Below, one piece after another: positions 1 through 64,000 of a stretch of DNA of 64,000 nt (the first letter of the stretch is position 1; every line of letters starts with the position of its first letter). Both the position numbers and the translations under genes were made by a program. The notes below the pieces were generated by a model. It saw nothing but the letters and a program-made list of their open reading frames with translations, did no database searches and was not told the DNA's origin. Source of the DNA: Gammaproteobacteria bacterium (lineage in GTDB: Bacteria; Pseudomonadota; Gammaproteobacteria; Steroidobacterales; Woeseiaceae); assembly GCA_029863305.1 (NCBI GenBank), contig JAOTVR010000006.1, positions 1-64,000 on the forward strand, written 5' to 3'.

Positions 1-1559
1 GCTACCTGGGCATGCGCAAGTCAGTGCTGTTCGGCGGCATCCTGTTATCGCTCGGTCACCTGCTCATGGCTGTCGAGGGTCATCAGGCGATCAACTACCC
101 GGCCGGTACCGTTCTGACGGACAGCCTGACGCTTGCCAGCGGCGAAGTGCTGGCCGCCGGCACGATCCTGTCGGAGGCCCTGACCTTTCGTGATACTGCG
201 GCCCTGAGTATCTTCTACTTCGCATTGGCGCTCATCGTCATGGGCGTCGGCTATCTGAAGCCGAATATTTCGACAATCGTTGGCCGCCTGTATTCGAAGG
301 ATGACCCGCGGCGCGACTCGGGCTTCACGATTTTTTACATGGGCATCAACATCGGCTCATTTACCGCGACCCTGTTGTGCGGCTGGCTCGGCGAAGCCTT
401 TGGCTGGAAATACGGTTTTGGCGCAGCCGGCATCGGCATGATACTCGGGCTGATTACTTTCAGTTACGGACAGAAATTCCTCAAAGGGCATGCGGAACCG
501 GCAGACCCGGAAAGCCTCAGGCAGAAGGTCTTCGGTCCGATCAGCCGCGAGTGGTCGATCTACTTGTTGAGCTTGCCGGTGCTGGGTGTGCTCTGGCTCC
601 TCGTACAGCACGAGCCCGTGGTGTTGTTGACGCAAAATGTATTCCTGATCGCGTCCATCGTCGGCATCATCCTGTACTCGATGGTGCACAAGAAATCCGG
701 CAGTAACACAGTCGCCTATCTGTTTGCTGCCTTCGCCGTCCTTCTCGGCGCTTACGCCGCCACTGCTAACCTCGGCTTTTTGCCCGGGTCTGCAGCCCTG
801 GCCGAGAATGCCGCTTATGCGGCGATTATCGTTATCATCGGTTTCGTCATTTATGGGTTCATGACGCATAACTCCGATGAATTCGGGCGCACTGTCGTCT
901 TGATGATCCTGATACTCTCGACCGTCGTGTTCTGGGCGCTGTTCGAGCAATCCGCCGGCTCGATGACCCTGTATGCCGATCGCGTCGTCGATCGTGAGGC
1001 GGGCGGCATTACGTTTACGGCCGCCCAGTTCGGCTCATTGAATGCAATGTTCATCTGGATACTGGCGATTCCGTTCGCCGCCCTCTGGACCTGGCTGTCC
1101 AAACGAAACCTCGAGCCGTCCACGCCTGCCAAATTTGCTCTTGGTATCATCCAGGCGGGGCTCGGATTCGGCGCCCTGGTGCTCGGTGCGCAGTTCCCCG
1201 ACGCCGCCGGCAAGGTCGCCATGATCTGGCTGATTCTTGCCTACCTGCTGCACACGACCGGGGAGTTGATGCTATCGCCGGTCGGTCTGTCGGCCGTTAC
1301 CAAGCTCTCGATCGGCAAGGTTGTCGGCGTCAGCATGGGAACCTGGTTTCTTGCCACGGCGCTTTCGGAAACTGTTGCCACGCGACTTGGCAAGTTGGCG
1401 GCCGTCGGCACTCATGGCGGCGAAGTCGTCGATTCGGCCAGCGCATTGGCCACCTATACGCAGCTGTTTGAGTTCCTGATGTACGTTGGCGTCGGCTTTG
1501 GCTTGTTCATGCTGCTGATAACCCCGCTGTTGCGGCGCGGCATGCACGGCGTCCATTAA
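1..1559 (+). CDS. POT/PTR2-family proton-dependent di/tripeptide transporter (5' truncated by window)
   Basis: Inner-membrane proton-coupled importer of di- and tripeptides. The frame is open to the window edge, so the ATG at 12 is internal; the missing N-terminus should hold the first helix with the family ExxER motif. The PTR2 signature is clear: GYLKPNISTIVGRLY followed by FTIFYMGINIGSF, and late in the protein TGELMLSPVGLSAVTKL. About 515 residues are visible with many hydrophobic segments, in line with 14-helix DtpA-like carriers, plus a non-conserved polar loop near residues 25-55. It ends 24 bp before a secreted dipeptidyl carboxypeptidase on the same strand, which would release exactly the dipeptides this carrier takes up. 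Family assignment is firm; substrate range is inferred. Confidence 0.93.
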   Translation, partial: YLGMRKSVLFGGILLSLGHLLMAVEGHQAINYPAGTVLTDSLTLASGEVLAAGTILSEALTFRDTAALSIFYFALALIVMGVGYLKPNISTIVGRLYSKDDPRRDSGFTIFYMGINIGSFTATLLCGWLGEAFGWKYGFGAAGIGMILGLITFSYGQKFLKGHAEPADPESLRQKVFGPISREWSIYLLSLPVLGVLWLLVQHEPVVLLTQNVFLIASIVGIILYSMVHKKSGSNTVAYLFAAFAVLLGAYAATANLGFLPGSAALAENAAYAAIIVIIGFVIYGFMTHNSDEFGRTVVLMILILSTVVFWALFEQSAGSMTLYADRVVDREAGGITFTAAQFGSLNAMFIWILAIPFAALWTWLSKRNLEPSTPAKFALGIIQAGLGFGALVLGAQFPDAAGKVAMIWLILAYLLHTTGELMLSPVGLSAVTKLSIGKVVGVSMGTWFLATALSETVATRLGKLAAVGTHGGEVVDSASALATYTQLFEFLMYVGVGFGLFMLLITPLLRRGMHGVH

Positions 1560-1583
1560 CCTGATTATTAGTAGGGAAATATA

Positions 1584-3404
1584 ATGAAGCTAATTGCAAG
1601 ACTGCTTTCGTCCGTGTTGCTCGTATTTGTGATCGCTGCGTGCTCGACAGAATCGACGGACGAGCCCACAACAGCGGCGCCGGCAGAAACGGCACAAGAG
1701 TTTGTTGCCCGAGCCAACCGGGAGGCCAGGGAACTCTGGATTGAGAATTCCGCCGCCAACTGGACCTACGTCACTTATATTAATGAAGACACGGCGCTGA
1801 TGAATGCGCTGGCCAGCGAGCGCTATTCGGCGTGGCACAGTCGTATGGTCGCAGAGTCACTGCAGTATGACGATCAGGAGCTTGACGCCGAGACCCGTCG
1901 GGCGATCGATCTGCTGCGGCTGGGAAATACCTTGCCCGCACCCAATGATCCGGACAAGCGTAAAGAGCTGACACGCCTGCAAACCGAGATGGAGGGCATG
2001 TACGGTGCGGGGGAATACTGCCGCAGCGAGAACGACTGCCGCACGCTGCCCGAGCTCGAGGACATTATTGCCGGAAGCCGCGATTACGATGAACTGCTGG
2101 ACGCGTGGCAGGGTTGGCGCAGTATTTCGCCGCCGATGCGCGACAAGTATGCGCGCTATGTCGAACTTGCCAATGAAGGCGCGGCTGAACTCGGACACGA
2201 TAATCTCGGCGCAATGTGGCGCTCCGGTTACGACATGACGCCGGCGCAATTTCGACAGGAGTCGCAGCGGCTCTGGGAGCAGGTCGAACCGCTTTACGAA
2301 GAATTGCATTGCCATGTCAGAGCGAAACTGGGCGAGGTCTACGGTGAGGACAAGGTTCCACAGGACGGTCCGATTCCTGCACACCTGCTCGGCAACATGT
2401 GGGCGCAGCAGTGGGGCTTCATCTACGACCTGCTGGAACCGTATCCCGGAGTCTCCGACCTCGATGTGGACAGCACGCTGAAGACGAAGGACTACTCGCC
2501 ACAGGAAATGGTCCGCTCGGCCGAGAACTTCTACGTCTCGCTCGGCATGCCACGGCTGCCCGATACGTTCTGGGAGCGCTCGATGTTCTCAAAACCGGCA
2601 GACCGCGACGTGGTTTGCCACGCGAGCGCCTGGACGATGGACACCGAGGATGATTTGCGCATCAAGATGTGCATCAAGCAAACCTATGAAGAATTGCGCG
2701 TGATTTATCACGAACTCGGCCACAACTATTACCAGTGGGCATACAAAACCCAGCCGGTGCTTTTCCAGGATGGTGCGCACGACGGTTTTCACGAGGCGAT
2801 CGGCGACACGATTACATTGTCGATGACGCCCGAATACCTGGCCGAAGTCGGTCTGGTCGCCTCGGCCGAGCAGTCGCAACAGGCGATTATCAATCGACAG
2901 ATGCAACAGGCGCTCGACAAGATCGCATTCTTGCCGTTCGGCAAGCTCATTGACGAATGGCGCTGGGCGGTTTTTGCAGGAGAAGTGACGCCCGAGAATT
3001 ACAATCAGGCGTGGTGGGATATGCGCACGAAGTACCAGGGCATTGCGCCTGCGGTGGCGCGTAGCGAAGCCGATTTTGACCCTGGTGCGAAATACCATGT
3101 CCCGGCGAACGTCTCCTACACGCGTTACTTTCTCGCCCACGTCATGCAGTTTCAGTTTCAACGCGCACTGTGTGATGCGGCCGGGCATGAAGGTGACCTT
3201 CATGCCTGCTCTATTTATGGCAGCAAGGAGGCCGGTGAACGCCTGCAGGCGATGTTGGAGGCCGGTGCAAGCGCTCCCTGGCCGGATACGCTCGAGAAGC
3301 TGACCGGCACGCGGGAAATGGACGCCAGCGCGATCATCGACTATTTCGCACCGCTCATGGCCTACCTGCAAGAGCAGAACGAGGGCCGAAGCTGCGGTTG
3401 GTAG
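1584..3404 (+). CDS. M2-family peptidyl-dipeptidase (ACE-like), lipoprotein
   Basis: Zinc dipeptidyl carboxypeptidase that removes C-terminal dipeptides, predicted to act in the periplasm. The start is MKLIARLLSSVLLVFVIAAC, a signal peptide with lipobox and Cys about residue 20. The M2 zinc site is intact: HELGH near residue 376, then Glu in GFHEAIGD exactly 23 residues after the second His, as in human ACE. Length of 606 aa fits a single-domain bacterial ACE. It lies 24 bp behind a peptide transporter and probably shares its transcript, making a hydrolyse-then-import pair. Confidence 0.95.
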   Translation: MKLIARLLSSVLLVFVIAACSTESTDEPTTAAPAETAQEFVARANREARELWIENSAANWTYVTYINEDTALMNALASERYSAWHSRMVAESLQYDDQELDAETRRAIDLLRLGNTLPAPNDPDKRKELTRLQTEMEGMYGAGEYCRSENDCRTLPELEDIIAGSRDYDELLDAWQGWRSISPPMRDKYARYVELANEGAAELGHDNLGAMWRSGYDMTPAQFRQESQRLWEQVEPLYEELHCHVRAKLGEVYGEDKVPQDGPIPAHLLGNMWAQQWGFIYDLLEPYPGVSDLDVDSTLKTKDYSPQEMVRSAENFYVSLGMPRLPDTFWERSMFSKPADRDVVCHASAWTMDTEDDLRIKMCIKQTYEELRVIYHELGHNYYQWAYKTQPVLFQDGAHDGFHEAIGDTITLSMTPEYLAEVGLVASAEQSQQAIINRQMQQALDKIAFLPFGKLIDEWRWAVFAGEVTPENYNQAWWDMRTKYQGIAPAVARSEADFDPGAKYHVPANVSYTRYFLAHVMQFQFQRALCDAAGHEGDLHACSIYGSKEAGERLQAMLEAGASAPWPDTLEKLTGTREMDASAIIDYFAPLMAYLQEQNEGRSCGW

Positions 3405-3416
3405 CGAACGAGGCGG

Positions 3417-4310
3417 TCAGGTCTTTGTTGCCAGAAAGGGCTCCGACCCCTTCCGCCTGATGAGCAGGAGGGCGGTCGACAGCACCAGCACCTCGAAGAT
3501 CACGGCGGGCAACGACGCTTCGAAGCCGTAACTGCCCCCGGTTAGCCAGTCCGCGCCGCTGAGTGTGCTGTGGAAGATGCTGCCCTTTTCCTCGAAGCCC
3601 GAGAGTTCCAGTCCGAACAGACCCGACGCTGTCGCATTCCAGCCGAAGTGATAGCCGATCAGCAACCACAGCGAACCCGAGCGTAGTACCAGCCACCCCA
3701 TCAGGATGCCGCCAATGGCTGTGTACAGCAGCCCCTGCCAGTTCGCGCCGGGATTGCCGCTGTGCATCAGACCAAACAGCAGGCCCGTGATGACGACCGC
3801 AGCCGCCGGATTGAAACCGAGTGACAGCTGCCGCAACAGATAGCCGCGCAGCACGAACTCCTCCCAGGCCGCAAGCAGGAATCCGGCTGTCAGCATCGGC
3901 AACAGCATCGACACGAAGTTCTCGACATTCATGCCGCCAGAAGACACGCTTCCGTAGCCGCCAATTACCGCGAGACCCATCAACAGGCTAACGGGCACAG
4001 CACCGAGCAACGTGCCGACTGCGATATCCTTCCACGCTGTTGCGACAAAGGGCATGCCGATGGCCGCGAAACCGGCCCTTTCGAAATAGCGCAACAGCAG
4101 AGCGATGACACCCAATGCGCCGCCGGACACCAGCAACGAGAACAGCAAGAACATCCACGGACCGGCTTGCTGCTGGCCCGGCAGGCCGAGCGCCCGCCAG
4201 CCGACATTTACGCCGAAAACGACAATCGCCAACAACGCGAGCATCGCGGCAATCCGCCAGCCTGTGCGCCATGTATCGTCCGGTCCTCTGACTATCGTTC
4301 GCAGGCGCAT
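3417..4310 (-). CDS. CPBP-family intramembrane glutamic protease
   Basis: Polytopic membrane protein of the CPBP (Rce1/Abi) family. The three conserved motifs are present: EEFVLRGYLL near residue 150 (catalytic EExxxR), LLFGLMHSGNPG near 183 and GYHFGWNA near 217. The 297 aa chain opens with a short basic cytoplasmic stretch and then about eight hydrophobic segments. It converges on the M2 peptidase gene with only a 12 bp gap. The physiological substrate cannot be read from the sequence; in bacteria the family includes bacteriocin self-immunity and housekeeping membrane proteases. Confidence 0.88.
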   Translation of the reverse strand: MRLRTIVRGPDDTWRTGWRIAAMLALLAIVVFGVNVGWRALGLPGQQQAGPWMFLLFSLLVSGGALGVIALLLRYFERAGFAAIGMPFVATAWKDIAVGTLLGAVPVSLLMGLAVIGGYGSVSSGGMNVENFVSMLLPMLTAGFLLAAWEEFVLRGYLLRQLSLGFNPAAAVVITGLLFGLMHSGNPGANWQGLLYTAIGGILMGWLVLRSGSLWLLIGYHFGWNATASGLFGLELSGFEEKGSIFHSTLSGADWLTGGSYGFEASLPAVIFEVLVLSTALLLIRRKGSEPFLATKT

Positions 4311-4433
4311 TTCTCTGATCCTCTGTCCCGCTTTACCAACAGATGCCCGGGCCGGCCGATTGCTTGCCCGCGGGCGCGACTCGGCTGGCTTGATTGAGTA
4401 AACTCTGCCGAATCATAAGGGAGGGGGCACCCC

Positions 4434-5978
4434 ATGTCCGAAGAAAAAGAAGAAGTAAAGGTCAGCCTGTCCACACGAATGCTCGCCTCGGTCGAGAGAG
4501 TCGGCAACAAGCTGCCCGATCCGGCGGTTCTGTTTATCGTCTTGCTGTTCGCCGTCTGGGTGCTCTCGTGGTTGCTTTCCTACGTCACCTTTAACGTTCT
4601 TGACCCGCGAACCAGCGAACCGCTCATCATCAACAATCTGTTGTCGGGCTCGGCGATCACAGCGTTCACCTCGGTGATGGTGACCAACTTTTCCCATTTT
4701 CACCCCCTGGGCGTCGTGCTCGTCGCCATGCTCGGAATCGGTGTCGCCGAACATACGGGCTTCATCAATTCCGGATTGCGGGCGCTGCTTGGGGTGACGG
4801 CCAAATGGCTGCTGACACCGATGGTCATTCTCGTTGGCATCGTCAGTCACTCGGCAGTCGATGCGGGGTATGTGCTGGTCATTCCGCTGGGTGGCGTCAT
4901 TTTCTATGCTGCCGGCCGACACCCTCTTGCAGGTATAGCTGCGGCGTTTGCCGGTGTATCCGGCGGCTTTTCGGCGAATTTCGTACCGTCATCACTCGAC
5001 CCCTTGTTACAGGGCCTGTCGCAGGCGGGCGCGCAAATACTGGATCCGGGCGTGGTTCTCAATCCGCTCAACAACTACTTTTTCACAACCGCTTCGTCGT
5101 TGCTGATTATCGGTTTTGGCTGGTACCTGACAGAGAAGGTCGTCGAGCCGCGCCTGCAAGGCACCGAACTCGATGGCGACCTCGAGGACCTGCCGACCAT
5201 GCACGCGCTCGAACCGCACGAGCGCAAGGGCCTGCGCGCTGCCGGCATTGCGTTCCTGCTGGGCATCATTGTCATGGTCGTCACGGCATGGCCGGCCACC
5301 TCACCCTGGCGTGACGCAACCGGTGACATGACGACCGGCGCGGCGCCGATGATGCGCTCGATCGTGTCGCTGATCTTCCTTGGCTTCATCATTCCGGGCT
5401 ACGTATACGGCCTTGCGGCAGGTACCGTGAAGAGCTCGAAAGACGTCATCGAGGGGATGACCAAAGCCATGCACCAGATGGCTTACTACCTGGTCATCAT
5501 GTTTTTCATCGCCCAGTTCGTGTACGCCTTCGGCCAGTCTAATCTGGGCGTGTTGCTCGCCCTGCAGGGTGCGGCCGGACTCAAGGCTCTGGCGATGCCG
5601 TCCTACATCACGATAGTCGGCATCGTCATGCTGACCGCCTTCATCAATATCTTCGTCGGCTCGGCAAGTGGCAAGTGGGGCCTGCTGGCACCCATCTTCG
5701 TGCCCATGCTGATGCAGCTCGGCATTTCTCCCGACCTGACACAGGCCGCCTACCGGGTTGGCGATTCGAGCACAAACATCATCACACCATTGATGCCGTA
5801 CTTTCCGTTAGTCGTGGTCTATTGCCAGCGCTACGTGAAGAACACCGGCATCGGTACCGTAACGGCCATGATGTTGCCGTATTCGGTGACTTTTCTCGTC
5901 ATCTGGACGATATTCCTGTTGCTGTACTCTTTGACCGGCTTGCCGCTTGGCATTCAGTCCAGCTACACCTACCCCTGA
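4434..5978 (+). CDS. AbgT-family transporter
   Basis: Inner-membrane transporter of the AbgT family, known for p-aminobenzoyl-glutamate uptake and, in some members, sulfonamide efflux. The N-terminal pattern VERVGNKLPDPAVLFIVLL is typical, as are the paired re-entrant motifs around SSLDPLLQGL and VGDSSTNIITPLMPYFPL near the C-terminus. Length (514 aa) matches AbgT. A very strong purine-rich ribosome binding site (AAGGGAGGGGG) sits upstream of the chosen ATG. The gene is 15 bp upstream of a HerA-like ATPase, so co-transcription is likely, although no functional link is obvious. Confidence 0.92.
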   Translation: MSEEKEEVKVSLSTRMLASVERVGNKLPDPAVLFIVLLFAVWVLSWLLSYVTFNVLDPRTSEPLIINNLLSGSAITAFTSVMVTNFSHFHPLGVVLVAMLGIGVAEHTGFINSGLRALLGVTAKWLLTPMVILVGIVSHSAVDAGYVLVIPLGGVIFYAAGRHPLAGIAAAFAGVSGGFSANFVPSSLDPLLQGLSQAGAQILDPGVVLNPLNNYFFTTASSLLIIGFGWYLTEKVVEPRLQGTELDGDLEDLPTMHALEPHERKGLRAAGIAFLLGIIVMVVTAWPATSPWRDATGDMTTGAAPMMRSIVSLIFLGFIIPGYVYGLAAGTVKSSKDVIEGMTKAMHQMAYYLVIMFFIAQFVYAFGQSNLGVLLALQGAAGLKALAMPSYITIVGIVMLTAFINIFVGSASGKWGLLAPIFVPMLMQLGISPDLTQAAYRVGDSSTNIITPLMPYFPLVVVYCQRYVKNTGIGTVTAMMLPYSVTFLVIWTIFLLLYSLTGLPLGIQSSYTYP

Positions 5979-5993
5979 GAGCGAATTCGAATC

Positions 5994-8390
5994 ATGCAGG
6001 ACTTCGAGAAGCTTGGCGCTTTTTATCTTGGCAAGCGCTACGACACCGAAAATGACAAGCTCACGGACGAGCTTGTGCTTTATGACTCCAAGGATCTGAC
6101 AACCCACGCGGTCATCATCGGCATGACGGGCTCCGGTAAGACAGGGCTCGGCATCGGCATCCTCGAGGAAGCCGCGCTCGATCATGTACCGGTCATTGCG
6201 ATCGATCCCAAGGGCGATATGGGCAACCTGCTGCTTACGTTTCCGCAGCTGCGCGCCGAAGACTTTCGGCCGTGGGTCAACCCCCGCGCCGCGACCGACA
6301 AGGGGCAGACGCCCGATGAGTACGCCAGCGCCCAAGCGGAGCTGTGGAAGAAAGGTCTGGGTGAGTGGGGCCAAACCGGTGCGCGCATTGCGCAACTTCG
6401 CAAGAACGTCGATCTTTCGATCTATACGCCTGGCAGTAATTCCGGCTTGCCGGTGTCTGTACTGCAGTCTTTTGTCGCGCCCGATGCGGCACTTATTGAC
6501 GATGTCGACCTGTATCGCGAGCGCGTGCAGGCGACGGCGACGGGGATACTGACCTTACTTGATATCGATGCGGATCCGGTCGCGAGCCGCGAACACATTC
6601 TGATCTCGCGGCTATTGGACAATGCCTGGCGTGACGGACGTGATCTCGATGTCGCCAGCCTGATCGGTGAAATTCAAAGTCCGCCGATCAGCCAGGTTGG
6701 CGTCATGACGCTCGACTCGTTCTTCCCGGCAAAGGACCGATTCGCGCTGGCTATGCGGCTCAACAATCTGCTTGCCGCGCCCGGCTTCGAGGCCTGGATG
6801 CAGGGCGAGCCGCTCGATACCAGGAGCCTCTTGTACACCGCCGAGGGCAAGCCGAAGATTTCAGTGATGTCGATCGCACACCTCGATGATGCGCAACGCA
6901 TGTTCTTCGTCTCGATGTTGTTGAACGACCTGATCGGCTGGATGCGCGCACAGCAGGGCACATCGAGCCTGCGCGCCATTCTCTACATGGATGAAATCTT
7001 CGGCTACATGCCGCCGGTTGCAAATCCGCCATCCAAAAAGCTGTTCCTCACCCTGCTCAAGCAAGCCCGCGCCTACGGTCTCGGGCTTGTGCTCGCAACG
7101 CAGAATCCGGTCGACCTCGATTACAAGGGCCTGTCGAATACCGGCACGTGGTTTATTGGCCGGCTGCAGACGGAGCGGGACAAGGCGCGCGTAATGGAGG
7201 GTCTCGAGGGTGCCAGCGACGGCAACTTCGACAAACAGAAGATGGAACGTACGCTGGCCGGACTCGGCAAGCGACGCTTTCTCTTGCACAACGTGCACGA
7301 AGATGAGGCTGTTGTCTTTAACACCCGCTGGGTCCTCTCGTACCTCGCCGGGCCGTTGACCCGTGACGCCATCAAGACACTGATGTCCAGGATAAAGGCT
7401 CAGGGTGCCGCTGTCATTCGCAAGGCCAGCAAGCCGAAGCAACGCAGTAACGCCAGCGCGCCGTCTTTACCCCCGGCGATCGATCAGTACTTCGTTCCGG
7501 GTAGCGGCGACAACATCGTCTATCACCCGCGACTGGTCGGCACGGCCGACATTCTGTTCAACAGTGCCCGCTATCACATCGAGGCCGAGCGCAGCCGCGT
7601 CTACACCGTCGAATTCGAGGACGGACCCGTAGACGTCGATTGGGACAACAGCGAGCCCGTAGCCATCAGCATTGATGATCTCGACGACAAAGGCTTCGAC
7701 GGCGCCGCGTTCGCGGACTGTCCACAATGCGCTACCGTTGCCAAGAACTACACGGGCTGGAGCAGGGACTTTAAGCGCTGGCTGCGGCAGCACGAAACGA
7801 TCTCACTGTATCGCAGCAAGCGCTTCAACGTGTCGTCGGACAGCGGCGAAACCGAAGGCGAATTCCGTGCCCGTCTGCAAACCATCGCAAGCGAAAAACG
7901 CGACCAGGCAATAGCGAAGATTCGTAAACGCTATGCCACCAAAACCACGACCCTGGAGAATCGTCTGCTCCGTGCGCAGCAGGCCGTAGAGCGCGAGTCG
8001 CAACAGGCAACGAAAAAGAAGCTCGACACAGCGGTGTCTTTTGGCACCGCTATTCTGGGAGCGGTCCTCGGACGCAAGCGTCTGTCGACGAGCTCCGCAA
8101 GCAAAATTGGCACGGCGATTAAAACCGCCAGTGGCGCGCGTAAAGAATCCGCCGACATCAAACGCGCCGAGGAAACGGCTCGCAAGGTGCGGGCCGATAT
8201 CGAAGCGCTGAATGGCGAGCTCGAAAAGGAAATCGCAGCGCTGGATACGGCTTTCGACGCTCAGACCGAAGAGCTTGATGAGATCGTGGTGCGGGCGAAG
8301 AGCACCGACATCCACGTGCCGCTCATCGGCCTGGCATGGATGCCCTATCAGGCAGACGACAAAGGTCGGCTCAAGCCTGCCTGGAGCTAG
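5994..8390 (+). CDS. HerA/DUF87-like P-loop ATPase with C-terminal coiled coil
   Basis: ATPase of the HerA/VirB4-like group, 798 aa. Walker A is GMTGSGKTG at residues 43-51, followed by DPKGDMGNLLL; Walker B is AILYMDEIFGYMPP near residue 330, and LVLATQNPVDLDYKGLSNTG further on is the sensor-like region typical of HerA/FtsK relatives. The C-terminal third (about 615-770) is rich in Lys, Glu, Arg and Ala with heptad spacing, predicted coiled coil, and a CPQC pair sits near residue 579. No nuclease such as NurA is adjacent. Its last four bases overlap the convergent stop codon of the Kazal gene. The biochemical role is unknown; DNA or protein translocation is a family-level guess. Confidence 0.8.
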   Translation: MQDFEKLGAFYLGKRYDTENDKLTDELVLYDSKDLTTHAVIIGMTGSGKTGLGIGILEEAALDHVPVIAIDPKGDMGNLLLTFPQLRAEDFRPWVNPRAATDKGQTPDEYASAQAELWKKGLGEWGQTGARIAQLRKNVDLSIYTPGSNSGLPVSVLQSFVAPDAALIDDVDLYRERVQATATGILTLLDIDADPVASREHILISRLLDNAWRDGRDLDVASLIGEIQSPPISQVGVMTLDSFFPAKDRFALAMRLNNLLAAPGFEAWMQGEPLDTRSLLYTAEGKPKISVMSIAHLDDAQRMFFVSMLLNDLIGWMRAQQGTSSLRAILYMDEIFGYMPPVANPPSKKLFLTLLKQARAYGLGLVLATQNPVDLDYKGLSNTGTWFIGRLQTERDKARVMEGLEGASDGNFDKQKMERTLAGLGKRRFLLHNVHEDEAVVFNTRWVLSYLAGPLTRDAIKTLMSRIKAQGAAVIRKASKPKQRSNASAPSLPPAIDQYFVPGSGDNIVYHPRLVGTADILFNSARYHIEAERSRVYTVEFEDGPVDVDWDNSEPVAISIDDLDDKGFDGAAFADCPQCATVAKNYTGWSRDFKRWLRQHETISLYRSKRFNVSSDSGETEGEFRARLQTIASEKRDQAIAKIRKRYATKTTTLENRLLRAQQAVERESQQATKKKLDTAVSFGTAILGAVLGRKRLSTSSASKIGTAIKTASGARKESADIKRAEETARKVRADIEALNGELEKEIAALDTAFDAQTEELDEIVVRAKSTDIHVPLIGLAWMPYQADDKGRLKPAWS

Positions 8391-9250
8391 TCGCCGGCGC
8401 ACGCCCCTGCGTAGGCCTTGCGGACGTCCGCGTTGTCGAGCTGGCATTCGTTGTCGTAAGTAACTCCGTCCAGTCCGCAAACCGGCGCGTAGACCCGCGC
8501 ACAATTTCTGCCCTGGCCTTCACACATGCCAGCGTAGTCGATGCGCATGCCGCGACGCTCTGCCTGGCAGGCATTACTGTATGTCAGGCCATCCGACGCG
8601 CAGACCGGGACGAAGATGCTGGGGCACGGTCGCACATTGCAAATGCCCTCGGTGAACGTCGCGACGCCGGCCTTATCTGCGTGGCAGGCATTTTCATAGG
8701 TGACGCTGTCATCGCCGCAAACCGGCGCGAAGACCTTCGGACAATTATCGAGGTCACAAACGCCTTTGCGCTGCACCGGGACGCGCTTGACATCGGCCTC
8801 GCAGCGGTTGATGTATGTGCGCCCATTCATACCGCAAACCGGTTCCTCGACACTCGGACAGCCATTGGGCGTACACGCGCCCAACCCTGCGATCTGCACA
8901 TTGGCCAGGTCAGCAAGACACTCATTGATGTAGGTATTGCCGTCTATACCGCACACGGGGTCGTATTGCTCGCCACACGCCGAATCGCTCACAGGACACG
9001 CGCCCGCGCTTGCGATGGCCACTCCCGCCGCGCGCGCTACGCAATCATTGCTGTAAGTCTGGCCATCAACACCACACACCGGGTCGAATTGCATCGTGCA
9101 CGCGACGTCCTTTGTTTCTGTGACAGGCGGCGATTCGTCACTCTGCGCAGTCGACGGCGCCTCAAGCTCATCCGCAAAGCCTGGTGGCAACAGCGTGAAC
9201 GCTGCGATCATGCAGCTTGTCAGGAATACGGCGAGCCCTTGTTTCATCAT
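8387..9250 (-). CDS. Secreted protein with six atypical Kazal-like protease-inhibitor repeats
   Basis: A 287 aa exported protein: MMKQGLAVFL... is a signal peptide ending around FADELEAP, a short acidic linker follows, then six tandem repeats of about 38 aa with the Kazal core PVCGxDGxTYxNxC. Each repeat carries four cysteines rather than six. Aligned with ovomucoid, the two missing ones are Cys1 and Cys5, which pair with each other, so two disulfides should remain. The residues at the inhibitory P1 position read Met, Glu, Ser, Lys, Ser, Arg from repeat 1 to 6, suggesting several protease specificities. The convergent ATPase gene overlaps its stop. Likely role: inhibition of foreign or own secreted serine proteases. 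Confidence 0.87.
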   Translation of the reverse strand: MMKQGLAVFLTSCMIAAFTLLPPGFADELEAPSTAQSDESPPVTETKDVACTMQFDPVCGVDGQTYSNDCVARAAGVAIASAGACPVSDSACGEQYDPVCGIDGNTYINECLADLANVQIAGLGACTPNGCPSVEEPVCGMNGRTYINRCEADVKRVPVQRKGVCDLDNCPKVFAPVCGDDSVTYENACHADKAGVATFTEGICNVRPCPSIFVPVCASDGLTYSNACQAERRGMRIDYAGMCEGQGRNCARVYAPVCGLDGVTYDNECQLDNADVRKAYAGACAGD

Positions 9251-9291
9251 TTTCCGTTGGTGGCGGTCGTAGCACTATTAGAGCGCATACA

Positions 9292-10041
9292 TCAGATGCG
9301 GTTCAACGGTCGCGACAGCAATTCGCTGATCGCCACGAGCTCGAATCCTTCGGCATGTAACTTCGGCAGCTCACGTTCGAGCACTTCCAGCGTTTCCCTG
9401 AACGGATGGCCGATCGCAACGGCGCTTCCGCGCTGCCGCGCCACCGCCTTCAGGCGCTCGAATTCGCGGGAGACCGCCTTGCTCGATCGATCATGATCAA
9501 GAAACACGTCCCGCCTGGTGGCGGTTACGCCTGACTCAGCAGCAATCCGCAGCGCGACACTTTCGTGAGTGGTGTAGCTGTCGATAAAAAACAGATTCTC
9601 CCGCGCCAGTATCTCCTCCATCAGCCAGCCCATATGGCCCGGATGGCGCGTCAACAGGCTGCCTCGATGACTGCTGACGCCGATCGCGAAAGGTACGGTG
9701 GCGATCGCGCCAGCGAAGGTTTCCGCAAATGTCCTGCGCGACATGTCGAGCATTAGCGCCCCGGGCTCCAGGAAATCACGATTCTCGACCGACTCCAGCG
9801 GCAGGTGCATCAGGACTTCCTTGCCGCGTTCATTGGCCAGTCTGGCAAGTTGCCGCCCCTGCGGCGTGCCCGGAAGAACAGCAAACGCAACGGGGCCAGG
9901 CAGATCGATGGCGCGCCGGCCGGCCTCCAGTTCATAGCCAAGATCGTCGATGATGATGGCTATGCGCGGCTTTGGCTCTGCAACGCTTTGCGCAACCAGC
10001 AGCGTCACCGCCGCCACACACAGAAACCCGCTGCGGATCAT
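9292..10041 (-). CDS. yibQ: Divergent polysaccharide deacetylase family protein (YibQ-like)
   Basis: Periplasmic protein of the divergent polysaccharide deacetylase (DUF610) family, 249 aa. An N-terminal signal peptide (MIRSGFLCVAAVTLLVAQSVA) is followed by the hallmark RIAIIIDDLGYELEAG and later FAVLPGTPQGRQLARLA and VLMHLPLES. The gene starts inside the ctpA stop region (4 bp overlap), completing the envC-ctpA-yibQ order common in gammaproteobacteria and pointing to a cell-wall role. Enzymatic activity of this family is not well established, so the deacetylase name is structural. Confidence 0.9.
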   Translation of the reverse strand: MIRSGFLCVAAVTLLVAQSVAEPKPRIAIIIDDLGYELEAGRRAIDLPGPVAFAVLPGTPQGRQLARLANERGKEVLMHLPLESVENRDFLEPGALMLDMSRRTFAETFAGAIATVPFAIGVSSHRGSLLTRHPGHMGWLMEEILARENLFFIDSYTTHESVALRIAAESGVTATRRDVFLDHDRSSKAVSREFERLKAVARQRGSAVAIGHPFRETLEVLERELPKLHAEGFELVAISELLSRPLNRI

Positions 10042-11258
10042 AGCGCGTTGCTATGCATTACCTGTTCGCGTCGCAGCCGCTCAACGGCTGCAAGCAGCTG
10101 ACCGTCTTGCTCCCGGTCTACCGTGCCGGTCAGACTCAGGTCCGGGAATCCCGGTGTGTCTTCGACGTACAAATCCGGCGTGATGCCGGTCTCGTGAATC
10201 GAGCTACCCGACGGTGTGTAATAACGCGATGTCGTGAGCTTGATCGCTCGCCCCTTGGACAACGGCATTACCGTTTGTACAAGGCCCTTGCCGAAGGTTG
10301 CCGTTCCTACAATGGCTGCGCGGCCATGATCCTGCAGTGCGCCCGCGACGATCTCCGACGCCGATGCGGACCCCTGGTTGACGAGTACCACCATCTCCGC
10401 GCCGTCGAGCACATCACCGCGGTGAGCGGAGCGCCGGAATCGCGAGTCGGCCGTGCGCCCTTCGGCTGAAACGATAGTCCCCGAATCGAGAAACAGGTCG
10501 GAAACGTCGACTGCCGCTTCGAGAACCCCGCCCGGGTTGTTGCGCAGATCGAGCACCAGGCCCTCCAGCAGACCATCGCTGTCATCCTGCATCGAGTCAA
10601 TCGCGCGACTCAGTTCGCGCGCCGTCGTCTCGCTGAACTGATTGACTCGAACGTATCCGTAGGCGGGCGCAAGCAATTCGTGATGAACGCTGGCGACCCG
10701 AATAACCTCCCGGCGCATTTCATGAATAATCGCTTCGTCGTCACGCAATACCGTGATGCTGATCTTGCTTCCAGCGCGGCCGCGCATACGGCCTATCGTT
10801 TCTTGCAGCCTGGCTGCGTCGACCCGAACACCATCGACCGCAATGATCTGGTCTCCGCTGCGCAGACCGGAGCGCGCTGCCGGCGATCCTGCCATTGGGG
10901 TAACCACCAGAATCTCGCCGTCTTTCTCGTTGACCTCGACGCCGACACCCGAATAAGTGCCAGAGGTGCTGATCTGGATGTCGCGGTATTCACCGGCATC
11001 GAGGTATTGCGAGTGCGGATCGAGATCGCCGACCATGCCGCGAATGGCATTCTCGAGTAATACGCTGTCATCGATCGGCTCCACGTAATCCCGCTGCACG
11101 CGCTGCATGACTTCGGCGAACAGCCGTGCCTGCTGCAGCGCCCGCTGCTCGGCACCGGGCTGCGATCGATTGGCCATCAGATCGCCGCCCAAGGACAGGC
11201 TCAGGCCCATCACGGTACCGACAACCACAACCAGAATTGCTCTGGTTTTCAACAACAT
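10038..11258 (-). CDS. ctpA: S41-family C-terminal processing peptidase
   Basis: Periplasmic tail-specific protease, 406 aa. The track start at 11273 is a TTG; I chose the ATG at 11258 because AGGAGA lies seven bases upstream and the following MLLKTRAILVVVVGTVMG is a proper signal anchor. A PDZ domain (GVGVEVNEKDGEILVVTPM ...) spans about residues 85-165. The S41 catalytic region has the nucleophile in NQGSASASEIVAGAL and the lysine in ATFGKGLVQTVMPL. It sits between envC and yibQ, with envC supplying a divisome amidase activator, so the protease probably trims envelope or septal proteins. Confidence 0.94.
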   Translation of the reverse strand: MLLKTRAILVVVVGTVMGLSLSLGGDLMANRSQPGAEQRALQQARLFAEVMQRVQRDYVEPIDDSVLLENAIRGMVGDLDPHSQYLDAGEYRDIQISTSGTYSGVGVEVNEKDGEILVVTPMAGSPAARSGLRSGDQIIAVDGVRVDAARLQETIGRMRGRAGSKISITVLRDDEAIIHEMRREVIRVASVHHELLAPAYGYVRVNQFSETTARELSRAIDSMQDDSDGLLEGLVLDLRNNPGGVLEAAVDVSDLFLDSGTIVSAEGRTADSRFRRSAHRGDVLDGAEMVVLVNQGSASASEIVAGALQDHGRAAIVGTATFGKGLVQTVMPLSKGRAIKLTTSRYYTPSGSSIHETGITPDLYVEDTPGFPDLSLTGTVDREQDGQLLAAVERLRREQVMHSNAL

Positions 11259-11283
11259 ATACGTCTCCTGCAACCCTGGTAGC

Positions 11284-11305
11284 GGAGCCCGCCGCGCAGG
11301 GCTCC
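11284..11305 (-). repeat. Inverted repeat in the envC-ctpA gap
   Basis: GGAGCCC and GGGCTCC form a perfect 7 bp stem with an 8-base loop, about 26 bases before the ctpA start codon. No T-run follows in either direction, so it is better viewed as an mRNA processing or stabilising hairpin, or a weak operator, than as an intrinsic terminator. Confidence 0.4.
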
Positions 11306-11354
11306 TGACGATAACATAGCGGTGGGATAGCGCCTACACGGGCGGGTCACGTTT

Positions 11355-12515
11355 TTACCGGCCCGGACGGCGCGTCACCCACTGCCGCGGGTTCACCGCT
11401 TGCGTACCTCGCCGTATCTCGAAATAGAGGCTCGACTGCGGTTGGCCACCGCTGTCACCGACTGTCGCAATCACGTCGCCGGGCGCCACCCAGTCGCCGG
11501 TGTTCTTGACGATGGTTTCGTTGTAGCCGTAAAGCGTCATGTAATTTTCGCCATGGTTGACGATGACCAACAGGCCGAGGCCCGCCAGCCAGTCGGCGAA
11601 CACGACGCGGCCGTGATAGACGGATCGCACCTCCTGGCCGCGCGGCGCCGCAAGCACGACACCGTTCCATTTCAGGCGGTCGCTAACCCGGGGTTGCCCA
11701 TAGTCATGCAGCAAGCGGCCGGCGACGGGCCACGTCAGCCGCCCTTTGTGTTCGCTAAACGGGTCCTCGGAGCTGATCGGGTAGTCGGACAATATGCTCG
11801 TCAGCTCCGTGATCAGGCGAGACAGGTCTTTCTCCTGCGCTGCCAGGCGCTCAACCTCACGGCCCTCATCGGCGATCTTCGCCTGCAGGCCGCTGAGCAA
11901 TTGCTGCCGCTTTTCCTGCGCGGTATTGAGCGCGGTCAGCTCCGCATAGCGTGTTTTGGCAAGATCGGCCAGGCGCGCTTCCTCGGCGGCCACCTGGCTG
12001 CGCAGCTCCGCCAGTTCGCGAATCGCCGCCGTGACGGCCTCGATATTGGCGCCGCGATAGGCGTTCAAATACCCGTAATAGGCCATGAGCCGCCCCAGCG
12101 TTGCCGGATCGCGCTGATTGAGAAGCAGCTTGATCCTTTCCTGCTTGCCGCTCATATACGCGGCGCGCACCTGATTCGCGAGCTCCCTTGTTTCGCCGTC
12201 AAGCTCGGCTTCGCGTGTTTTTAGCCGCTCATCGAGCTCGGACTTGCGTTTCGCGCTGTATGCTCGTTGCCGCTCGAGTTCCTTGAGTCGAATTCGCTGT
12301 TCGGAAATCGCGATCTCCGCATCCTGCAGTTCCGCGGTCAGTCGGTCCCGGCTCGACGCGCTGGCATCCATGCTCTGTTTGAGTTCGCTGATACGCTCGC
12401 GCACCTCCTCGAGCTCCTGCTCCTTGATTTTGGCGAGTTCCCCCTCGGATTGCTGCGCCGCCGCAGGCATGACCACAGCCAGAGAGAAGAATAAGAGGAG
12501 TATGAGCCGCTTCAT
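11355..12515 (-). CDS. envC: Murein hydrolase activator EnvC (degenerate LytM/M23 domain)
   Basis: Periplasmic activator of the septal amidases in cell division. Signal peptide MKRLILLLFFSLAVVMPAAA, then a long coiled coil from about residue 22 to 245, then a LytM/M23 fold beginning near RLTWPVAGRLLHDYG. The metal-binding residues of active M23 enzymes are absent: the HxxxD motif is replaced by KWNGVVLAA and the HxH motif reads YFEIRRG, as in E. coli EnvC, which only activates amidases. It is the first gene of a leftward set with ctpA and yibQ and is divergent from yibN, 73 bp away. Confidence 0.94.
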   Translation of the reverse strand: MKRLILLLFFSLAVVMPAAAQQSEGELAKIKEQELEEVRERISELKQSMDASASSRDRLTAELQDAEIAISEQRIRLKELERQRAYSAKRKSELDERLKTREAELDGETRELANQVRAAYMSGKQERIKLLLNQRDPATLGRLMAYYGYLNAYRGANIEAVTAAIRELAELRSQVAAEEARLADLAKTRYAELTALNTAQEKRQQLLSGLQAKIADEGREVERLAAQEKDLSRLITELTSILSDYPISSEDPFSEHKGRLTWPVAGRLLHDYGQPRVSDRLKWNGVVLAAPRGQEVRSVYHGRVVFADWLAGLGLLVIVNHGENYMTLYGYNETIVKNTGDWVAPGDVIATVGDSGGQPQSSLYFEIRRGTQAVNPRQWVTRRPGR

Positions 12516-12527
12516 GATTCGGCAGTT

Positions 12528-12536
12528 TGGTATAAT
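12528..12536 (+). promoter_or_regulatory. Extended -10 promoter for yibN-secB-gpsA
   Basis: TGGTATAAT is a perfect -10 hexamer with the TG extension, inside the 73 bp gap between divergent envC and yibN. There is no good -35 at 17 bp, as expected for an extended -10 promoter. Transcription would begin near 12543, leaving a leader of about 45 bases. Confidence 0.62.
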
Positions 12537-12588
12537 GCGTCCTTTGCCACAACCAGGGCGTCACGCTCCCCGCCCCAAAATAATAACC

Positions 12589-13038
12589 ATGGACAAATTC
12601 CTCGAATTCGCCGGCAACCATACCTTGCTGGTGCTCGCTCTCGTGATCAGTTTTCTGGTGCTGATCTTCACCGAGCTGCGCCGCAAGGCGGGTGGGCTGG
12701 TTGCTGTTGATCCGACCGACGCGGTCCGCCTGATCAACAACGAAGCTGCCGTAATCGACCTGCGTAACGCCGAGGCGTACGCTCGCGGACATATTGTCAA
12801 CGCGAAGAACATTCCACTGGATGAATTCGAAGCCAAACGAAGTTCGGTCGACAGTTTCAAGAGCAAGCCGGTCATCGCCGTGTGCGACAGCGGCATCAGT
12901 TCCAATAAAGTGGTTGCTTCGTTGCGCAAGTCCGGCTTCGAAAGTGCCTACGGCCTGAAAGGTGGCATGAACGCCTGGAACCAGGCGGGGCTCCCGGTTG
13001 TCACTGGCAAGAAGACCAAAAGCAAGCGCAAGAAATAG
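12589..13038 (+). CDS. yibN: Membrane-anchored rhodanese-like protein (YibN-type)
   Basis: A 149 aa protein with one N-terminal transmembrane helix (TLLVLALVISFLVLIF, about residues 11-27) and a cytoplasmic rhodanese domain. The active loop is VIAVCDSGISSNKV with the catalytic Cys. The track start at 12244 is a shadow extension through envC; the ATG at 12589 gives the standard YibN N-terminus MDKFLEF and leaves room for the TATAAT promoter. A basic tail (KKTKSKRKK) ends the protein. It precedes secB, as in E. coli, but grxC, usually between them, is missing. Sulfurtransferase activity is inferred from the family. Confidence 0.9.
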   Translation: MDKFLEFAGNHTLLVLALVISFLVLIFTELRRKAGGLVAVDPTDAVRLINNEAAVIDLRNAEAYARGHIVNAKNIPLDEFEAKRSSVDSFKSKPVIAVCDSGISSNKVVASLRKSGFESAYGLKGGMNAWNQAGLPVVTGKKTKSKRKK

Positions 13039-13089
13039 TCATCCCGACACACAGGCATTCAAGCAGCGAACTTACGACTAGGAATCAGC

Positions 13090-13566
13090 ATGGCCGACGA
13101 AATCAAAGACGAAACAGAAAAACACATTTCCATTAACAAGATCTATCTCAAGGACTTCTCATTCGAATCACCGCAGGCTCCGGCCATATTTCGCAGCAAT
13201 GAGTGGAAACCGCAGACCAACCTGAATCTGCGCAGTAGTCACAACGAGGTCGAAGGCAATCTTCACGAGGTCGTCCTGACAATTACTGTCGACGCCAAAG
13301 ATGGAGATCAAACGCTTTTCCTGGTTGAGATTCACCAATCCGGCCTGTTCGACATTGGCGGTTATAAGGAAGAGGAGTTTGGCGCGATCGTCGGCAGCTT
13401 CTGCCCGAACATATTGTTCCCGTACGCGCGTGAATCTATCGCCAGCATCATTCAGAAAGGCGGTTTTCCGGAATTCGTCTTGCAACCAATCAATTTTGAT
13501 GCGCTGTACATGCAGTCGCGGGCGCAGGCCGCGCAGGCTCAGGTAGAGAGCGCGGAGAAACACTGA
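13090..13566 (+). CDS. secB: Protein-export chaperone SecB
   Basis: Cytosolic tetrameric chaperone that keeps precursor proteins unfolded and hands them to SecA. The 158 aa chain has the family core ISINKIYLKDFSFESPQAP near residue 15 and the SecA-contact and tetramer region IHQSGLFDIGG and CPNILFPYARESIASI. The C-terminal tail is short and lacks the usual basic SecA-binding end. The start codon ATG at 13090 follows AGGAATC. The stop codon TGA at 13564-13566 overlaps the proposed CTG start of gpsA. Confidence 0.96.
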   Translation: MADEIKDETEKHISINKIYLKDFSFESPQAPAIFRSNEWKPQTNLNLRSSHNEVEGNLHEVVLTITVDAKDGDQTLFLVEIHQSGLFDIGGYKEEEFGAIVGSFCPNILFPYARESIASIIQKGGFPEFVLQPINFDALYMQSRAQAAQAQVESAEKH

Positions 13567-14582
13567 TAGGCGCCGCGACCGCAAGAAAGGTCGCTGTCGT
13601 CGGCGCCGGCTCCTGGGGAACCGCGCTGGCGCTGCAACTGGCGCGCCGCGGATGCGATGTGCGCCTGGGGGGGGTGCGCGAACTCGACCTGCTCGAGATC
13701 ATGGCGGCTGATGGCGAAAACGCTCGCTACCTGCCCGGCATTCCTTTCCCGGCCAACCTGATCGCATACCCCGACATAAAGGAATGTATCGACGACGCAC
13801 GCGATATTCTCGTGGTCGTACCGAGCCACGGCTTGCGTGAAACACTCACGACGATTAAGCCCCTGCTCGGCCCACGCTCACGCGTTTGCTGGGCGACCAA
13901 GGGCTTTGAGCTTCACACCGGCAAGCTGCCGCACCAGGTGGCCGCTGACGTGCTGGGCCCCGATCGCCCGATGGCCGTGTTATCCGGGCCGACGTTCGCC
14001 AAGGAGGTCGCCGCCGGTCTGCCGACAGCGATGACCATCGCTGCGAGCGACGCTGGCTTTGCCGAGGATCTTGCTGTTGCGCTTTCTGCCAGGAACTTCC
14101 GCGCATACACCTCCGACGACATGATTGGTGTCGAGGTCGGTGGCGCGGTCAAAAACGTGCTCGCCATTGCCGCTGGCATGTCAGATGGGCTGGGCTTTGG
14201 TGCAAATACCCGCGTCGCACTGATTAATCGCGGTCTCGTTGAGATGACCCGTCTCGGTGTCGCGCTGGGCGCCAAACAGGAAACATTTATGGGGCTCGCC
14301 TGCATGGGCGACCTCGTCCTGACCTGCACCGACAATCTCTCACGCAACCGACGCATGGGTCTTGCCCTCGCGAGCGGCATGTCGATTGAGGAAGCCAAGA
14401 AAGAAATCCAGCAGGTTGTCGAGGGCGTCATGGCGGCTGAAGCGGTGAAAGAAGTCGCAGATGACCTCGGCATTGAAATGCCCATCTGCCAACAGGTTTA
14501 CCAGATTCTCTATGCCGGCACATCGCCACGTGAGGCGGTCGAGACACTGATGGGGCGAGAGCTAAAACCAGAAAACTCGTGA
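13563..14582 (+). CDS. gpsA: NAD(P)H-dependent glycerol-3-phosphate dehydrogenase with non-canonical start
   Basis: Converts dihydroxyacetone phosphate to sn-glycerol-3-phosphate for phospholipid synthesis. The track begins at a GTG (13659) that would delete the Rossmann nucleotide-binding loop, but the frame continues upstream and encodes KVAVVGAGSWGTALALQLARRG, the true N-terminus. Between the upstream in-frame stop (13497) and that motif there is no ATG, GTG or TTG. The best start is CTG at 13563, overlapping the secB TGA (CTGA) with GGAG five bases upstream; ATA at 13566 is the alternative. The resulting 339 aa is normal. NARYLPG, GGAVKNVLAIAAG and TCTDNLSRNRRMG motifs are present. A run of eight G at 13667-13674 falls in a variable loop. 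Confidence 0.9.
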   Translation: MIGAATARKVAVVGAGSWGTALALQLARRGCDVRLGGVRELDLLEIMAADGENARYLPGIPFPANLIAYPDIKECIDDARDILVVVPSHGLRETLTTIKPLLGPRSRVCWATKGFELHTGKLPHQVAADVLGPDRPMAVLSGPTFAKEVAAGLPTAMTIAASDAGFAEDLAVALSARNFRAYTSDDMIGVEVGGAVKNVLAIAAGMSDGLGFGANTRVALINRGLVEMTRLGVALGAKQETFMGLACMGDLVLTCTDNLSRNRRMGLALASGMSIEEAKKEIQQVVEGVMAAEAVKEVADDLGIEMPICQQVYQILYAGTSPREAVETLMGRELKPENS

Positions 14583-14655
14583 CAAGGGGCTTTCGAGGGG
14601 TTCGTCGCCCCGCGGCTCAAAATGTGCAAGAACCGACCCGAAAACCAGGACCCGT

Positions 14656-14802
14656 GTGGTGCCGGAACAGCGGCAGGCAGAATGGACGATTCGCAAGGCG
14701 ATTGAAGAGCTCGTGAGCCTGAACAAGAACCAGGGCTTCATCTTTCCGAGAGGCTCCTGCTGCTGGCAATCGCCCCTGAATGCACTAGTATGCTTGCAAT
14801 AA
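14656..14802 (+). other. Gap between gpsA and FAD oxidase; doubtful 48-codon ORF
   Basis: The 244 bp between gpsA and the oxidase gene hold no recognisable RNA gene. One same-strand frame is open from within gpsA to 14802 and could encode a 48 aa peptide from GTG 14656 (RQAEWTIRKAIEELVSLNKN...). It has no clear ribosome binding site and I recognise no relative. It may be the remnant of a lost gene or chance. Confidence 0.2.
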
Positions 14803-14826
14803 GCCAATAACAATTTGGGGGTTATC

Positions 14827-16314
14827 ATGGATCGACGCAAGTTCTGCCGTACTGCACTTGCTGCCAGTGTGGCGGCAGCTATTCCGCTGTTGCCGGGCTG
14901 CGAGCGCAAAGCGCCGGTTGCAACCGACGCCGTTACCAGCGTGCGCGGCATTTCTCTCGAAGGCGCCGAACTCGAACTTGAAAGAGCTGCCATCAGGGAA
15001 CTCGGCGAAAGCCTGACGGGGCCGGTATTGTTGTCAAACCACGCCGAATACGACAATGCGCGCAAAATCTGGAACGGCATGCACGATCGCCGGCCGGCGC
15101 TGATCGCGCGCTGCATGAACACTGAGGATGTTGGCAACGCCGTCACTTTCGCTCGTGAGCGCGGGCTGTTAACAGCGGTCCGCGGCGGTGGGCATAGCTG
15201 GCCGGGTAAATCTGTCTGTGACGACGGCTTGATGATCGACCTTTCGCTGATGAATACAGTGGCTGCCGACCCGGAAGCACAGCGCGCGCATGCGCGCGGC
15301 GGCGCGTTGTTGAACGCGCTTGACTCGGCCGCGCTCGAATACGGACTGATTACCACGGCTGGTGTCGTTTCGCATACCGGCGTTGGTGGTTTTACGCTGG
15401 GCGGTGGAATGGGTCGGCTCAATCGCAAGTACGGCCTGGCGATTGACAATCTGCGCTCTGCTGAAATCATTACTGCCGACGGCGTGGTACGACGCGTCAG
15501 CGAAGAGCAGGAGCCTGATTTGTTTTGGGCGCTGCGCGGCGGCGGCGGCAACTTTGGGGTGGTTACGGAATTCGAATTCGCGCTGCATCCATTCGAACGC
15601 AAGCTCTTTTCCGGCAATATTGTCTGGCCGGTCGCCCAGGCACGCGATGTACTCGAGTTCTACGGTGAGTGGTACCTGGGCCTGTCCGACGAAATGTATG
15701 TCGGCCCCGCGATGGCGACCGGCGCAGATGGCGCCGGCGTCATCCTGATGGAGGTCGTTTACAACGGCGATCCGGCGGCGGGCGAAAAAGAACTCGAGCC
15801 ACTCAGAAAAATAGGTAAGCCGATCGACGATACTGTCGCGATGCAGGATTACATGATCATGCAAACGCAGGAAGACGTCGCATTCGGTCACGGTGTTCGT
15901 TCCTACATCAAGAATGGCATGGTCAGTGAATTCACGCAGGGCCTGGTCGACATGATGATCGAGTCGTTTACAAACGATCCACGCCTCGCGATGTTTACAC
16001 ACACTCTGGGCGGCGCCGCAAAGCGCGTTGGTGAACTGGACACGGCATTCCCGCATCGAAACGCCGAGACAATGGTGGGCGTCGGCGGCGGCTGGATGGA
16101 CCCGGCAGACGACGAATCGGGCATCGCATTGTCTCGCGAGTGGTATTACAAGCTCGAGCCCTTTATGGGCGGCTACTACGACAACATCGATTTCGACGGT
16201 GACAAGGCCGCTGGAAACTACGGCCCAGCGTATCCGCGGCTCAGCAAAATCAAGGCGCAATACGATCCAGGCAATCTGTTTCGCCTGAACAGCAACATCA
16301 TTCCGGCGGCTTAG
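14827..16314 (+). CDS. Exported FAD-linked oxidoreductase, PCMH/BBE type
   Basis: A 495 aa berberine-bridge/PCMH-type flavoprotein oxidase. The N-terminus MDRRKFCRTALAASVAAAIPLLPGC combines a Tat-like RRKFCR with a lipobox Cys, so a folded, membrane-tethered periplasmic enzyme is expected. The FAD domain shows AVRGGGHSWPGKS (His for the 8-alpha-histidyl FAD link), VGGFTLGGGMGRLNRKYG and ALRGGGGNFGVVTEFEF; the C-terminal BBE segment is NYGPAYPRLSKIKAQYDP. The second covalent attachment Cys of bicovalent members is absent (GVVSHTGVGGF). I chose ATG 14827 over the track TTG because GGGGG precedes it. Substrate unknown; sugars, oligosaccharides or phenolics are family options. It separates gpsA from trmL. 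Confidence 0.87.
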   Translation: MDRRKFCRTALAASVAAAIPLLPGCERKAPVATDAVTSVRGISLEGAELELERAAIRELGESLTGPVLLSNHAEYDNARKIWNGMHDRRPALIARCMNTEDVGNAVTFARERGLLTAVRGGGHSWPGKSVCDDGLMIDLSLMNTVAADPEAQRAHARGGALLNALDSAALEYGLITTAGVVSHTGVGGFTLGGGMGRLNRKYGLAIDNLRSAEIITADGVVRRVSEEQEPDLFWALRGGGGNFGVVTEFEFALHPFERKLFSGNIVWPVAQARDVLEFYGEWYLGLSDEMYVGPAMATGADGAGVILMEVVYNGDPAAGEKELEPLRKIGKPIDDTVAMQDYMIMQTQEDVAFGHGVRSYIKNGMVSEFTQGLVDMMIESFTNDPRLAMFTHTLGGAAKRVGELDTAFPHRNAETMVGVGGGWMDPADDESGIALSREWYYKLEPFMGGYYDNIDFDGDKAAGNYGPAYPRLSKIKAQYDPGNLFRLNSNIIPAA

Positions 16315-16779
16315 TCAGACGCCGTTCTCGAAGCCAAGCTGCCGCCACGCCTCGTAGACGATGACGGCGGCGGCGTTGGAGAGATTCAGGCTGCGGCTGC
16401 CCTGCCGCATCGGCACGCGCAATACCTGCGCCGCCGGCAGGGCCTCCAGCACTGCCCGCGGCAGGCCGCGGGTTTCCGGCCCGAGCAGAAATGTGTCGCC
16501 CGCGTTGTATGCCGGCTGGTCGTGGGGCGTTGTGCCATGGGTGCTCAAGGCAAATACTCGCGGCCGGCCAATGGCCATCAAGCACTGATCGAGTGACTTG
16601 TGCGTTGTCACTCTGGCGAACTCGCGATAGTCCAGGCCCGCGCGCCGCAATTTTTTCTCTTCCAGATCGAAGCCGAGCGGCTCGATCAGGTGCAGCGCAA
16701 CACCTGTATTCGCACACAATCGAATGACGTTGCCCGTGTTCGGCGGAATCTCGGGTTCATAGAGAATCAGGTTGAACAT
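16315..16779 (-). CDS. trmL: tRNA (cytidine(34)-2'-O)-methyltransferase
   Basis: SPOUT methyltransferase that 2'-O-methylates the wobble base of certain leucine tRNAs. The ATG at 16779 gives MFNLILYEPEIPPNTGNVIR, the standard start, and a length of 154 aa, very close to E. coli TrmL; the track start adds six residues. The knotted SAM-binding C-terminus is intact: FLLGPETRGLP, LRVPMRQGSRSLNLSNAAAVIVYEAWRQ (quoted in part). The stop abuts the stop of the convergent FAD oxidase with no spacer, and its 5' end is divergent from pyrD. Confidence 0.95.
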   Translation of the reverse strand: MFNLILYEPEIPPNTGNVIRLCANTGVALHLIEPLGFDLEEKKLRRAGLDYREFARVTTHKSLDQCLMAIGRPRVFALSTHGTTPHDQPAYNAGDTFLLGPETRGLPRAVLEALPAAQVLRVPMRQGSRSLNLSNAAAVIVYEAWRQLGFENGV

Positions 16780-16788
16780 TGACGTAGA

Positions 16789-17739
16789 ATGCCGCATCCA
16801 ATGGTCGACTCACAAACAAACCTTCTACACGTCGATTTTTGCGGCCTGTCATTAGCCTCGCCGATTGTGCTCTTGTCCGGCTGTGTTGGCTTTGGCGAGG
16901 AATACACCCGGGTCGAAGGGTTCTCCAATAACGACGTCGGCGCCGTGGTGCTCAAGGGCACGACGAAAGAGCCGCGTCTTGGCAATGCACCGCACCGCGT
17001 CTGCGAAACGCCTATGGGCATGCTGAACGCCATCGGTCTGCAGAATCCGGGCGTGGACACGGTCGTCGACGAGATTCTGCCGGGCCTGGATTTTTCCGAG
17101 ACTCGATTCATCGCCAATGTCTGTGGCTCGACCATCGACGACTACGCCATCGTTACCAGGCGCTTCGACGACTCGCCAATCGATGCGATCGAAATCAACA
17201 TCTCCTGCCCGAACATCCGGGAAGGTGGCGTTCAGTTCGGCAACATTCCCGAGATGTCGGCGCGCGTCGTCGCCGCATGTCGTGCCGCAACCAGCAAGCC
17301 GATCATCACCAAGCTCTCGCCGAATCAGACGGATATCGCGGAGAATGCGCGGCTGTGTATCGAGGCAGGCACCGACGGTCTCGCCGTGATCAACACCCTC
17401 ATGGGTATGGCGATCGACATCGAGAAACGTGCGCCTGTCCTCGGCAACGTCCGCGGCGGCCTTTCCGGGCCAGCCATAAAACCGATCGCATTGCTCAAGA
17501 CGCAACAGGTCTATGAGGTCGCAAGACCACACGATGTGCCGATCATAGGGCAGGGCGGCATCACAACGCCGAACGATGCGATCGAATTCCTGATCGCCGG
17601 CGCAGCTGCCGTGGGCGTCGGTACCGCGCTGTTTTATGACCCTCTGGTCTGCAGGAAGATCAACGCGGAAATCGCCGGCTACCTCGAGCGCCACAAGATG
17701 ACCTCTGTAGCGGATCTCACAGGGTCGCTACAGCTATAG
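16789..17739 (+). CDS. pyrD: Dihydroorotate dehydrogenase, class 1B-like catalytic subunit
   Basis: Flavoprotein oxidising dihydroorotate to orotate in pyrimidine synthesis. The 316 aa chain has the class 1 layout: SPIVLLSGCVGFGEEY, MGMLNAIGLQNPG, the base in INISCPNIREGG (active-site Cys, as in class 1 rather than the Ser of class 2), and the FMN phosphate loop IIGQGGITTPNDAIEFLIAG. Class 1B works with an iron-sulfur/FAD subunit, PyrK, which is not adjacent. Gammaproteobacteria normally use membrane-bound class 2 PyrD, so this may be an additional or replacing copy. Start is ATG 16789 or ATG 16801. Some family members act on dihydropyrimidines instead. Confidence 0.85.
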   Translation: MPHPMVDSQTNLLHVDFCGLSLASPIVLLSGCVGFGEEYTRVEGFSNNDVGAVVLKGTTKEPRLGNAPHRVCETPMGMLNAIGLQNPGVDTVVDEILPGLDFSETRFIANVCGSTIDDYAIVTRRFDDSPIDAIEINISCPNIREGGVQFGNIPEMSARVVAACRAATSKPIITKLSPNQTDIAENARLCIEAGTDGLAVINTLMGMAIDIEKRAPVLGNVRGGLSGPAIKPIALLKTQQVYEVARPHDVPIIGQGGITTPNDAIEFLIAGAAAVGVGTALFYDPLVCRKINAEIAGYLERHKMTSVADLTGSLQL

Positions 17740-17821
17740 GCGGTGTTGCTGCATCGCAGGTCAGGGGCAGCGCAGCGAGCCGGGACGATGAGGCACCGCT
17801 GGATTGTCGCCGCTCCGGGCA

Positions 17822-19225
17822 TCAGTCCATGTGCAGTGACTTCATCTTGCGCGCGAGCGTATTGCGGCCCCAGCCAAGCAGTTTAGCCGCTTCCTGGCGA
17901 TGTCCGTTCGTCTGGCTCATCGCGATCTGTATCAGCGTTTTCTCAAATTCCGGTAATGCCGTATCGAGCAGCGGTTCAGCGTTTTTTGAAGTCAGCTGAC
18001 GCTCTGCCCACGAAGCCAGGCTGCGTGTCCAGTCCTGCACCGCACGTTGCGACGGAACCTGGCCGCCAAGGTCCGTTGGAATGTCTTCCGGCGTGATAAC
18101 CGCTCCGGGCGCAGTCACCGTCAGCCGTCTGGTCGCATTCACGAGCTGGCGCACGTTGCCAGGCCAGTCGTAACTCTGCAGAACATCCAGCGCGTCCGCA
18201 TCGAGCGCCTTGGCGGGCGCACCGAGCTCCTTCGCTGATTCGGTCAGATAATGATTGAGCAGAACCGGGATATCGGCGCGGCGCTGCCGGAGCGGTGGCG
18301 AATTGATGCGGATTACGTTCAGGCGATGATACAGATCTTCGCGAAAGCGAGACTCTTTTACGGCACGAGCGAGATCCTGGTTGGTTGCAGCGATAACGCG
18401 CACGTCCACCTTGATCGACGTCTGCCCGCCGACACGGTAGAACTCACTTTCGGCCAGCACACGCAGCAATCGCGTTTGCAGCGCCGGCGACATATCGCCG
18501 ATTTCATCGAGAAACAACGTGCCGCCGTCTGCTTGTTCGAAGCGCCCGACGCGGCGGGCGTCGGCGCCCGTAAATGCGCCCTTTTCATGCCCGAACAGCT
18601 CCGACTCGAGCAGCTCCGCCGCGATCGCCGATGTGTTTAGCGCGACGAATGGCTTATTCGCCCGCGGGCTATGTTCATGTAGCGCCCTCGCGATGAGTTC
18701 CTTGCCTGTCCCGGACTCGCCGGTAATGAGCACGGTCATGCTCGAACCGGCGAGGCGGCCAATTGACCGGAATACTTCCTGCATTGCCGGGGCCTGACCG
18801 ATCAGCGATGGAATAACGCGCTGATCCTGCTGGTCGTCGCTTGCGCCGTAGCCGTTCTGCCGTGCCGCCTTGCGAACGAGTTCCATCACCTCGTCGATAT
18901 CGAAGGGCTTGGGGAGATATTCGAAAGCGCCGCCTTTGTAGGCGGCAACGGCATTTTCCAGATCCGAGTGCGCCGTTACAACGATGATCGGCAATGTCGG
19001 ACAGCTCGTGCGCAATCGCTCCAGCAGCGCGATACCACTCATGCCCGGCATGCGCACATCGGTAATCAGTACGTCCGGCTGAGCGTGCCGGATCGCGTCA
19101 AGCAGGTGTTCCGCGCGCTCGAAGCCTCTGCTCTCCATGTTCGCCTGGTGCAGCGCCTTTTCGAGGACCCAGCGTACCGACTGATCGTCGTCCACGACCC
19201 ACACATTAAGTCTGTCTTCTGCCAT
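17822..19225 (-). CDS. glnG: Nitrogen regulation response regulator NtrC
   Basis: Sigma-54-dependent activator of nitrogen-limitation genes. Receiver domain about residues 1-120 with the phospho-acceptor Asp in DVLITDVRMPGMSG; AAA+ domain with Walker A GESGTGKE, the sigma-54 contact loop KGAFTGA and Walker B GGTLFLDEIGDM; C-terminal Fis-like helix-turn-helix (NGHRQEAAKLLGWGRNTLARK). Length 467 aa is standard. The start overlaps the ntrB stop by one base (TGATG), so the pair is translationally coupled. Its likely targets, NtrC boxes, lie upstream of glnA 3 kb away in the same cluster. Confidence 0.97.
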   Translation of the reverse strand: MAEDRLNVWVVDDDQSVRWVLEKALHQANMESRGFERAEHLLDAIRHAQPDVLITDVRMPGMSGIALLERLRTSCPTLPIIVVTAHSDLENAVAAYKGGAFEYLPKPFDIDEVMELVRKAARQNGYGASDDQQDQRVIPSLIGQAPAMQEVFRSIGRLAGSSMTVLITGESGTGKELIARALHEHSPRANKPFVALNTSAIAAELLESELFGHEKGAFTGADARRVGRFEQADGGTLFLDEIGDMSPALQTRLLRVLAESEFYRVGGQTSIKVDVRVIAATNQDLARAVKESRFREDLYHRLNVIRINSPPLRQRRADIPVLLNHYLTESAKELGAPAKALDADALDVLQSYDWPGNVRQLVNATRRLTVTAPGAVITPEDIPTDLGGQVPSQRAVQDWTRSLASWAERQLTSKNAEPLLDTALPEFEKTLIQIAMSQTNGHRQEAAKLLGWGRNTLARKMKSLHMD

Positions 19226-20325
19226 CAGCTTTTTTCCACCGCCTGCAGGGGAATGCGCACGAAGAACACGGTACGGCCGGGCCGGCTTTCAAATTCGATC
19301 AGGCCGCCGTGGCGGCTCAGCAATTCCTGAGCGGCCGGCAATCCAAGCCCTGTGCCATCGGGCCGGTTCGTGATCAGCGGATAAAACACCGAGTCCTGTA
19401 AGTCGAACGGAATGCCGGGGCCGTCATCTTCTATTTCTATCGAGGCGATAACCCTGTGCCGGGTGTCGCCTATCGTAAAGTTGGTCGCCGCCCGGCTCCG
19501 CAGAGTTATCGTGCCGTGACCCTCGAGCGCAGTCACAGCGTTGCGAATCAGGTTCAAAAACGCCTGCACCATCTGGTCGCGGTCAAGATCGATCAGCGGC
19601 AACCCCGGGTCGTAGTCACGCCGAAAAGACACTTGTCTTTGTTCTTCTGCTTCGATGATGCGCACAACGTATTCGAGTAATTCGTGCACGTTTAATGGCT
19701 GTTTGTTCGCAGGACCACCGGGGCCGAGCAAGGTGTCGACGAGAGCCGCGAGGCGATCGGTTTCACTGATGACGACGTCGGTGTACTCCTTGAGTTCATC
19801 CTCAGCCAGTTGTCTCTCCAGGAGCTGCGCAGCGCCGCGGATTCCTCCCAGCGGGTTCTTGATCTCATGTGCGAGTTGCCGAATCATCTGCCGGCCGGCA
19901 CCGTGTTGAATGAGCAGCGCATTTTCGCGACTGATCCGGGCGCGTCGGGTAACGTCGGTCATCTCCACGAGCAGCGCAGCCTCGCCAAAGTCTACCGGTG
20001 ATACGTGGCAATCGACGACGCGTTCCTTGGCGTTTACCTCCGTTCGGCCCAGGCGTATTTCATTCGCATAGTGATCGCCCGTCTCAATGACGCGACTCAG
20101 GATGTCGCGCAATTCCGGTTCATCATCGGCAAGCCGCAATAACGACGCTCCGGCCGCGCGCCGCGCGCTGATACCCAGGATATTTTCGGCCGCGGGGTTC
20201 AGCCCGACGATCAGGAGACTCCTGTCCAGCAGGATGACACCTGAACTCAGGCTGTCGAGTATGCGTTTGGAGTGATCGTCGAATCCGCCGTTGTCGTCGG
20301 AACGCTTGCCGGTTTTTCCGCCTAG
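19225..20325 (-). CDS. glnL: Nitrogen regulation sensor histidine kinase NtrB (5' end unresolved)
   Basis: Cytosolic kinase/phosphatase that phosphorylates NtrC under nitrogen limitation. A PAS domain starts at RILDSLSSGVILLDRSLLIV, the H-box is QLAHEIKNPLGGIRGAAQLL, and the ATP lid region is DDGPGIPFDLQDSVFYPL ... GTGLGLPAAQELL. Homology begins around 20265, yet no ATG, GTG or TTG exists in this frame until GTG 20574, deep inside the upstream DUF4124 gene. AGGCGG at the DUF4124 stop codon could load ribosomes. The coordinate given is the maximal non-overlapping extent. Either a long overlap, a near-cognate start (for example ATA 20262) or a sequence error explains this. Confidence 0.88.
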   Translation of the reverse strand, partial: LGGKTGKRSDDNGGFDDHSKRILDSLSSGVILLDRSLLIVGLNPAAENILGISARRAAGASLLRLADDEPELRDILSRVIETGDHYANEIRLGRTEVNAKERVVDCHVSPVDFGEAALLVEMTDVTRRARISRENALLIQHGAGRQMIRQLAHEIKNPLGGIRGAAQLLERQLAEDELKEYTDVVISETDRLAALVDTLLGPGGPANKQPLNVHELLEYVVRIIEAEEQRQVSFRRDYDPGLPLIDLDRDQMVQAFLNLIRNAVTALEGHGTITLRSRAATNFTIGDTRHRVIASIEIEDDGPGIPFDLQDSVFYPLITNRPDGTGLGLPAAQELLSRHGGLIEFESRPGRTVFFVRIPLQAVEKS

Positions 20326-20855
20326 GGCCTGGCTGTGGCGACCTTGCTCTGCTGCACGTAGAATCGATTCGGCTGGCTGCGAATCATGAGCCGACCCGTG
20401 CTGTCGATGACTTCCGCTTGCAGGTTGTGCTCGCCGCGAAACACTTCCTCTATCTGGAAGCTCGTGCCGGTCACCACCCTCGGTTCGCCGTCGAAATACA
20501 CCCGCAGCTGATGCCCGCGTTGCAGGGCCGGGCTCAACGCCAGCGAAACGTTCAGTACGCCTTCGATATTCCACAGCGTTTCTTCTGCGCCAGGCGAGGA
20601 AATTGACAGGCTTGCATAACGGAAGGGCTCGTCGGTTGCCTGCTCGTCGTCGTCCGCATCACGCTGCGGCGGCGGCCGGTACAGGCGCGCGCCGGTATCG
20701 CGCGAATATTCCGACAGCTGCACCACCTCGGCACCTTCCCGAGGCCGGTCGGAGTAGTGCACGATACCGTCTTCATCCACCCAGCGGTACGCCTCAGCCA
20801 GGACGGCGCTAGCCGCCAGCAGGCACAGGAGGAGAAGAATAGCGCGTGTTTGCAT
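20322..20855 (-). CDS. DUF4124 domain-containing periplasmic protein
   Basis: A 177 aa secreted protein of unknown function. The ATG at 20855 gives a clean signal peptide, MQTRAILLLLCLLAASAVLA, followed at once by the DUF4124 core AYRWVDEDGIVHYSDRP. A second half (about 90-170) resembles a beta-sandwich with SLSISSPGAEETLWN and LQAEVIDSTGRLMIRS. The track start 51 bases upstream adds a non-conserved leader. It lies between glnA and ntrB on the same strand, an arrangement I associate with xanthomonad-like nitrogen clusters, so a link to nitrogen status is possible but not shown by the sequence. Confidence 0.85.
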   Translation of the reverse strand: MQTRAILLLLCLLAASAVLAEAYRWVDEDGIVHYSDRPREGAEVVQLSEYSRDTGARLYRPPPQRDADDDEQATDEPFRYASLSISSPGAEETLWNIEGVLNVSLALSPALQRGHQLRVYFDGEPRVVTGTSFQIEEVFRGEHNLQAEVIDSTGRLMIRSQPNRFYVQQSKVATARP

Positions 20856-20895
20856 CGAGTTAGCATAGCAACTTCGGCAGGATTTGGGGTAGTGG

Positions 20896-20918
20896 CCGGG
20901 CGGCAATTTGCCGCCCGG
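20896..20918 (-). terminator. Strong hairpin after glnA
   Basis: CCGGGCGGCAA and TTGCCGCCCGG make an almost uninterrupted 11 bp inverted repeat 17 bp past the glnA stop codon. Read in the glnA direction no T-run follows, so it is either a Rho-assisted stop, a 3' end stabiliser of glnA mRNA, or an attenuator that lets some transcription continue into DUF4124-ntrBC. Confidence 0.55.
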
Positions 20919-20934
20919 TTCACACTTTTTGCCT

Positions 20935-22344
20935 TTACAAGCTGTAATACATGTCGAATTCGACCGGATGCGTGGTCATGCGCAGCCGGGTGACATTTTC
21001 CTGCTTGAGGTCGATATACGCATCGATCAGGTCATCCGAGAACACGTCGCCCGCCTTCAGGAACTCGCGGTCACCGTCCAGCGCGGCCAGTGCCTCATCC
21101 AGCGAGAACGCAACCAGCTTGAGTTCTTTCTCTTCCTCCGGCGGCAGGTCATACAGATCCTTATCCATCGCATCGCCCGGATGAATCTTGTTCGTGATGC
21201 CGTCGAGGCCCGCCATCATCATTGCGGCAAAGGCCAGATACGGATTCGCCATCGAGTCCGGGAAGCGCACTTCGATGCGGCGCCCTTTCGGATTCGAGAT
21301 GTACGGAATGCGAATGGATGCCGAGCGGTTGCGCGCCGAGTAAGCGAGAATGGTCGGCGCCTCGAAACCTGGAACCAGCCGCTTGTAACTGTTGGTTGCC
21401 GGGTTTGTGAATGCGTTCAACGCTTTGGCATGTTTGATGATGCCGCCGATGTAAAACAGCGCCGTTTCAGACAGACCGCCATAGCCATCACCGGAAAACA
21501 GGTTTTCACCGTCTTTGAACAAGGACTGATGTACGTGCATGCCGTTACCGTTGTCGTTGACCAGCGGCTTGGGCATGAACGTCGCCGTCTTGCCGTAAGC
21601 ATGCGCCACATTGTGTACGACGTACTTGAGGATCTGAACTTCGTCGGCCTTGGCCACTAACGTATTGAATTTAGCTCCAATTTCGCACTGTCCGGCAGTT
21701 GCCACTTCATGGTGATGCACTTCGGTTTCGACGCCCATGTCCTCGATCGCGAGACACATGGCCGAGCGCAGGTTGTGTAATGAATCCACCGGCGGCACGG
21801 GAAAGTATCCGCCTTTGACCGTTGGCCGGTGACCGGTATTGCCTTCCTCGATGCTGCGATCCGTGTTCCAGGCACCTTCATCCGAATCAACCTTATAGAA
21901 CGCTCCCTGCATCGAGTCGTCCCAGGCAACGTGATCGAAGACGAAGAATTCGTTTTCGGGACCGAAAAATGCAGCGTCGGCGATGCCGGTCGACTTGAGA
22001 TACGCTTCTGCGCGATCGGCCAGCGAGCGTGGACAACGATCATATCCCTGCATCGTCGCCGGCTCGATGACGTTGCAGCGCAGATTGATTGTCGTCTCAT
22101 CCGAAAACACGTCGACGACCGCGGATGCCGGGTCCGGCAGCAGGATCATGTCGGACTCGTTGATGCCCTTCCAACCGGAGATCGACGAGCCGTCGAACAT
22201 CTTGCCATCTTCAAACAACTCCTCGTCGATCGTATGAGCGGGCACCGTTACGTGTTGTTCCTTGCCTATCGTGTCCGTGAAACGAAAATCGACAAATTTG
22301 GCCTCAGTCTCTTTGATCAGGCCGAGTACGTCCTTGGGCTTCAT
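20935..22344 (-). CDS. glnA: Glutamine synthetase type I
   Basis: ATP-dependent ligation of ammonium to glutamate. I chose ATG 22344 ([20 protein letters not shown]), nine codons inside the track start, because GGAGG stands just upstream and the product is then 469 aa, identical in length to E. coli GlnA. Family motifs are [24 protein letters not shown], the ATP site [16 protein letters not shown] and the adenylylation loop DLYDLPPEE with its Tyr, so control by GlnE adenylylation is expected. Transcription is very likely from the sigma-54 promoter and NtrC sites described upstream. Confidence 0.97.
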
Positions 22345-22369
22345 GACTTTCCTCCAGTTTCTAAAGCGC

Positions 22370-22393
22370 AAAAAATGCCCGGTAGGTCCGGGC
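22370..22393 (-). terminator. Terminator-shaped hairpin plus T-run in the glnA leader
   Basis: On the glnA strand GCCCGG-ACCTA-CCGGGC-A-TTTTTT is a textbook intrinsic terminator, but it lies before glnA, 26 bases from the start codon. Relative to the predicted sigma-54 start at about 22400 it spans roughly +8 to +31. It could be an attenuator, a 5' stabiliser, or a block to antisense read-through from other upstream promoters. Confidence 0.6.
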
Positions 22394-22410
22394 CGGATTA
22401 CAGAAGTCTC

Positions 22411-22426
22411 TGCAGGATGCGTGCCA
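22411..22426 (-). promoter_or_regulatory. Sigma-54 (RpoN) promoter of glnA
   Basis: On the minus strand TGGCACGCATCCTGCA matches the -24/-12 consensus TGGCACG-N4-TTGCW with one mismatch and the invariant GG-N10-GC. The predicted transcription start is about 22400, giving a 56-base leader for glnA. Confidence 0.82.
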
Positions 22427-22435
22427 AATTGGTGC
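22421..22435. promoter_or_regulatory. NtrC-like palindrome overlapping the glnA -24 element
   Basis: GTGCCAAATTGGTGC resembles the NtrC box (GCACCA-N3-TGGTGC) but half of it is the sigma-54 -24 box itself. It may be a low-affinity governor site or simply a coincidence of shared bases. Confidence 0.45.
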
Positions 22436-22489
22436 GCACCGTAAGTTGTTGATTGTCTTGATCTCGTGCCAGCCTGCTAATCCGCTCCT

Positions 22490-22504
22490 GCACCACTATA
22501 GAGC
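22490..22504. promoter_or_regulatory. Candidate NtrC enhancer, proximal
   Basis: GCACCACTATAGAGC has one perfect half-site and one degenerate one. Its centre is about 97 bp upstream of the predicted glnA start and 31 bp, three helical turns, from the distal site, the spacing seen for the paired enhancers of E. coli glnA. Confidence 0.5.
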
Positions 22505-22520
22505 AATCGCTGCCGAATGT

Positions 22521-22535
22521 GCACCATTTGGGTGC
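22521..22535. promoter_or_regulatory. NtrC enhancer, distal
   Basis: GCACCATTTGGGTGC differs from the dyad GCACCA-N3-TGGTGC by one base. Centre about -128 relative to the predicted glnA transcription start. It also lies about 95 bp before the glyQ start codon, so it could influence that gene too. Confidence 0.68.
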
Positions 22536-22629
22536 GATTCCTGGCGGCGTCACCCCCGGCATGAACACCGATGCCACGCATTCTCCCAAGTCCTATATAC
22601 TCCGCGGGTTTGGGACCGGTAATACACAA

Positions 22630-23562
22630 ATGACTACGGACAAACCGTCCGCTGTGCTCAGCTTTCAGGACCTGATCCTCAAGCTGCAGCAGTATTGGGC
22701 GGAGCGCGGCTGCGTCGTAATGCAGCCCTATGACAAGGAGATGGGCGCGGGCACGTTTCATCCGGCGACGTTCCTGAGGGCCATCGGCCCGGAACCCTGG
22801 AGCGCAGCCTACGTGCAGCCGTCGCGGCGGCCGACGGACGGGCGTTATGGCGACAACCCGTTTCGACTGCAGCATTACTATCAGTACCAGGTCGTCATCA
22901 AACCCTCGCCCGACGACTTTCAGGAGCTCTATCTCGATTCCTTGCGCGCCATCGGCATCGACACGCTGGTGCACGATATTCGCTTTGTCGAAGACAACTG
23001 GGAGTCGCCCACACTCGGCGCCTGGGGTCTTGGCTGGGAGGTCTGGCTAAACGGCATGGAGGTCACCCAGTTCACCTATTTCCAGCAGGTCGGCGGCCTT
23101 GAGTGCCGGCCCGTGACGGGTGAAATCACCTACGGTATCGAACGTCTTGCGATGTATCTGCAAGGTGTCGAAAGCATTTTCGACCTCGTCTGGACCGACG
23201 GGCCGCTGGGTCGCATTACGTATGGCGACGTTTATCACCAGAATGAAGTCGAACAGTCCCGCTACAACTTCGACGCTGCTGATATTGATGACCTGTTTCA
23301 CCAGTTCGATCATGCCGAACACGAGAGCGAGCGCCTCATCGGGCTGAATCTCGCACTCCCTGCCTATGAACAAATGCTCACGGCATCACACGTTTTCAAC
23401 TTGCTCGATGCGCGGCAGGCAATTTCAGTCAGCGAGCGACAACGATTCATTTTGCGCGTCCGCACAATGGCCCGCGCCATAGCAGAGGCGTACTACTCCA
23501 GCCGCGAATCGCTCGGTTTCCCGATGCTGGCCTCTGTTGCCGGCGGAGACTCGACCCAATGA
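22630..23562 (+). CDS. glyQ: Glycine--tRNA ligase alpha subunit
   Basis: Catalytic subunit of the bacterial alpha2beta2 glycyl-tRNA synthetase. The ATG at 22630 gives [28 protein letters not shown], the family start; the track extension to 22519 would run through the NtrC region and is rejected. The 310 aa chain contains [20 protein letters not shown], the class II motif 2 region [21 protein letters not shown] and the motif 3 region [15 protein letters not shown]. It overlaps glyS by 4 bp (ATGA). A weak -10-like TATACT is at 22596-22601. Confidence 0.97.
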
Positions 23563-25643
23563 GCAAGGCGAACGACTTTCTCGTCGAGATCGGCACCGAA
23601 GAACTGCCGCCAAAAGCGCTGCGCACATTGATGGGTGCATTTGCCGGCTCCCTCGAGGCCGCTGTCGATGACGCGCGGCTGGCGCACGGCGCCGTGCACG
23701 CTTACGCGAGCCCGCGCCGCCTGGCGGTCCTGATAGAAGAGCTGCAGGCAGGTCAGGAAGACCGCAAGACGTCGCAAAAGGGCCCGCCGGTCTCCATTGC
23801 CTTCGATGACGACGGCAATATCACGCCGGCCGGTGAAGCCTTCGCCAGCAAGTGCGGGGTCGCGATTGCGGAACTCGGCCGGGTGACAACCGACAAGGGC
23901 GAATGGTTGTCCTGCGACATCGTCGAGACCGGCAAGACGGCCGCAGCCCTCATGCCCGAGCTCATCGAAAAGACGCTGGCCGGACTACCGATTCCGCGAC
24001 GTATGCGCTGGGGCGCAGGCGATGCCGAATTTGTGCGCCCGATTCACTGGATAGTGCTCTTGCATGGCAGCAAGGTCATAAAAGCGCCCATCATGGGGAT
24101 TACCGCCGACAACAAGTCGCGCGGCCATCGCTTTCACAGCAAGAAGCCCATTACCATCAAGGCGCCCGGTGACTATTTGCGGGCGCTCGAGGACGACGGT
24201 CGCGTCATCGCCGACTTCGACAGACGACGGCAACTCGTCGAAAGCGGCGTCACGCAACAGGCGAAGCAGGCGGGCGGCAACATCGTCGACGGCGAACTCA
24301 TCTACGACGAAGTTACTGCCCTGGTTGAGTGGCCCGTGCCCATCACCGGCACATTCGACGATGAATACCTGGAATTGCCCCGCGAGGCCATTGTCTCCAC
24401 GCTGACCAGCCATCAGCGGTACTTTCCGGTGGCGGACAAGAGCGGCGCCTTGCTACCCCGCTTTGTCACCGTTGCCAATCTTGACAGCAAGGATCCCGAG
24501 CAGGTCCGCGACGGCAATGAACGCGTCATTCGCCCGCGCCTGGCGGACGCCGCTTTTTTCTGGGACAACGATCGTCGTACGGCCCTGGCCGTGCGCCAGG
24601 AAGCTCTGCGTGACGTCGTCTATCAACGCGGCCTGGGCAGTTTGTATGACAAGAGCGTGCGCACCGCTGCAATGGTCGAGACGCTCGCCGCAGCGCTCGG
24701 CGTCGATTCGAGCACGGCGCAGCGCGCTGCTGCATTGGCCAAGTGCGACCTGCTCACCGGGATGGTCGGTGAGTTTCCGGAGTTACAGGGCACGATGGGC
24801 CGCTATTACGCGCTGTCCGACGGCGAACCGCAGAGCGTTGCCGACGCCATCGCCGAGCACTATTTGCCGCGCTTTTCCGGCGATGCGCTGCCCACGTCAA
24901 TCGATGGTCAGATCCTTGCTGTCGCCGACAAGCTCGACACGCTCGCCGGCATTTTCGTCATAGGCAAGAAACCGACTGGCAACCGTGATCCGTTCGCCCT
25001 GCGCCGGGCTGCGCTCGGCGTGATTCGCGTTCTGATCGAGTGCGAACTCGATGTCGACCTCAAGGCGATGCTGGCGGCTGCCGTCGCAGCGCAGCCGCCA
25101 GGCAAGACAGACGCGCGGCAAACAGTCGATGAGCTGTACACGTTTATCAGCGAACGGCTGCGGCGCTATTTTCTTGATCGGGACAAGGGTCTTGCGACCG
25201 AAACCTTTGATGCCGTGCTGGCACGCAGCCCGGCCTCGCTTCTCGATTTCGAGCGCCGCCTTGTTGCGGTGCAGGCATTCATCAAGCTCGAGCCTGCCGC
25301 CAGCCTGGCTGCTGCGAACAAGCGCATTGCGAACATCCTGAAGAAGGCCACGGTTGACAGCGGGGCGCAGGTGAAAGAGAAGTTGCTTGCCGATCCGGCA
25401 GAGGTCGCCTTGTGGTCCGCGCTTGGCGCCGCCAGGACTACGGTAGCACCGCTGTTGCAGGGCCGTGAGTACACGGCTGCGTTAACCGCGCTCGCGGAGT
25501 TGCGTGAGCCGGTTGACCTGTTCTTCGACGGCGTCATGGTCATGGCCGATGACGCGGCACTACAAAACAACCGGCTGGCGCTGCTTGACGACTTGCGCGC
25601 ACTGTTTCTCGACATCGCCGATATCTCGCGGCTGTCTATTTGA
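23559..25643 (+). CDS. glyS: Glycine--tRNA ligase beta subunit
   Basis: tRNA-binding beta subunit of the alpha2beta2 glycyl-tRNA synthetase, 694 aa. N-terminus [18 protein letters not shown] is diagnostic; [30 protein letters not shown] and the HD-like region [23 protein letters not shown] follow, and a C-terminal anticodon-binding domain with [19 protein letters not shown] closes it. Overlaps of 4 bp with glyQ and 1 bp (TGATG) with the following acyltransferase indicate a single translationally coupled message. The gmhB gene often found downstream in gammaproteobacteria is absent. Confidence 0.97.
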
Positions 25644-26377
25644 TGTTGTGGCTGCGCGGACTGATCTTCACTTTCGTCATGTACGGCGCCGCGCTCGTTG
25701 GGTCCTCGCTGGTCGTGTTGCTGTTCTGGGCGCCGCACAGGGTGCGCTGGGCTGTCGCCGTTGGCTGGGCCGACACCTGCCTCTGGGCCGGGCGTTTTTT
25801 TTGCGGTCTCGATGTACACACCGAAGGCCGGGAGAATATTCCTGATGAGCCGTGTGTCTTTCTGATCAAGCACACGACGGCGCTCGAAACCTACTGGCAA
25901 ATCGCCGCGCTGCCGCCTTCGTGTTGGGTGCTGAAGCGTGAGTTGCTGTGGCTACCGGTTTTCGGCTGGTCGCTGGCGGTGATGCGCTCGATTGCCATCG
26001 ATCGCAAAGCCGGCGGATCGGCCGTGAAGCAGGTCATCGCAAAGGGCAGAGACCGGCTCGCCTCGGGCATGAGCGTCTGCATTTTTCCGGAAGGCACGCG
26101 CATGCCACCGGGCGAAACGCGCCGCTACGGCGTCAGCGGCGCGGCGCTCGCCCAGGAGGCCGCTTGCCCGATCGTGCCGGTGGCGCACAATGCCGGCGAC
26201 TTTTGGCCCAAGCGCGGCCTTCGCAAGCGCCCCGGCCAGATCCGCTTTTGTATCGGCCCGCCGATCGATCCAGCCGGACGGCGGCCAAAGGAAACAAACG
26301 TTATTGCGCAGCAGTGGGTCGAAGCGAAGATGGCCGACATCAGCGATTTCTATAAGGAACGCGCACATGGAACCTAA
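25643..26377 (+). CDS. 1-acylglycerol-3-phosphate acyltransferase-like (PlsC family)
   Basis: Membrane-associated acyltransferase of phospholipid synthesis, 244 aa. An N-terminal helix (GLIFTFVMYGAALVGSSLVVLLF) precedes motif I, here KHTTALET, i.e. H-X4-E rather than the classical H-X4-D; this Glu variant is common in the subgroup found behind glyS. Motif III is FPEGTRMPPGE and the late VPVAHNAGDFWPKRG is typical of the same subgroup. Start is ATG 25643, sharing a base with the glyS stop, rather than the track TTG at 25640. It overlaps the following M28 peptidase by 11 bp. Confidence 0.85.
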   Translation: MLWLRGLIFTFVMYGAALVGSSLVVLLFWAPHRVRWAVAVGWADTCLWAGRFFCGLDVHTEGRENIPDEPCVFLIKHTTALETYWQIAALPPSCWVLKRELLWLPVFGWSLAVMRSIAIDRKAGGSAVKQVIAKGRDRLASGMSVCIFPEGTRMPPGETRRYGVSGAALAQEAACPIVPVAHNAGDFWPKRGLRKRPGQIRFCIGPPIDPAGRRPKETNVIAQQWVEAKMADISDFYKERAHGT

Positions 26378-28010
26378 GCATATCTGCACGACTTTTTTGT
26401 TTCTCGCCCTCAGTGCCTGCGGCGCCGGTCAGCCGCCGCCTGTTACCGACAGGGACGGCGCCCTGGATGCCGTCACGGCGCAGAAGCTCGAGGCACATGT
26501 CGCCTACCTTGCCGACGATGCACTCGAGGGTCGCATGGCCGGCGAGCCCGGTTACAACGAGGCGGCACAATATGTGGCCGACCGCTTTGCCGGATTTAGC
26601 CTTGAGCCCGCTGGCGAGGATGGCTGGTTTCAGCAGGTGCCACTGATAACGTATCGCCTCGATGAGGAAAGCGCGGCGCTCATCGCTCACCGCGACGGCG
26701 AAGACACCGAGCTGCTGTACAAAGAGCACTTCGCAATGTCCGGCGACAAGGTTCGTGAGACAAGAAGCGTGCGTGCCGAGGTCGTTTATGTCGGTTTCGG
26801 CGTGCATGCGCCGGACCTCGGCTACTCCGACTATGATGGTGTTGATGTCGAGGGCAAGATCGTTGCTGTGTTTAGCAACGCGCCGGCGTCTTTTCCGCAC
26901 AACGAGCGCGCTTATTATGCGTCCAACCGGACCAAGGCCGAGCAGGCGATAGCCCGCGGTGCGGTCGGTATTATCGGTCTGGTATCCAAGCGCATGGAAG
27001 AGTACTTCCCCTGGGAGCGAGTGATGCTTGAACTGGGCACCAGGCCCGGAATGGCCTGGGTCACGCTCACCGGCGAGGCCGCGGACTATTATCCGGAGCT
27101 GCGCGGCAGCGCGATGATCAACGTCGACATTGCAAGAGAGCTGTTCGCCGGCACCGCCATTTCTTTCGACGAAGCACGCACAGCAACCGAGGCGTCAACG
27201 CCTGCGTCGACTCCGCTGGGCTTCGAAGTGACACTTAGCAGCAAAACGACACACGACATGGTCACGAGCCCCAACGTGATTGGTATCGTGCGCGGAACCG
27301 ACCCGGAACTGGCCGATGAGTACGTCGTCTACAGCGCACACCTCGATCACAACGGGGTCGGCGCGCCCGTTGACGGCGATGCCATCTACAACGGTGCGTA
27401 CGACAACGCGATGGGTGCTTCGCTGTTAATCGAGACAGCAAGAGTCTTTGCCGCGTCGCCACCGCGCCGCTCAGTCTTGTTCATTGCCGTAACGGCAGAA
27501 GAGCGTGGATTGCTCGGCTCCGATTACTTCGCGCACTACCCGACCGTACCGACCGCATCGATGGTCGCCAACGTCAATCTCGATATGCCTTTGTTTCTTT
27601 ATCCGGTCGCCGACATCATCGCGTTCGGCGCCGAGCACTCTTCGCTCGAGGCAACGGTCGAGGCCGCTATCCGCATCGAAGGTTTCGAATTAACGCCGGA
27701 CCCGATGCCCGAAGAAACCATCTTCATTCGCTCCGATCAGTACTCGTTTGTGCGCAAGGGTGTACCCGCGACCTTCCTCGTCCCCGGCTTTGGCTCGCTC
27801 GACCCCGATATCGACGGTCAGGCCGTCGTTGAGGATCACCGCAAGAACCATTACCACCGCCCTTCCGACGACCTGACGCGCCCTGTCGATTGGGACTCTG
27901 CGGTGCGATTTGCACGCGCTAATGCGCGCATCGGCTATGCGATCGCCGACGACGATGCGCGACCGACGTGGAACGAGGGAGACTTTTTCGGCGAGACATT
28001 TGCTCCCTGA
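26367..28010 (+). CDS. M28-family aminopeptidase lipoprotein with PA domain
   Basis: Zinc exopeptidase, 547 aa. ATG 26367 gives MEPKHICTTFLFLALSAC, a lipoprotein signal; the track start at 26190 is inside plsC and out of its frame. A PA insert domain (about 130-240) precedes the M28 core. Zinc ligands are readable: His and Asp in SAHLDH and NGAYDNAMGAS, the Glu pair in TAEERGLLGSDYFA, Asp in NVNLDMP and the final His in NHYHRPSDD. It overlaps plsC by 11 bp. Together with the M2 peptidase and the Opp genes it adds to the extracytoplasmic peptide-degrading capacity of this region. Confidence 0.92.
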   Translation: MEPKHICTTFLFLALSACGAGQPPPVTDRDGALDAVTAQKLEAHVAYLADDALEGRMAGEPGYNEAAQYVADRFAGFSLEPAGEDGWFQQVPLITYRLDEESAALIAHRDGEDTELLYKEHFAMSGDKVRETRSVRAEVVYVGFGVHAPDLGYSDYDGVDVEGKIVAVFSNAPASFPHNERAYYASNRTKAEQAIARGAVGIIGLVSKRMEEYFPWERVMLELGTRPGMAWVTLTGEAADYYPELRGSAMINVDIARELFAGTAISFDEARTATEASTPASTPLGFEVTLSSKTTHDMVTSPNVIGIVRGTDPELADEYVVYSAHLDHNGVGAPVDGDAIYNGAYDNAMGASLLIETARVFAASPPRRSVLFIAVTAEERGLLGSDYFAHYPTVPTASMVANVNLDMPLFLYPVADIIAFGAEHSSLEATVEAAIRIEGFELTPDPMPEETIFIRSDQYSFVRKGVPATFLVPGFGSLDPDIDGQAVVEDHRKNHYHRPSDDLTRPVDWDSAVRFARANARIGYAIADDDARPTWNEGDFFGETFAP

Positions 28011-28015
28011 CCCTG

Positions 28016-28029
28016 CTGGCGGGCGCCAG
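28016..28029. terminator. Hairpin between convergent genes
   Basis: CTGGCG-GG-CGCCAG is a compact palindrome in the 24 bp gap between the convergent M28 peptidase and DUF6491 genes. It may act as a bidirectional stop; no T-run is present on either side. Confidence 0.3.
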
Positions 28030-28034
28030 GCAGA

Positions 28035-28454
28035 TCAGTTGCGACTTCCGGGTGCTTCACCCAGGCTCTTCAGCTCGGCGGCCTCGGCTTCTGTCAATGC
28101 GTAAATTCTGTGAATCCGGCAACCCCGAATCGTATCGAAACGCGCGCGGATCCTGCGGCTGTCCCAGCGCTCGTCGGCAACGATGCGACTGTTGTCGCTC
28201 AGCTCCCAGCAGCGACGATCAAAGTCAACCAGATAGGTGTCATTGCGCCCCTTATAGATCAGGAAGTAGTCGTCGATGGACTCCCAGCTGTCCTGTGCTC
28301 GCGACTCGATCGCGTCCATTTCTTCGAGCTGACGAACGTCAATAAAATCGCGTACCGCCTGAACCTGATCTTGCCTGCTGGTGCTGTCATTCGCGTCGTG
28401 CGCCGCGCACGCCGTGATCAGGGCGCTGGCAGTGATCAACATGGCCGTCTTCAT
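28035..28454 (-). CDS. DUF6491-like lipoprotein
   Basis: Small (139 aa) lipoprotein of unknown function. ATG 28454 gives MKTAMLITASALITACAAHD with a lipobox; the track start at 28613 runs out of frame through the upstream gene and is rejected. The body has VRDFIDVRQLEEMDAIES, WESIDDYFLIYKGRNDTYLVDF and RCWELSDNS, with two more cysteine positions, a pattern I associate with the DUF6491 family. It overlaps the start of its upstream neighbour, the GST-like gene, by 4 bp, so the two are likely co-translated. Confidence 0.72.
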   Translation of the reverse strand: MKTAMLITASALITACAAHDANDSTSRQDQVQAVRDFIDVRQLEEMDAIESRAQDSWESIDDYFLIYKGRNDTYLVDFDRRCWELSDNSRIVADERWDSRRIRARFDTIRGCRIHRIYALTEAEAAELKSLGEAPGSRN

Positions 28455-29392
28455 AATCGCTCCTCGGCATACAGCCGCACGATGTACGCGCTCGCTTTTG
28501 GATAGTCCTCTGTCCAGCGTTCGATATCGGCGCGCATGTTCGCCGGCAGTTGCTCGCGTTCTATGCGGCTCGCATCGGCCATGCCGCCACCGTAACCCTC
28601 TGGCTGCATCCACAGTCCTGAATGCGCCGCAAAAGTAATGTCCGTGTAGTTAATTATATCGCCGCCGAGGATCGATTGCCGTCCGTCGGCCAGCTGTGTA
28701 TCGACCGTGCTGAGCAATTCATCGATGTGCAAAACAGATTTGGCAAAGTGCTCGTCGGTGATGGCAAAGCTCTTGCGTATCAGAAAGCCGAGCAGCGGAA
28801 ACAACAGGCGCAATGACATTCGCTGCCAGGCAGGCACCCGCGGGTTGTTGGCGCCCCAGGCCTGCAACGTCAGCTCACGATCATGCAGCAGGTAATAATA
28901 GATCCACACCTGCAAATTGCGTCCGTAGCGATCGAGTTTCTTCTCAAGTGCGAGCCGCTCTTCGGTCGGTCGCAGAAACTCGGCGGCTTCCGCATGACCC
29001 TCTCCGTAGCAGCCCCAGAGGTATCGCAGGATCTCTGGCGAATTGCCGATAATCGACTGGACGATTCCAGTCCTTATACGCAACTGTGGCACTGAGCGTC
29101 CGCTGAAATACGCACCGAGCGTACCGCCGCTTTGCCGCTCGCTGTAGTCCACCCCGAGCCGGTCCATGCACCAGCGGACCTTTTCGACGAAATGACTGGC
29201 CGATATCGTTTCCAGCACCATATCGGGCGATTTCTCGGGCGCGACAATACCACTTAACACGATCAGCCAGCGCCACAGCAGCGCCAGGGCCACAAGCGCT
29301 ATTGCCATTGAGACGCTCATCTCGAACCATGCAACCAGAATGGGCAGCAACAACAGGAATAGCGAATAAATCAGTAGTCGATTGCGAGTCAT
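28451..29392 (-). CDS. Glutathione S-transferase-like protein with N-terminal membrane anchor
   Basis: A 313 aa protein whose first 55 residues form two hydrophobic segments (LLIYSLFLLLLPILVAWF and MAIALVALALLWRWLIVLSGIV), followed by a thioredoxin-like GST N-domain (ISASHFVEKVRWCMDRLGVDY, with the Ser/Cys region of the glutathione site) and an all-helical C-domain (LGGDIINYTDITFAAHSGLW). Soluble bacterial GSTs lack such an anchor, so this may act on membrane-partitioned electrophiles or lipids. It is transcribed leftward with the DUF6491 lipoprotein and is divergent from the MMPL transporter, 66 bp away. Confidence 0.75.
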   Translation of the reverse strand: MTRNRLLIYSLFLLLLPILVAWFEMSVSMAIALVALALLWRWLIVLSGIVAPEKSPDMVLETISASHFVEKVRWCMDRLGVDYSERQSGGTLGAYFSGRSVPQLRIRTGIVQSIIGNSPEILRYLWGCYGEGHAEAAEFLRPTEERLALEKKLDRYGRNLQVWIYYYLLHDRELTLQAWGANNPRVPAWQRMSLRLLFPLLGFLIRKSFAITDEHFAKSVLHIDELLSTVDTQLADGRQSILGGDIINYTDITFAAHSGLWMQPEGYGGGMADASRIEREQLPANMRADIERWTEDYPKASAYIVRLYAEERL

Positions 29393-29458
29393 CGCGGCTA
29401 TTGTAACGGTATTCGCTCACCGACACCCGGGCCCCACGGCGGGTACACTCAGGAGCAC

Positions 29459-31498
29459 ATGCAAGTCAGGATACGACAGCGCTGGATGGTTCTGCTGGTC
29501 TGGGTCGCCGATCGGCCCCGCGGTTCGGCCGTTGCGGCGACGCTCCTGCTTGCTCTGGTGGCCACGCTGATTCGCCCGCCGCTTATCGAGGGCTCCATGG
29601 TCGATCAGCTGGCCGGCAGCAACGTGCAGCTTGAGATTGCGCGGGAAATTTCCGCGGCTAGCGGTGCAGCAAGCGCCGCGGCGGTCATTGTCTCGCCGGC
29701 GGATGTAAGCATCTCCGCCGTTTTCGGCGGCCTGGCAAAACTCGAACAACGTTTGGTGCAGCTCGACTCGCGCATTTCGCTGCGCTCGATAGACGCAGCT
29801 CGTGACCAGCTATTTGTTTATGACCTGACGTCGAGCGACCGGGTTGCCGATTTACTCGCGGTGCTGCGCGATAATCCGGCTGCATCGACGATCATTGCTC
29901 GGGATGCAACACGCTTCCTGATTGTAGTGCAGGCGCCGGAGAATCTGGAGCTGCAGGTGATCGACATATTGAACGATTACGACTGGCGCGAGATAGCTAC
30001 GCAGACGACTGTTCTTGCGAGCGCGCAGCTCGAGCGCGACGTCGTGGCGGGCCTCGAAAAGGACCTGCGCCTGCTGCTACCCGTTATCGTCGGTACGACT
30101 CTGGTCGCGCTGTTTGTTGCATTCGGTTACTGGCGCGCACTGTTGTTGCCGCTGTTCGCGAGCATTTCGTCGACGCTGGTTACATTTGCCCTGTTTTCGG
30201 CCACTGTCGTTACGATTAACCTCATCACCTTGCTGGCGCTGCCGGTTGTGTTGATTGTCGGGCTCGCCAATAGCTGCCATTTTCTTGCGCGATCAGAGAC
30301 AGACCTTTCATCGGGCGAGGATGTTGATGAAGCTATCAGGGTCACGATGCGGCGCGTTGGCCCGCCGTTTTTTTTCAGCTCGCTCACAACGGCAATTGCC
30401 CTCGCGTCGCTGGGTCTGAATGAGCTTCCCCCTATTGCGAATTTCGGCCTTCTGTCTGCGGGCGCCTTGTTGATTGTGTTCCTGCTGGTGTTGCTGGCGG
30501 CGCCGTTGTCGTTGCGCTGGTATCTGCAGGGATCGGGGGCCTCGTGGCAGGCGTCACGGCATTTCGCAGCACTCTCGCGATTGCTCGCCACCTGGCGTAC
30601 GCACATCGGCGCCTTGCTGCTGCTCGCGATGATTGCCGGGGCCGTGTCGCTGCCGTTATTGAGCGTCAAGTCGGAGCCGCGCGCGTTCTTTCCCGACGAC
30701 GCTCCGTTTTCCTCTGCTTTGCGCATGTTCGAAAATGAGTTCTATCTGTTCTCACCGCTGCGCGTACTCGTTTTTGCAGATGGCGCCGAGCCGTTGCCCA
30801 TGCTGCGCAGTGCGGGCGCGCTTCGCGATGCGTTAGCCGAACTTCCTGCTACAAGGCAAGTGACCATGGAGCCTGCTGCAGATCGCGACGACGCGTATGT
30901 TATCAGCGCCTTGCTGGCGAGCGAGGATCATCTCGCTGAAGTCCGGCGCCTGATTGATGGCGCGGCTTTGGGAGATGGTGTGATGGCGATCTACAGCAAC
31001 GCGTCGCTTGTCTATGGCGACATCGATCGCCAGGCGATGGGGTCGCTGCTGCGCTCGCTCGGCTGGTCTGTGCTACTGATTTTCGGTGCCATATGGCTCG
31101 CGTTCGGCTCGGCCCGCGCGACGCTCAGCGCTATGCTCGCAAATGCCGTGCCGCTGATGCTTGTCTGCGGGGCTGTCTGGCTGATCGGCAACCCGCTGAA
31201 TCTCGTTTCCGTATTCGTGTTTCTCGTTGCCCTGGGCGTCATCGTGGATGACTCGATTCACCTCCTCTTCTGGCGCGCGGCCGGTGACTCGATCTCGGGC
31301 AGCAGTATTGAGTTCAGTGTCATACTCAGCACGGTCGTGCTGTGTCTCGGACTGTTGCTTTGCCAGCTGAGCGACTTTCCGACAACACGACAGTTCGCTG
31401 CTTATTGCGCACTGGCGCTCGTCGGGGCCGTTGTCAGCAACCTGTCGGTGCTACCCCTCATGTTGGGCTCGTCGCAGCCACGCGCAGCGTCAGCCTGA
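29459..31498 (+). CDS. MMPL/RND-family exporter
   Basis: Inner-membrane RND-superfamily permease, 679 aa, of the MMPL/hopanoid-exporter-like group. Topology reads as one N-terminal helix, an extracytoplasmic domain (about 50-190), a helix bundle (LLLPVIVGTTLVALFVAFGY ... LVTFALFSATVVTINLITLL), a second domain, and a second bundle. The conserved proton-relay-like segment GVIVDDSIHLLFWRAAG is near residue 595. AGGAG precedes ATG 29459. Such proteins move lipids or hydrophobic molecules; the substrate is unknown. Its stop directly abuts the gyrB stop. Confidence 0.83.
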   Translation: MQVRIRQRWMVLLVWVADRPRGSAVAATLLLALVATLIRPPLIEGSMVDQLAGSNVQLEIAREISAASGAASAAAVIVSPADVSISAVFGGLAKLEQRLVQLDSRISLRSIDAARDQLFVYDLTSSDRVADLLAVLRDNPAASTIIARDATRFLIVVQAPENLELQVIDILNDYDWREIATQTTVLASAQLERDVVAGLEKDLRLLLPVIVGTTLVALFVAFGYWRALLLPLFASISSTLVTFALFSATVVTINLITLLALPVVLIVGLANSCHFLARSETDLSSGEDVDEAIRVTMRRVGPPFFFSSLTTAIALASLGLNELPPIANFGLLSAGALLIVFLLVLLAAPLSLRWYLQGSGASWQASRHFAALSRLLATWRTHIGALLLLAMIAGAVSLPLLSVKSEPRAFFPDDAPFSSALRMFENEFYLFSPLRVLVFADGAEPLPMLRSAGALRDALAELPATRQVTMEPAADRDDAYVISALLASEDHLAEVRRLIDGAALGDGVMAIYSNASLVYGDIDRQAMGSLLRSLGWSVLLIFGAIWLAFGSARATLSAMLANAVPLMLVCGAVWLIGNPLNLVSVFVFLVALGVIVDDSIHLLFWRAAGDSISGSSIEFSVILSTVVLCLGLLLCQLSDFPTTRQFAAYCALALVGAVVSNLSVLPLMLGSSQPRAASA

Positions 31499-34003
<2,505 letters not shown>

Positions 34004-34028
34004 TTATTTTTTAAGGAATTATGCGACG

Positions 34029-34057
34029 AAAACCGGGCCCGCCCACGGCCCCGGTTT
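34029..34057 (-). terminator. Hairpin terminator after recF
   Basis: Read in the recF direction, AAACCGGGGCC-loop-GGGCCCGGTTTTC folds into a long GC stem with a short T-run, starting four bases after the recF stop. It should end the dnaA-dnaN-recF transcript before gyrB. Confidence 0.62.
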
Positions 34058-34060
34058 GCC

Positions 34061-35128
34061 CTATGCCTCGCGCTCCAGTTCGCCGTGTTCCACGTGGAAC
34101 ACGGCCACCTCGCGGTCAAACAATTCCGTGTCTCGTTGCAGGCTCGTTGCAATGACCTGGCAACCCAAATCCTTGACCCGGCCCATCAGTCGCAACAGGG
34201 CGTCACTGTCCAACTCCGCCGCCGGATCATCCAGCAGCAGCAGCAACGGTCGCTCGAGCGCCGCCTGGGCCGTTTCAGTCGCGGCGAGCACCATCGCGCA
34301 AGCGAGCAGTTTCTGTTGTCCACGAGACACCAGCCGCCGCGCCTGCCGTTCGTCATAGATAAGCTTCAGGTCCGCACGATGCGGCCCCGCCTGGGTGCTG
34401 CCCTGCTGGACATCCCGCTCCAACGAGGTCTCGAGTGTATCGAGCAGGCTCCTGTCCTCCGACCACCCGCCGCGATACTCGAATCGCACCTCACTACCGA
34501 GCAACCCGAGACCGGTTTCGTGCAGGGCTTGGCTGGCAACCTCCAACGCAAACCGCCGCCCGGTATCAACTTGCTGCGCCAACTCGACAAACTCCGTGTT
34601 CCAGCCGCGGATAGTCGGGATCGCCGCGCCGGACTTCAGCGCAGCATTTCGCTGCTTCAGCGCCCGCCGAAACCTCCGCCAAACATCGAGGTAGCCGTGT
34701 TCCACGTGAAACGCGATCCAGTCCAGGTAGCGGCGCCGCTGCTCCGGAGCGCCCGCGACAAGCTCGTGCACGTCCGGATCAACGATTTGCAGCGGCAGCG
34801 CCGCTGCCAGAGCCGCCGCCCCGCCGTCACTCTGGCCATCGATGCGCACTTCCAGCCCATTGCTGCTGTTGCGCACACCAACGCTGCTGTGCCGTCCGCC
34901 GGCCTCAACCCGCCCAAAAAGAACAAATTCCCTCTGACCGTGCCGTATCAGGTTGGTCGTCGGCGCGCCGCGAAAGGACTTGCCGCGACCCAGGTAACCA
35001 AGCGCCTCGAGCACGCTCGTCTTGCCGGACGCGTTCGCACCATAAATCAGGTTGTAGCGAGGATCTGCTTCAAACTCTATGTTGGCGAGGCACCGAAAAT
35101 CCTTCACCGAGAATCGTTGGATCGGCAC
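34061..35128 (-). CDS. recF: DNA replication/repair protein RecF
   Basis: SMC-like ATPase that loads RecA at gaps with RecOR. N-terminus FSVKDFRCLANIEFEADPRYN leads to Walker A IYGANASGKTSVLEALGYLG; the ABC-type signature is LVSRGQQKLLACAMVLA and Walker B is RPLLLLLDDPAAELD. 355 aa is normal. The gene contains GTTCCACGTGGAAC at 34088-34101 and a related CCACGTGAAAC near 34703, which resemble ParB/parS (TGTTTCACGTGAAACA) but are read here as ordinary codons for FHVEH. It begins 21 bp after the dnaN stop. Confidence 0.96.
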   Translation of the reverse strand: MPIQRFSVKDFRCLANIEFEADPRYNLIYGANASGKTSVLEALGYLGRGKSFRGAPTTNLIRHGQREFVLFGRVEAGGRHSSVGVRNSSNGLEVRIDGQSDGGAAALAAALPLQIVDPDVHELVAGAPEQRRRYLDWIAFHVEHGYLDVWRRFRRALKQRNAALKSGAAIPTIRGWNTEFVELAQQVDTGRRFALEVASQALHETGLGLLGSEVRFEYRGGWSEDRSLLDTLETSLERDVQQGSTQAGPHRADLKLIYDERQARRLVSRGQQKLLACAMVLAATETAQAALERPLLLLLDDPAAELDSDALLRLMGRVKDLGCQVIATSLQRDTELFDREVAVFHVEHGELEREA

Positions 35129-35149
35129 CGTGCCGCCCTCTGGCCGCTC

Positions 35150-36244
35150 CTACAGTCGCATCGGCATAACGACAAACTTGCTGTCGTCCTTGCCGGGCTC
35201 GCGTATCAGACAGCTCGAATTGCCATCCAGCACTGACAGCGTCACGGCGTCACCGTCCACGGCTCCCAGTGCATCCAGCAGGTAATTGACATTGAAGCCG
35301 ATTTCGATGTCTTCGCCGGTGTATTCGACCTCCAGCTCTTCTTCCGCCTCTTCCTGCTCCGGATTGTGCGCCTGCATCACCACCCCGCTATCCCTGATAA
35401 TCAACCGGATACCCCGGTATTTCTCATTTGAGAGGATCGCGGTACGCTGCAGCGCGCCTTTGAACGCGATCCGATCCGCCGTCAGTTCATTGCTCGATTC
35501 TTTGGGAATAACCCGGTCATACTCCGGAAAACGACCGTCTATGAGCTTCGACGTAAACCGGATACCCTCCAGCTGAATACGCACATGGTTCGGCCCCAGC
35601 TCAATGTTGAGCGTTCCCTCACCACTCATGAGCCGCTGTAGCTCCAACACTCCCTTTCTCGGAACAATAACCTGCTGTTCATCCAGTGCGCCGCCGAGCT
35701 CGGCCTCACACAGCGCCAGGCGATGTCCGTCAGTCGCAACCGCCCGAAGGTACTTCCCGCCGGTTTCGAGCAGCATGCCATTCAGGTAGTACCGAACGTC
35801 TTGCTGTGCCATCGAGAAATGCGTTTTATCGATCAATCGACCCAATACGGCCTGATCAACCTCGATCATCTGGCCGGCCTTGATGTCTTCTATGGCAGGA
35901 AATTCGGCAGCCGGGAGAGTCGCCAGGCTAAACTTGCTCCTGCCGGAACGGACCACGGCTTTCTCCCCGCTCACACTGATATCAATGTCCGATCCCTCCG
36001 GCAGGGCACGGCAAATATCCAACAGCTTGCGCCCGGATACCGTTATTTCGCCGGCGGTCTCCACAGTGACTTCTGTATGAGCGACCAACTCGACTTCGAG
36101 ATCTGTGGCCGTCACCGACAGTTCATTGTCCTTCGCAACCAGCAGGACATTCGAGAGTATCGGCATGGTCTGACGGCGCTCTACGACACCAATGACTGCC
36201 TGAAGGGGCTTTAACAGCACGTCCCGAGCCGCGTTTAACTTCAT
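35150..36244 (-). CDS. dnaN: DNA polymerase III sliding clamp (beta)
   Basis: Ring-shaped processivity factor of the replicative polymerase, 364 aa with three repeated clamp domains. I chose ATG 36244 (MKLNAARDVLLKPLQAVIGVVERRQTMPILSNVLL, quoted in part) because AGGTGG precedes it; the track start is a GTG lying within that ribosome binding site. The C-terminus ends with the conserved KFVVMPMRL. The 5' side abuts the origin region; dnaN is the second gene of the dnaA-dnaN-recF set. Confidence 0.97.
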   Translation of the reverse strand: MKLNAARDVLLKPLQAVIGVVERRQTMPILSNVLLVAKDNELSVTATDLEVELVAHTEVTVETAGEITVSGRKLLDICRALPEGSDIDISVSGEKAVVRSGRSKFSLATLPAAEFPAIEDIKAGQMIEVDQAVLGRLIDKTHFSMAQQDVRYYLNGMLLETGGKYLRAVATDGHRLALCEAELGGALDEQQVIVPRKGVLELQRLMSGEGTLNIELGPNHVRIQLEGIRFTSKLIDGRFPEYDRVIPKESSNELTADRIAFKGALQRTAILSNEKYRGIRLIIRDSGVVMQAHNPEQEEAEEELEVEYTGEDIEIGFNVNYLLDALGAVDGDAVTLSVLDGNSSCLIREPGKDDSKFVVMPMRL

Positions 36245-36310
36245 AGATTCCACCTGTTAATAAATATTGGATAATATTGATTTATTGTTATTATTAAGGA
36301 CGCCAACACC

Positions 36311-36319
36311 TGTGGATAA
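36311..36319 (-). promoter_or_regulatory. DnaA box 1 (TTATCCACA, perfect)
   Basis: TGTGGATAA on the plus strand, the exact complement of the consensus, inside the AT-rich part of oriC. Confidence 0.85.
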
Positions 36320-36408
36320 CTTAATAAATACATTAATAAACAAATAGTTACAAACAAAAATCGTCGCTGAAACCCGGTGCAAAGAACACCCGGGAGCTGT
36401 GCGCAGCC

Positions 36409-36417
36409 TGTGGATAA
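36409..36417 (-). promoter_or_regulatory. DnaA box 2 (TTATCCACA, perfect)
   Basis: TGTGGATAA on the plus strand, close to the dnaA stop codon. A degenerate box, TTATCAACG, follows at 36433 in the opposite orientation. Confidence 0.85.
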
Positions 36418-36443
36418 TTTTTCGTCCCGCGCTTATCAACGAC

Positions 36444-36452
36444 TTATCCACA
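36444..36452 (+). promoter_or_regulatory. DnaA box 3 (TTATCCACA, perfect)
   Basis: TTATCCACA directly adjoins the dnaA stop codon and faces boxes 1 and 2, giving the inverted arrangement typical of bacterial origins. Confidence 0.85.
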
Positions 36453-37778
36453 TCATCCTGTCAGAGTTCTCAACAAATTCAAATAATCATCATCGATGCG
36501 CTTGTCTGTCTCTCGCAGCGATTGAATCCGTCGACAGCCGTGCAAAACGGTTGTGTGATCCCGACCACCAAAGGCGTCGCCGATCTCGGGCAAACTGTGA
36601 TTGGTCAACTCCTTTGACAGCGCCATCGCAATCTGGCGCGGCCTGGCAATCGAGCGACTGCGCCGCTTCGACAGCAGATCCCCAACGCGAATCTTGAAAT
36701 AGTCGGCCACCGTTTTTTGAATGTTTTCGATTGACACAAGACGAGCCTGCAGAGCCAGCAGGTCCCTGAGCGCTTCCTTGGCGAAATCGAGATTGATCGG
36801 ACGCTCGGTAAACCTGGAGTTTGCTATGACCCGGCGGAGCGCACCCTCCAGCTCGCGCACGTTGGAGCGAATTCGCTTGGCAATGAAAAACGCGACTTCT
36901 TCGGGCAGCTCGATGTCCTCGGCAACCGCCTTGCTCATGAGAATCGCCACCGATGTTTCCAGCTCCGGTGGCTCGATGGCCACCGTCAGGCCCCAGCCGA
37001 AGCGTGATTTCAGACGCTCCTCCAGGCCATGAACTTCTTTGGGGTAGCGATCACAGGTCAGAACCACCTGCCCCTGCCCTTCGAGCAGCGCATTGAACGT
37101 ATGAAAAAACTCTTCCTGTGATCGCTCCTTGCCAGCGAAGAACTGAATGTCGTCGATCAGCAGTGCGTCGAGTGAGCGGTAGGCGCGCTTGAAATCCGAA
37201 ATCGTGTTGTGCTGCAGGCCGCGAACCATATCACCCACGAAGCGCTCCGAATGCACGTAGGCAACACGGGCAGACGGGCTTTTCCGCAACATGCTGTTGC
37301 CGATTGCTTGCATGAGATGGGTCTTGCCGAGGCCTACGCCGCCGTAAATAAAAAGCGGGTTGTATGACTTGCCGGGGTTCTGTGCTACCTGCGTTGCAGC
37401 AGCTTTTGCAAGCTGGTTGCTCTTGCCCTCGACAAAAGCGTCAAAGGTGAAGGTGGGGTTGAGCCGAGACTCCACCGCCGACGCGGCGGGCTGCTTGACC
37501 GCAACAGGGCGCGGACGTTGTCCAGTGCTCGGCGGCGGGCTGGCTTGCCGCGAACCGACTTCGATGATCAGCCGCGTCTTGTCATCCTGGTCGCCGACAA
37601 GCTGCAGAATTCTATCTATATAGTGTTGCTTCAGCCAATCGACCACGAAACGATTTGGTGCAAGCACGCGGAGAGTCCCGCCATCTTCGACAGCCTGGAG
37701 CGGACGAATCCAGGTGTTGAATTCCTGCTCGGGGATCTCTGCCTGAAGATCACGCACACAGCGATCCCAAAGCGTCAT
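36453..37778 (-). CDS. dnaA: Chromosomal replication initiator DnaA
   Basis: AAA+ initiator that binds oriC and melts it. ATG 37778 gives the standard [23 protein letters not shown] domain I and 441 aa; the 35-residue track extension is upstream leader. Domain III has Walker [17 protein letters not shown] and Walker [21 protein letters not shown]; domain IV ends with the DNA-binding signature [15 protein letters not shown]. Domain II (about 80-105) is short and Pro/Gln rich. Its own stop codon touches a DnaA box, and oriC is directly downstream. Confidence 0.97.
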
Positions 37779-37813
37779 CCCGGCTGCCAATTGAGTCCCC
37801 AAAGTTCTTTCGA

Positions 37814-37819
37814 ATTGTA
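37814..37819 (-). promoter_or_regulatory. Candidate dnaA -10 element
   Basis: Minus-strand TACAAT in an AT-rich stretch 36 bp before the dnaA start codon. The sequence 17 bp upstream (CTGGCC) is a poor -35, so this is tentative. Confidence 0.35.
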
Positions 37820-37859
37820 TTATTTGAATGCAGACCGGCCAGTCTATACCGTCTGCCTG

Positions 37860-37878
37860 AGCGCCGCCAGACGGCGCT
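37860..37878. repeat. Inverted repeat IR1 between dnaA and rpmH
   Basis: AGCGCCG-CCAGA-CGGCGCT, a perfect 7 bp dyad in the divergent dnaA-rpmH region. It sits upstream of the candidate dnaA promoter and could be an operator or an insulating hairpin. Confidence 0.5.
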
Positions 37879-37900
37879 GACAATCATCCACCTGGCCCCT

Positions 37901-37921
37901 GTGGCGCAGTGTTTGCGCCAC
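37901..37921. repeat. Inverted repeat IR2 next to the rpmH promoter
   Basis: GTGGCGCA-GTGTT-TGCGCCAC, a perfect 8 bp dyad that ends five bases before the rpmH -35 box. This position suits an activator or repressor site. No T-run follows. Confidence 0.55.
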
Positions 37922-37925
37922 TCTA

Positions 37926-37954
37926 TTGACACTGTCAGGGCATCTGCGTACTCT
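37926..37954 (+). promoter_or_regulatory. rpmH-rnpA promoter
   Basis: TTGACA, a 17 bp spacer, then TACTCT: a perfect -35 with a fair -10 at ideal spacing. Start expected near 37961, leaving a leader of about 55 bases before rpmH. Confidence 0.75.
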
Positions 37955-38014
37955 TGCCGCCCTTCCGGATCGCAGGTCATTGAGAGACCAGCAGAAAAAC
38001 CAGGTAGCAGGCAA

Positions 38015-38149
38015 ATGAAACGTACGTATCAGCCAAGCAAAATCAAGCGCGCACGCACACACGGGTTCCGCGCCCGTATGGCGACGAAAGCCGGGCGGCT
38101 TATTTTGAAGCGGCGCCGCGCGAAAGGCCGCGCCAAGCTCACGCCCTGA
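38015..38149 (+). CDS. rpmH: 50S ribosomal protein L34
   Basis: The 44 aa protein [20 protein letters not shown]... is an almost invariant L34 sequence, strongly basic, part of the large ribosomal subunit. The track shows it as the tail of a longer ORF from 37901; the real start is ATG 38015, preceded by GGTAGCAGG. It directly precedes rnpA with no spacer, the order conserved beside bacterial origins, and has its own TTGACA promoter. Confidence 0.97.
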
Positions 38150-38569
38150 TTGTTGGCCCTGTCGCCAGCGATAACCGCCTTTCCCTTGGCTGGCAGCTCT
38201 TCGTACCGGCTTCAAAAAGAAAATCGTTTGCTCGATGCCGCGGCCTTTACGCGCGTGTTCAAAAAAGCAACGCGCAGCCGGGACAAATGGTTTACGGTGC
38301 TTTACCGGGAGAATGAGAAGGATATCGCCCGGCTGGGTTTGGCCATCTCGAAAAAACACTGTCGGCAAGCAACAGCAAGAAACAGAATCAAGCGCGTTGT
38401 CAGGGAGTCGTTCCGACAACATCAGGAAGAGCTGGCAGGGCTCGACATTGTCGTCATTAACGAGCCGGCCGCCCGATCCGCTGGCAACCAGCAACTGTTC
38501 GACAGCATGCTGGGGCACTGGCGAAAATGTCGCTCGGCCCGGGCTGACAACAGCGCGCAGGAAAAATAA
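38150..38569 (+). CDS. rnpA: Ribonuclease P protein component
   Basis: Basic protein partner of the RNase P ribozyme in tRNA 5' maturation. Core: YRLQKENRLLDAAAFTRVFKKA, then the RNR motif ATARNRIKRVVRESFRQH. Translation must begin at TTG 38150 or TTG 38153, directly after the rpmH TGA; no ATG or GTG is available before the conserved region, so coupling to rpmH translation is likely. Length 139 aa includes a non-conserved tail of about 25 residues. yidD, usually between rnpA and yidC, is absent; yidC begins three bases after the rnpA stop. Confidence 0.93.
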   Translation: MLALSPAITAFPLAGSSSYRLQKENRLLDAAAFTRVFKKATRSRDKWFTVLYRENEKDIARLGLAISKKHCRQATARNRIKRVVRESFRQHQEELAGLDIVVINEPAARSAGNQQLFDSMLGHWRKCRSARADNSAQEK

Positions 38570-38571
38570 GC

Positions 38572-40275
38572 ATGGATAACCAACGACTGCTGGTATGGGC
38601 CCTTTTTGGCATGATGGCCTGGCTAACGTATCAGGCCTGGATGCAGGACTACGGACAGAAGCCCGTTGCCGCGCCTGCGGCAACGGAGGCTCCCGCCACC
38701 GAAGCAGGGACGGACGTTGCCTTGCCCGACCTTGATGCCCCCGCAATCGATGCCCCCGACGTCATGCCGTCTGTCGATGCCATTGGCGACGAGGTGGTCG
38801 GTCAGCCGCAGTCCTCGCCGGCGATTCGTGTCGAAACGGACGTCTTCCGGGTCGACATCAACACGCAGGGTGGCACCCTGCAACATGCCGAGCTACTGCA
38901 TTACCCGGTCGCAAAGGACCGGCCCGACGAGCTTGTCGATCTGCTGAGCACCGACGTCGGCCAGCTCGGCCTGATTCAGACCGGCTTGCGGTCGGTGGGT
39001 GACGGCCCGGAAGCCAACCATCGGGCGGGCTTTTCCAGTTCGAGACAGAGCTACGAACTGAATGGCGCGGATGAGTTGCTGGTGCCGCTCAGCTGGACCG
39101 ACGGCGCCGGGATAACAGTCGAAAAACGCTATCGCTTCAAACGCGGCAGCTACAAGATTGTCATCGAACAGGAGGTGACGAATCGCAGCGACCAGGCTTG
39201 GCGTGGCGCGGAATACGCGCAATTGCAGAGGCGCTTGTTCGAGCAGCAGCGGTCCATGTTTGACGTCGATTCGTATTCCTTTGACGGGCCAATCGTTTAC
39301 GACGGCGACAAGTCGGCGAAGCTCAACCGGGACGATCTCGAGGACGACGGTCCGTATGCCTTCGCGGCAGATCAGGGATGGTTCGGCGCGATACAGCATC
39401 ACTTCGTCAGCGCCGTGATACCTGAGCCAGGCACGAGCCAGCGTTATAACGTATCCATACGCGGCGATGTGATGACGGCCAGCGGCATTGGTTCGGCTGC
39501 TACCGTCCAGTCCGGCGAGGCGAATACATTTACCACCACCGTCTTTGTGGGACCGAAACTGCAAAGCCAGCTCGAGGACATCGATCCCAGCCTGAAGCTG
39601 ACCGTTGACTATGGGTGGTTGACGATACTCTCACAGCCGCTTTTCTGGCTGCTGAGCAAGGCATTCGGCATCTTCGGCAACTGGGGTGTCGCAATAATAT
39701 CGGTGACTGTGCTGATCAAGCTGCTGTTCTACAAGCTGACCGAATCGAGCGGCCGATCGATGGCGAAAATGCGCAACCTGCAACCGCGGCTCAAAGCCTT
39801 GCAAGAACGCTATAAAGACGATCGCCAGCAGCTTAGCCAGGCCATGATGGAGTTGTACAAGAGGGAAAAGGTCAATCCGGCCGCCGGCTGCCTGCCGATC
39901 CTGATCCAAATGCCGTTTTTTCTGGCGTTCTACTGGGTGTTGCTCGAAAGCGTCGAGATGCGCCAGGCACCATTTGCACTTTGGATAAGTGACCTGTCCT
40001 CGCGAGACCCGTTCTTCATCTTGCCCCTGATCATGGGCGCGGCGATGTTCTTCCAGCAGAAGCTCAACCCGCAGGTCGGCGATCCGGTGCAGGTCAAGGT
40101 GATGCAGATCATGCCGATTATCTTCACGGTGTTCTTTGCGTTTTTCCCGTCTGGCCTCGTGCTTTACTGGGTGACGAACACGCTATTGTCGATCGCTCAG
40201 CAATGGAAGATCAACAAGGTTGTGGAGGCCGAGGCGAAACAAAAGAAGGGCGGCAAGAAATCAAAGTCGGACTAA
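38572..40275 (+). CDS. yidC: Membrane protein insertase YidC
   Basis: Inserts and folds inner-membrane proteins with or without SecYEG. 567 aa: N-terminal anchor (RLLVWALFGMMAWLTYQAW), Pro/Ala/Asp linker (about 30-75), the large periplasmic beta-sandwich P1 domain of gram-negative YidC, then the conserved five-helix core with KLTESSGRSMAKMRNLQPRL, the hairpin NPAAGCLPILIQMPFFLAFYW and the final LVLYWVTNTLLSIAQQWKIN. A lysine-rich tail (QKKGGKKSKSD) suits ribosome contact. Follows rnpA with a two-base gap. Confidence 0.97.
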   Translation: MDNQRLLVWALFGMMAWLTYQAWMQDYGQKPVAAPAATEAPATEAGTDVALPDLDAPAIDAPDVMPSVDAIGDEVVGQPQSSPAIRVETDVFRVDINTQGGTLQHAELLHYPVAKDRPDELVDLLSTDVGQLGLIQTGLRSVGDGPEANHRAGFSSSRQSYELNGADELLVPLSWTDGAGITVEKRYRFKRGSYKIVIEQEVTNRSDQAWRGAEYAQLQRRLFEQQRSMFDVDSYSFDGPIVYDGDKSAKLNRDDLEDDGPYAFAADQGWFGAIQHHFVSAVIPEPGTSQRYNVSIRGDVMTASGIGSAATVQSGEANTFTTTVFVGPKLQSQLEDIDPSLKLTVDYGWLTILSQPLFWLLSKAFGIFGNWGVAIISVTVLIKLLFYKLTESSGRSMAKMRNLQPRLKALQERYKDDRQQLSQAMMELYKREKVNPAAGCLPILIQMPFFLAFYWVLLESVEMRQAPFALWISDLSSRDPFFILPLIMGAAMFFQQKLNPQVGDPVQVKVMQIMPIIFTVFFAFFPSGLVLYWVTNTLLSIAQQWKINKVVEAEAKQKKGGKKSKSD

Positions 40276-40290
40276 GCGAGGCCACCGCCA

Positions 40291-41502
40291 TCAGGACAGT
40301 GTTGTACGCACCTTGATTTCACCGTGCAGCGTCTTGTGGACGGGACAGCGATCCGCAATTTCGAGCAGCCGCGCAATCTCTTTTTCAGTAAGTTCGCCAT
40401 CGAATGAAAGCTCGCGGCGGAACTCGTCGATTTTTCCGGTGGTGCTTTCACAGTCAGAACAATCTTCGGCGTGAACCTTGTCGTGGGATACACGCACGGT
40501 CGTTGACCGAAGCCGGAGCTTTTTCAGGCTCGCGTACATTTTCAAGGTCATGCTTGTGCAGGTTGCCAGGGCCGCCGCCAGCAGATCGTACGGAGACGGG
40601 CCCAGATCACCACCGCCAACCGACGCCGGCTCATCGGCGACAAGATGATGCCTGCCGACACGGAAGTCGGTTCGAAAGCTGTCCGTAAGGGTGCGCGCGA
40701 CGACCTCGCCACCGTTCACCGCAAGCTCCACCGCATTGTCCGGCTCGGGCAAATACCGCGAAGCCCACGCCGCAAGGACGCGGCCGACGTACAGCGAATC
40801 CTCGCTGCGGGACAACAGGTGGTCGGCCTTGTCGAGGCTTACAAAGCTCTTCGGGTGCTTGGCGGCTGCGAACAGCGTTCCGGCGTTGTCCACTTCGACG
40901 ATGTCGTCGAGTGGCGCGTGCATGATCAACAGGGCCTTGCGAAGAGCCCCGATGGTCTTCGGCAAATCGTGCGCGCCCAGGTCGTCGAGGAACTGCTGCC
41001 CGAGTGTAAATGGCCGGCCGCCGAGCGACACGGTCGCGAAGCCACTTCTTTCAAGCTCGTCCCGTGCGCCGGCAAACAGCCGCGCCACATGCGTCGGTTC
41101 CGCGGGTGAGCCGATCGTCGCCACGGCAACCGCCGCAGGAATGCTTGCCGCCGCCTGCAGCACGGCGGTGCCGCCGAGCGAGTGGCCAAGCAGAATCGCA
41201 GGCGCCGCGTAATGCGTGTCCAGAAATGCCACGGCGGCAAGCAGATCACTGATATTGCTCGAAAACGTGGTGTCCGCGAATTCGCCCTCACTTTGTCCGA
41301 GCCCGGTGAAGTCGAAACGCAGCACCGCGATGCCAGCGCCGTTCAACGCGCGACTGATATTAGTTGCAGCCTTGAGGTTCTTGGAGCAGGTGAAACAGTG
41401 AGCAAACAAGGCATAGGCTTGCACCGTGGTCGCCGGGAGATCGAGAATGCCCGACAACGTCTGCCCGTCAACATTTTCGAACTCGACCTTGAGATTCTGC
41501 AT
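40291..41502 (-). CDS. Bifunctional alpha/beta hydrolase-OsmC family protein
   Basis: A 403 aa fusion. Residues about 1-255 form an alpha/beta hydrolase with nucleophile elbow LLGHSLGGTAV; residues about 270-403 form an OsmC/Ohr-type domain with two reactive cysteines, in LATCTSMTLKMYA and ADRCPVHKTLHG. OsmC proteins reduce organic hydroperoxides through such a Cys pair. The fused architecture is a recurrent bacterial family, perhaps hydrolysing an ester and detoxifying a linked peroxide. It is placed head-to-head with mnmE (29 bp gap) and tail-to-tail with yidC, interrupting the usual yidC-mnmE adjacency. Confidence 0.9.
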   Translation of the reverse strand: MQNLKVEFENVDGQTLSGILDLPATTVQAYALFAHCFTCSKNLKAATNISRALNGAGIAVLRFDFTGLGQSEGEFADTTFSSNISDLLAAVAFLDTHYAAPAILLGHSLGGTAVLQAAASIPAAVAVATIGSPAEPTHVARLFAGARDELERSGFATVSLGGRPFTLGQQFLDDLGAHDLPKTIGALRKALLIMHAPLDDIVEVDNAGTLFAAAKHPKSFVSLDKADHLLSRSEDSLYVGRVLAAWASRYLPEPDNAVELAVNGGEVVARTLTDSFRTDFRVGRHHLVADEPASVGGGDLGPSPYDLLAAALATCTSMTLKMYASLKKLRLRSTTVRVSHDKVHAEDCSDCESTTGKIDEFRRELSFDGELTEKEIARLLEIADRCPVHKTLHGEIKVRTTLS

Positions 41503-41531
41503 AACATGTATTCCTGTGGTCTTATTGGCAC

Positions 41532-42872
41532 ATGAAAGACACGACTGACACGATCGTTGCGCCGGCTACGCCGCCCGGTATAGGAGGGGTCGGCGTCGTT
41601 CGCATATCGGGTGACGCTGCCGAGGCGATTGCACGACGGATGCTCGGCAGTTTACCTGAACCGCGAACGGCGACGTATCGAACGTTTCGCGGCGCCGGCG
41701 GCGAACAGCTTGATGCCGGCCTTGCGTTGTACTTTCCGGCGCCAGCCTCCTTCACCGGAGACTCGGTGCTCGAGCTGCATGGACACGGCGGGCCGGTCGT
41801 TATGTCGTTGCTCGTCGATGCGGCCGTCGCGCTCGGCGCCAGACTGGCCGAGCCCGGCGAATTTACGAAGCGCGCTTTCCTGAATGACAAACTCGACCTG
41901 GCGCAGGCAGAAGCTGTTGCGGACCTGATCGGCAGCGGCACGGCACAAGCGGCACGCGCCGCGCTGCGATCATTATCGGGCGCCTTCTCCAGGTCGGTCG
42001 ATGCGCTTGCCGAGCAACTCGTACGCTTGCGCATGCATGTCGAGGCAGCGATCGACTTTCCGGAAGAGGAGATCGACTTTCTCTCGGATGACGCGCTGCA
42101 TGAACGACTCAGGCAATGTGCGGACGCGTTTGATGAGTTAACGAAGCAGGCGAGGATCGGGCGCGTACTACGCGATGGTTTCCGCGTCGTCATCGTCGGC
42201 AAACCAAATGCGGGCAAGTCGAGTTTGCTGAATCTGCTCAGCGGTGAAGAAACAGCGATTGTCACCGAGGTGGCCGGCACGACACGAGACGTCCTGCGAG
42301 AGCAGATCAACATCGACGGTCTGGCCGTCGAGCTCGTCGATACCGCAGGGCTGCGAGACAACCCCGATCGCATCGAAGCGGAAGGCATACGACGCGCACG
42401 TGAGGCGCTGACAACAGCAGATGCCGTGCTCTGGATCCAGGACGCAACACAGCCGCGAGAAACCGACATCGGTGAGCCGGTTCCCGCAGGCGCGCAGATC
42501 ACCGTGGTGCGCAACAAGATCGATCTGACCGACGAAAGAGCGGGCGTTGCCGCTGCCGACGAGGCCTGCATCAAGCTGTCGGCCAAGAGCGGGGCAGGAA
42601 TCAGCGCCCTGCAGGAACGGCTTCGCCAGCTGGCCGGCTACAAGAACCTTGGCGAGGGCGCCTTTACGGCGCGCAAGCGCCATATCGACGCCCTGAATCG
42701 CGCGGCCGGGCATTTCAGCGCGGGGCAGAAAGCCCTTGCCGAAAGCCGCGCCGGGGAACTGCTGGCCGAAGAACTGCGCCTGGCGCAGGAGGCGCTCGGC
42801 GAAATAACGGGCGCGGTGTCATCAGACGACCTGCTTGGCCGGATCTTCGCGGATTTTTGTATCGGCAAGTAG
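41532..42872 (+). CDS. mnmE: tRNA modification GTPase MnmE
   Basis: With MnmG it installs the carboxymethylaminomethyl group on U34 of certain tRNAs. 446 aa: N-terminal folate-binding domain (TIVAPATPPGIGGVGVVRISG), helical domain, and an inserted G domain with G1 GKPNAGKSS, G2/G3 region VAGTTRDVLREQ and DTAGLRDN, and G4 NKID. It ends with the catalytic CIGK. The partner mnmG is 6.6 kb downstream beyond a reversed gene cluster. Its promoter must lie in the 29 bp gap or within the divergent hydrolase gene. Confidence 0.97.
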   Translation: MKDTTDTIVAPATPPGIGGVGVVRISGDAAEAIARRMLGSLPEPRTATYRTFRGAGGEQLDAGLALYFPAPASFTGDSVLELHGHGGPVVMSLLVDAAVALGARLAEPGEFTKRAFLNDKLDLAQAEAVADLIGSGTAQAARAALRSLSGAFSRSVDALAEQLVRLRMHVEAAIDFPEEEIDFLSDDALHERLRQCADAFDELTKQARIGRVLRDGFRVVIVGKPNAGKSSLLNLLSGEETAIVTEVAGTTRDVLREQINIDGLAVELVDTAGLRDNPDRIEAEGIRRAREALTTADAVLWIQDATQPRETDIGEPVPAGAQITVVRNKIDLTDERAGVAAADEACIKLSAKSGAGISALQERLRQLAGYKNLGEGAFTARKRHIDALNRAAGHFSAGQKALAESRAGELLAEELRLAQEALGEITGAVSSDDLLGRIFADFCIGK

Positions 42873-42902
42873 GCCCGTCGAGAGTGTGGCGAGCCGCGCG
42901 CT

Positions 42903-44309
42903 CTAAGGAGCCTCCGGCCGAAAGCGGGGCTCGGTGATCGCCATCTCGGTGACGGGGCCGTAGCGGGCGACGTCCTCGCGGATCAGCTCGGCATCCCCCA
43001 GGATCACGAAGACGAGGTCATCCGGCGAGGGATAAACCGCGTTGATGACGGAGCGAATGGTTTCGCTGTCCGCCATCGCCACCGCATTTCCGTAGTCATT
43101 GATGAACGACTCGTCGAGTCCGAGCGCGTCGAGTTCGGCAAACTGGCCCGCGAGCTGTGAAGCCGTTTCGAGTTCGGGCGGGAACTGCCCGAGAATGTAG
43201 TTCTTGCCGGAGGCAATCGTCTCTTCGTCGAAGCCTTGTTCGCGCATTCGCATAAGCAGCGCCAGCGCCAGATCGATCGCAGCGACGGTCGATTCTGTTT
43301 TTGTGTAGGAAACCATTGCGACATAGCCAGGCATCGAGGGGCGCAGCAACACCGAGCGCGCACCATAAGTCAGCCCCGCCCTGGTGCGCAGCTCGTCCAT
43401 CAGTAACGAGGTAATGCGGCCGCCAAACAGGGTGTTTGCGATATCGAGTTCAGCGCGCTGCGCATAGGCGATGTCGACTCCGACATTGCCTATCCAGAAA
43501 TACGTCTGCGTTGCACCGGGCTTGTCCACGAGCAGGACGCGCCGGCCTTCGATCGGAAGCGGCGGCTCAATCTCCGGCAAAGGCGCGGCGGCCGGCTCCC
43601 AGTCGGCAAACGCAGCCGTCAGCTTTTCGGTCATCGAGGCCGTATCGAAATCCCCGGCGACAGCGATGATCAGCCGATCCGAGCCGACGTGATCGGCAAA
43701 ATACCCGCGCAGATCGCGATGCGTGATTTTCGCCAACGACGCTTCGTCACCGTCAATGGCCGTACCGTACGGGTGCTCATCGAACAGGAATGCCGTGCCG
43801 TAAAGCGGGTTCAAGCGCCGGAGGTCGCCGTCCTTCGCGGCCCGAATCAGGTTGATCTGTCGATCGCGGAGTTTGTCCATTTCGGCCGCATCGAGGGTCG
43901 GCGACCGCAACATGTCGGCGAGCAACTCGATCATCAGGTCCGCGTCACGCGCCAGGAACTCGGCGGAGATCGTTATGGACTCGAGGTCGGCACGCGCTGA
44001 CAGGGAACCACCAACGGCATCTATGCTTTCGGCGAATTCGGCGGCGCTGCGATCGCCGGCGCCCTTTTCGAGCAAGCCCGCGAGCAGGCTCGCCAGACCG
44101 GCGCGGTCGTCCGGGTCGGTGACGGCGCCACCGCGAATGATGGCCTTGAGGCCAATAAGCGGAACGTCGTGTTTTTCGTGCACGATCAAAATGACGCCGT
44201 TGTCGAGCTGTACGCGGTGCGCGTCCGGCAGGGTCACGCCTTGTGCGGACACTGCACCAGTGTACAGGATGGCCCACAGCAGAAAGACCAGCGGTCGCAA
44301 GCGGATCAC
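42903..44309 (-). CDS. M16-family peptidase-like protein lacking the zinc motif
   Basis: Exported pitrilysin-fold protein, 468 aa, with signal peptide MIRLRPLVFLLWAILYTGAVSA. It is clearly M16 (DNGVILIVHEKHDVPLIGLKAI, GRITSLLMDELRTRAGLTYG), but where the catalytic HxxEH should be the sequence reads LASLLAGLLEKGAG, so it cannot bind zinc that way. In M16B systems such as mitochondrial processing peptidase and PqqF-like pairs, an inactive subunit teams with an active one; the gene directly upstream encodes an active M16 and overlaps it by 4 bp. The pair presumably forms a heterodimeric, envelope-located protease. Confidence 0.87.
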   Translation of the reverse strand: MIRLRPLVFLLWAILYTGAVSAQGVTLPDAHRVQLDNGVILIVHEKHDVPLIGLKAIIRGGAVTDPDDRAGLASLLAGLLEKGAGDRSAAEFAESIDAVGGSLSARADLESITISAEFLARDADLMIELLADMLRSPTLDAAEMDKLRDRQINLIRAAKDGDLRRLNPLYGTAFLFDEHPYGTAIDGDEASLAKITHRDLRGYFADHVGSDRLIIAVAGDFDTASMTEKLTAAFADWEPAAAPLPEIEPPLPIEGRRVLLVDKPGATQTYFWIGNVGVDIAYAQRAELDIANTLFGGRITSLLMDELRTRAGLTYGARSVLLRPSMPGYVAMVSYTKTESTVAAIDLALALLMRMREQGFDEETIASGKNYILGQFPPELETASQLAGQFAELDALGLDESFINDYGNAVAMADSETIRSVINAVYPSPDDLVFVILGDAELIREDVARYGPVTEMAITEPRFRPEAP

Positions 44310-45967
44310 TGTGTGCTCTCCTCGGGGGGCGCGCGCAGGACGCCAACCGTCATGTTATTTGCATGGAATACCCTGGCAGCGACGTCGCGCAGCTGTTCGG
44401 CCGTGACAGCCTCCAGGTTTGCGGGCAGGTCAAACAGCATCTCGTAGTTACCGTAGAAAACCTCAAAGCGACCGAGCGCGGCCGCTTTGCCGTCGATCGT
44501 CGCAAGCTCACGCCAGAATTGCGCGAGGATAATGTTCCGCGCTTTCGCCAGCTCGGCCTCCGTGACGCCCTCGGTGCCGACGCGCAGCAGCTCCTCGAGC
44601 ACGCGCGCTTCCGCCACGACCGGGTCGGCGCCCGGCGGAAGCGTCAGGTAAAAATACGCCAGCCCCGGATCGAATCCCTCCGACTGGTAAGCACCGATGG
44701 ACAGCGCCAGGCCCTCGTCCTCAACCAGCAGGCGATGCAGGCGCGACGATTCTCCTTCAGTGAGAATGTTGAGCAACAGGCTCATCGGCAGTGTTTCCGG
44801 GTCAGTCGCGCTGGCCGCATGAAAAGCCATGTGCAACAACGGCGTCTGTGCTGCCGCTTCGACGAGAACGCGACGCACGCCGAGTTGCTCGGGCTCGATC
44901 GTGCGTACCGGCGGCGGCGGCTCCTGTGCCGGCGTCGAGGCGAAAAACTTGTCGGCAAGCTTGAAGATTTCCTTTGACGTGACGTCTCCGCTAACGATCA
45001 CGGTGCGATTATTCGGCGCGTAGTAGGTGCGGTAATAATTGATCAGGTCGTTCTCGGTCCATGCTTCGATATCGGATGGCCAGCCGATCACCGGGAACTG
45101 ATACGGGTGTGCGACAAAAGCGGTTGCCTGCACCTGTTCGGCGAGCTTCCAGAAGTTGTTGTTGTCGATACTCGAGCGACGCTCCGAATACACAACCTCG
45201 CGCTCGCTGTTGACCACCTCGGCCACGGTTGTGAGGTTCTGCAGGCGATCACCCTCGAGGTCGAAAATAGTCTCGAGCGCGGAGCGCGGGAACCAGTCCT
45301 GATAAACGGTGACATCCTCCGAGGTGTAGGCGTTGTTTGCGCCGCCCGCGGCCTCCATTGTGCGGTCAAATTCGCCGGGTTCGCGGTTCGACGTGCCAAG
45401 AAACATCATATGCTCGAAGAAATGGGACAGCCCGGTAATACCCGGGTATTCATTGCGGCCGCCGGCACGGACAAAGTTATACAACACCACGTTCGGAATA
45501 TCGTGATCCGGCCAGACGATGACCTTGAGGCCGTTATCGAGCGTCAGCGAGCGTATTTCAGGCGGTGACTTCTCGGACACGGGCGCAGCGCCTTCCGGAA
45601 CACCCGGTACCAGAAACTCGAAGGTCGGCAGTAAGCGCTGGCCAAAAACCGCGAGAACGCCGAGCACGAGAAACACGGCAACGGCCGCATTGAGCTTCTG
45701 CCCGGTTTTGTAGACGATGGACTGTGTCTGATCGACATCGGCGGCTTTCTTGAGCCCGGCCGGCGTTATTTCATAGGTCCAGGCAAATAACAACGCGACC
45801 GGAAAACCGACCGCCAGAATGAAATAGACGAAGGTGTTGGTCCAGGCCGGTACAGTCACGGCCGGCTGAATAGCGTCGACGAACCAAATGATCAGCCAGC
45901 CTGCTACGGCGTATAGCAGTGCGACCTTGAAAACGTTTCGACGGCGAAGTTCTGCGAACAGGGCCAT
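44306..45967 (-). CDS. M16 zinc peptidase fused to an N-terminal membrane module
   Basis: A 553 aa protein. The first 75 residues (FAELRRRNVFKVALLYAVAG, then two helices and FAWTYEITPAGLKKA) match the membrane module that in gammaproteobacteria usually heads TPR or adenylate-cyclase-like proteins; a third helix follows near residue 95-115. The rest is an active M16 domain: GLSHFFEHMMFLGT carries HxxEH near residue 185, with the distal glutamate in NSEREVVYSERR. Such a module on a pitrilysin is unusual. It is encoded between the ABC-2 permease (9 bp gap) and the inactive M16 partner (4 bp overlap). Confidence 0.88.
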   Translation of the reverse strand: MALFAELRRRNVFKVALLYAVAGWLIIWFVDAIQPAVTVPAWTNTFVYFILAVGFPVALLFAWTYEITPAGLKKAADVDQTQSIVYKTGQKLNAAVAVFLVLGVLAVFGQRLLPTFEFLVPGVPEGAAPVSEKSPPEIRSLTLDNGLKVIVWPDHDIPNVVLYNFVRAGGRNEYPGITGLSHFFEHMMFLGTSNREPGEFDRTMEAAGGANNAYTSEDVTVYQDWFPRSALETIFDLEGDRLQNLTTVAEVVNSEREVVYSERRSSIDNNNFWKLAEQVQATAFVAHPYQFPVIGWPSDIEAWTENDLINYYRTYYAPNNRTVIVSGDVTSKEIFKLADKFFASTPAQEPPPPVRTIEPEQLGVRRVLVEAAAQTPLLHMAFHAASATDPETLPMSLLLNILTEGESSRLHRLLVEDEGLALSIGAYQSEGFDPGLAYFYLTLPPGADPVVAEARVLEELLRVGTEGVTEAELAKARNIILAQFWRELATIDGKAAALGRFEVFYGNYEMLFDLPANLEAVTAEQLRDVAARVFHANNMTVGVLRAPPEESTQ

Positions 45968-45976
45968 ATTTGCATC

Positions 45977-47155
45977 CTAACCCAGCAGCCCCTCCCGCCG
46001 ATACAGGCGGGCACAGATCCATGTCAGCATGGCCCCTATTGCCAGCGTGCTCAGGACCGAAATTGCGGCGTGCAGCAGGTTGACCGGCTCATTCTTGATC
46101 ATGTCCACGAGCAGCAGGTGCTGGCTCAGGCTGGGTACGAACATGAATTCCAGCCGGGGCCGCAGGGTCAGAATGCTGACAATCAAAATTGGCAGTGTCG
46201 GCGCAATCAGCACGACGCTCAACCAGGTTTGCGCTTCCTTGTAGCTCTTGGTGAAAGATGCGACGAGCGTCATGAGTGAGGCGCCGAGCAGCATAAAAGG
46301 CAAGAGCAAAAGAAACGCCGCGAAGACGGTGCGGGCGCCGAAGTTCGGCGTCATGCCGAGCTGTTCGAGCGGCATGAACTTCAGCGCGACATAGAACGAA
46401 CCAAGACTGAGCAGCAGCGACATGGCCATGAACAGGCAGGTTGCCGCTATCTTGCCCAGCATCAACTGATTTCGAGTGACGGGCAGAGAAAGAATCGGTT
46501 CCAGCGAGCCGCGCTCACGTTCGCCCGCGGTCGTGTCGATTGCGAGGTACATGCCACCCATCAACAGCGCGAAGATAAAAAAGTAACTCATCATGCCGAG
46601 CAACATTGCAGAGCGTCCGCTGGGCGTCGAGACATCGACATCGTCGACGTTGATGGGCCGCAAGACCATCGGGCTGACGCCGCGTGCGACAAGCCGCATT
46701 GCGGCAAGCTCCTGGCTGTAGGAGTGCAGCGCGGTACGCACCCGGCGAGCATCACGCTCGGCCTGAGTATTCGCACGATCGGATATCAGGTCGACCTGCG
46801 CCGGAATCGAGCCGGCAAGTTGCTCGCCGAAGGACTCGGGCACGAAAACGACCACGTCGTGTGCGCCGGTCTTGACCGCCTCGACCGCAGCGGCGCGATC
46901 CATCGGTCCGGCAACAACGTCAATGTTATGGCTGCGCAGATAGCGCATCAGATTCGGTGCATGTTCCTGGCCGATAACGGGGACCTCGAGGTTGCGCTCG
47001 ATGTCGTCGAGAGAGCGCTCGATCGACAGGTTGATGACAAACGCGAACAACAGCGGGCCGAATAAAGGACCCATGATCAGAGCGGAGGCGAGGGTGCGAC
47101 GATCGCGAAAGTTGTCGACGACCTCTTTAACAAAAACCGTAATCAGGGTGCGCAT
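45977..47155 (-). CDS. ABC-2 type transporter permease (NatB-like)
   Basis: Inner-membrane permease of the ABC-2/NatB type, 392 aa: first helix near residue 20 after FVKEVVDNFRDRRTLASALIMG, a large extracytoplasmic domain (about 45-175), and five further helices, including GMMSYFFIFALLMGGMYLAID and LLLPFMLLGASLMTLVASF; DTTAGERERGSLEPILSLPV is the typical coupling segment of NatB/YhaP-like exporters. The start overlaps the ATPase stop by one base (TAATG). It may export a peptide, ion or lipid; the flanking peptidases favour a peptide or protein-related role. Confidence 0.87.
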   Translation of the reverse strand: MRTLITVFVKEVVDNFRDRRTLASALIMGPLFGPLLFAFVINLSIERSLDDIERNLEVPVIGQEHAPNLMRYLRSHNIDVVAGPMDRAAAVEAVKTGAHDVVVFVPESFGEQLAGSIPAQVDLISDRANTQAERDARRVRTALHSYSQELAAMRLVARGVSPMVLRPINVDDVDVSTPSGRSAMLLGMMSYFFIFALLMGGMYLAIDTTAGERERGSLEPILSLPVTRNQLMLGKIAATCLFMAMSLLLSLGSFYVALKFMPLEQLGMTPNFGARTVFAAFLLLLPFMLLGASLMTLVASFTKSYKEAQTWLSVVLIAPTLPILIVSILTLRPRLEFMFVPSLSQHLLLVDMIKNEPVNLLHAAISVLSTLAIGAMLTWICARLYRREGLLG

Positions 47156-47883
47156 TACTCGGGACCCACCATCTCGATGGCGCGCACGAATGCATCTTCG
47201 AGATCGTCACGGCCTGTACGTTGGCGTATGCCGTCGGCGGAGTCATCAATCGCCACTTTGCCGTTCGCAATGATGACGATGTCGTCACACAATGCAGCGA
47301 CTTCCTGCATGACATGGCTGGAAAACAACACGCAGCGACCGGCGTCCTTGAGTTTGAGTATCAAATCGCGCAATGAACGCGTCGCCATCACGTCAAGGCC
47401 GTTGCTGGGCTCGTCAAGAATGATGTTTTGCGGGTTATGTACAAGCGCGCGCGCGAGCGCGACCTTGGTTCGCTGCCCGTGCGAGAAGCCCTTGCTGCGG
47501 CGCTCGGCAAAGTCGCCGATCTCGAGCAGATCGACGATGCTCTCAACGCGCTCCTGCAGCGTGTGATCGTCGAGTCCGCAGAGCTTCGCGTAGTAGGCAA
47601 TGTTTTCTCTCGCGGTCAGGTGCGGGTACAGGCCGGCACCGTGTGGCAGTGCGCCGATGCGCTGTCTGGCCTGCAGGCTTGCGGTGACGACATCGGCGCC
47701 ATCGATGCTGGCACTGCCCTGGTCGGGTTTGAGTACCGTGTACAGGATGCGCAAGGTGGTCGACTTGCCGGCGCCGTTGGGTCCCAGCAGGCCGGTGATC
47801 TTGCCGTCGGGCGCGTCGAAGCTGACACCCTGCACCGCACGAATCTTGCCGAAGGACTTGTAAATGTCGTTAACGCGAATCAC
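47155..47883 (-). CDS. ABC transporter ATP-binding protein (NatA-like)
   Basis: Cytosolic ATPase partner of the NatB-like permease, 242 aa. Walker A GPNGAGKSTTLR, signature FSHGQRTKVALARALVHNP (a His variant of LSGGQ), Walker B NIILDEPSNGLDVMATR and switch His in LFSSHVMQE. The N-terminus VNDIYKSFGKIRAVQGVSF is typical of NatA exporters. It overlaps the upstream S33-type hydrolase by 4 bp and the downstream permease by 1 bp, so stoichiometric synthesis with both is expected. Confidence 0.93.
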   Translation of the reverse strand: MIRVNDIYKSFGKIRAVQGVSFDAPDGKITGLLGPNGAGKSTTLRILYTVLKPDQGSASIDGADVVTASLQARQRIGALPHGAGLYPHLTARENIAYYAKLCGLDDHTLQERVESIVDLLEIGDFAERRSKGFSHGQRTKVALARALVHNPQNIILDEPSNGLDVMATRSLRDLILKLKDAGRCVLFSSHVMQEVAALCDDIVIIANGKVAIDDSADGIRQRTGRDDLEDAFVRAIEMVGPE

Positions 47884-49337
47884 GGCATCGGCCCGGAGAA
47901 ATCAAGGAAGAACGGCATGACAAAGGCGTCTTGCATGCACTCGGTATCAAGCGCGCCGGGGTCGGCGCTTGCCACGAATTCGGCGATCAGCTTTGGCATG
48001 CAGCCGGCGGCAATCTGGCCGTGACCCTGGCGCTCGTTGATGATATGGCGGGCGTTGCCGAGATCCACGGCGGCGAGTTCGGCGTAACGCGGCGGTGTAA
48101 TAGGGTCGGCATCGCCCGATAGCAACAGCACCGGCAGGTTGGTCGCCAGCGGCTCGCGAAAGCCGTCGTCGATCACGCCGCGCGGCCAGATCGCGCAAAT
48201 CGACTCCAGCGCCTGAAGCTGCAAGGCGCCTATATAGCTGGCCTCCAGCGCAGCATAGTCGATCGTGTCGCGATCGACATACGGCAGGTCTTCGGTGCAG
48301 ACAACGGCATTGTGCATGCCAAGCGAAAGCGCGTCGGCGAGGCTGCTGACGGTCAGCTTGAACTGCGCAGCCAGTGGCAGGAAGTTGCCATCTGCGGCCT
48401 CGTGTATCAGCAGCGGCATGATCGCCATGGATTGTGGCTGATAAGCGAGCAAGCGAATGGCAGCGGCAAGCTCGTCACGGCCAAAGTCCAGCACCTCGGG
48501 CCGGCCCGTGAGCGGATCGGCCAGCGTCACGGCGACAGCGCCCTCAGCGACCCGCGCTCGTATCGACTCGAAATCGAGGTCGACCTCCGGAAAGCGTTCG
48601 TTGCAATCGGTGTCTGCCGCACAACGGGCGAGAATGCTGTCGAGCGCACGCTGCGCTTCTGTCGCGATTTCAGGGCCGAGCGGTATTTGCGGCGGCACGA
48701 CACCATCGAGAATGATCGTTCGTGTCGTGTCCGGGTAGCGACGCGCGTAGTGTTGCGCAACTCTTGTGCCGTAGGACGTGCCGAGCAGGTTCAGCGCTGG
48801 ATAGCCGAGAGCCTGACGCAAGGCCTCAAGATCGGTAACAGCGACGCTGGTCGTGAAAAATTGCGGGTCGTGCGGTAGCTGCTCGAGGCACGTTGTTGTG
48901 AATTCTCGCGTTTGCTCGTCGCTGTATTGCCCCTCGACGATGTCGTCGTCGAACGGGCAATCCATGCGAGCAGATTCGCCCGTTCCGCGTTGATCCAGCA
49001 GCAGGATGTCGCGTTCGCGGCGCACGGCCTCGAACGCCGAATAGTATCCTGAGTAGAACTGAATCGCGCTGCCGCCAGGCCCACCCGCAAGCGGCACGAA
49101 CGGATCGCGTTCCGGCTCGAGGTCCAGCGCGGGTACAACGGCCACGCGAAGCTCGATCTGCCCGGCGCCAGGATCGGCGGGGTTGAGGGGGCGCGCGAAA
49201 CTGCCGCAGCGTGCCGCGATGCCCGGATACCCCGGCCCGGCGCTGATGCGGCAATCACTCAGCTCGAGAGCCGGTGCAACGCTTGATGCCGTGGTTGCGG
49301 CCAGCAGCAACACCGATAAGACTGTGATACGAGTCAT
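47880..49337 (-). CDS. Secreted alpha/beta hydrolase, S33/tripeptidyl aminopeptidase-like
   Basis: First gene of the five-gene leftward operon, 485 aa from ATG 49337 (MTRITVLSVLLLAATTASSVA, a signal peptide); the track start adds 17 residues. The fold is S33/TAP-like: oxyanion region PLAGGPGGSAIQF, QRGTGES, nucleophile elbow LLGTSYGTRVAQHYARR, acid in LLSGDADPITPPRYA and His in ERQGHGQIAAGC. Several cysteine pairs fit an extracytoplasmic location. Predicted to clip N-terminal residues or short peptides. It is divergent from mnmG, 161 bp away. Confidence 0.87.
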   Translation of the reverse strand: MTRITVLSVLLLAATTASSVAPALELSDCRISAGPGYPGIAARCGSFARPLNPADPGAGQIELRVAVVPALDLEPERDPFVPLAGGPGGSAIQFYSGYYSAFEAVRRERDILLLDQRGTGESARMDCPFDDDIVEGQYSDEQTREFTTTCLEQLPHDPQFFTTSVAVTDLEALRQALGYPALNLLGTSYGTRVAQHYARRYPDTTRTIILDGVVPPQIPLGPEIATEAQRALDSILARCAADTDCNERFPEVDLDFESIRARVAEGAVAVTLADPLTGRPEVLDFGRDELAAAIRLLAYQPQSMAIMPLLIHEAADGNFLPLAAQFKLTVSSLADALSLGMHNAVVCTEDLPYVDRDTIDYAALEASYIGALQLQALESICAIWPRGVIDDGFREPLATNLPVLLLSGDADPITPPRYAELAAVDLGNARHIINERQGHGQIAAGCMPKLIAEFVASADPGALDTECMQDAFVMPFFLDFSGPMP

Positions 49338-49498
49338 AAATAATCGCAGAATCCCTGGGCGCAGCAATCTTGGCCACATGGCCGGCACAAGTAAAGCCGG
49401 GAAAGTAAGCCCGAATCAGCAGAAGCGGCGGCTGCGTTGTGGCGGCGCCAGAGCTAAGCGACTAAAATGCGCCGCCCCTGTTGCGCATTATTGGACCA

Positions 49499-51400
49499 AT
49501 GTCCGAAGCATACGATGTCATCGTAATTGGCGGCGGCCACGCCGGTACGGAAGCCTCTCTGGCTGCCGCGCGTGCGGGTGCGCGCACACTGCTGCTTACT
49601 CAGAACCTCGCGACGCTCGGGCAAATGAGCTGCAACCCGGCAATCGGCGGTATCGGCAAGGGCCACCTGGCCAGGGAAATCGATGCGCTGGGCGGAGCCA
49701 TGGCTGTCGCCATCGACACGGCGGGCATTCAGTTTCGAACGCTGAATGCGAGCAAGGGGCCTGCTGTAAGGGCGACCCGTGCGCAGGCCGACCGCGAACT
49801 TTACAAAAAGGCTATCCGCAGGCTGCTCGAGCAGCAAAACATGTTGACGATCGTGCAGGGCTCCGTCGAGGATCTTTTGGTCGAGCGTGAACGGGTTGCC
49901 GGTGTGGTGACCGGAGAGGGCGCCGAAATCCGGGCGGCTACGGTTGTGCTGACGGTGGGCACCTTTCTCGGCGGGCGAATCCTCATCGGGCACACTGAAG
50001 AAGCGGGCGGCCGTGTTGGCGATCCACCCTCGATCAAGCTGGCCGACAGGCTGCGCGAAATGCCGCTGCGGGTGGCGCGGCTGAAAACCGGTACGCCGCC
50101 AAGGCTCGACGGCACGACGCTCGATTTTGCGTCGATGCTCGAGCAGCCCGGTGATGAGCCAACGCCAGTGTTCTCTTTTGTTGGGCGACGCAGCGAGCAC
50201 CCACGGCAGATTTCCTGCTACATCACGAAGACGACGGAACAGACACACGACATCATCCGCGGCTCACTCGATGAGTCGCCCATGTACAGCGGCGCCATCG
50301 AGGGCGTGGGGCCGCGCTATTGCCCGTCGGTTGAAGACAAGATTGTCCGTTTTGCCGACAGGACATCACACCAGATTTTCGTCGAGCCAGAGGGGCTGAC
50401 GACCGACATCGTCTACCCTAACGGTATCTCGACGAGCCTCCCTGCCGAAGTGCAAGAGCGATTTGTGCGGACGATTCCGGGGTTTGAAAGGGCGCGCATA
50501 ACGCAGCCGGGCTACGCGATCGAGTACGACTATTTCGATCCTCGCGACCTGCGGCCGACCCTCGAAACGAAGCCCATTGCAGGACTGTACTTTGCCGGGC
50601 AGATCAATGGCACGACAGGCTACGAAGAAGCCGGCGCGCAAGGCCTGCTCGCTGGCCTTAATGCAGCGCGCCAGGCACAACAGAAGGAGCAATGGTTTCC
50701 GCAGCGCCACGAGGCGTATCTGGGTGTGCTGGTTGATGACCTGATCACGCGTGGCGTGAGCGAGCCATATCGCATGTTCACGAGCAGGGCAGAGTATCGG
50801 CTCACCTTACGCGAGGACAACGCCGATCAGCGACTGACCCCGATTGGCCGAGAACTTGGCCTGATTGGCGATACGCGCTGGTCGGCGTTCAATGAAAAAC
50901 AACAGCTCGTCGCAACAGAGCAGGAGCGGCTGAGCGGCATCATGCTGCGACCGGCGGTGCTGACCACAAACGACGAGATTCTGATCGGCAAGTCACTGCA
51001 ACGCGAATGCACGGCCGCGGAGCTGTTGCGGCGCCCGGAACTCGATTATGCGGCGGTGTCCGCTTTGTCGGCCGTCGGTTACTTCGACGCGAGTACATTG
51101 GCGAGCGATGAGCAGCGCGAGCAGGTGGAGCTGCAGCTCGAGGTGCAGGCGAAATACGCGGGTTACATCGACCGGCAAGAGCGCGAAATCGCGAAGCATG
51201 CGAAGCAGGAGTCGCTGCGCCTGCCGGATGACATCGACTACGCCGCGGTCGATGGCCTGTCGAATGAAGCGCGGCAGCGATTGCAGCGAGTGCGCCCGGT
51301 AACGCTCGGGCAGGCTTCACGGCTCGAGGGCATGACGCCGTCGGCCGTATCGCTGCTCCTGATTCACCTCAAGAAGCGGCAGCTCAGGAAGTCCGCATGA
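49499..51400 (+). CDS. mnmG: tRNA uridine-5-carboxymethylaminomethyl modification enzyme MnmG
   Basis: FAD- and NADH-dependent partner of MnmE in wobble-uridine modification. ATG 49499 gives [20 protein letters not shown] with the FAD dinucleotide loop; the track start adds six residues. Other family segments are [21 protein letters not shown], the catalytic Cys in [15 protein letters not shown], and the C-terminal MnmE-contact helices ending [16 protein letters not shown]. 633 aa is normal. Its stop overlaps the start of a peptide-binding lipoprotein gene (ATGA), which is unusual; rsmG normally follows. Confidence 0.97.
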
Positions 51401-53025
51401 AAAGCGTCCGCGCTGCCCTCGTTGCGATAGTCGTCGCCGGACTTTGCGGTGTTGTGCTTGTCTCATGCGGAGGGCCACAGGATGCAGGCAGTGCCCGGCC
51501 GGTACTGAATCGCGGAATATCCTCGGATCCGGAATCGCTGGATCCACACAAGATTCGCAGCGTGCAGGCCGGCGAAGTCCTGCGGGATATCGGCGAAGGT
51601 CTTGCGGGTTACACGCCGACCGGCGAACTCATACCGGCCGCGGCGGAGTCCTGGACGATGTCCGATGACGGGCTCACGTACACGTTTGCGATTCGTGCCG
51701 ACGCGCGCTGGTCAAACGGCGACGCGGTAACCGCGGAGCACTTCGCATTCAGTCTGCGCCGGCTGGTCGATCCGGCAACGGCAGCATTTAACGCGCACCT
51801 GATTGCGGACGTCGTCAACGCCCGGGCGATTTCGTCGGGCGAAAAGCCGCCGACGGAGCTGGGGGTGCAGGCGGTCAACGATCAAATGCTGGTGATCAGG
51901 CTGGCGCAGCCGACGCCCTACTTCCTGAGCCTGCTGACGCACGCAAGCACCTTTCCGGTGCACCCCGGGCTGATTGCCGTGCACGGTGATGCGTTCAGTC
52001 GACCGGGCACGCTGTTGTCCAATGGCGCATACAAACTGGATAGCTGGGAGCCCGGCTCGGTGCTGCAGCTTAGCCGTAATGTGCATTACTGGAATAATGC
52101 GGCGACAGCCATCGATGCGGTAAACCATCACGTGATCACACAGGAGATGACCGAGCTCAGCCGCTATCGGGCAGGCGAGCTCCACATAACGGGCGCGATT
52201 CCACCGGACAGTTTCGAGCAGCTTCGACAGGAGCGGCCGGAGGAAATGCACATCGCACCATATCTCGGTGTCTATTACTTCGGCTTCAATCTGAGCAAGC
52301 CGCCGTTCAGGGATAGTCCGCGGCTGCGTGAGGCGCTGTCCATGGCGATCGATCGTGACGTACTCGTGGCAAAGATCACGGGTCGCGGAGAAGCGCCCGC
52401 ATACAGCTGGGTGCCGCCCGGCGTTGCCAACTACGAGCCCAGGCGCCTCGCCTATGCGGACGAAAGCCAGGATGAACGCAATGGGCACGCGCGCCGGCTC
52501 ATGGCCGAAGCGGGCTACGGTCCGGAAAACCCGTTGCAAATAGAGCTGCGTTACAACACCTCCGATACGCAGCAACGCATCGCACTGGCTGTACAAGCGA
52601 TGTGGCGCGAGGCGCTCGGCGTCGAAACCACGCTGATCAATGAGGAGTTTCAGGTGCTGCTGGCGAACATGCGTGCTGCCGAAGTCACGCAGGTGTTTCG
52701 TTCGAGCTGGATCGGCGACTACAACGACGCACATACCTTTCTTAGCATCCTGCAAACCGGCAATCCCTCGAATACGCCGCTGTACGCGAGCGACGAATTC
52801 GACGAGCTGATGCAAAAAGCGAGCACTCAACTCGATGCGAAGGCACGCAGGTTGTACCTCGAGGAGGCCGAGCGCGTGTTGCTCACCGACCACCCGGTCA
52901 TCCCGATCTATTTTTATGTCAGCAAGCACCTCGTCAGCCCCGAGGTCGTTGGCTGGGGAGACAATGTGCTGGATTATCATTACAGTCAGCACCTGAGTCT
53001 GGCATCGTCTGACGCCACACCTTAA
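51397..53025 (+). CDS. Peptide ABC transporter substrate-binding lipoprotein (OppA-like)
   Basis: Periplasmic-facing solute receptor of SBP family 5, 542 aa. Lipoprotein signal [24 protein letters not shown]. The family core [33 protein letters not shown] and the later [15 protein letters not shown] and [22 protein letters not shown] are close to OppA/MppA. These bind oligopeptides or murein peptides. It overlaps mnmG by 4 bp and is followed by two permeases and a double ATPase, so one complete importer is encoded here. The Opp-like name is by homology; the exact ligand is open. Confidence 0.93.
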
Positions 53026-53038
53026 TCGGAACACAGCC

Positions 53039-53962
53039 TTGCTGCGATACGCCCTGCTGCGACTGCTGGGCGCAATTCCAACGCTACTGTTGGTTATTGT
53101 GCTTGCCTTTCTGATGGTGCATGCCGCACCGGGCGGGCCGTTTGACGCCGAACGGGCGCTGCCTGCCGAAATCGAAGCCAACATCGCTGCGGCGTATCAC
53201 CTCGACGAGCCGCTCTATCAACAGTTTGTTCGCTACCTCAAGGGCTTGGTGCAAGGCGATCTCGGCCCGTCCTACCGCTACCGCGATCATACCGTCAGCG
53301 AGCTGATTGCTACGGCGTTTCCGCTGTCGCTGAAGCTTGGGGCGATGGCGATGTTGCTGGCGCTCATCGTTGGCGTTGCGGCGGGTTCGCTGGCGGCGTT
53401 GCGGCGCAACACCCTGTCGGATCGCGTGCTGATGATGCTCGCAATGACCGGAATATCGATACCGGTATTCGTCATTGCTCCGGTGCTGGTCCTGTTTCTC
53501 GCGGTCAGGCTGCAATGGCTGCCAGCCGGGTGGAGCGGCAACGAGGGCGCGGCGCGATTTCTGCTGCCCGTCATAGCATTGGCGCTACCGCAGATCGCGT
53601 ACATCGCGCGTCTCACGCGCGCCAGCATGATCGATGTGCTAGCGAGTGATTTCGTGCGCACTGCCCGAGCCCAGGGACTGGGGACAGCAGCAATCGTTCG
53701 CTATCACGCCCTGAAGCCGGCGATGCTGCCGGTCCTGTCGTACCTGGGTCCCGCTATAGCCGCCATCCTCACCGGCTCCGTCGTGGTCGAGGAGATCTTC
53801 GGCATTCCCGGACTGGGCCAGTTCTTCGTGCGCGGCGCGCTGAACAGGGATTACACACTGGTGCTCGGCATCGTTATCTTTTATGCAACTCTCGTGGTGC
53901 TGTTGAATCTCGTCGTCGACATTCTTTATGGCGCGATCGACCCGCGGATCCGGCGCCGATGA
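53039..53962 (+). CDS. Peptide ABC transporter permease (OppB-like)
   Basis: Inner-membrane permease, 307 aa, first of a pair. The N-terminus LRYALLRLLGAIPTLLLVIV is typical of DppB/OppB; the coupling EAA loop is DFVRTARAQGLGTAAIVRYHALKPAMLPVL and the end reads DILYGAIDPRIRRR. Start is TTG 53039, 13 bp after the binding-protein stop; no ATG is available before the first helix. It overlaps the next permease gene by 4 bp (ATGA). Confidence 0.93.
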   Translation: MLRYALLRLLGAIPTLLLVIVLAFLMVHAAPGGPFDAERALPAEIEANIAAAYHLDEPLYQQFVRYLKGLVQGDLGPSYRYRDHTVSELIATAFPLSLKLGAMAMLLALIVGVAAGSLAALRRNTLSDRVLMMLAMTGISIPVFVIAPVLVLFLAVRLQWLPAGWSGNEGAARFLLPVIALALPQIAYIARLTRASMIDVLASDFVRTARAQGLGTAAIVRYHALKPAMLPVLSYLGPAIAAILTGSVVVEEIFGIPGLGQFFVRGALNRDYTLVLGIVIFYATLVVLLNLVVDILYGAIDPRIRRR

Positions 53963-54804
53963 GAACGCTCGCGGCTATCTGGCGACGCATGCGACGGAGC
54001 CGCGCTGTGATGGTCAGTGGCGGCATTCTCGCGGGCATCGTCGTTGTTGCGATCCTGGGGCCACTGATCAGTCCGCACGATTACCTGCAGACGAATTTCG
54101 ATGCGCTGCTGCAGCGGCCAACTCTCAGCGGGGCACGCCTGTTTGGCACCGACGATCTGGGCCGCGACTTGTTTGTTCGAGCAATGCTCGGCGTGCAGGT
54201 CACAATCGTCGTTGCGATCGTCGCGAGTATCGTAAGCCTTGTCATTGGCGTGGCGTATGGCGCGATAGCAGGATACGTCGGTGGGCGCGTCGACGCCGTC
54301 ATGATGCGTTTTGTCGATACGCTGTACGCATTGCCATTCATTTTCTTTGTCATTCTGCTGATGGTCGCCTTTGAGCGGAACTTCCTGTTGATCTTTGTTG
54401 CTATTGGCGCGATCAACTGGCTGGACATGGCGCGTATCGTGCGCGGACAAACGCTGTCGCTGCGTGAACGCGAGTTCGTCGAAGCCGCGCGGCTGACCGG
54501 CGTTTCAACGCTGCGCATCATCTTCCGCCACATCGCGCCGAACCTCCTTGGCGTCGTCATCGTCTACGTGACGCTGACGATCCCGCAGGCAATTCTGGTG
54601 GAGTCATTTCTGAGTTTTCTCGGGTTGGGGATTCAGGAGCCTCAGACATCGCTTGGCGGGCTTGTGGACGCAGGCGTCAATCAGATGGAGGGCGCATCGT
54701 GGATGCTGCTGATACCGGCGGGCCTGCTTGCGATCGTCCTGTTGTGCTTTAATTTTCTCGGCGACGCAATGCGTGATGTGTTCGACGCGAGGAACCCGCG
54801 ATGA
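53959..54804 (+). CDS. Peptide ABC transporter permease (OppC-like)
   Basis: Second inner-membrane permease of the importer, 281 aa, with the OppC/DppC N-terminal layout (first helix GGILAGIVVVAILGPLISPHD, then FGTDDLGRDLFVRAMLGVQ) and the EAA loop EFVEAARLTGVSTLRIIFRHIAPN. The GLGIQEPQTSLGGLVDAG segment before the final helix is a family hallmark. It overlaps the preceding permease and the following ATPase by 4 bp each. Confidence 0.94.
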   Translation: MRTLAAIWRRMRRSRAVMVSGGILAGIVVVAILGPLISPHDYLQTNFDALLQRPTLSGARLFGTDDLGRDLFVRAMLGVQVTIVVAIVASIVSLVIGVAYGAIAGYVGGRVDAVMMRFVDTLYALPFIFFVILLMVAFERNFLLIFVAIGAINWLDMARIVRGQTLSLREREFVEAARLTGVSTLRIIFRHIAPNLLGVVIVYVTLTIPQAILVESFLSFLGLGIQEPQTSLGGLVDAGVNQMEGASWMLLIPAGLLAIVLLCFNFLGDAMRDVFDARNPR

Positions 54805-56552
54805 GCCTGTTGGAGCTCGACGGCCTGACGATACGCTACGGAGACACAGACGTCGTCAGGGATCTGAGCTTTGGCGTCGACAACGGCGAGTCGGTAGGCC
54901 TGGTCGGCGAATCGGGCTCCGGCAAAACACAGACCGCACTGGCTATTCTTGGCCTGTTGCCGGCGAACGCGACGGTCGCCGGCAGCATCAGGATTGATGG
55001 CACGGAGCTTCTTGGTGCCAGTGAAAAAGCGCTGAATTCCGTGCGTGCGCGCCACGTGGCGATGGTCTTCCAGGATCCGATGCAAGCGCTCAACCCGTTT
55101 ACGCAAATCGGTCAGCAGGTGGGGCGCATATTGATTCAGCACAAGCTTGCGAGCGCCGCAGAGGCCCGCGCGCGTGTCATCAGGATGTTCGAGCGGGTTG
55201 GCTTGCCCGACCCCGCCCGCCAGTTCCACGCGTACCCACACCAGCTGTCCGGCGGTATGCGGCAACGAGCAATGATCGCCTCGGCACTGATCGCCGAACC
55301 GAAGTTGCTCATAGCGGACGAGCCGACCACGGCGCTCGATGTTACGGTGCAGGCACAGATTCTCGAACTGCTTGCCGATATACGCAGGGACACGGCGTTG
55401 CTGCTGATTACACATGACCTCGGCATCGTCGCAGGTCACTGCGAGCGCATGCTGATACTTGCGGATGGCAGACTCATCGAGCGGGGCGCGACCCGCGAGG
55501 TGTTTGCGCGGCCACAGCATGAACACACAGCTCGATTGCTCGCGGCCGCACCGCGGCTAGATCGTACGGACATCCCCACCGGGCCCCGTGGCGATACGGT
55601 GCTGGCGATCAGTGGTGCGGAAGTCATCTATGCCGACCGGGGTCAGGAGTCATTACAGGCGGTGAGGGGCGTCGACCTGACGGTGCGTTCGGGCGAGACC
55701 GTTGCAATCGTGGGCGAGTCGGGGTCAGGCAAGTCGAGCCTGGTGCGGGCGGCGCTAGGCCTGGTGCCCATGCACGCCGGTCGTGTCGTGTTTTGCGGCA
55801 CGGCGCTGGCCGGTCGCGTGCAACACCGGAAGAAGGCTGTTCGCCGGGGATTGCAGCTCGTTTTTCAGGATCCGGCCGGGTCGCTCAATCCACAGATGCG
55901 TGTCGCAAGCATCGTTGCGGAACCGCTGGTGGTTCATGAGCCGGCTGTCGATGCCGAAACACGTCAGGAGCGCGTCATTGCGATGCTGGAAAAGGTGGGC
56001 CTTGGTACCGACTATGTGCATCGTTATCCGCACGAGCTGTCCGGCGGGCAGGCGCAGCGCGTCGCGATCGCGCGCGCGCTGATACTCAGACCGAAAGTGC
56101 TGGTATGCGATGAGGCGGTTGCGGCGCTTGATGGCACTGTGCGCGAACAAATACTGGCGTTGCTGCGAGAGGTGCAGGCCGAGGCGGCATTAGCGATCAT
56201 ATTCATCACACACGACCTGTCTGTCGTGCGGGCGATCAGTCATCGTGTGCTCGTCATGTACCTGGGTTCTTTGGTGGAGCTTGCAGACAATGCGGAGCTG
56301 TTTGCGAACGCGAGACATCCGTATACGCAAGCGCTGCTGCAGGCCGTGCCCGTGCCCGATCCCGAGCATGCCGGAGGCAAGGCGATATTGGCCGGAGAGG
56401 TGCCGTCGGCTTTGCGGCCACCGGATGGATGTGCATTTCATCCGCGTTGCCCGTTCGCACGCGATATTTGCAGCGCCGAACGACCGCCGCCAAGAAAGAT
56501 CGACGGTGCGACCGTGGCGTGTCATTTCGCCGAAGACCTGAGCGGCGCGTAG
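54801..56552 (+). CDS. Peptide ABC transporter ATPase, OppD-OppF fusion
   Basis: Two ATP-binding cassettes in one 583 aa chain. The first (about 1-255) has Walker A GESGSGKTQTAL, signature LSGGMRQRAMIASALI and Walker B LLIADEPTTALDVT; the second (about 270-583) has GESGSGKSSLVRAAL, LSGGQAQRVAIARALI and LVCDEAVAALDGT, where the Walker B Glu is kept but the usual DEP is DEA. The oligopeptide C-terminal motif FHPRCPFARDIC, with Cys residues that in relatives bind an iron-sulfur cluster, ends it. Fused cassettes fix a 1:1 ratio and occur in GsiA/YejF-like importers. Confidence 0.93.
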   Translation: MSLLELDGLTIRYGDTDVVRDLSFGVDNGESVGLVGESGSGKTQTALAILGLLPANATVAGSIRIDGTELLGASEKALNSVRARHVAMVFQDPMQALNPFTQIGQQVGRILIQHKLASAAEARARVIRMFERVGLPDPARQFHAYPHQLSGGMRQRAMIASALIAEPKLLIADEPTTALDVTVQAQILELLADIRRDTALLLITHDLGIVAGHCERMLILADGRLIERGATREVFARPQHEHTARLLAAAPRLDRTDIPTGPRGDTVLAISGAEVIYADRGQESLQAVRGVDLTVRSGETVAIVGESGSGKSSLVRAALGLVPMHAGRVVFCGTALAGRVQHRKKAVRRGLQLVFQDPAGSLNPQMRVASIVAEPLVVHEPAVDAETRQERVIAMLEKVGLGTDYVHRYPHELSGGQAQRVAIARALILRPKVLVCDEAVAALDGTVREQILALLREVQAEAALAIIFITHDLSVVRAISHRVLVMYLGSLVELADNAELFANARHPYTQALLQAVPVPDPEHAGGKAILAGEVPSALRPPDGCAFHPRCPFARDICSAERPPPRKIDGATVACHFAEDLSGA

Positions 56553-56575
56553 GTCGATGCCTGCCGGCTGCGCCC

Positions 56576-57886
56576 CTACTGGAATCCCGGAATTGGCATC
56601 GGCGCGCCGTTGACGGTGAGCAGCCCGTTTTCAAAGGCTGCCTGCATCTCATAGACGTCACCGTTGCGCCGCAGAAAACCCATGCCGACAGCGCCATTGA
56701 TTTGTGGGTCCATAGCGGTCGCGATATCCATCAGCGCTGCAGGTACTCGCAGATCAAACGAGGCATCGAGTGCAAGCAGCGCGGCCGGCCAACTGAACTC
56801 GTCGACATCGAAGCCGGTGGCGGAAACATCGATTCGGGTTTCGAGCTTGCCTTCTGGCAGAGCAATATCGAGGTGTTCAACCTGAAGCTCGAAGCCTTTT
56901 GCGAGCAGACGTTGCAGGTCGTCCTGCAAATAGAACATCGCCTCATCGGGGCTGCCGTAGGAGTCGATCTGCTCGAGCACGCGGGTGATGTTGCCGATGG
57001 CGGCGCCGTCCATGTCCTTGATGGTCGCGTCGATGAATATGCCTGCCGGACCGAGGTCGCCGAAAGGCACGTTGTTGAGCCGCATCTTTGTGCGGCCCGA
57101 GACGAGGTCGCCGTGCATCTCCGCCGCGGTGTCGAGGAGTATCGGACCTATCGTCTCGGTGCCTTGCGCGGTTGGCAGCGTTATCGACGCGATGCTCATG
57201 CTTATGTCGCCGACGCTGAAGCCGAATTTCGTTGGTTTTTGGCTGCCCTCGAGTTCGAGCGCGATGAGGCTGATATCGCTGTCGTATGTGACGACACTCA
57301 GCTCTTCGAATGCGCCGCGGAAGTCGACGCTGCTGTCCGAGGGGTTGGTTGTTACGAGAAGGTCAGAATCTCCCCAGTTTACGGTTGATCCGGCGCGACT
57401 GAATGAACCGGCCTGCAGCTTATAACTGGATGAGAGCTCGCCGGTCAGGCTGACCTCGCTGTAGATCGTGCCGGGCAAATCGACGCGCTCGCCATTGTCG
57501 AACTCGAGGCTGAGCGTTGACACCGCCCTGCCGAGTCCCGGCATCAGTGAGCCCTCGTCGCGAGTCATCGACGTAACAGGAACCAGTCCGTGATCAAGTC
57601 GCGTATCGATTATCAGCACCGGCAAGTCGGAGCCGGGGCCTTCGTCAGCGAGTGCCAGCAGCAAGTCTCGCAAGTCGCCATTGCGGACCTCAACCCTGTG
57701 CTGGCCTGCCGAGGAAAACCAGCCACGATCAAACCCCTGCGACTTTACGACGACGTCCTGGCTCTCGGCGGCGGCCCAGTCCAGGTTTTCGTCCATCGAC
57801 TTTTCGGCAAGCCGACCGACGATTCCCGGTGAGACCAGGACTACGACGGCAAGCACGATCAGCAGGGCGACAAAGCCTTTCTTCAC
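56576..57886 (-). CDS. DUF945 (YdgA-like) family protein
   Basis: A 436 aa envelope protein. N-terminal signal anchor KKGFVALLIVLAVVVLVSPGIVG is followed by the YdgA-like start RLAEKSMDENLDWA ... VKSQGFDRGWFSSAGQHRVEV, then long beta-rich repeats and a helical region with DEAMFYLQDDLQRLLAKGFEL. Function of the family is unknown; location in the inner membrane facing the periplasm is likely. It converges on the Opp ATPase (23 bp gap) and starts 150 bp from the cytochrome gene on the other strand. Confidence 0.85.
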   Translation of the reverse strand: MKKGFVALLIVLAVVVLVSPGIVGRLAEKSMDENLDWAAAESQDVVVKSQGFDRGWFSSAGQHRVEVRNGDLRDLLLALADEGPGSDLPVLIIDTRLDHGLVPVTSMTRDEGSLMPGLGRAVSTLSLEFDNGERVDLPGTIYSEVSLTGELSSSYKLQAGSFSRAGSTVNWGDSDLLVTTNPSDSSVDFRGAFEELSVVTYDSDISLIALELEGSQKPTKFGFSVGDISMSIASITLPTAQGTETIGPILLDTAAEMHGDLVSGRTKMRLNNVPFGDLGPAGIFIDATIKDMDGAAIGNITRVLEQIDSYGSPDEAMFYLQDDLQRLLAKGFELQVEHLDIALPEGKLETRIDVSATGFDVDEFSWPAALLALDASFDLRVPAALMDIATAMDPQINGAVGMGFLRRNGDVYEMQAAFENGLLTVNGAPMPIPGFQ

Positions 57887-57982
57887 GGCAAATCCTCACG
57901 GCGCATGACTCGAGGGCGTGATGCTAGCATGCGATCCCCCTGGCTTCGGGCTAGAAATCACAGACTGTTGTCACTACCATAG

Positions 57983-58012
57983 CGGCCTCGAACGGCCTCG
58001 AACGGCCTCGAT
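57983..58012. repeat. Three tandem copies of a 10 bp repeat upstream of the cytochrome gene
   Basis: CGGCCTCGAA occurs three times in direct succession (last base of the third copy is T), one copy per helical turn, 25 bp before the cytochrome start codon. It may be a regulator binding array, a slippage product, or part of the 5' leader. Confidence 0.7.
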
Positions 58013-58036
58013 ACCCGTGCCCAACCTCACAAAGCG

Positions 58037-58657
58037 TTGAAAAACATAGTGATTACCAACACAAGATGCGCCCTGATCGCTGCGATGATCTTCATCGGCA
58101 GCGCTTTCCTGCCCGCTTTTGCCGAAGGCGACGCCGCTCGCGGCGCAAAGCCTGGCTACACCTGTCTCGGTTGCCACGGAATCGAAGGCTATCGCAATGC
58201 CTACCCGTCCTACCGGGTACCGAAGCTTGGCGGACAAAAAGCCTCGTATCTTGTCGTTGCTCTGAGGGGCTATCGAGACGGCATGCGGGCGCATCCGACC
58301 ATGGCAGGACAGGCATCGAGCCTGACGGACCAGCAAATCGAAGATCTGGCAGCGTATTTCGCCAGCCTGAATGCGGACCGGGTCGCCGCCGGCGGATCGA
58401 GGGCGCCCAGCAACGAGGCGACAACAACGTGCATCGCCTGCCACGGGCAAAATGGCATCAGCCTGTCACCGACCTGGCCGACGCTGGCCGGGCAACACGA
58501 AGATTACCTGGTGCATGCGCTGAATCAATATCGAGACGGCAAGCGCAAGGATCCGGTAATGTCACCAATTGTGGCGGCGCTGAGCGACGACGATATCGCC
58601 TTGCTGGCGAAATACTACGCACGCCTCGACGGCCTGCAAACAACGAAGGCCGAGTAA
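58037..58657 (+). CDS. Di-haem c-type cytochrome (c4-like)
   Basis: Periplasmic electron carrier, 206 aa. Signal peptide through AFLPAFAEG, then two homologous haem domains with [20 protein letters not shown] and [20 protein letters not shown], each followed by a Met-containing distal segment ([21 protein letters not shown] and [19 protein letters not shown]). The duplicated layout is that of cytochrome c4, donor to terminal oxidases. Translation starts at TTG 58037 or GTG 58049; neither has a strong ribosome binding site. Three 10 bp repeats lie just upstream. Confidence 0.9.
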
Positions 58658-58687
58658 GCGCCGCCCCCAACTCAGGGAACACCGACC

Positions 58688-59641
58688 ATGCCGGAGCGGC
58701 ACGCGCAAACAACGAAGCTCAATGATGGCATCGTTGCTGTCGATACCGAATATGCCCGGCCGTTGCAGGATGCGAGCCATCTGCTCGTTGAGAGCGGACG
58801 CGCCGCGATAATCGACACGGGCGTAAACAGCAGCGTGCCGCTCCTGCTCGACGCGCTCATGCAACTGAATCTCGATCCGGCCGATGTCGACTTCGTGTTC
58901 CTGACGCACGTGCATCTCGATCATGCCGGCGGCGCAGGCTCGCTCATGCAGCAACTGCCGAATGCAAAGTGCGTCCTGCACCCCTACGGAGCGCCGCACA
59001 TGATCGATCCGACCAAGCTTGTTGCGGGCGCCGAGGTGGTCTACGGTAAAGAGAAAACGCGACGTATCTACGGCAGGATCGAGCCGATTGACGAGCGACG
59101 AATCGTCATAAGCGGTGATGAGCAATGGTTCGACCTTAACGGTCGAGCGCTGCAGACCATCTATACAGAAGGTCATGCCCGGCATCACTACGTGCTCAAC
59201 GACCCTGGCTCGCAAGGTGTTTTTACGGGCGACAGTTTTGGCGTGTCGTATCGCGAATTCGATACTGCGAACGGCGAAATCGTATTTCCGACAACGACGC
59301 CGGTGCAATTCGACCCACACGAAGCGCACAAAGCGGTCGACCGCATCATGGCCTGTGAGCCCGAGCATTGTTATCTGACCCACTACAGCCGTGTCCGTAA
59401 TGTCGACCGGCTCGCGGCGCAGATGCACGAGGGAATCGAGGCTTATGTCGCGATCGCGCGCAAACACGAGCACGCCGTGAACAGAATCGAGTCGATACAA
59501 AAGAGCATTTTCGAGTATTACGAACAACAGCTTGCCGAACATGGTTTCAGCGGTGACGGTGACGCCATTCAAGCCGTACTCGGCATCGACATCGACCTTA
59601 ATGCACAGGGCCTGGAAGTGTGGCTGGAGAGGGCAAAATGA
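58688..59641 (+). CDS. MBL-fold metallo-hydrolase
   Basis: A 317 aa metallo-beta-lactamase-fold hydrolase without a signal peptide. The metal motif is THVHLDHAGGAGSLMQQL; later ligands are in EGHARHHYVLNDP and GVFTGDSFGV, and a final His in CYLTHYSRVRN. The C-terminal third is helical (about 240-317). Similar proteins include lactonases and glyoxalase II-like thioesterases; a CoA or acyl thioester substrate would suit the neighbours, but that is inference. It overlaps the acrylyl-CoA reductase gene by 4 bp. Confidence 0.85.
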   Translation: MPERHAQTTKLNDGIVAVDTEYARPLQDASHLLVESGRAAIIDTGVNSSVPLLLDALMQLNLDPADVDFVFLTHVHLDHAGGAGSLMQQLPNAKCVLHPYGAPHMIDPTKLVAGAEVVYGKEKTRRIYGRIEPIDERRIVISGDEQWFDLNGRALQTIYTEGHARHHYVLNDPGSQGVFTGDSFGVSYREFDTANGEIVFPTTTPVQFDPHEAHKAVDRIMACEPEHCYLTHYSRVRNVDRLAAQMHEGIEAYVAIARKHEHAVNRIESIQKSIFEYYEQQLAEHGFSGDGDAIQAVLGIDIDLNAQGLEVWLERAK

Positions 59642-60630
59642 CGGACAAATTTCGCGCGTACAGGATCGACGAACAAGACGGGAACGTTGTCGCCGGGTTT
59701 CAGGAGCTGGCACTTGAGGACCTGACGCCGGGCAATGTCGTCATCAAGGTCAGTCACTCGACAATCAATTACAAGGATGCGCTGGCGGCGACAGGCAGCG
59801 GCCGAATATTGCGACGCTATCCCTTGAACGGCGGCATCGACCTCGCCGGCACGGTGGTCAGTTCGGAGGATGCCGAGCTTCAGGCCGGCGCAAGCGTGCT
59901 GGTGAACGGCTGTGGTCTCAGCGAGACCGTCGACGGCGGCTACTCCGAGTTCGCTCGCGTCGACAGTGCGAGCGTCGTGCCGATTCCACAGGGCATGACG
60001 GCCAATGAGGCCATGCAAATCGGTACGGCCGGTTATACTGCGGCGCTCGCGATTCACCGCATGGAACAGAACGGCCAGCTGCCGGAAAACGGTCCGGTGG
60101 TTGTCACCGGCGCCACCGGCGGTGTCGGGAGTATTGCGATCGACATGCTTGGCAGGCGCGGTTACGAGGTTGTAGCCGTAACCGGCAAGGGCGCAGAAGA
60201 GAGCTACCTCAGGAGCATCGGCGCACAGCGCGTGCTGTTGCGCGAGCAGATCGACCTGGGCAAGCGGCCAATGGAAAAAGCGGAGTGGGCAGGCGCGATC
60301 GACAACCTCGGCGGCGACTACCTGGCGTGGTTGACGCGCACGATGGCATACGGCGGCAATATTGCCAGCATCGGTCTGGCGGCCAGTCACGAACTCAACA
60401 CGACTGTCCTGCCGTTCATCCTGCGCGCCGTCTGCCTGCTCGGCATCAATTCAGTCGAGACGCCACGCGACCTTCGACTTGCCGTCTGGTCCAGAATTGG
60501 CGGCGACCTGAAACCACAGCACCTCGATGTGATCGGTCGGCGCACGCTTCCATTCGATGAACTGCCCGGAGCATTTCAAGACTACATGGACGGCGCTGTG
60601 ACGGGCCGCACGGTGGTCGAAATCGCCTGA
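59638..60630 (+). CDS. acuI: Acrylyl-CoA reductase-like MDR oxidoreductase (AcuI/YhdH)
   Basis: NADPH-dependent zinc-free medium-chain reductase, 330 aa from ATG 59638. The YhdH/AcuI pattern is strong: KVSHSTINYKDALAATGSGRI, RRYPLNGGIDLAGTVVSSED, VTGATGGVGSIAIDMLGRRG and the late LRAVCLLGINSVETPRDLR. AcuI turns acrylyl-CoA, toxic and formed from DMSP or acrylate, into propionyl-CoA. Propionyl-CoA is then used by the methylcitrate cycle, whose genes prpB and prpD follow directly. The role is therefore supported by context. Confidence 0.85.
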   Translation: MTDKFRAYRIDEQDGNVVAGFQELALEDLTPGNVVIKVSHSTINYKDALAATGSGRILRRYPLNGGIDLAGTVVSSEDAELQAGASVLVNGCGLSETVDGGYSEFARVDSASVVPIPQGMTANEAMQIGTAGYTAALAIHRMEQNGQLPENGPVVVTGATGGVGSIAIDMLGRRGYEVVAVTGKGAEESYLRSIGAQRVLLREQIDLGKRPMEKAEWAGAIDNLGGDYLAWLTRTMAYGGNIASIGLAASHELNTTVLPFILRAVCLLGINSVETPRDLRLAVWSRIGGDLKPQHLDVIGRRTLPFDELPGAFQDYMDGAVTGRTVVEIA

Positions 60631-60667
60631 CGCCGGCCCAGGCGAAGAGACCCTCAGATCATACGAT

Positions 60668-60697
60668 TTGGGAATGGCGCCTGCCGTGGTTTAGAAT
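60668..60697 (+). promoter_or_regulatory. Candidate prpB promoter
   Basis: TTGGGA, 18 bp spacer, TAGAAT in the 122 bp gap between acuI and prpB. Start expected near 60704. Confidence 0.4.
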
Positions 60698-60719
60698 CGC
60701 TCCCCCATGCTGTTTTAAT

Positions 60720-60735
60720 GCAGATTAAAATCTGC
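60720..60735. promoter_or_regulatory. Palindromic operator candidate before prpB
   Basis: GCAGATT-AA-AATCTGC, 7 bp arms with a 2 bp centre, lies just downstream of the candidate prpB promoter and 18 bp before the start codon, a position suited to repression. Confidence 0.5.
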
Positions 60736-60752
60736 TCGGGAGCAAACAAGTA

Positions 60753-61643
60753 ATGAGTTCAGGAGCACGTTTCCGGGCCGCGCTCGAGGCGGAGCGGCCG
60801 CTGCAAATCGTGGGCACGATCAACGCATTTACAGCGCTGCTGGCCGAAAAGGCCGGCTTCAGGGCGATATACCTGTCAGGCGCGGGCGTTGCCAATGCGT
60901 CCTTCGGCTTGCCGGATCTGGCAATGACGACCTTGAACGACGTCTGTGAAGACGTGCGCCGGATTGCATCGGTCAGCGACCTGCCGTTGCTCGTCGATGC
61001 CGATACTGGCTGGGGCAGCGCATTCATGATCGCGAGAACGATGCGTGAAATGACCTGGGCCGGCGCGGCCGGATGTCACCTCGAAGATCAGGTCGCAGCC
61101 AAACGCTGCGGACACCGTCCCGGCAAGGCGCTGGTCGAACCGCAGGAGATGTGCGACCGCATCAAGGCCGCCGTCGATGGCCGAATCGATGACCAGTTCG
61201 TGATCATGGCGCGCACGGATGCACATGCAGTCGAAGGGCAGCAGGCGGCTCTGGATCGCGCCGCGGCCTACGTCGAAGCCGGCGCCGATATGATTTTTGC
61301 CGAAGCGCTGACGACCCTGGACGAGTATCGGCAATTCACCGACGCCATTCACGTGCCAGTGCTGGCAAACCTGACGGAGTTCGGCAAGACGCCATTGTTT
61401 ACGACGGACGAGCTGGCGAAGGTCGGCATTCGCATGACCTTGTATCCGCTAAGCGCTTTTCGTGCAATGTCGGCGGCTGCGCTGGATGTTTATACAACGT
61501 TGCGCCAGGACGGAACGCAGGTTGCGTCTCTGGACAAAATGCAAACGCGCATGGAGCTATACGACGTGCTTGGCTATCAGAAGTACGAGGACAAGCTCGA
61601 CGAATTGTTTGCCGAAAAAGGGCTGGACACCGGCAAGGACTGA
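60753..61643 (+). CDS. prpB: 2-methylisocitrate lyase
   Basis: Cleaves 2-methylisocitrate to pyruvate and succinate, last step of the methylcitrate cycle for propionyl-CoA. 296 aa, colinear with E. coli Prp[38 protein letters not shown] and the catalytic loop KRCGHRPGK, which separates PrpB from isocitrate lyase and PEP mutase relatives. [16 protein letters not shown] is also conserved. prpC, normally next, is missing; prpD follows 73 bp later. Confidence 0.95.
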
Positions 61644-61716
61644 AGTCGGCGAACCAGCATACGATCTTTTTCCAAATTGCGCCCGAGCCTGCACAAAACG
61701 GAAATCCGGAGACACC

Positions 61717-63165
61717 ATGTCCAACCTTGATATTCGCTCTGCGAAACGGCCTGACTGGGATCAGGAACTGGTTGATATCGCCGACTTTGTCTGCGACGCA
61801 GAAATAGACAGCCCGCTTGCTTTCGATACCGCACATTACTGCCTGATGGATACGCTCGCCTGCGGATTCCAGGCGCTTGACTATCCGGCCTGTACGAAAC
61901 TTCTCGGGCCGGTTGTTCCCGGGGCTACGCTGGCCGGCGGTGCGCGTGTGCCGGGTACGTCATTCGAGCTCGAACCGGTCATGGCGGCCTTCAACATCGG
62001 GGCGATGAATCGCTGGCTCGACTTCAATGACACCTGGCTTGCCGCCGAATGGGGCCACCCATCGGATAATCTGGGCGGCATACTGGCTGTCGCGGATTAT
62101 CTGAGTCGCCGGAATCGCGCGGCCGGCAAGAAGGCGCTGACGATGCACGACGTGCTCGAGGCTATGATTCGTGCGCACGAAATTCAGGGCGTGCTCGCGC
62201 TGGAGAACAGTTATAACCGCGTCGGTCTGGATCACGTACTTCTCGTGCGTGTCGCGTCTGCGGCAGTGGTCACACGCATGCTCGGTGGCAGCAAAGAGCA
62301 GGTCCTCAATGCGCTGTCGCACGCATGGATTGACGGCGGTGCGTTGCGAACATACCGGCACGCGCCGAACACCGGGTCACGTAAGAGCTGGGCAGCCGGA
62401 GACGCAACGAGTCGCGCAGTGCGTCTTGCATTGATTGCGATGACCGGCGAGATGGGCTACCCGTCGGCGCTGTCTGCCAGGACCTGGGGCTATTACGACG
62501 TGTTGTTCAAGGGCAAACCGTTCGGCTTTCAACGCGGCTACGGTAGTTATGTCATGGAGAACGTGTTGTTCAAGATCTCCTACCCGGCTGAGTTTCATTC
62601 GCAAACGGCCGTTGAGGCAGCGATGACCTTGCACGATGAGGTCAGGACTCGACTCGACGATATTGAGACGGTCGTTATCGAAACACAGGAGGCCGGCGTT
62701 CGTATCATCGACAAGACCGGGCCGCTCGATAACCCGGCAGATCGGGATCACTGCATTCAGTACATGACCGCGGTGCCATTGATATTCGGCCGGCTTACCG
62801 CAGCAGACTACGAAGACGATGTCGCCGGCGATCCACGCATCGATGTGCTGCGAGACAAGATGCAGGTTCGCGAGCACGAACGGTTCACCAGGGACTACTT
62901 CGATCCCGAGAAACGTTATATCGGCAACGCGCTGCAGGTGTTCTTCAAAGACGGCAGCAGTACAGATCGTATTGTGGTGGATTTTCCGATTGGCCATCGT
63001 GAGCGCCGCGAGGAAGGTATCCCCGTTCTGAAGCAGAAGTTCGTCGACAGCGTGTCGCCGAAACTCGCCGCAGGACAGTGGGAGGCGCTGAGCGCTCTTT
63101 GCGAGGATCGCGAAAAGCTGGGGATGACGGCCGTCGATGATTTCATGGCGTTGCTGGTCGTCTGA
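61717..63165 (+). CDS. prpD: 2-methylcitrate dehydratase
   Basis: Dehydrates 2-methylcitrate to 2-methyl-cis-aconitate. ATG 61717, behind CCGGAGA, gives 482 aa; the track start at 61462 runs out of frame through prpB. The sequence is very close to E. coli PrpD throughout, for example [55 protein letters not shown] and [16 protein letters not shown]. Being the iron-sulfur-independent PrpD, it needs no AcnD/PrpF. Methylcitrate synthase must be encoded elsewhere or supplied by citrate synthase. Confidence 0.95.
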
Positions 63166-63227
63166 GTTACCTGGAGGGCCAGATCCCTTTTGCCAAATAG
63201 GGCTCTGACGCCTTAAGCTGTGCGGGC

Positions 63228-63845
63228 ATGCTCGAAACCATCCAAGAAGCCCTCTCCGGGTTCGACCAAAACTACCCGGAGCAGACAGCGCAAAAATGCG
63301 CGATACTGCTCGATGAACTCGGCCGCTGGAATCGGCGCATGAATCTCACCGCGATTCGTAGCGCGGAGGAGATGGTCACGGTGCATATACTCGATAGCCT
63401 GTCGGCCCGGCCACTGTTGCGCGGCAAGCGTATTCTCGATGTGGGCACTGGCGCCGGTTTTCCCGGGCTGCCGCTCGCAATTGTGGAGCCGGACAGGTCT
63501 TTTGTGCTGCTCGACAGTAATAACAAGAAGATCCGCTTTGTTGAACACATCGCCGGATTACTTGGTCTGGGCAACGTAACCGCCGTAAATGCGCGCACAG
63601 AGGACTTTGCACCCGGCAAGCGCTTTGATACGGTGATCGCCCGGGCGGTTGCTGCGTTGCCACGGCTCGTTGAAATGGCCGGACATCACGTTGGAGAGGG
63701 CGGGTTGTTCGTGGCGCTCAAGGGGCGCTACCCGGCAGACGAATTAGAACAATTACCCGATACGTGGGGCAGTAACGTAACGGAACTCAAGGTGCCGGGG
63801 CTCGAGGCGGGTTCCCGGCATGCCGTGTTGATCGAGCATAAGTGA
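63228..63845 (+). CDS. rsmG: 16S rRNA (guanine(527)-N7)-methyltransferase
   Basis: SAM-dependent methyltransferase modifying G527 of 16S rRNA, 205 aa. ATG 63228; N-terminal helical part with [20 protein letters not shown] and [11 protein letters not shown] site [20 protein letters not shown], then [20 protein letters not shown] and [17 protein letters not shown]. Loss of this enzyme confers low-level streptomycin resistance in other bacteria. It lies directly upstream of parA, as in most origin clusters, but is separated from mnmG by 11.8 kb. Confidence 0.96.
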
Positions 63846-63849
63846 CTTA

Positions 63850-64000
63850 ATGATGCGCATCATTGCAGTAGCAAACCAGAAAGGCGGGGTCGGCAAGACG
63901 ACGACCTGCGTCAATCTGGCGGCATCGCTTGCGGCAACGCAGCGCCGGGTCTTGCTGGTCGACATGGATCCGCAGGGCAATGCCACCATGGGTTGCGGCA
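63850..64000 (+). CDS. parA: Chromosome partitioning ATPase ParA (3' truncated by window)
   Basis: Only the first 50 codons are inside the window and the ORF track omits it. Translation from ATG 63850 or 63853 gives [20 protein letters not shown], the deviant Walker A of ParA/Soj, followed by [14 protein letters not shown]. It dynamically positions ParB-parS complexes for origin segregation. It begins four bases after the rsmG stop and should be followed by parB outside the window. Confidence 0.93.

Follow-up and report, generated by a model that had tools for sequence, protein, structure and literature searches.

Glutamine synthetase is an abundant enzyme, and its gene, glnA, is the textbook case of initiation control by NtrC and sigma-54. 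The glnAp1 promoter of E. coli is repressed by NtrC, and the nasF operon of Klebsiella is NtrC-dependent. The nasF leader contains a terminator and is subject to antitermination by NasR (PMC3369931). The targets of ANTAR regulators are defined as two hairpins with hexaloops that have an A at position 1 and a G at position 4 (PMC3369931). Secondary structure at an mRNA's 5′ end impedes RppH and the 5′-end-dependent activity of RNase E (PMC3997798).

The glnA leader of a gammaproteobacterium of the Woeseiaceae contains an RNA stem-loop that is under clear selection. This adds a post-initiation determinant of glnA mRNA in a dominant lineage of marine sediments, and it has been missed by standard annotation. 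No description of a glnA leader hairpin in Woeseiaceae was found in the open literature, which does not prove that none exists.

The glnA Locus and Its Promoter

The features of the locus are listed in Table 1. The window is the whole stretch of DNA that was analysed, 64 kb in length. The nominal +1 at 22400 lies 12 nt past the GC of the -12 element. With this start, which follows from the usual sigma-54 spacing, the glnA leader would be 56 nt long, with the hairpin and the U run at +8 to +31. These figures agree with the sequence-only reading, which had the hairpin sequence, the six T and their place between the sigma-54 promoter and the glnA start codon correct to the base. A sigma-54 start inside the 5′ arm, from which transcripts would bypass the hairpin, is incompatible with the usual spacing.

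Table 1. Features of the glnA region, in window coordinates
Feature	Position	Strand	Remarks
glnA, type I glutamine synthetase, 469 aa	20935..22344	-	NF007006 and TIGR00653 over cut-off; ATG at 22344
Shine–Dalgarno sequence GGAGGA	22350..22355	-	predicted unpaired
U tract, six T	22370..22375	-	about +26 to +31; one A between stem and T run
Stem-loop GCCCGG-ACCTA-CCGGGC, 6 bp, loop of 5	22377..22393	-	about +8 to +24
Parts of the stem-loop	5′ arm 22393-22388; loop 22387-22383; 3′ arm 22382-22377; A 22376	-	
Nominal transcription start	22399..22400	-	+1 = T 22400 or A 22399, placed by the usual sigma-54 spacing
Sigma-54 promoter box TGGCACGCATCCTGCA (-24/-12)	22411..22426	-	same box in the 61 same-genus leaders used
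IHF-like site AATCAACAACTTA	22442..22454	-	0 mismatches to WATCAANNNNTTR
NtrC-like site TGCTCTATAGTGGTGCA	22489..22505	-	1 mismatch; overlaps sigma-70-like -10 (TATAGT)
NtrC-like enhancer CGCACCCAAATGGTGCA	22520..22536	-	1 mismatch

For comparison, 61 distinct glnA leaders were taken from one and the same Woeseiaceae genus; many of the genomes are metagenome bins. An IHF-like site with up to two mismatches occurs in 60 of them (31 in shuffles) and an NtrC-like site in all 61 (1 in shuffles). The stretch GCACCAATTTGGCACG (22421-22436, minus strand), which lies just upstream of the -24 element and includes it, is conserved in many same-genus leaders as GCACCATTTTGGCACG and may represent an additional weak half-site for NtrC that overlaps the promoter. 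A sigma-70-like promoter, TGCACA-17-TATAGT (22495-22523, minus strand), overlaps an NtrC-like site in an arrangement reminiscent of E. coli glnAp1.

Within the window, ntrC lies downstream and is adjoined by a histidine-kinase-like frame. The proposal that the hairpin shields glnA from other transcripts finds little support, since glyQ is divergent to glnA and the sigma-54 transcripts carry the same hairpin. Past the glnA stop and before the next gene begins, a 12-bp stem with a loop of 3 (20894-20920) is T-rich only in the plus direction and therefore does not resemble a usual glnA terminator. None of the scorable convergent gene ends in the window has a positively scoring intrinsic terminator, and other modes of termination may predominate in this genome.

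The Hairpin in the Single Sequence

The stem is stable and G+C-rich, with six G-C pairs and a local energy of -11.1 kcal/mol that is matched by at most 0.5% of dinucleotide shuffles. Hairpin and U tract together reach a terminator score of +12.8, calculated with a stem/U-tract formula and indicative only. This is third among eight positive sites in 64 kb, and one shuffled copy of the window has six. The fold z of the whole 63-nt leader stretch is only -1.3. These last two results favour a chance hairpin followed by a T run, and as a terminator the single-sequence evidence is barely above chance; it is the comparison between genomes that shows the hairpin to be real.

The hairpin is predicted to form with a probability of about 0.99 in both the sigma-54 transcript and a longer sigma-70-type transcript. 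The Shine–Dalgarno sequence stays open in the predicted leader fold, and the U run of the window's leader is partly paired. Neither an antiterminator nor a mutually exclusive alternative fold was seen in the predicted folds of the short and long transcripts, which bears out the earlier remark that no antiterminator partner is obvious. A translation-blocking switch was rejected because the Shine–Dalgarno sequence is predicted to be open and has no alternative pairing.

Conservation and Covariation of the Stem

The sequence-only reading had called for an alignment of related glnA leaders, and conservation proved decisive. A G+C-rich stem of 5-9 bp is found at the same place in 57 of the 61 same-genus leaders, and it covaries. 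It starts mostly 4-8 nt after the nominal +1 and ends 18-28 nt from the Shine–Dalgarno sequence. The loops are of 3-7 nt, variable and without conserved sequence. Four genomes (L206, L208, L211 and L212) have no stem, and it is thus dispensable.

Covariation was scored in two alignments. In the first, for which 25 alignable leaders were selected and aligned with MAFFT, changes on both sides were found at six of the seven pairs, and because the leaders are related by descent such cell counts overstate the number of independent events. The covariation score was 0.443, as against 0.162 in shuffles (0/500) and at most 0.106 with slid partners. The second alignment, of 22 other leaders, gave a weaker result (0.239 vs 0.132 in shuffles, 0/500), and its number of pairs with changes on both sides was not above that of the shuffles. 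When the 5′ half of the stem was joined to the 3′ half from another genome, the hairpin weakened from -10.3 to -6.5 kcal/mol (0/100). The same exchange among the 12 leaders without a U tract gave a change from -10.5 to -6.7 kcal/mol (0/200). The swap, slide and two-alignment controls agree in direction: the complementarity of the stem is kept. Complementarity and position are maintained while sequence and loop drift, so that it is structure and not sequence that is held constant, as in a stabiliser of the ompA type. The conservation in 57 of 61 genomes, the covariation in both alignments and the half-swap tests refute a chance origin, the probability of which is negligible.

A perfect inverted repeat beside a promoter could also be a DNA palindrome that serves as the operator of a regulator. 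However, the two arms change together and the loops are free, whereas the sequence of a protein-binding site would be conserved, as it is for the NtrC-like sites in all 61 leaders. The sense strand also folds more strongly than the antisense strand in 42 of 57 leaders. This comparison was used in place of the count of G-U against A-C pairs (27 vs 5), which the stem finder skews. The operator reading is largely refuted by the covariation and is regarded as very improbable.

Distribution Beyond the Genus and Beyond glnA

In five other Woeseiaceae genera, the stem is in place in all eight short leaders and not in 14 longer ones (Fisher p 1.3e-6). One leader from another Woeseiaceae genus (L231) has a perfect 12-bp stem, CGCGCCCCGCCA-TGCA-TGGCGGGGCGCG, of -27 kcal/mol, located farther from the promoter. 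A general gammaproteobacterial feature was considered and rejected, as 63 other glnA leaders contain only scattered hairpins (mean z -1.1).

A covariance model run on the genome itself returned glnA as the sole clear match (43 bits, E 7e-10), with the next hit at 20 bits (E 0.02). Nothing comparable was present at the same place behind the other sigma-54-like boxes examined in this genome. An element common to the regulon was likewise rejected, the same-genus amtB-operon leaders giving only a weak signal when taken together (mean z -0.57). Some of these sigma-54 leaders (L172, L182, L186, L191 and L194) also carry a similarly spaced hairpin of the GGCC type. The element appears to be specific to glnA and single-copy in the genome. 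An Rfam scan, which included the glnA RNA family, gave nothing near the gathering threshold (best match 18.3 bits, 56 needed).

The U Tract and the Question of Attenuation

The sequence-only reading had proposed a terminator that attenuates glnA. In this form, the hairpin and U tract would be a genuine, probably weak intrinsic terminator that acts just after sigma-54 initiation and yields a leader RNA about 30 nt long. It would be either a constant brake or one that is lifted when some factor acts on RNA polymerase. The composition of the leaders is in its favour. Among same-genus leaders, T makes up 47-69% of positions 2-9 after the stem, compared with 12% at the first position and roughly 20-30% past position 10. 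The 277 T observed behind the stem compare with 162 expected when each spacer is shuffled. This enrichment makes the resemblance to a terminator a trend across the genus. The score is positive in 23 of the 57 leaders and is +12.8 in the window. Klebsiella nasF offers a precedent as an NtrC-dependent operon with a leader terminator.

Nevertheless, the majority of the 57 leaders fall below the terminator threshold (median score -7.7), and the T run usually begins 1-3 nt past the stem. The U tract is present in 45 of the 57 stem-bearing leaders and missing from 12. It undergoes at least seven changes of state on a quickly made glnA tree, several branches of which are unsupported, with the stem unaffected. 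One clade without the U tract (L013, L014, L019, L058 and L210; support 84) has five different self-complementary stems; a sister pair on the tree has lost the stem. Stem energy and T content are independent of each other (rho -0.02). The eight short leaders of the other genera keep the stem and have no U tract (mean 2.25 T in 9). As the stem is kept while the U tract comes and goes, the constant element is considered to be a 5′-proximal RNA stem-loop and not a terminator; these comparisons indicate that the stem is not maintained for the sake of the U tract.

The absence of an antiterminator or alternative fold and the unconserved loops speak against a regulated attenuator. An ANTAR-controlled leader of the NasR/AmiR/EutV kind was rejected, since there is one stem with variable loops of 3-7 nt and two hexaloop hairpins are required. 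Of the earlier proposal, the hairpin, U run, promoter and leader length are confirmed, and attenuation by a terminator is supported only in part. Attenuation as the function of the element is rather unlikely. Weak attenuation in the species with a U tract is the main rival, and it may coexist with stabilisation. A doubtful but conceivable course of events is that an older 5′ stem-loop acquired a U tract in this genus, creating a working promoter-proximal attenuator at +31 behind the sigma-54 promoter, a second layer of glnA control that would have been repeatedly gained and lost between related species. The natural variants with and without a U tract provide a ready comparison to separate stabilisation from attenuation.

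The spacer behind the stem suggests another function. Ribosomal protein S1 or Hfq could bind to an unstructured stretch, rich in U and in A, that the stem delimits upstream of the Shine–Dalgarno sequence, which would make the element a translational enhancer. The narrow range of stem to Shine–Dalgarno distances would fit, as would a spacer that is U-rich and then A/C-rich with the Shine–Dalgarno sequence predicted open. However, the U-rich part is absent from the 12 leaders and from the other genera that keep the stem, and the U run of the window is itself partly paired in the predicted fold. This role is judged improbable.

A Proposed Role in mRNA Stability

The conserved 5′ stem-loop of glnA mRNA is most likely a 5′ structural element or stabiliser of the ompA/papA kind, a reading held with moderate confidence. 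The stabiliser, which the sequence-only reading had named as an alternative, fits the comparative data better than the terminator does. By the nominal start, the stem-loop lies close to the 5′ end of the Woeseiaceae glnA mRNA that sigma-54 and NtrC drive. In the proposed mechanism, the G+C-rich stem, a few nucleotides from the 5′ end, would hamper the access of RppH and of 5′-end-dependent RNase E. The mRNA of a very abundant enzyme would thereby be longer-lived, and the leader downstream of the stem would stay open for the ribosome. The U-rich stretch, six U in this genome, could in addition cause modest termination near +31. A switch read by a protein, or a riboswitch, is unlikely because sequence and loop are free, there is no competing fold, and the Shine–Dalgarno sequence is open.

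Several observations count against a stabiliser. Such elements work best with fewer unpaired nucleotides before the stem, and here mostly 4-8 nt would precede it, as counted from the inferred +1. There is a strong enrichment of T behind the stem that a stabiliser does not need, and the stem is missing in four genomes. In E. coli, inactivation of RppH affects only about 10% of mRNAs (PMC3997798).

Comparison with Known Systems

The cyanobacterial glnA RNA, of the glutamine riboswitch family, is also a structured RNA near glnA. In contrast to that family, the Woeseiaceae leader has no Rfam match and consists of a single stem without a conserved ligand-binding core. In the Enterobacteriaceae, the terminator of the glnA 3′ UTR and the GlnZ sRNA (PMC9731577) likewise link a hairpin resembling a Rho-independent terminator to glnA. 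The GlnZ hairpin comes after glnA (PMC9731577), whereas that of Woeseiaceae is in the glnA leader.

The leader of Klebsiella nasF is similar in that a hairpin with a U run lies between a nitrogen-regulated promoter and the first gene. It differs in being a dual-hairpin ANTAR target with hexaloops of the A1/G4 type, whereas the glnA leader has one hairpin with loops of 3-7 nt and a stem that is conserved without the U tract. The 5′-terminal stabilising stem-loops of the E. coli ompA and papA mRNAs differ from the Woeseiaceae element, which is a single stem, mostly lies 4-8 nt from the nominal start, often has a U tract behind it, and has a putative stabilising role. What they would share is a G+C-rich stem close to the start of an mRNA that encodes an abundant protein, followed by an open leader with a free Shine–Dalgarno sequence.
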